Assembly: GCA_024278775.1 (NCBI GenBank)
Contig: JAJRSP010000035.1
Coordinates: 1 to 12,261, forward strand
From: Planctomycetota bacterium
Lineage (GTDB): Bacteria; Planctomycetota; Phycisphaerae; UBA1845
DNA length: 12,261 nt
Direction: 5' to 3'
The position numbers and the translations under genes are program-made. The notes beneath the pieces were generated by a model. The model was given only the letters and a program-made list of their open reading frames with translations, searched no databases and was not told the DNA's origin. Shown one piece after another: positions 1 through 12,261 of this stretch. The first letter of the stretch is position 1; every line of letters begins with the position of its first letter.

Positions 1-374
1 CCCACGCCGTGCTTTTCGTGGACAAACTACATACGGTGGATCTGGTATTACTCGGGCCCCTCATCGAATACGCAGATATTTTCCCCGAACGAATCAATGT
101 TCATTTCGTGCGGGTCGATTCCTCTGATCGGGTGACCGTCCGCACCTGGGAACGCGGGAGTGGGGCGACGCGGGCGTGCGGCACTGGGGCGTGCGCGGTT
201 TGTGTGGCCGGCGTTCTGACAGAACGAAACGATCGAAAGATCACGACCGTGCTACCGGGGGGCACGCTACAGATCGAGTGGGCCACCGACGATCACGTCT
301 ACATGACGGGACCGGCCGTCGAGGTCTATACGGGCGATTGGCCCGACCGTGGAGCGCATGGTGGACCGTGCTGA
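1..374 (+). CDS. dapF: Diaminopimelate epimerase, C-terminal part (cut at window edge)
   Basis: DapF interconverts LL- and meso-diaminopimelate in the cytoplasm, the step before lysine and the meso-DAP of peptidoglycan. The visible reading frame runs from codon phase position 3 and lacks the N-terminal half; the full protein is usually about 270 residues. Seen here are a PHAV-L-FVD stretch at the left edge (family NPHAV region), a PERINVHFV strand, and the signature WERGSGATRACGTGACA. The catalytic cysteine of its ACGTG motif lies at 177-179. The end MTGPAVEVYTGDW matches the usual C-terminal MTGPA strand. The first catalytic cysteine and the true start lie outside the window. The gene ends 32 bases before the end of the convergent secreted-protein gene. 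Identification is firm from the motif; only completeness is lacking. Confidence 0.93.
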   Translation, partial: HAVLFVDKLHTVDLVLLGPLIEYADIFPERINVHFVRVDSSDRVTVRTWERGSGATRACGTGACAVCVAGVLTERNDRKITTVLPGGTLQIEWATDDHVYMTGPAVEVYTGDWPDRGAHGGPC

Positions 375-406
375 CACCGCAACGGTTTACCAAAGAGTTG
401 TTATTG

Positions 407-1315
407 CTATTGACCGTTCGATCGCGGCAACTCGGTCCGGGTCCATGATTTCCGGATCTGCGCCGTGTGTTCGGCGATGAAGGAAACGCCACTTTGGCTG
501 CCGCGGCCCGTATACGTGACCGTCATGTCAACCGTTTCGCGTAGGATGGGCTTGCGCGTTCCAGCCCGTGCGAACAATCCGACGCGGACCTCCACGGTGG
601 CCTTGGTGAGCTTCATCCCGTCCGGAACGACACCCTCCAATCGGAGTTTCTTGGAGGTAAGCCGCGCCTCAAAAGCTTCGCAGGGGATCCCACCGACATC
701 TGCAGGGCCGACAAAACGCGCCGTCGCACTGATGCTATCCGGATCAACGTCCAGCTCTCGTTCTCCGAGGTAATTCGCAGCAAGAGGGGCTGCGATAACC
801 CACTCGTCCTTGGGTGATCGTGGTGTGGAAGACGCGACAAGCGCTTCGGGGAAAACGCGCCGTTGCTCCAGATGGATCACCTGATACAAGGCGGACAGGG
901 CTTGGTCACTGATCATGCCTTGATCCGGTACGATTTTTGTGAATCCACTTTCGTCGAGATAGGCGATGACCGTTGGTGTGCCTTCCAGCAACGACCGTTT
1001 CTCTTTGCCGTCGTCGACGAGCAGTTTCGTGATTGTGCCGCGCAGTTTCGTCGGACGCGCATCCGCGACGGTCAACACCTCCACATCGTATCCAAACCGG
1101 ATCGTCGAGCGCAGGTTGAGGTCAGGCTGCTTCTCGCCGTCGGCCGACACATGCCGCCGTTTCGTATTCTCACTCGACCCATCGAGATGAAATCGATCTC
1201 CAACCGCAAAGGCGTGAGAAAGTGCTACCGCGTGCGGCCGGTCGGAGGCGGAGGCACTCGCGAGCGGAACCAGCAGTGCGGCAGTGACGGTAACGGTGTG
1301 TCGGCCAAATATCAC
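407..1315 (-). CDS. Secreted protein of unknown function (302 aa)
   Basis: I do not recognise the family. I chose the GTG start at 1315 because GGAGGG lies 8 bases upstream and the protein then begins as an ordinary signal peptide: MIFGRH, a hydrophobic core TVTVTAALLVPLA, and a likely signal peptidase site after ASASA. An ATG at 1369 in the same frame would overlap the candidate -35 box and bury the signal peptide behind 18 extra residues. The mature part (about 280 residues) has few cysteines and alternating strand-like segments such as YDVEVLTVADA, TVEVRVGLFARAG and VDMTVTYTGRG, suggesting a beta-rich extracytoplasmic domain. It looks monocistronic, with its own promoter, and is convergent with dapF. 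Export and a beta fold are inferred; the function is unknown. Confidence 0.8.
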   Translation of the reverse strand: MIFGRHTVTVTAALLVPLASASASDRPHAVALSHAFAVGDRFHLDGSSENTKRRHVSADGEKQPDLNLRSTIRFGYDVEVLTVADARPTKLRGTITKLLVDDGKEKRSLLEGTPTVIAYLDESGFTKIVPDQGMISDQALSALYQVIHLEQRRVFPEALVASSTPRSPKDEWVIAAPLAANYLGERELDVDPDSISATARFVGPADVGGIPCEAFEARLTSKKLRLEGVVPDGMKLTKATVEVRVGLFARAGTRKPILRETVDMTVTYTGRGSQSGVSFIAEHTAQIRKSWTRTELPRSNGQ

Positions 1316-1323
1316 GTATCTAT

Positions 1324-1329
1324 CCCTCC
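1324..1329 (-). promoter_or_regulatory. Ribosome binding site that fixes the GTG start at 1315
   Basis: The minus strand reads GGAGGG here, followed by 8 bases and then GTG. It decides between this start and the upstream ATG at 1369, which has no comparable Shine-Dalgarno sequence. Confidence 0.7.
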
Positions 1330-1340
1330 AATTCCGTGGT

Positions 1341-1369
1341 GGTATCGCGGCGAATTCGGGTGCTGTCAA
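1341..1369 (-). promoter_or_regulatory. Candidate sigma70-type promoter for the secreted-protein gene
   Basis: On the minus strand a perfect TTGACA (1369 to 1364) is followed by 17 bases and then GATACC (1346 to 1341) as a weak -10. Transcription would start near 1334, giving a leader of about 20 bases that contains the GGAGGG site. The -35 box and the spacing are good but the -10 box matches at only three of six positions, so this is a candidate. Confidence 0.45.
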
Positions 1370-1739
1370 GCGGTGGTGCGATCAGTTCGAGCAGGTGGGC
1401 GATATGAGCCCGATAGGCGCCGCTTGTGACCCTACCGGTCAGTGAACGCAGTGTACGTCATCGATGTTCCGTAACCGACGAATTGGGCGTCATTTATGGT
1501 GTTCTGGCGACTCCGGGAGTGCCGCTGTGCGAGCGGGCCCGGATTTCGGGTGGTCGTCTACGCCGAGGTGCATGTGCGTGTGTGCGTCCCCGAGAGGGGT
1601 GATGCGCGCCCGCGCCCTCACCCCACTTACGTCTGTGTGGGCCAACGACGCGAGAATCATCCGTCGGGTCTGTGGAAATCCAATTCCAGATCAATGACCC
1701 TCGCCGTCAACGTAGTACCGCGGTTCATAAGTTTCACGA

Positions 1740-1761
1740 CCGCGGGCTTCAGCCCACACGG
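1740..1761. repeat. Short REP-like inverted repeat
   Basis: GGGC and GCCC (1744-1747 and 1752-1755) pair around a TTCA loop, and CCG and CGG (1740-1742 and 1759-1761) can pair outside them with an unpaired bulge between. Short GGGCTTCAGCCC-type palindromes recur between genes in many GC-rich bacteria. Only one copy is seen in this window, so its repetitive nature cannot be shown here. Confidence 0.35.
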
Positions 1762-1993
1762 TATCGAGAAGTCGTGCGAGGCCCGGTGTTCCAACGCCGC
1801 GCAAGCTGCAAGCACGCGGCTCGGGGAGAGATATCATAGTTGCAATAGTTGTGAAACGTGGTAGTAGCGGTATTTGTCAAGCGGCGGCGGCGAGAAACTG
1901 TGGGAAAGTTCGATCGTCCCTCTGGCCGTCGGCATCGTTCGACCATTAAGACGTCCCTCGTCCGGTGGTGTGGCCGGAGCGGCACGTTGGGCT

Positions 1994-1999
1994 TACAAT
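1994..1999 (+). promoter_or_regulatory. Candidate -10 element upstream of groES-like gene
   Basis: TACAAT differs from TATAAT at one position and sits 139 bases before the chosen ATG at 2138. The hexamer 17 bases upstream (TGGCCG, 1971-1976) is a poor -35 box, so support is weak. No CIRCE-type inverted repeat (TTAGCACTC with GAGTGCTAA), the usual HrcA operator of groES operons, was seen. Confidence 0.25.
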
Positions 2000-2137
2000 G
2001 GCCGGCGTACCCGACACCGGGGATTCGCCTCACGGCTCTTCGCAGTCGTGTAAGCGTTTGATATGGTGCGGGAGGACTCGGCGGTTTGTCAGGCGGTGCC
2101 GCGCGTGCGGACGCCGCCGGGCCAAACGGACGGATTC

Positions 2138-2461
2138 ATGAACGATCGAACCAAAGCCAACCGGACCAAGCTCGACACGGTCGAACCGCTTGGGAAACGT
2201 GTCCTGATCCGCAAGGACGAGGACAAAAAAGTGACCAAGGGTGGCATCGAACTCCCTGATTCCGTTGAGATTCCCACGATCACCGGGCGGATCGTGGCCG
2301 TCTCCGCGCAGATCGATCACGACGACGACTTCCCCATCCGCCAATATGACCGCGTTCTGTTCAACCCGAAGCACGCGATCCCCGTGGAGTTTGACGCGGG
2401 GAACTTCTTGTTTGTCGTCCCGGTCGAAGATGTCGTGGCCGTGTTCCGCAAGGCGGAATAG
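2138..2461 (+). CDS. Divergent GroES-like co-chaperonin (107 aa)
   Basis: GroES caps the GroEL folding chamber in the cytoplasm. The fold is recognisable: LGKRVLIRKDE near the start, KVTKGGIELPDS in the position of the mobile loop, TGRIVAVSAQ, then a short connector, YDRVLFNPKHAIPVEFDAGNFLFV and the C-terminal strand VEDVVAVF. The GroEL-binding tripeptide, usually I-V-L, reads I-E-L here, and no clear roof-hairpin sequence is visible. I chose the ATG at 2138 because the family starts close to the first strand; the frame stays open to an ATG at 2063 with no ribosome binding site. Only a weak GGACGG precedes 2138. No groEL is adjacent. The gene is 48 bases before the BtpA-family gene and may share its transcript. 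It may be a specialised paralogue, not the main co-chaperonin, so no gene symbol is given. Confidence 0.85.
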   Translation: MNDRTKANRTKLDTVEPLGKRVLIRKDEDKKVTKGGIELPDSVEIPTITGRIVAVSAQIDHDDDFPIRQYDRVLFNPKHAIPVEFDAGNFLFVVPVEDVVAVFRKAE

Positions 2462-2497
2462 CCGCCTCGGGATATGGTGCGAGCCCACAATTGCGCT

Positions 2498-2503
2498 GAG
2501 GAG
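2498..2503 (+). promoter_or_regulatory. Ribosome binding site of the BtpA-family gene
   Basis: GAGGAG lies 6 bases before the ATG at 2510. It selects that start over an in-frame ATG at 2474 that has no Shine-Dalgarno sequence and would add 12 residues before the conserved N-terminus. Confidence 0.75.
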
Positions 2504-2509
2504 CCCCAC

Positions 2510-3295
2510 ATGATCGACCTCCCCTCTCCGGCACTAATTGGCGTCATCCATCTGCCGGCGCTGCCGGGGAGTCCCGGGCAGCTACTTCCGATCCAGGAGA
2601 CGCTCGAACGCGCGTTGGCTGATGCCCAGGCGTTGGCGGCGGCCGGATTTGATGCGGCTATCATCGAAAACTTTGGAGATACCCCGTTCCACGCGGCGCA
2701 CGTGCCGTCCGCCACGACGGCGGCCATGGCGATGATCGCGGATCATGTTCAGCGATCGTGCCCGCTTCGGATCGGTGTCAACGTGCTTCGCAATGACGCC
2801 CACGCGGCGTTGGGGATTGCCGCGGCAGTTGGTGCCGCGTTCATTCGCGTCAACGTCCACACCGGGGTGGCCGCCACCGACCAGGGGCTGATCGAAGGAC
2901 GCGCGGCCGACACGCTCCGCTATCGAAAACTGCTCGGTCAGCGTATCGCGATTCTGGCCGATGTGCATGTCAAACACGCGATCGCCCTACATGGGACGGA
3001 CATCGCGCGCGCTGCGAAAGACACGGCCTATCGCGGGATGGCCGACGGGCTGATCGTCACCGGACCGGCCACCGGCGAACCCGTCGACTTAGGCGACCTG
3101 AAAAAGGTTCGCTTGGCCGTACCCGATCGGCGGGTGTACGTCGGCAGCGGTGTCACGGTTGACTCGGTCGCGGCGCTATTGGCGGAATCCAACGGCGTCA
3201 TCGTCGGGTGCGGCCTTAAAGAAGAGGGTGATCCGAGTCAGCCGATCCATGCAACACTCGCGGTGGCGTTCGCGCAAGCGGCCGGTCGGACCTGA
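2510..3295 (+). CDS. BtpA/SgcQ-family TIM-barrel protein (261 aa)
   Basis: The protein shows the family signatures in order: ALIGVIHLPALPGSP at residues 8-22, GFDAAIIENFGDTPF, IGVNVLRNDA, AFIRVNVHTGVAATDQGLIEG, IAILADVHVKHA, GLIVTGPATGEPVDL, VYVGSGVTVDSVAALL and GVIVGCGLKEEG. The spacing of the strands and the phosphate-site-like glycines fit a TIM barrel, and the length of about 260 is normal. In cyanobacteria BtpA is needed for stable photosystem I; in non-phototrophs such as the host suspected here the role is not established. The Shine-Dalgarno GAGGAG supports the start. The stop is 6 bases from the next ATG, so it is co-transcribed with the LD-carboxypeptidase gene. Family assignment is firm; substrate and reaction are unknown. 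I leave the symbol blank because the photosystem role is unlikely to apply. Confidence 0.9.
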   Translation: MIDLPSPALIGVIHLPALPGSPGQLLPIQETLERALADAQALAAAGFDAAIIENFGDTPFHAAHVPSATTAAMAMIADHVQRSCPLRIGVNVLRNDAHAALGIAAAVGAAFIRVNVHTGVAATDQGLIEGRAADTLRYRKLLGQRIAILADVHVKHAIALHGTDIARAAKDTAYRGMADGLIVTGPATGEPVDLGDLKKVRLAVPDRRVYVGSGVTVDSVAALLAESNGVIVGCGLKEEGDPSQPIHATLAVAFAQAAGRT

Positions 3296-3301
3296 TCGGC
3301 C

Positions 3302-4357
3302 ATGCCCTCACGAATCCATATCATCGCCCCGGCGGGACCATGCACGAAATTTATCGCCACCTTGGGCGTCAGCTCTGCCGAGGAACTCCTCGATGTGATT
3401 CAGAAGGCGTGCGGAGAATCGTTCACCGTCACCGGTGATACCGATTTGTTCACCGCCAAGGAGGACGAGCTTGCGGGCGGACGCACCGATGATGCGGCGC
3501 GGGCCAAGGACATCGAAACCGCCCTGGCTGATGACGACGTGGCTGCCTTGGTCACGCTTCGCGGCGGTGCGTGGTTCACGCGGATCCTGCCGCGCATCGA
3601 CTTCTCCGTGCTCGATCGGCGACGACGCCCCGTGGCGGTGTGGGGCTTTAGCGAGCTGACCACGCTGGTCAATATCGTCGCCGCGCACGCGCGGGGCCTC
3701 GGCGTCTATGACATGGGTCCGGCGTTTCTCGCCTACGGGCTGCGACGCCATGCCGAACAACATCGCGGGGCGAGCCTCCCGGACGGTGTCAGCCCGAAAG
3801 AATGGGCGGCGCAGATGTTGCGGCCCCAGTTCACGGCGTTTTTTGAAAGGGTCGTGGCGGCGCTGAGCGGATCGTCATCGGGAATCGTCATCGACGCCAC
3901 ACTCGTACGCGGCCGCATAGACGAATGCCCCACGCAAGCCGTGTTCGTTGGCGGCAACCTGACGGTGTTGTCGACGCTGATCGGGTCGAGGTATGACGCC
4001 TGCATCGCGCCGACGGACCGCTGGCTGATGATCGAAGACTTTAACGACAAGCCGGAGCGTATGGATCGCTTTCTCTCGCACCTCACGCTGGCCGGTTATT
4101 TTGAACGGTGCGCCGGTGTGCTGCTTGGCGATTTCCATTTTCAGGATCGCGATCTCATCCCCGCCGTGCTGGCGATGTTGGACTTTCACCTGCCTGGGGT
4201 GCGGCGTGTGCCCGTGCTGACCACACGCACCGTGGGGCACGCCTGGCCGATGACACCCCTGCCGCTGCACGTGAGCGCGACGCTTTCGTTTGACGACACC
4301 GGTGGGTGTCGGATTGCGTTTCCGCCGGACGCGCATACGCTGTGCCCCCAGCGATGA
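3302..4357 (+). CDS. Peptidase S66 LD-carboxypeptidase (LdcA-like, 351 aa)
   Basis: Family S66 serine peptidases remove the terminal D-alanine from muramoyl tetrapeptides during peptidoglycan recycling (some members act on microcin C-type compounds instead). Visible elements: the N-terminal strand IHIIAPAGP; LVTLRGGAWFTRILPRIDF (residues 83-101), matching the family RGGYG-LLP-D motif; GFSELTTL with the presumed nucleophile Ser117; FVGGNLTVLSTLIGS (215-229); IEDFNDKPERMDR with Glu245; AGVLLGDF; and TVGHAWPMTPLPL with His313. Thus the Ser-Glu-His triad is complete by position. Family members usually have GYSD where this one has GFSE. No signal peptide is seen, so it should be cytoplasmic. It starts 6 bases after the BtpA-family stop and its TGA overlaps the next ATG, indicating translational coupling. 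Family call is firm; exact substrate inferred. Confidence 0.9.
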   Translation: MPSRIHIIAPAGPCTKFIATLGVSSAEELLDVIQKACGESFTVTGDTDLFTAKEDELAGGRTDDAARAKDIETALADDDVAALVTLRGGAWFTRILPRIDFSVLDRRRRPVAVWGFSELTTLVNIVAAHARGLGVYDMGPAFLAYGLRRHAEQHRGASLPDGVSPKEWAAQMLRPQFTAFFERVVAALSGSSSGIVIDATLVRGRIDECPTQAVFVGGNLTVLSTLIGSRYDACIAPTDRWLMIEDFNDKPERMDRFLSHLTLAGYFERCAGVLLGDFHFQDRDLIPAVLAMLDFHLPGVRRVPVLTTRTVGHAWPMTPLPLHVSATLSFDDTGGCRIAFPPDAHTLCPQR

Positions 4358-6012
4358 CCACGACAGACCCGTCCCCAACCGCGCCGCCGCCACGACTCGA
4401 TCGGTTTCTTGCGCCGGTCCTGATTGTCGTCGCAGCCGCCATCGCCTATGCCGGTAGCTTTTCGGGTGTTTTCCTGTTCGATGATTACGGGCGCATCGTC
4501 GAGAACGAACACATTCGCCACCTCTGGCCGCCCGGACCCTACCTGAGCACGCGACGACCGCTCGTCGAGTTTTCGTTCGCGCTCAACTATGCGTTCGGTC
4601 AGCTCAGACCGTGGGGGTACCACCTTGTCAATTTGGTGATCCACATCGGTGCCGCCCTGTTGCTCTTTGGTATCATCCGCAGGACCATGTGGCTCAAGGG
4701 CGACCCCTCTCGCACGCGCTCGGCCACATGGCTGGCCTGCGTCTCAGCGATGCTCTGGGTGACCCATCCACTCACCACGCAGAGCGTGACCTACCTCATC
4801 CAGCGTGGCGAGTCGCTCATGGGGTTGCTCTATCTCGGCTGCGTATACACGTGGCTTCGCGGCGCACGATCCGACCGACCGTGGCGATGGTACACGCTGA
4901 CGATCATGGCTTGTGCGGCCGGCATGGCCGCGAAGGCCGTTATGGTGACAGCCCCCGTGGTCTTACTCGCTTTTGACCGGATGTTCCTCGCGCGGTCTTG
5001 GAAAAAACTGTTCCGCCAACGTGCGGCGTGGTATGCCGCGCTCGTGCTGACGTGGAGCGTGCTCGCGATGTGCGGCGTGGCGCAGGCGGTACTCCAATCC
5101 GGGGCTAAACCGGGGGCCAACGTCGGCTTCGCCTACCACGGCATCAGCCCGATCGAGTATGCCATGACGCAGCCGGGTGTCATACTACATTATCTCCGCC
5201 TCTGCGTCTGGCCCGATACACTCTGCCTGGACTACCAGTGGCCCGTCGCGACATCCGCAGGTCAGATCGCCGGACCGGCGTTGATTGTCCTTGCGTTGCT
5301 CGTCGCTACGGTCGGTGCTATCGCCTCTCGCCATTGGCTCGGATTTGCCGGACTGTGGTTTTTTCTAATCCTGGCTCCGACATCAAGCATCGTTCCGATC
5401 AAGGATGTCATCTTTGAACACCGCATGTACCTGCCGCTGGCGGCCGTCACCACAGTGGTCGTGTTCGTCGCGTATGCGCTTCTGCAACACCTGGGCCGAT
5501 TTTTTTCTCTTCGCGGTGGTGCGCGCTGTGCTCTGGCGATCCTGCTTTCGATCACGGCGGTCATCCCGCTCGGGCTGCGTACGATCGCCCGCAACCGCGA
5601 CTATCAATCCCCCGTCGCCATGTGGCGGAGCGTGGTCGAGGCGCGCCCCCAAAGTGACCGGGCGCACTTCGGCTTGGGTGTGGCGTTGTACCGGGAGGGC
5701 CGACTGGACGCCGCGCTGGCGAGTCTTCACCGCGCGATTGATCTCACGCCGCGCTATGCCGACGCGCACTTCAACCTCGCCGTGGTCTATACGGCCAGGG
5801 GAGACCTGGAGTCGGCGTTGGCCTCGTACCGCCGGGCCGTAGCGCTAGCCCCGGGGCGTGAAAGCTATCCGAAGGCGTTGGTGGATCTGTTGGTCTATCT
5901 GAAGCGTGTGGCGGCGGCGAAAACGGTTTTGCATGAAACCCTCAAGCACAACCCGAAATCCAACTGGGCGCGGCAACGACTGAACGAACTGGAGTCTTCC
6001 CCCATCCGGTAG
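4354..6012 (+). CDS. TMTC-like membrane protein with C-terminal TPRs (552 aa), probable GT-C glycosyltransferase
   Basis: The layout matches the bacterial relatives of eukaryotic TMTC O-mannosyltransferases. The first membrane segment is PVLIVVAAAIAYAG (21-34), followed by FLFDDYGRIVENEHI with the acidic pair Asp43-Asp44 expected of GT-C enzymes. Then come RPLVEFSFALNYAFG, the WGYHLVNLVIHIGAALLL segment, HPLTTQSVTYLIQRGESL (138-155), AAKAVMVTAPVVLLAFD (192-208), and FFLILAPTSSIVPIKD with EHRMYLPLA (355-363). Roughly ten hydrophobic segments reach residue 410. Residues about 436-537 form three TPR-like helix pairs (for example AHFGLGVALYREGRLDAALASL). The ATG at 4354 overlaps the preceding TGA as ATGA and is preferred to a GTG at 4306, which would overlap the S66 gene by 52 bases. 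It would sit in the cytoplasmic membrane and move a sugar from a lipid carrier to an acceptor; donor and acceptor cannot be read from the sequence. Confidence 0.85.
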   Translation: MTTTDPSPTAPPPRLDRFLAPVLIVVAAAIAYAGSFSGVFLFDDYGRIVENEHIRHLWPPGPYLSTRRPLVEFSFALNYAFGQLRPWGYHLVNLVIHIGAALLLFGIIRRTMWLKGDPSRTRSATWLACVSAMLWVTHPLTTQSVTYLIQRGESLMGLLYLGCVYTWLRGARSDRPWRWYTLTIMACAAGMAAKAVMVTAPVVLLAFDRMFLARSWKKLFRQRAAWYAALVLTWSVLAMCGVAQAVLQSGAKPGANVGFAYHGISPIEYAMTQPGVILHYLRLCVWPDTLCLDYQWPVATSAGQIAGPALIVLALLVATVGAIASRHWLGFAGLWFFLILAPTSSIVPIKDVIFEHRMYLPLAAVTTVVVFVAYALLQHLGRFFSLRGGARCALAILLSITAVIPLGLRTIARNRDYQSPVAMWRSVVEARPQSDRAHFGLGVALYREGRLDAALASLHRAIDLTPRYADAHFNLAVVYTARGDLESALASYRRAVALAPGRESYPKALVDLLVYLKRVAAAKTVLHETLKHNPKSNWARQRLNELESSPIR

Positions 6013-6070
6013 GGGTCTGCTCACACCGGATGAGCGCTCGGGTTCCGATGACACGTCTCTGCCGATTCCT

Positions 6071-6111
6071 GAAAAGAAAGAGGGCGCTACGATCCGATGA
6101 TCGCAGCGCCC
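6071..6111 (-). terminator. Rho-independent terminator of the giant secreted-protein gene
   Basis: GGGCGCT (6082-6088) pairs with AGCGCCC (6105-6111), and CGATC (6090-6094) with GATCG (6099-6103), separated by one A/C mismatch, around a CGAT loop. On the minus strand the hairpin is followed by TCTTTCTTTTC, a T-rich tail as expected for an intrinsic terminator 35 bases after the stop codon. On the plus strand no T-run follows, so for the TMTC-like gene it could only act as a stabilising 3' hairpin or a weaker stop. Confidence 0.8.
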
Positions 6112-6145
6112 CCGATACTACCCCTACTTCAACGACTCGGCCGAA

Positions 6146-9100
6146 CTACGGCGTGCAATGCTGACACGCGTCACGGCAGAACCCGTCCACGCACAGACCG
6201 CCATTACATACCGTATTGGTCGTACAAGCCGTTGCGCCGCAGGTTACCGTCGAAGGGCACGGACACGGACCCGTGATGCCGGGCACGTTCGCATACGCCT
6301 CTCCGAGGAAGGCCCGCACCACGAAGTTGATATCCTTGAAGTCGATCGGACGCGCGACAAAGGGCGTGTTCGGCTGCTGCTGAACCCGCGCCTTGATCGG
6401 TGCATTTGGATCACCCAAGAACTTCGCCACGGCTGCGGAAATGTCCTTGAAGTCTGGTTGGATGTCACCCGGATTCACAAAGAACGGGTCGACAATATCA
6501 CCAAACTTTCCGGTCAGGATAACCGCCACATCCGAGTAGCAATTTTCATCTTCCAGGTCCGGACAAGATATATCCACCGCTTGAACGACATACTGAGAGC
6601 TTGGAACCAACAGGCCTCCGTACACCTGCACGACACCATCAGCAGACCAATCCCTGAAGAGCGGGTCGCACTCAAGCCGGGAAGCCTTAAACGTCAGACC
6701 TGGTGTCCCGCTGTTTTCCTCGGGGAAGTCCTGCGGTGCGCCCAGCCAACGAACCTCGCCGTCGAACGCGGGGAAGCCGTCAAGACTGACCGCGCGAACG
6801 CGGATGGCCTCGTTCGCTGCGGCTGCGACTCCTCCCGGCCGTGCGATCGTGAAGAAACGACTCTTCAAGAACGTAGAGTCCACGGCCACGACAATCGGTT
6901 TGATGATGCACTTGCAATGGAACTCGTCACGGATGCCGTCACCGTCGGTATCCGTGCCCTGAAGCACACAGGTTGTCCCCGGCGGACACACGCCTTCGCA
7001 TATCGCCGGCGGATTTGTGTTCGGCGGAGCGAGATTGACATGGCACAACTCCGGATCACCGCAATCACACTGGGAGACCACGCACGCCGCACCCGGTGGG
7101 CAGCTCACATGCGTCGGCACACACTTCTCACCTACCGCCGGGCACGCGGACTGGCTACAGGTCTGACCGTCCGCTGTCGGCTGGCACACCGTGTTGTCAG
7201 GTATGCACTTACACAGGTAATGCTCCAGACCCGCGGCATCGACGAAACCAAACAGCCTGCAAATCATACCCGGCGGACAGTCCCCGACACACACCGGACC
7301 TGTGGCATCAAACTCGAGGTGGCACATATTCGGACTGACGCAGTCACACGCCTCCACAATGGGGAAGCCACCCAGTAAACCGATCACGCTTGGTAGACAG
7401 ATCTCACCCGCGACCGGACACACGGTATCCTTACACTTGCTGCCGTCATCCATCGGGCTGCACTCCACACTGGGCGGAACACATAAGCACTCCCAATAGT
7501 CCAGTATGCCATCGTTGTCGGAATCCTTACCCGAGAGCAGACACTCCTCACCCGGCGGGCACCCACCCGTACAGAACGGCTGCTGGGCTGCCACGTCGAG
7601 TTCGATGTGACACTCATCCGGACCGACGCATTCACACTCCTGAACCACCGGAAGGATACCCGGCACCCACTGAATCACCTTGGGTTTGCAGATGTCGCCT
7701 GGTATTGGGCAAATCGTCGGTTTGCATTCAAGCCCCGTCTGATCAGGCTGACATTCCAACGTTGGCGGCACACACTCGCACTTGAACAGATCGTCGATGC
7801 CGTCGCCGTTGATGTCCAAGCCCAGAAGCTCACACGTTTCACCCGGCGGGCATGTTCCCGCACAGTAGGGCGTGTTGGCCGCGTCAAACTCGACGTGACA
7901 ATCCAAGTCCGGTTGCACGCAGTCACATTTCACGACCTTGGTCTGGCCGTTGGGGCCGATCGTTACCAACACAGGACGGCAGATCTCACCGGGGATGGGA
8001 CAGACCGTTTGCTTGCAATCCGTGGCCGTCGCGTTCGGCTCGCACACCGTACCCGTATCCGGCACGCAATCACATCCAAACGTGTCGTCGATTCCGTCTC
8101 CATCCGAGTCGATACTGCGTAGCTCGCACGTCTGCCCGGGGGGGCAGCCGCCGACACAGTGTGGACCCTGCGCTGCGTCATACTCCACGTGACAGTCGGC
8201 CACAGGATCGATGCAGTCGCACACAAGTACCACGGGCAGGGCCCCGGGCACCACCTGAATCACCTTGGGCGTACAAACCTGAGTCGGATCCGGACAGGCG
8301 ATTGGGTTACAAGCCAGCCCGTCCGGTGTGGGTCCGCAGTCGATCGTATCCGGTACGCAACCGCAATGGAACTGATCGTTGATGCCGTCACCATTCACAT
8401 CCTTTCCGAACAACGTACAGATCTGGCCCGGTGGGCAATCCCCTTCGCAGAATGGGGCCAGCGTGGTCGGGTCATAGTTCACATGGCAACTACCTCCGGT
8501 ACTGTGCGACACGCATTCGCACTCCACCACGCGCACCTGTCCGTTAACCGGATCGATTTCAATCACGATCGGTACACAGAACTCATCGACAGCGGGACAG
8601 GTGGCCGGGTTACAATACGTCTGCGTCGGATCAGGCCCGCACTCAATGCTGATGGGTACACAATCACACGACCACAAATCGCGTTCCCCGTCACCGTCCG
8701 TGTCGATGCCAAACAACTGGCATGTTTCTCCCGGCGGGCATTGTCCCACACAGAACGGACCGGTCGCCGCGTCGAACTCGACATGGCACTGCTTCTCCGG
8801 ATCCACACAGTCGCAGGCTTTGATCACCGGAGGCGTGATCGGCGACCACGAAATCGCCGTGGGGCGACAGATCTCATTCGGATACGGACAGACCGTCGGC
8901 AAACAATCGCTACCGATGTCGTTGGGAGCACACTCGGTCTGCACCGGTACGCAATCACACGTATACGCCACCGTGCCGTCGGCACTCGTAATGGTGGAGA
9001 GTTCACACGTCTCACCCGGCGGGCATACGCCCTTGCAGAACGGCTGTTGCGCCGCATCAAACTCGACGTGACACGCATCCGGGTCCACGCAGTCGCAGTC

Positions 9101-11542
9101 AATCACCATGACCTGACCCGTGAGCGGATTTACCGCGATCACGTTCGGCAAACAAATCTGCGATGGGTCAGCGCAAACCGTTTGTTCACACGAAAGCCCA
9201 TTGGCGGTCGGGGCGCAAACCGTGTTGTCCACGCAGTTACAGCACACGGTCACAATCCCGGTGACCGGATCCGTGGTGGTCGTCTCCTCACAGTGTTGCC
9301 CCACGGGACAGGCCCCGACACACGCCGGTTGCGCCGTTTGCGGATCGACTTCCACATGACACTCGTCTATGCCAACGCAGTCACAATCAACAACGCTCAC
9401 CGCACCGGTCAGTGGGTCAACGGACATACATTTCGCTCGGCAGCTATCACTGGCCACCGGGCAGCTCACCGGCGCGCAGGCCGTGGCATCTGCATTGGGC
9501 CGGCAATCCGTGGGCGGTGGATCACTACACCCGCAGGTGAGGGAGGCCCCCACCGGGACATCACCCATATGAACAGAAACCAAGTTTGTGGAAACGCCGT
9601 TCGCATGGACCACACAAACCCCCGTTTGCGGGGCCGGGCAAGTACCCTGACACGACACGATGTCACCGAGGATGGTCACCGGTCCACAGCCCGGACCCGG
9701 CGTATAACAATCGCACGTCTGAGCGATCGGGAAGCCCGAGCTCGTAATCACCGCGACAGCGGGAAGGCATAAATCATTAGCCACGCCGTTTTGACAATCC
9801 GTAAGCTGTCGGTCCTTACAGGGGTCGGGGATACCGATATCGGGAGGCAACGGGCACGCATCCGTCGTCACCGTGGGACACCCGCAGGTGACCTTCACAC
9901 CAAGAGGGACTTGCGACGCCAGAATCCCTGAGAACGTAGTGGGGAAACCGTTGTAGTGAATGACACACGGCTCCAGCGGATCGGGGCATGAGTTGACGCA
10001 CCGAATCGAGGCGTCCACCGGTGGCACACCGATCGGCTGAATATCAATCGGACCGCAATCATTACTGAAGCAGCCACATTGATCGACAATCGGGAAGGTT
10101 TGGTTGGTGACGTGCAGGCTCATCGGCCAGCACTGGTCACCGGCTATACCGCCAACACAATCATTGGGTAGGCTCTGACACCAGCTATTCGCTAGTGGAC
10201 AATTGCCGCCGGTGGATTCGCAAGAATCGTCAATTCCGTTGCCGTTGGCATCACCCGCGCAGACCGAACCGGCACCGTTGAAGGTGCCTCCCGGCAAGTC
10301 GGCGCAACATGCTTCGCTGATCTCGGTACACGACTCGTTTACGCCGTCACCATCGGCGTCGTAGCAACAGGCACCAACCGGACCACAAGTAGTACCCGGT
10401 CCTTCCCAGGTGCCTACACATTCACACTCGGTGGTTTGCATGCAGGTACCGTCCGCCAAGTTGCAACAAGCCCCCAGGACGGGGCTGCATGAACACGCCG
10501 CGGTGAGCGGAGGCAGGGGCGGCTCGCCCAACGGCGGCCGACAATCGACCAAAGTAAAGTCCAGGCAACACTGTGTGACCCCGCAGAACGTCGAGACGCC
10601 CACCGCACACGTCCCGTTGGGGCAGGGTGCCCCCTGATACAACTGGCAGTTAAAGGGACACGAGGGACAAGATACCAGATCCCCTGGGGGGGCGGCTTTG
10701 CAGCCCATCTGATAGATGCACACCGGTATAATATTCGGGAGACAGATCGTGTGGAGTACGATCGGACCCGGTGCCCCGGGTAACGTTTGGGCGCCCACCG
10801 GTGCTTCCGTCTGCACGCCCGTACCATCATCCTGCACAAACGGATGGAACTGTGACATCGGATCGAAGATCAATTCCGGGATTGTCACCTGATGAACCCA
10901 CGGTGCCCCCGCGATCTCCAGATGAAGTGGTGGCTGACCGGCCATGCCACTATCAAAAACGCGAACATCCGTGGGGTCACTCACGTTCGTGAACGTCATG
11001 CGGTACGTGATATCAAAAAAAGAATCAAACGTACCGCCGTTGTTGTGTGTTTTGATGGCGGTGAGCTGGCCCGCAGAAGGTACTGTGGGGGAGAGCTCCA
11101 CAAAAACGTCAAAAAAGGAATCCACCTGAAAATCCGGAGTGGAACCAGTAACCGTAATCGGCTGAACCGACACCAGTCGTAGCTGGACCATCTCAATTGG
11201 GATGGTGCGCATGGTTCCCGGCGGATCGGTCGGCTGAATCGGATCGCTCTGCCGTCGGATGATCGTATCCGTGTTGCCCGGTTGCGTTCCGTCGTGTAAA
11301 CCACGCAGCGGGATCACACCAGCAAACGGGTCCGACCCCGGACCGAAAAAGTCCGGCGGTATCGGACTGGTGGAAAGATCCATATGTGTCATCTCAATAG
11401 GAACGGGCGGGGAACCTTCAGGGTTTTCAAATAGAACCCACGTATTGAGAAGATCTTCGAACGGTCCGGTTTGGGCCTGTACGGCCGCCACCGGCACGAG
11501 CGCGATTCCGGCTAATGCCATAATCCATAGTTTTCTTTTCAT
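6146..11542 (-). CDS. Giant secreted cysteine-rich repeat protein with dockerin-like C-terminus (1798 aa)
   Basis: It starts with a clear signal peptide (MKRKLWIM, core ALAGIALVPVAA, cleavage after VQA). Order of parts: residues 25-260, a cysteine-poor domain with two similar strands, DSFFDVFVEL (141-150) and DSFFDITYRM (173-182); 265-356, a Cys/Pro-rich link; 357-442, GACC modules with DADGDGVNES and DANGNGIDDS loops; 448-679, two diverged Cys units; 680-1549, nine tandem units of 92-101 residues with 12-14 Cys; 1550-1689, a beta domain; 1690-1747, two DFKDI segments like a dockerin; 1758-1798, a Cys-rich tail. The Cys content implies disulfides and so a place outside the cytoplasm. The ATG at 11542 has AGAGGG 7 bases upstream; a second ATG at 11608 in frame has a stronger AAAGGAG. 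The gene is convergent with the TMTC-like gene and ends in a good terminator. Structural, adhesive or matrix roles are possible; no catalytic motif was seen. Confidence 0.9.
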   Translation of the reverse strand: MKRKLWIMALAGIALVPVAAVQAQTGPFEDLLNTWVLFENPEGSPPVPIEMTHMDLSTSPIPPDFFGPGSDPFAGVIPLRGLHDGTQPGNTDTIIRRQSDPIQPTDPPGTMRTIPIEMVQLRLVSVQPITVTGSTPDFQVDSFFDVFVELSPTVPSAGQLTAIKTHNNGGTFDSFFDITYRMTFTNVSDPTDVRVFDSGMAGQPPLHLEIAGAPWVHQVTIPELIFDPMSQFHPFVQDDGTGVQTEAPVGAQTLPGAPGPIVLHTICLPNIIPVCIYQMGCKAAPPGDLVSCPSCPFNCQLYQGAPCPNGTCAVGVSTFCGVTQCCLDFTLVDCRPPLGEPPLPPLTAACSCSPVLGACCNLADGTCMQTTECECVGTWEGPGTTCGPVGACCYDADGDGVNESCTEISEACCADLPGGTFNGAGSVCAGDANGNGIDDSCESTGGNCPLANSWCQSLPNDCVGGIAGDQCWPMSLHVTNQTFPIVDQCGCFSNDCGPIDIQPIGVPPVDASIRCVNSCPDPLEPCVIHYNGFPTTFSGILASQVPLGVKVTCGCPTVTTDACPLPPDIGIPDPCKDRQLTDCQNGVANDLCLPAVAVITSSGFPIAQTCDCYTPGPGCGPVTILGDIVSCQGTCPAPQTGVCVVHANGVSTNLVSVHMGDVPVGASLTCGCSDPPPTDCRPNADATACAPVSCPVASDSCRAKCMSVDPLTGAVSVVDCDCVGIDECHVEVDPQTAQPACVGACPVGQHCEETTTTDPVTGIVTVCCNCVDNTVCAPTANGLSCEQTVCADPSQICLPNVIAVNPLTGQVMVIDCDCVDPDACHVEFDAAQQPFCKGVCPPGETCELSTITSADGTVAYTCDCVPVQTECAPNDIGSDCLPTVCPYPNEICRPTAISWSPITPPVIKACDCVDPEKQCHVEFDAATGPFCVGQCPPGETCQLFGIDTDGDGERDLWSCDCVPISIECGPDPTQTYCNPATCPAVDEFCVPIVIEIDPVNGQVRVVECECVSHSTGGSCHVNYDPTTLAPFCEGDCPPGQICTLFGKDVNGDGINDQFHCGCVPDTIDCGPTPDGLACNPIACPDPTQVCTPKVIQVVPGALPVVLVCDCIDPVADCHVEYDAAQGPHCVGGCPPGQTCELRSIDSDGDGIDDTFGCDCVPDTGTVCEPNATATDCKQTVCPIPGEICRPVLVTIGPNGQTKVVKCDCVQPDLDCHVEFDAANTPYCAGTCPPGETCELLGLDINGDGIDDLFKCECVPPTLECQPDQTGLECKPTICPIPGDICKPKVIQWVPGILPVVQECECVGPDECHIELDVAAQQPFCTGGCPPGEECLLSGKDSDNDGILDYWECLCVPPSVECSPMDDGSKCKDTVCPVAGEICLPSVIGLLGGFPIVEACDCVSPNMCHLEFDATGPVCVGDCPPGMICRLFGFVDAAGLEHYLCKCIPDNTVCQPTADGQTCSQSACPAVGEKCVPTHVSCPPGAACVVSQCDCGDPELCHVNLAPPNTNPPAICEGVCPPGTTCVLQGTDTDGDGIRDEFHCKCIIKPIVVAVDSTFLKSRFFTIARPGGVAAAANEAIRVRAVSLDGFPAFDGEVRWLGAPQDFPEENSGTPGLTFKASRLECDPLFRDWSADGVVQVYGGLLVPSSQYVVQAVDISCPDLEDENCYSDVAVILTGKFGDIVDPFFVNPGDIQPDFKDISAAVAKFLGDPNAPIKARVQQQPNTPFVARPIDFKDINFVVRAFLGEAYANVPGITGPCPCPSTVTCGATACTTNTVCNGGLCVDGFCRDACQHCTP
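6149..6271 (-). other. Cys-rich C-terminal tail of the giant protein
   Basis: The last 41 residues hold 11 cysteines, beginning GPCPCP and ending GFCRDACQHCTP. The spacing is unlike that of the main repeat, and no sorting motif such as PEP-CTERM with a basic end is present. It may be a small disulfide knot or part of an attachment signal. Confidence 0.7.
6302..6475 (-). other. Dockerin-like double DFKDI element
   Basis: Residues 1690-1747 contain DFKDISAAVAKFLG and, 34 residues later, DFKDINFVVRAFLG, joined by a link with APIKARV. The pattern of two helices each led by an acidic loop resembles type I dockerins, which bind cohesins using calcium. The loops here are degenerate (DIQPDFKDI and ARPIDFKDI) compared with the classic DxNxDG loop. 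I recall this degenerate form, usually after the same beta domain, as common at the end of planctomycete secreted proteins. Cohesin binding is not shown. Confidence 0.7.
6476..6895 (-). other. Conserved-looking beta domain before the dockerin-like element
   Basis: Residues 1550-1689 carry RFFTIARPGG, IRVRAVSLDGFPAFDGEVRW, FKASRLECDPLFRDWSADG, VVQVYGGLLVPSSQYVVQAV and GKFGDIVDPF. These strand-like blocks with a DWS motif and a closing GDIV resemble a beta domain I associate with planctomycete secreted proteins that end in the same dockerin-like element. No function is assigned to it. Confidence 0.55.
6896..9505 (-). repeat. Nine tandem protein-coding repeats with a 12-cysteine pattern
   Basis: In gene order the units are 9505-9218, 9217-8933, 8932-8642, 8641-8339, 8338-8045, 8044-7754, 7753-7463, 7462-7187 and 7186-6896 (95-101 residues, except unit 8 with 92). 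In unit 6 the cysteines are spaced C-x8-C-x4-C-x6-C-x17-C-x-C-x6-C-x11-C-x3-C-x5-C-x17-C-x-C. Fixed words are CHVEFDA, CPPGETC and CDCVP. Units 3-7 and 9 have a DxDGDGxxD or DxNGDGxxD type loop between Cys10 and Cys11 (unit 7 has DSDNDGILD); units 1, 2 and 8 have lost it. Units 1 and 9 have extra cysteines. The units are diverged at DNA level, so the array is old or under selection, not a recent expansion. Confidence 0.92.
9506..10201 (-). repeat. Two diverged Cys units preceding the main array
   Basis: Residues 448-562 and 563-679 align with each other: both begin CPL, then DC-GG/NG-A-D-C-P, FPI with C-x-C, a CGP motif, a CP motif, C-V-H-NG, and end VP-G-TCGC. Their order of cysteine pairs parallels the main 12-Cys unit (FPI with C-x-C, a GxCP turn, a final C-x-C), suggesting a distant common origin, but they lack the CHVEFDA word and the calcium-type loop. 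Confidence 0.75.
10217..10474 (-). other. GACC-type cysteine modules with calcium-like loops
   Basis: Residues 357-442 contain two GACC starts (357 and 390), DGTCMQTTE, a GTWEGPGTTC segment, DADGDGVNES and DANGNGIDDSCE. Short modules of this look occur repeatedly in secreted proteins of planctomycetes, and this is one of the best clues to the host lineage. Function unknown; extracellular location is inferred. Confidence 0.7.
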
Positions 11543-11617
11543 GACGATTCCCTCTCTTCTTGAGTAACTACCATACGAAGTGCATTTCGTGACGCGACAA
11601 CGGCCCATCGTTGCGGT

Positions 11618-11624
11618 CTCCTTT
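11618..11624 (-). promoter_or_regulatory. Strong Shine-Dalgarno site for an alternative start at 11608
   Basis: AAAGGAG stands 9 bases before an ATG at 11608 that is in frame with the giant protein and adds 22 residues (MGRCRV...) before MKRKLW. By sequence it is a better site than the AGAGGG before 11542, but the shorter product starts as a standard signal peptide. The site overlaps the TAA of an upstream small open frame. Confidence 0.45.
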
Positions 11625-11874
11625 AACGTTTGCTTTTGCCGCCACCCTCCGGAACAACAAAGTCCCAGCAGAGGCCACGCATGCCCGGAACGAGGACAGA
11701 CATCGCGCGCCCGTCGATTGGTCTCCCACCGACGGCCAGCCAAGAACCAAGCAAGAAAGACGAAATAGACGCTAAGGACCGGAGGCCCGCTACCTTCCCC
11801 GAGAAAGTCTGCGCCGAACACAACGGCGCCGGAGCCAATCCGCAACGAAACGTAAGCCCATTTCGCCTGCTCAC
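11623..11874 (-). CDS. Uncertain small ORF upstream of the giant gene (83 aa)
   Basis: An open frame from a GTG at 11874 (or TTG at 11877) ends in a TAA that overlaps the AAAGGAG site at 11618-11624. AGGAGG lies at 11888-11893, 10 bases before the TTG or 13 before the GTG. The product has no recognised family; it contains a mildly hydrophobic stretch SLASISSFLLGSWLAVGG and ends PEGGGKSKR. The same DNA is also open in the frame of the giant protein, which weakens the case. It could be a chance frame in an untranslated leader. Confidence 0.2.
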   Translation of the reverse strand: MSRRNGLTFRCGLAPAPLCSAQTFSGKVAGLRSLASISSFLLGSWLAVGGRPIDGRAMSVLVPGMRGLCWDFVVPEGGGKSKR

Positions 11875-12261
11875 CAACGCCCTATAGCCTCCTAGGATAT
11901 CACTTTTGACAAGGAATACAAAATAAATCCCTGAGGAAACGAAGATTTTTTTCGGCTGACGTGCTCCCCCCAAGAGTCTCGGTATTTTTATCGGACAGTG
12001 GGACATCCGGAAGTTGATCAGGTACGCCAGGAATTCCAGCCGGAGGGGAGAAAACCGCTATGCGGTGAACTCCACAGCGACCGATAACTACCTATGTTCA
12101 CGAGCAAGAAGATGGGCTCAGTTTGGGGTGTCGGTTCAATATGTGCGGCTCGCCTGTGAGGGGGCTGCATTCGGGGCGGAGGCTGGCGGTTTGTTTCTAC
12201 TTTTCAGGCATCATCAAATCTATCGCGGACCGCTCGTCACGTTGTCGTGTGTTCTTGCCGC
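11875..12261. other. Right-edge stretch without a recognisable gene
   Basis: No open frame with a family resemblance was found on either strand. The stretch has an AT-rich part at 11898-11955 including TTGTAT (11921 to 11916) and TATCCT (11899 to 11894) on the minus strand with a 16-base spacer, a possible promoter of the giant gene with a leader of about 345 bases. A small hairpin ACCGC-TAT-GCGGT lies at 12055-12067, followed on the minus strand by TTTTC, too short to call a terminator. Confidence 0.4.

Follow-up and report, generated by a model that had tools for sequence, protein, structure and literature searches.

A giant planctomycete protein of tandem 12-cysteine units, a possible disulfide-locked stalk or scaffold, with a C-terminal module common to exported proteins

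What is built from the 1798 residues of a giant cysteine-rich protein in a Planctomycetota contig, and where would such a protein act? We have analysed the window, i.e. the whole stretch of 12,261 nucleotides in which its gene is found. Our preferred reading, to which we give a probability of about one half, is a structural protein: a stalk or scaffold of disulfide-locked beads that is delivered to the cell surface or released outside the cell. Of the new points, the stronger ones concern the duplicated six-cysteine half inside each repeat unit, the all-or-none behaviour of an extra cysteine pair, the unit fold without a match and the reuse of the C-terminal module.

The gene lies exactly at the coordinates given in the first-pass annotation of this DNA, and its strand is the minus strand, with the ATG at 11542, the stop ending at 6146 and 1798 codons in between. 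The product contains 175 Cys (9.7%) and 202 Pro (11.2%). The stretch AGAGAGGG is found by eye directly upstream of the ATG, and a terminator-like stem lies 3' of the gene (one observed, shuffle mean 0.4).

6146..11542, minus strand: whole gene, 1798 aa and 175 Cys, translated without internal stop
6080..6113, minus strand: terminator-like stem-loop, 15 pairs with a T-rich tail, 33 nt past the stop

The closest orthologue is locus L095 in genome G477, which begins within unit 5 at a contig end. Over the 721 codons compared, covering units 5–9 and the C-terminal module, the amino-acid identity is 73%, the differences are distributed 139/116/375 over the three codon positions, and dN/dS is 0.107 at a dS of 1.81, which is saturating. 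All of the 73 cysteines compared are retained. The codon-position pattern, the dN/dS and the cysteine retention together indicate that the giant ORF is a real gene. Next to it, in convergent orientation, lies a TPR-protein gene (window 4306–6012), and the counterpart of this neighbour, 71% identical over 568 residues, also stands beside the L095 orthologue. The window further includes the end of a diaminopimelate epimerase gene (Pfam), which is adjoined by a 320-aa ORF at 407–1369 on the minus strand with no Pfam match at E≤1.

The nine tandem units span aa 680–1546, with a unit length of about 97 residues. The nine 12-cysteine units claimed in the first pass are confirmed: the strict pattern matches nine times, while 2000 residue shuffles of aa 680–1551 give no match. 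Each of units 2–8 has 12 Cys and no more; one extra pair brings the number to 14 in units 1 and 9. Across the unit family the commonest cysteine spacing is 8-4-6-17-1-6-11-3-5-17-1. The embedded calcium-type loops that had been noted before hold for six of the nine units (3–7 and 9), where a DxDGDGxxD-type loop is found, and not for units 1, 2 and 8. Of 29 proteins of the family, 9 have units with the same loop pattern, and in the other 20 it is absent from the units used. The units are arranged as follows.

9218..9505, minus strand: unit 1, aa 680–775, 14 Cys with an extra pair
8933..9217, minus strand: unit 2, aa 776–870, 12 Cys
8642..8932, minus strand: unit 3, aa 871–967, 12 Cys, calcium-type loop; the unit used for modelling
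8339..8641, minus strand: unit 4, aa 968–1068, 12 Cys, calcium-type loop
8045..8338, minus strand: unit 5, aa 1069–1166, 12 Cys, calcium-type loop
7754..8044, minus strand: unit 6, aa 1167–1263, 12 Cys, calcium-type loop
7463..7753, minus strand: unit 7, aa 1264–1360, 12 Cys, calcium-type loop
7187..7462, minus strand: unit 8, aa 1361–1452, 12 Cys
6905..7186, minus strand: unit 9, aa 1453–1546, 14 Cys, the extra pair differing from that of unit 1 and lying in half A; calcium-type loop

A protein search, in which the best 7983 candidates by shared words were scored, gave at least 28 homologues besides the window protein. From these 29 proteins we took 164 units, pre-selected as full-length with a score above 20, split and partial units being excluded. 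Within this selected set the 12 cysteine columns are invariant, with Cys in 164/164 units. An optional extra pair has both cysteines in 92 units, neither in 72 and a single one in 0, the weight of these counts being lowered by the relatedness of the sequences. In the window this optional pair of the family is found in unit 1 only. The both-or-neither behaviour and the restriction to unit 1 suggest that the two cysteines pair within one unit. In unit 3 they correspond to positions 26 and 88, which fall on strands 21–30 and 86–93 of its model.

The unit had been taken as the basic building block. It is real, but it consists itself of two homologous six-cysteine halves. C1–C6 and C7–C12 align locally in hhalign with E 1.7e-7 and a probability of 93.8%; the global alignment is weaker (E 1.8e-5, 54.9%). 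With one half-unit model, each of the nine units is resolved into two halves, 18 in the whole window protein. On these alignments the 12-cysteine unit is a duplication of a six-cysteine half. In eight homologues (P0004, P0007, P0008, P0017, P0022, P0023, P0024 and P0028) a domain of about 170–190 residues with a VDSFFDI motif sits exactly between the halves of a unit, and the same domain is found near the N-termini of P0021, P0025, P0028 and P0029. One unit-bearing homologue, P0024, also carries five Dictyostelium-type CTDC repeats (PF00526, E 1.2e-26).

The first-pass annotation could not tie the unit to a named family, and this is borne out. The whole protein matches 0 Pfam families at E≤1 and 0 NCBIfam models at E≤0.1, and the best E of the unit against PDB sequences is 0.73. 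Searched singly against Pfam, 45 units gave only scattered weak matches to 17 families, the best being UPAR_LY6_2 with E 0.0023 in 1 of the 45. TILa reached E 0.027 in one unit and TSP3_bac E 0.037 at best in two; EGF and VWC are absent among the 17. Membership of EGF, TIL, VWC or TSP3, which had been discounted from the spacing, is thus rejected, and the Pfam, NCBIfam, PDB-sequence and fold searches argue against any named-domain identity for the unit.

AlphaFold2 predicts one unit (unit 3) as a compact beta domain with pLDDT 95.0 and pTM 0.80. The model has no significant match among the structures of PDB and BFVD, an absence that does not by itself prove a new fold. A compact fold is thus predicted and a significant match to a named domain is missing, as the earlier reading would have it. 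For three tandem units (19-row alignment) the pLDDT is 89.8 and the pTM 0.42, so the orientation of the beads is not fixed by the model and a rigid rod is unproven. Of the disulfide-locked rod proposed at first, the compact single unit is supported, and the rod itself is no more than a possibility.

The regions outside the array were delimited by reading and by BLASTP.

11474..11542, minus strand: putative signal peptide, aa 1–23 (MKRKLWIMALAGIALVPVAAVQA), cleavage after an AxA-type VQA, read by eye
10748..11470, minus strand: Cys-poor N-terminal domain, aa 25–265, by BLASTP to the N-termini of P0003–P0006
10193..10747, minus strand: Cys-rich segment, aa 266–450, with two GACC-type repeats, read directly
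9506..10192, minus strand: two probable divergent units, aa 451–679, by weak unit-model scores and BLASTP
6149..6904, minus strand: C-terminal module, aa 1547–1798, common to many other exported proteins
6149..6274, minus strand: terminal Cys tail, aa 1757–1798 (TGPCPCPSTVTCGATAC...CQHCTP), aligned with 11 G477 ORF tails

The putative signal peptide suggests that the protein is exported. The N-terminal domain has no Pfam match. It is 48–66% identical to the N-termini of P0003–P0006, and BLASTP matches at E≤1e-3 are limited to these four, P0017, P0021, P0022, P0025 and P0026. With the insert domain described above it has only a 32-column VDSFFDI stretch in common (hhalign E 6.8e-5, probability 63.5%). 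For the GACC-repeat segment no Pfam match is found in the window protein, and segments like it recur before the units in many homologues (BLASTP). The stretches within aa 451–679 reach low scores with the unit model, 3.5 and 7.2 bits, and BLASTP aligns them with parts of homologues that carry units (P0009, for example, with E 1.5e-23). They are probably two divergent units, which would make perhaps eleven in total.

The end of the protein had been called dockerin-like. Dockerin models do not recognise it, and at most it might be a degenerate dockerin. Dockerin type I (PF00404 / NF041540) gave no match in the window protein, at E≤1 in Pfam and E≤0.1 in NCBIfam, and the canonical dockerin calcium-loop pattern is absent from all 12 tails inspected (the window and 11 siblings). 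Against a profile of 20 dockerin loci, in which the rows of L038, L040 and L048 are probably in the wrong frame, the module gives E 0.0032 with a probability of 9.9%. A pair of motifs, PDFxDI..KFLG / IDFxDI..AFLG, recurs in the module. Ordinary PF00404 dockerins occur in the four genomes searched, and cohesin-model matches over the cut-off are found in 5 of the 16 unit-bearing genomes, including G011 and G014.

The C-terminal end is a module that caps many exported proteins. With aa 1547–1798 as the query, 46 matches are found in G011, 19 in G014 and 0 in the other 14 of the 16 unit-bearing genomes; unit and module are thus not obligate partners. L087 of G014 combines four units and the module within one ORF. 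Within the order, 22 of 114 genomes contain the module, many of them with more than 23 matches each. In 20 stretches of G011 and G014 we find 23 carrier ORFs; the module ends at most 10 residues from the ORF end in 21 of them, and CP are the last residues in 11. Ten of these carriers were scanned with Pfam: four are peptidases (M43, M12B and C25 twice), two have beta-helix repeats, one has FG-GAP, one a weak BNR match below cut-off and two nothing. The two C25 peptidases with the module (gingipain-type) are L081 and L086 of G011, and the latter in addition hits PorU-type models of T9SS, with scores well under the cut-offs. In G477, 15 ORFs match the module, of which 11 align with the window protein to the last residue with conserved tail cysteines. 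Six of ten G477 carriers scanned are peptidases (S8 twice, M6, M4 and M12B in Pfam, an NF038122 metalloprotease in NCBIfam), and the others have FG-GAP (one), a weak DUF1565 (one) or nothing (two). The tail pattern in the close kin of the window protein is CPSxVTC...C.RCxP. None of the NCBIfam sorting-signal models matched the module. From this variety of carriers we take the module to be a general C-terminal tag, borne by exported proteins within part of one order.

The tag could act in release and not in anchoring. In a further-reaching reading, which we consider possible but doubtful, the module would be an order-specific sorting or tethering device that brings peptidases, dozens of them in each genome, to a single surface site, where the 12-cysteine giants with their new disulfide fold would form the scaffold. 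The stalk or scaffold reading starts from the repeat structure, the homology of the halves, the conservation, the predicted unit fold and the reuse of the module, all of which are observed or computed. The array would consist of nine compact beta domains in series, or perhaps eleven, with two six-cysteine halves in each: beads locked by disulfides that presumably form within them. In some beads the tip of a hairpin bears a calcium-type loop, which may bind calcium. A chain of this kind would be durable and resistant to proteases, and would serve as a stalk or scaffold that keeps the N-terminal domain off the cell. The last 200–250 residues or so, i.e. the module, probably sort or tether their carriers to one common place, by which the stalk would be displayed among exported proteases.

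Published work on planctomycetes fits this reading in kind: their envelopes are described as disulfide-containing and as having much proline and cysteine (PMC3035269), Cys-rich YTV proteins are described from wall preparations (PMC8567305), and a cohesin–dockerin assembly with peptidases has been proposed (PMC6461901). A structural role could also be played in the cell wall. The window protein might be a disulfide-cross-linked component of a wall or sheath, with a role like that attributed to the YTV proteins in Planctomycetales. The cysteine and proline contents given above would suit this, as would the absence of YTV (PF07639) from all 16 unit-bearing genomes, compared with its presence in 41 of 392 genomes of a phylum draw in the same search. 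The window protein is not a YTV protein itself, as PF07639 gives no match in it (Pfam, E≤1). However, the cysteines are even in number per unit and fully conserved, which fits disulfides inside the beads better than intermolecular cross-links, and the diaminopimelate epimerase gene in the window is compatible with an ordinary peptidoglycan. The distribution of the unit also argues against the wall component, which we regard as unlikely. Of 114 genomes in one order of Planctomycetota, just 54 match the unit profile, or 39 of 99 once the 15 genomes first reached through unit-bearing loci are left out, which would be odd for an essential wall. Genome contigs scanned with a narrow alignment yielded 18 loci in 16 assemblies, all planctomycete and all 16 matched by the unit profile. 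In the phylum draw around G003, which scored at most the best 13 candidates per genome and for which the order-wide search is the better figure, at least 2 of 392 genomes match, one being G003 itself and the other weak. Among small stand-alone proteins of about 53–170 aa, profile A1 selected 67 candidates with 0 at E≤0.01, and a search at medium size gave seven unit-profile matches of 420–997 aa, one of them already among the known homologues.

Multi-headed inhibitors are usually built of tandem disulfide-rich beads, as is the array. A binder of this kind, a protease inhibitor or ligand trap with one loop per bead, might guard against or regulate the co-exported proteases; relatives send out numerous peptidases that carry this module at their C-terminus, and the units differ from each other with their identity kept across species. 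In P0003 the best match of each of the nine window units lies at the corresponding position, with 59–76% identity against 44–54% for the best within the window. In P0004, 8/8 units are in register after a shift of one, in P0005 8/9 and in P0006 7/9, and in the distant P0007 and P0008, 4/8 and 5/8 of the full units match with a shifted register. From the shared unit order the array was assembled before these lineages split, with the order kept in the closer ones. It is, by this comparison, unlike fast-turning repeats. The kept order counts in favour of the stalk or scaffold, and its fading in the distant homologues against it. A binder is nevertheless improbable: no strikingly variable loop is found between orthologous units, which together with the low dN/dS of units 5–9 and the module is as for a fixed structural part, and no inhibitor family is matched beyond the single TILa hit. 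The poor odds of an adhesin, in which the N-terminal domain would bind a surface or polymer and the units be passive spacers, follow from an N-terminus whose make-up varies among homologues and in which Pfam recognises no binding domain, although the array lies between that separate domain and a terminal module that may anchor it, with length and order kept in close relatives.

With the 12-cysteine unit, Planctomycetota gain a second family of Cys-rich repeats, unrelated to YTV, and a confident fold prediction without a match among the solved structures searched. Also emerging from the analysis is a C-terminal module, so far uncharacterised, which is a mark of exported peptidases across many genomes of a single order. 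In the open-licence literature we found no publication on either. If the readings of unit and module are true, a set of 'hypothetical giant proteins' would become recognisable as a defined apparatus of the cell surface.

The protein can be compared with several known systems. At the level of the fold, Argos, uPAR, GPIHBP1 and cardiotoxin come back repeatedly in the weak Foldseek rows of the unit; the three-finger / Ly6-uPAR and Argos folds are likewise small disulfide-rich beta-hairpin domains. The YTV proteins of Planctomycetales (PF07639) share with the window protein the phylum, Cys-rich repeats, export and, in the part of PMC8567305 available, a candidate place in the envelope, while the YTV repeat comprises 43 model positions and the 12-cysteine unit about 97 residues. 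A cohesin–dockerin 'planctosome' with peptidases was proposed for freshwater planctomycetes (PMC6461901). The accessible part of that paper presents large secreted modular proteins, TSP3-type calcium repeats and M12B/M14 peptidases with a docking module, all of which resemble the present system. The window protein differs by an end that is not recognised as a dockerin and by its 12-cysteine unit, which that part of the paper does not describe. Finally, the sorting signals of the T9SS, myxosortase and rhombosortase types, which are named among the NCBIfam hits, are also C-terminal modules. They occur on exported proteins that are otherwise unrelated, with M36/M4, M6 and S8 peptidases prominent among these; compared with such signals, the module of the window protein is much longer and ends in a cysteine tail.
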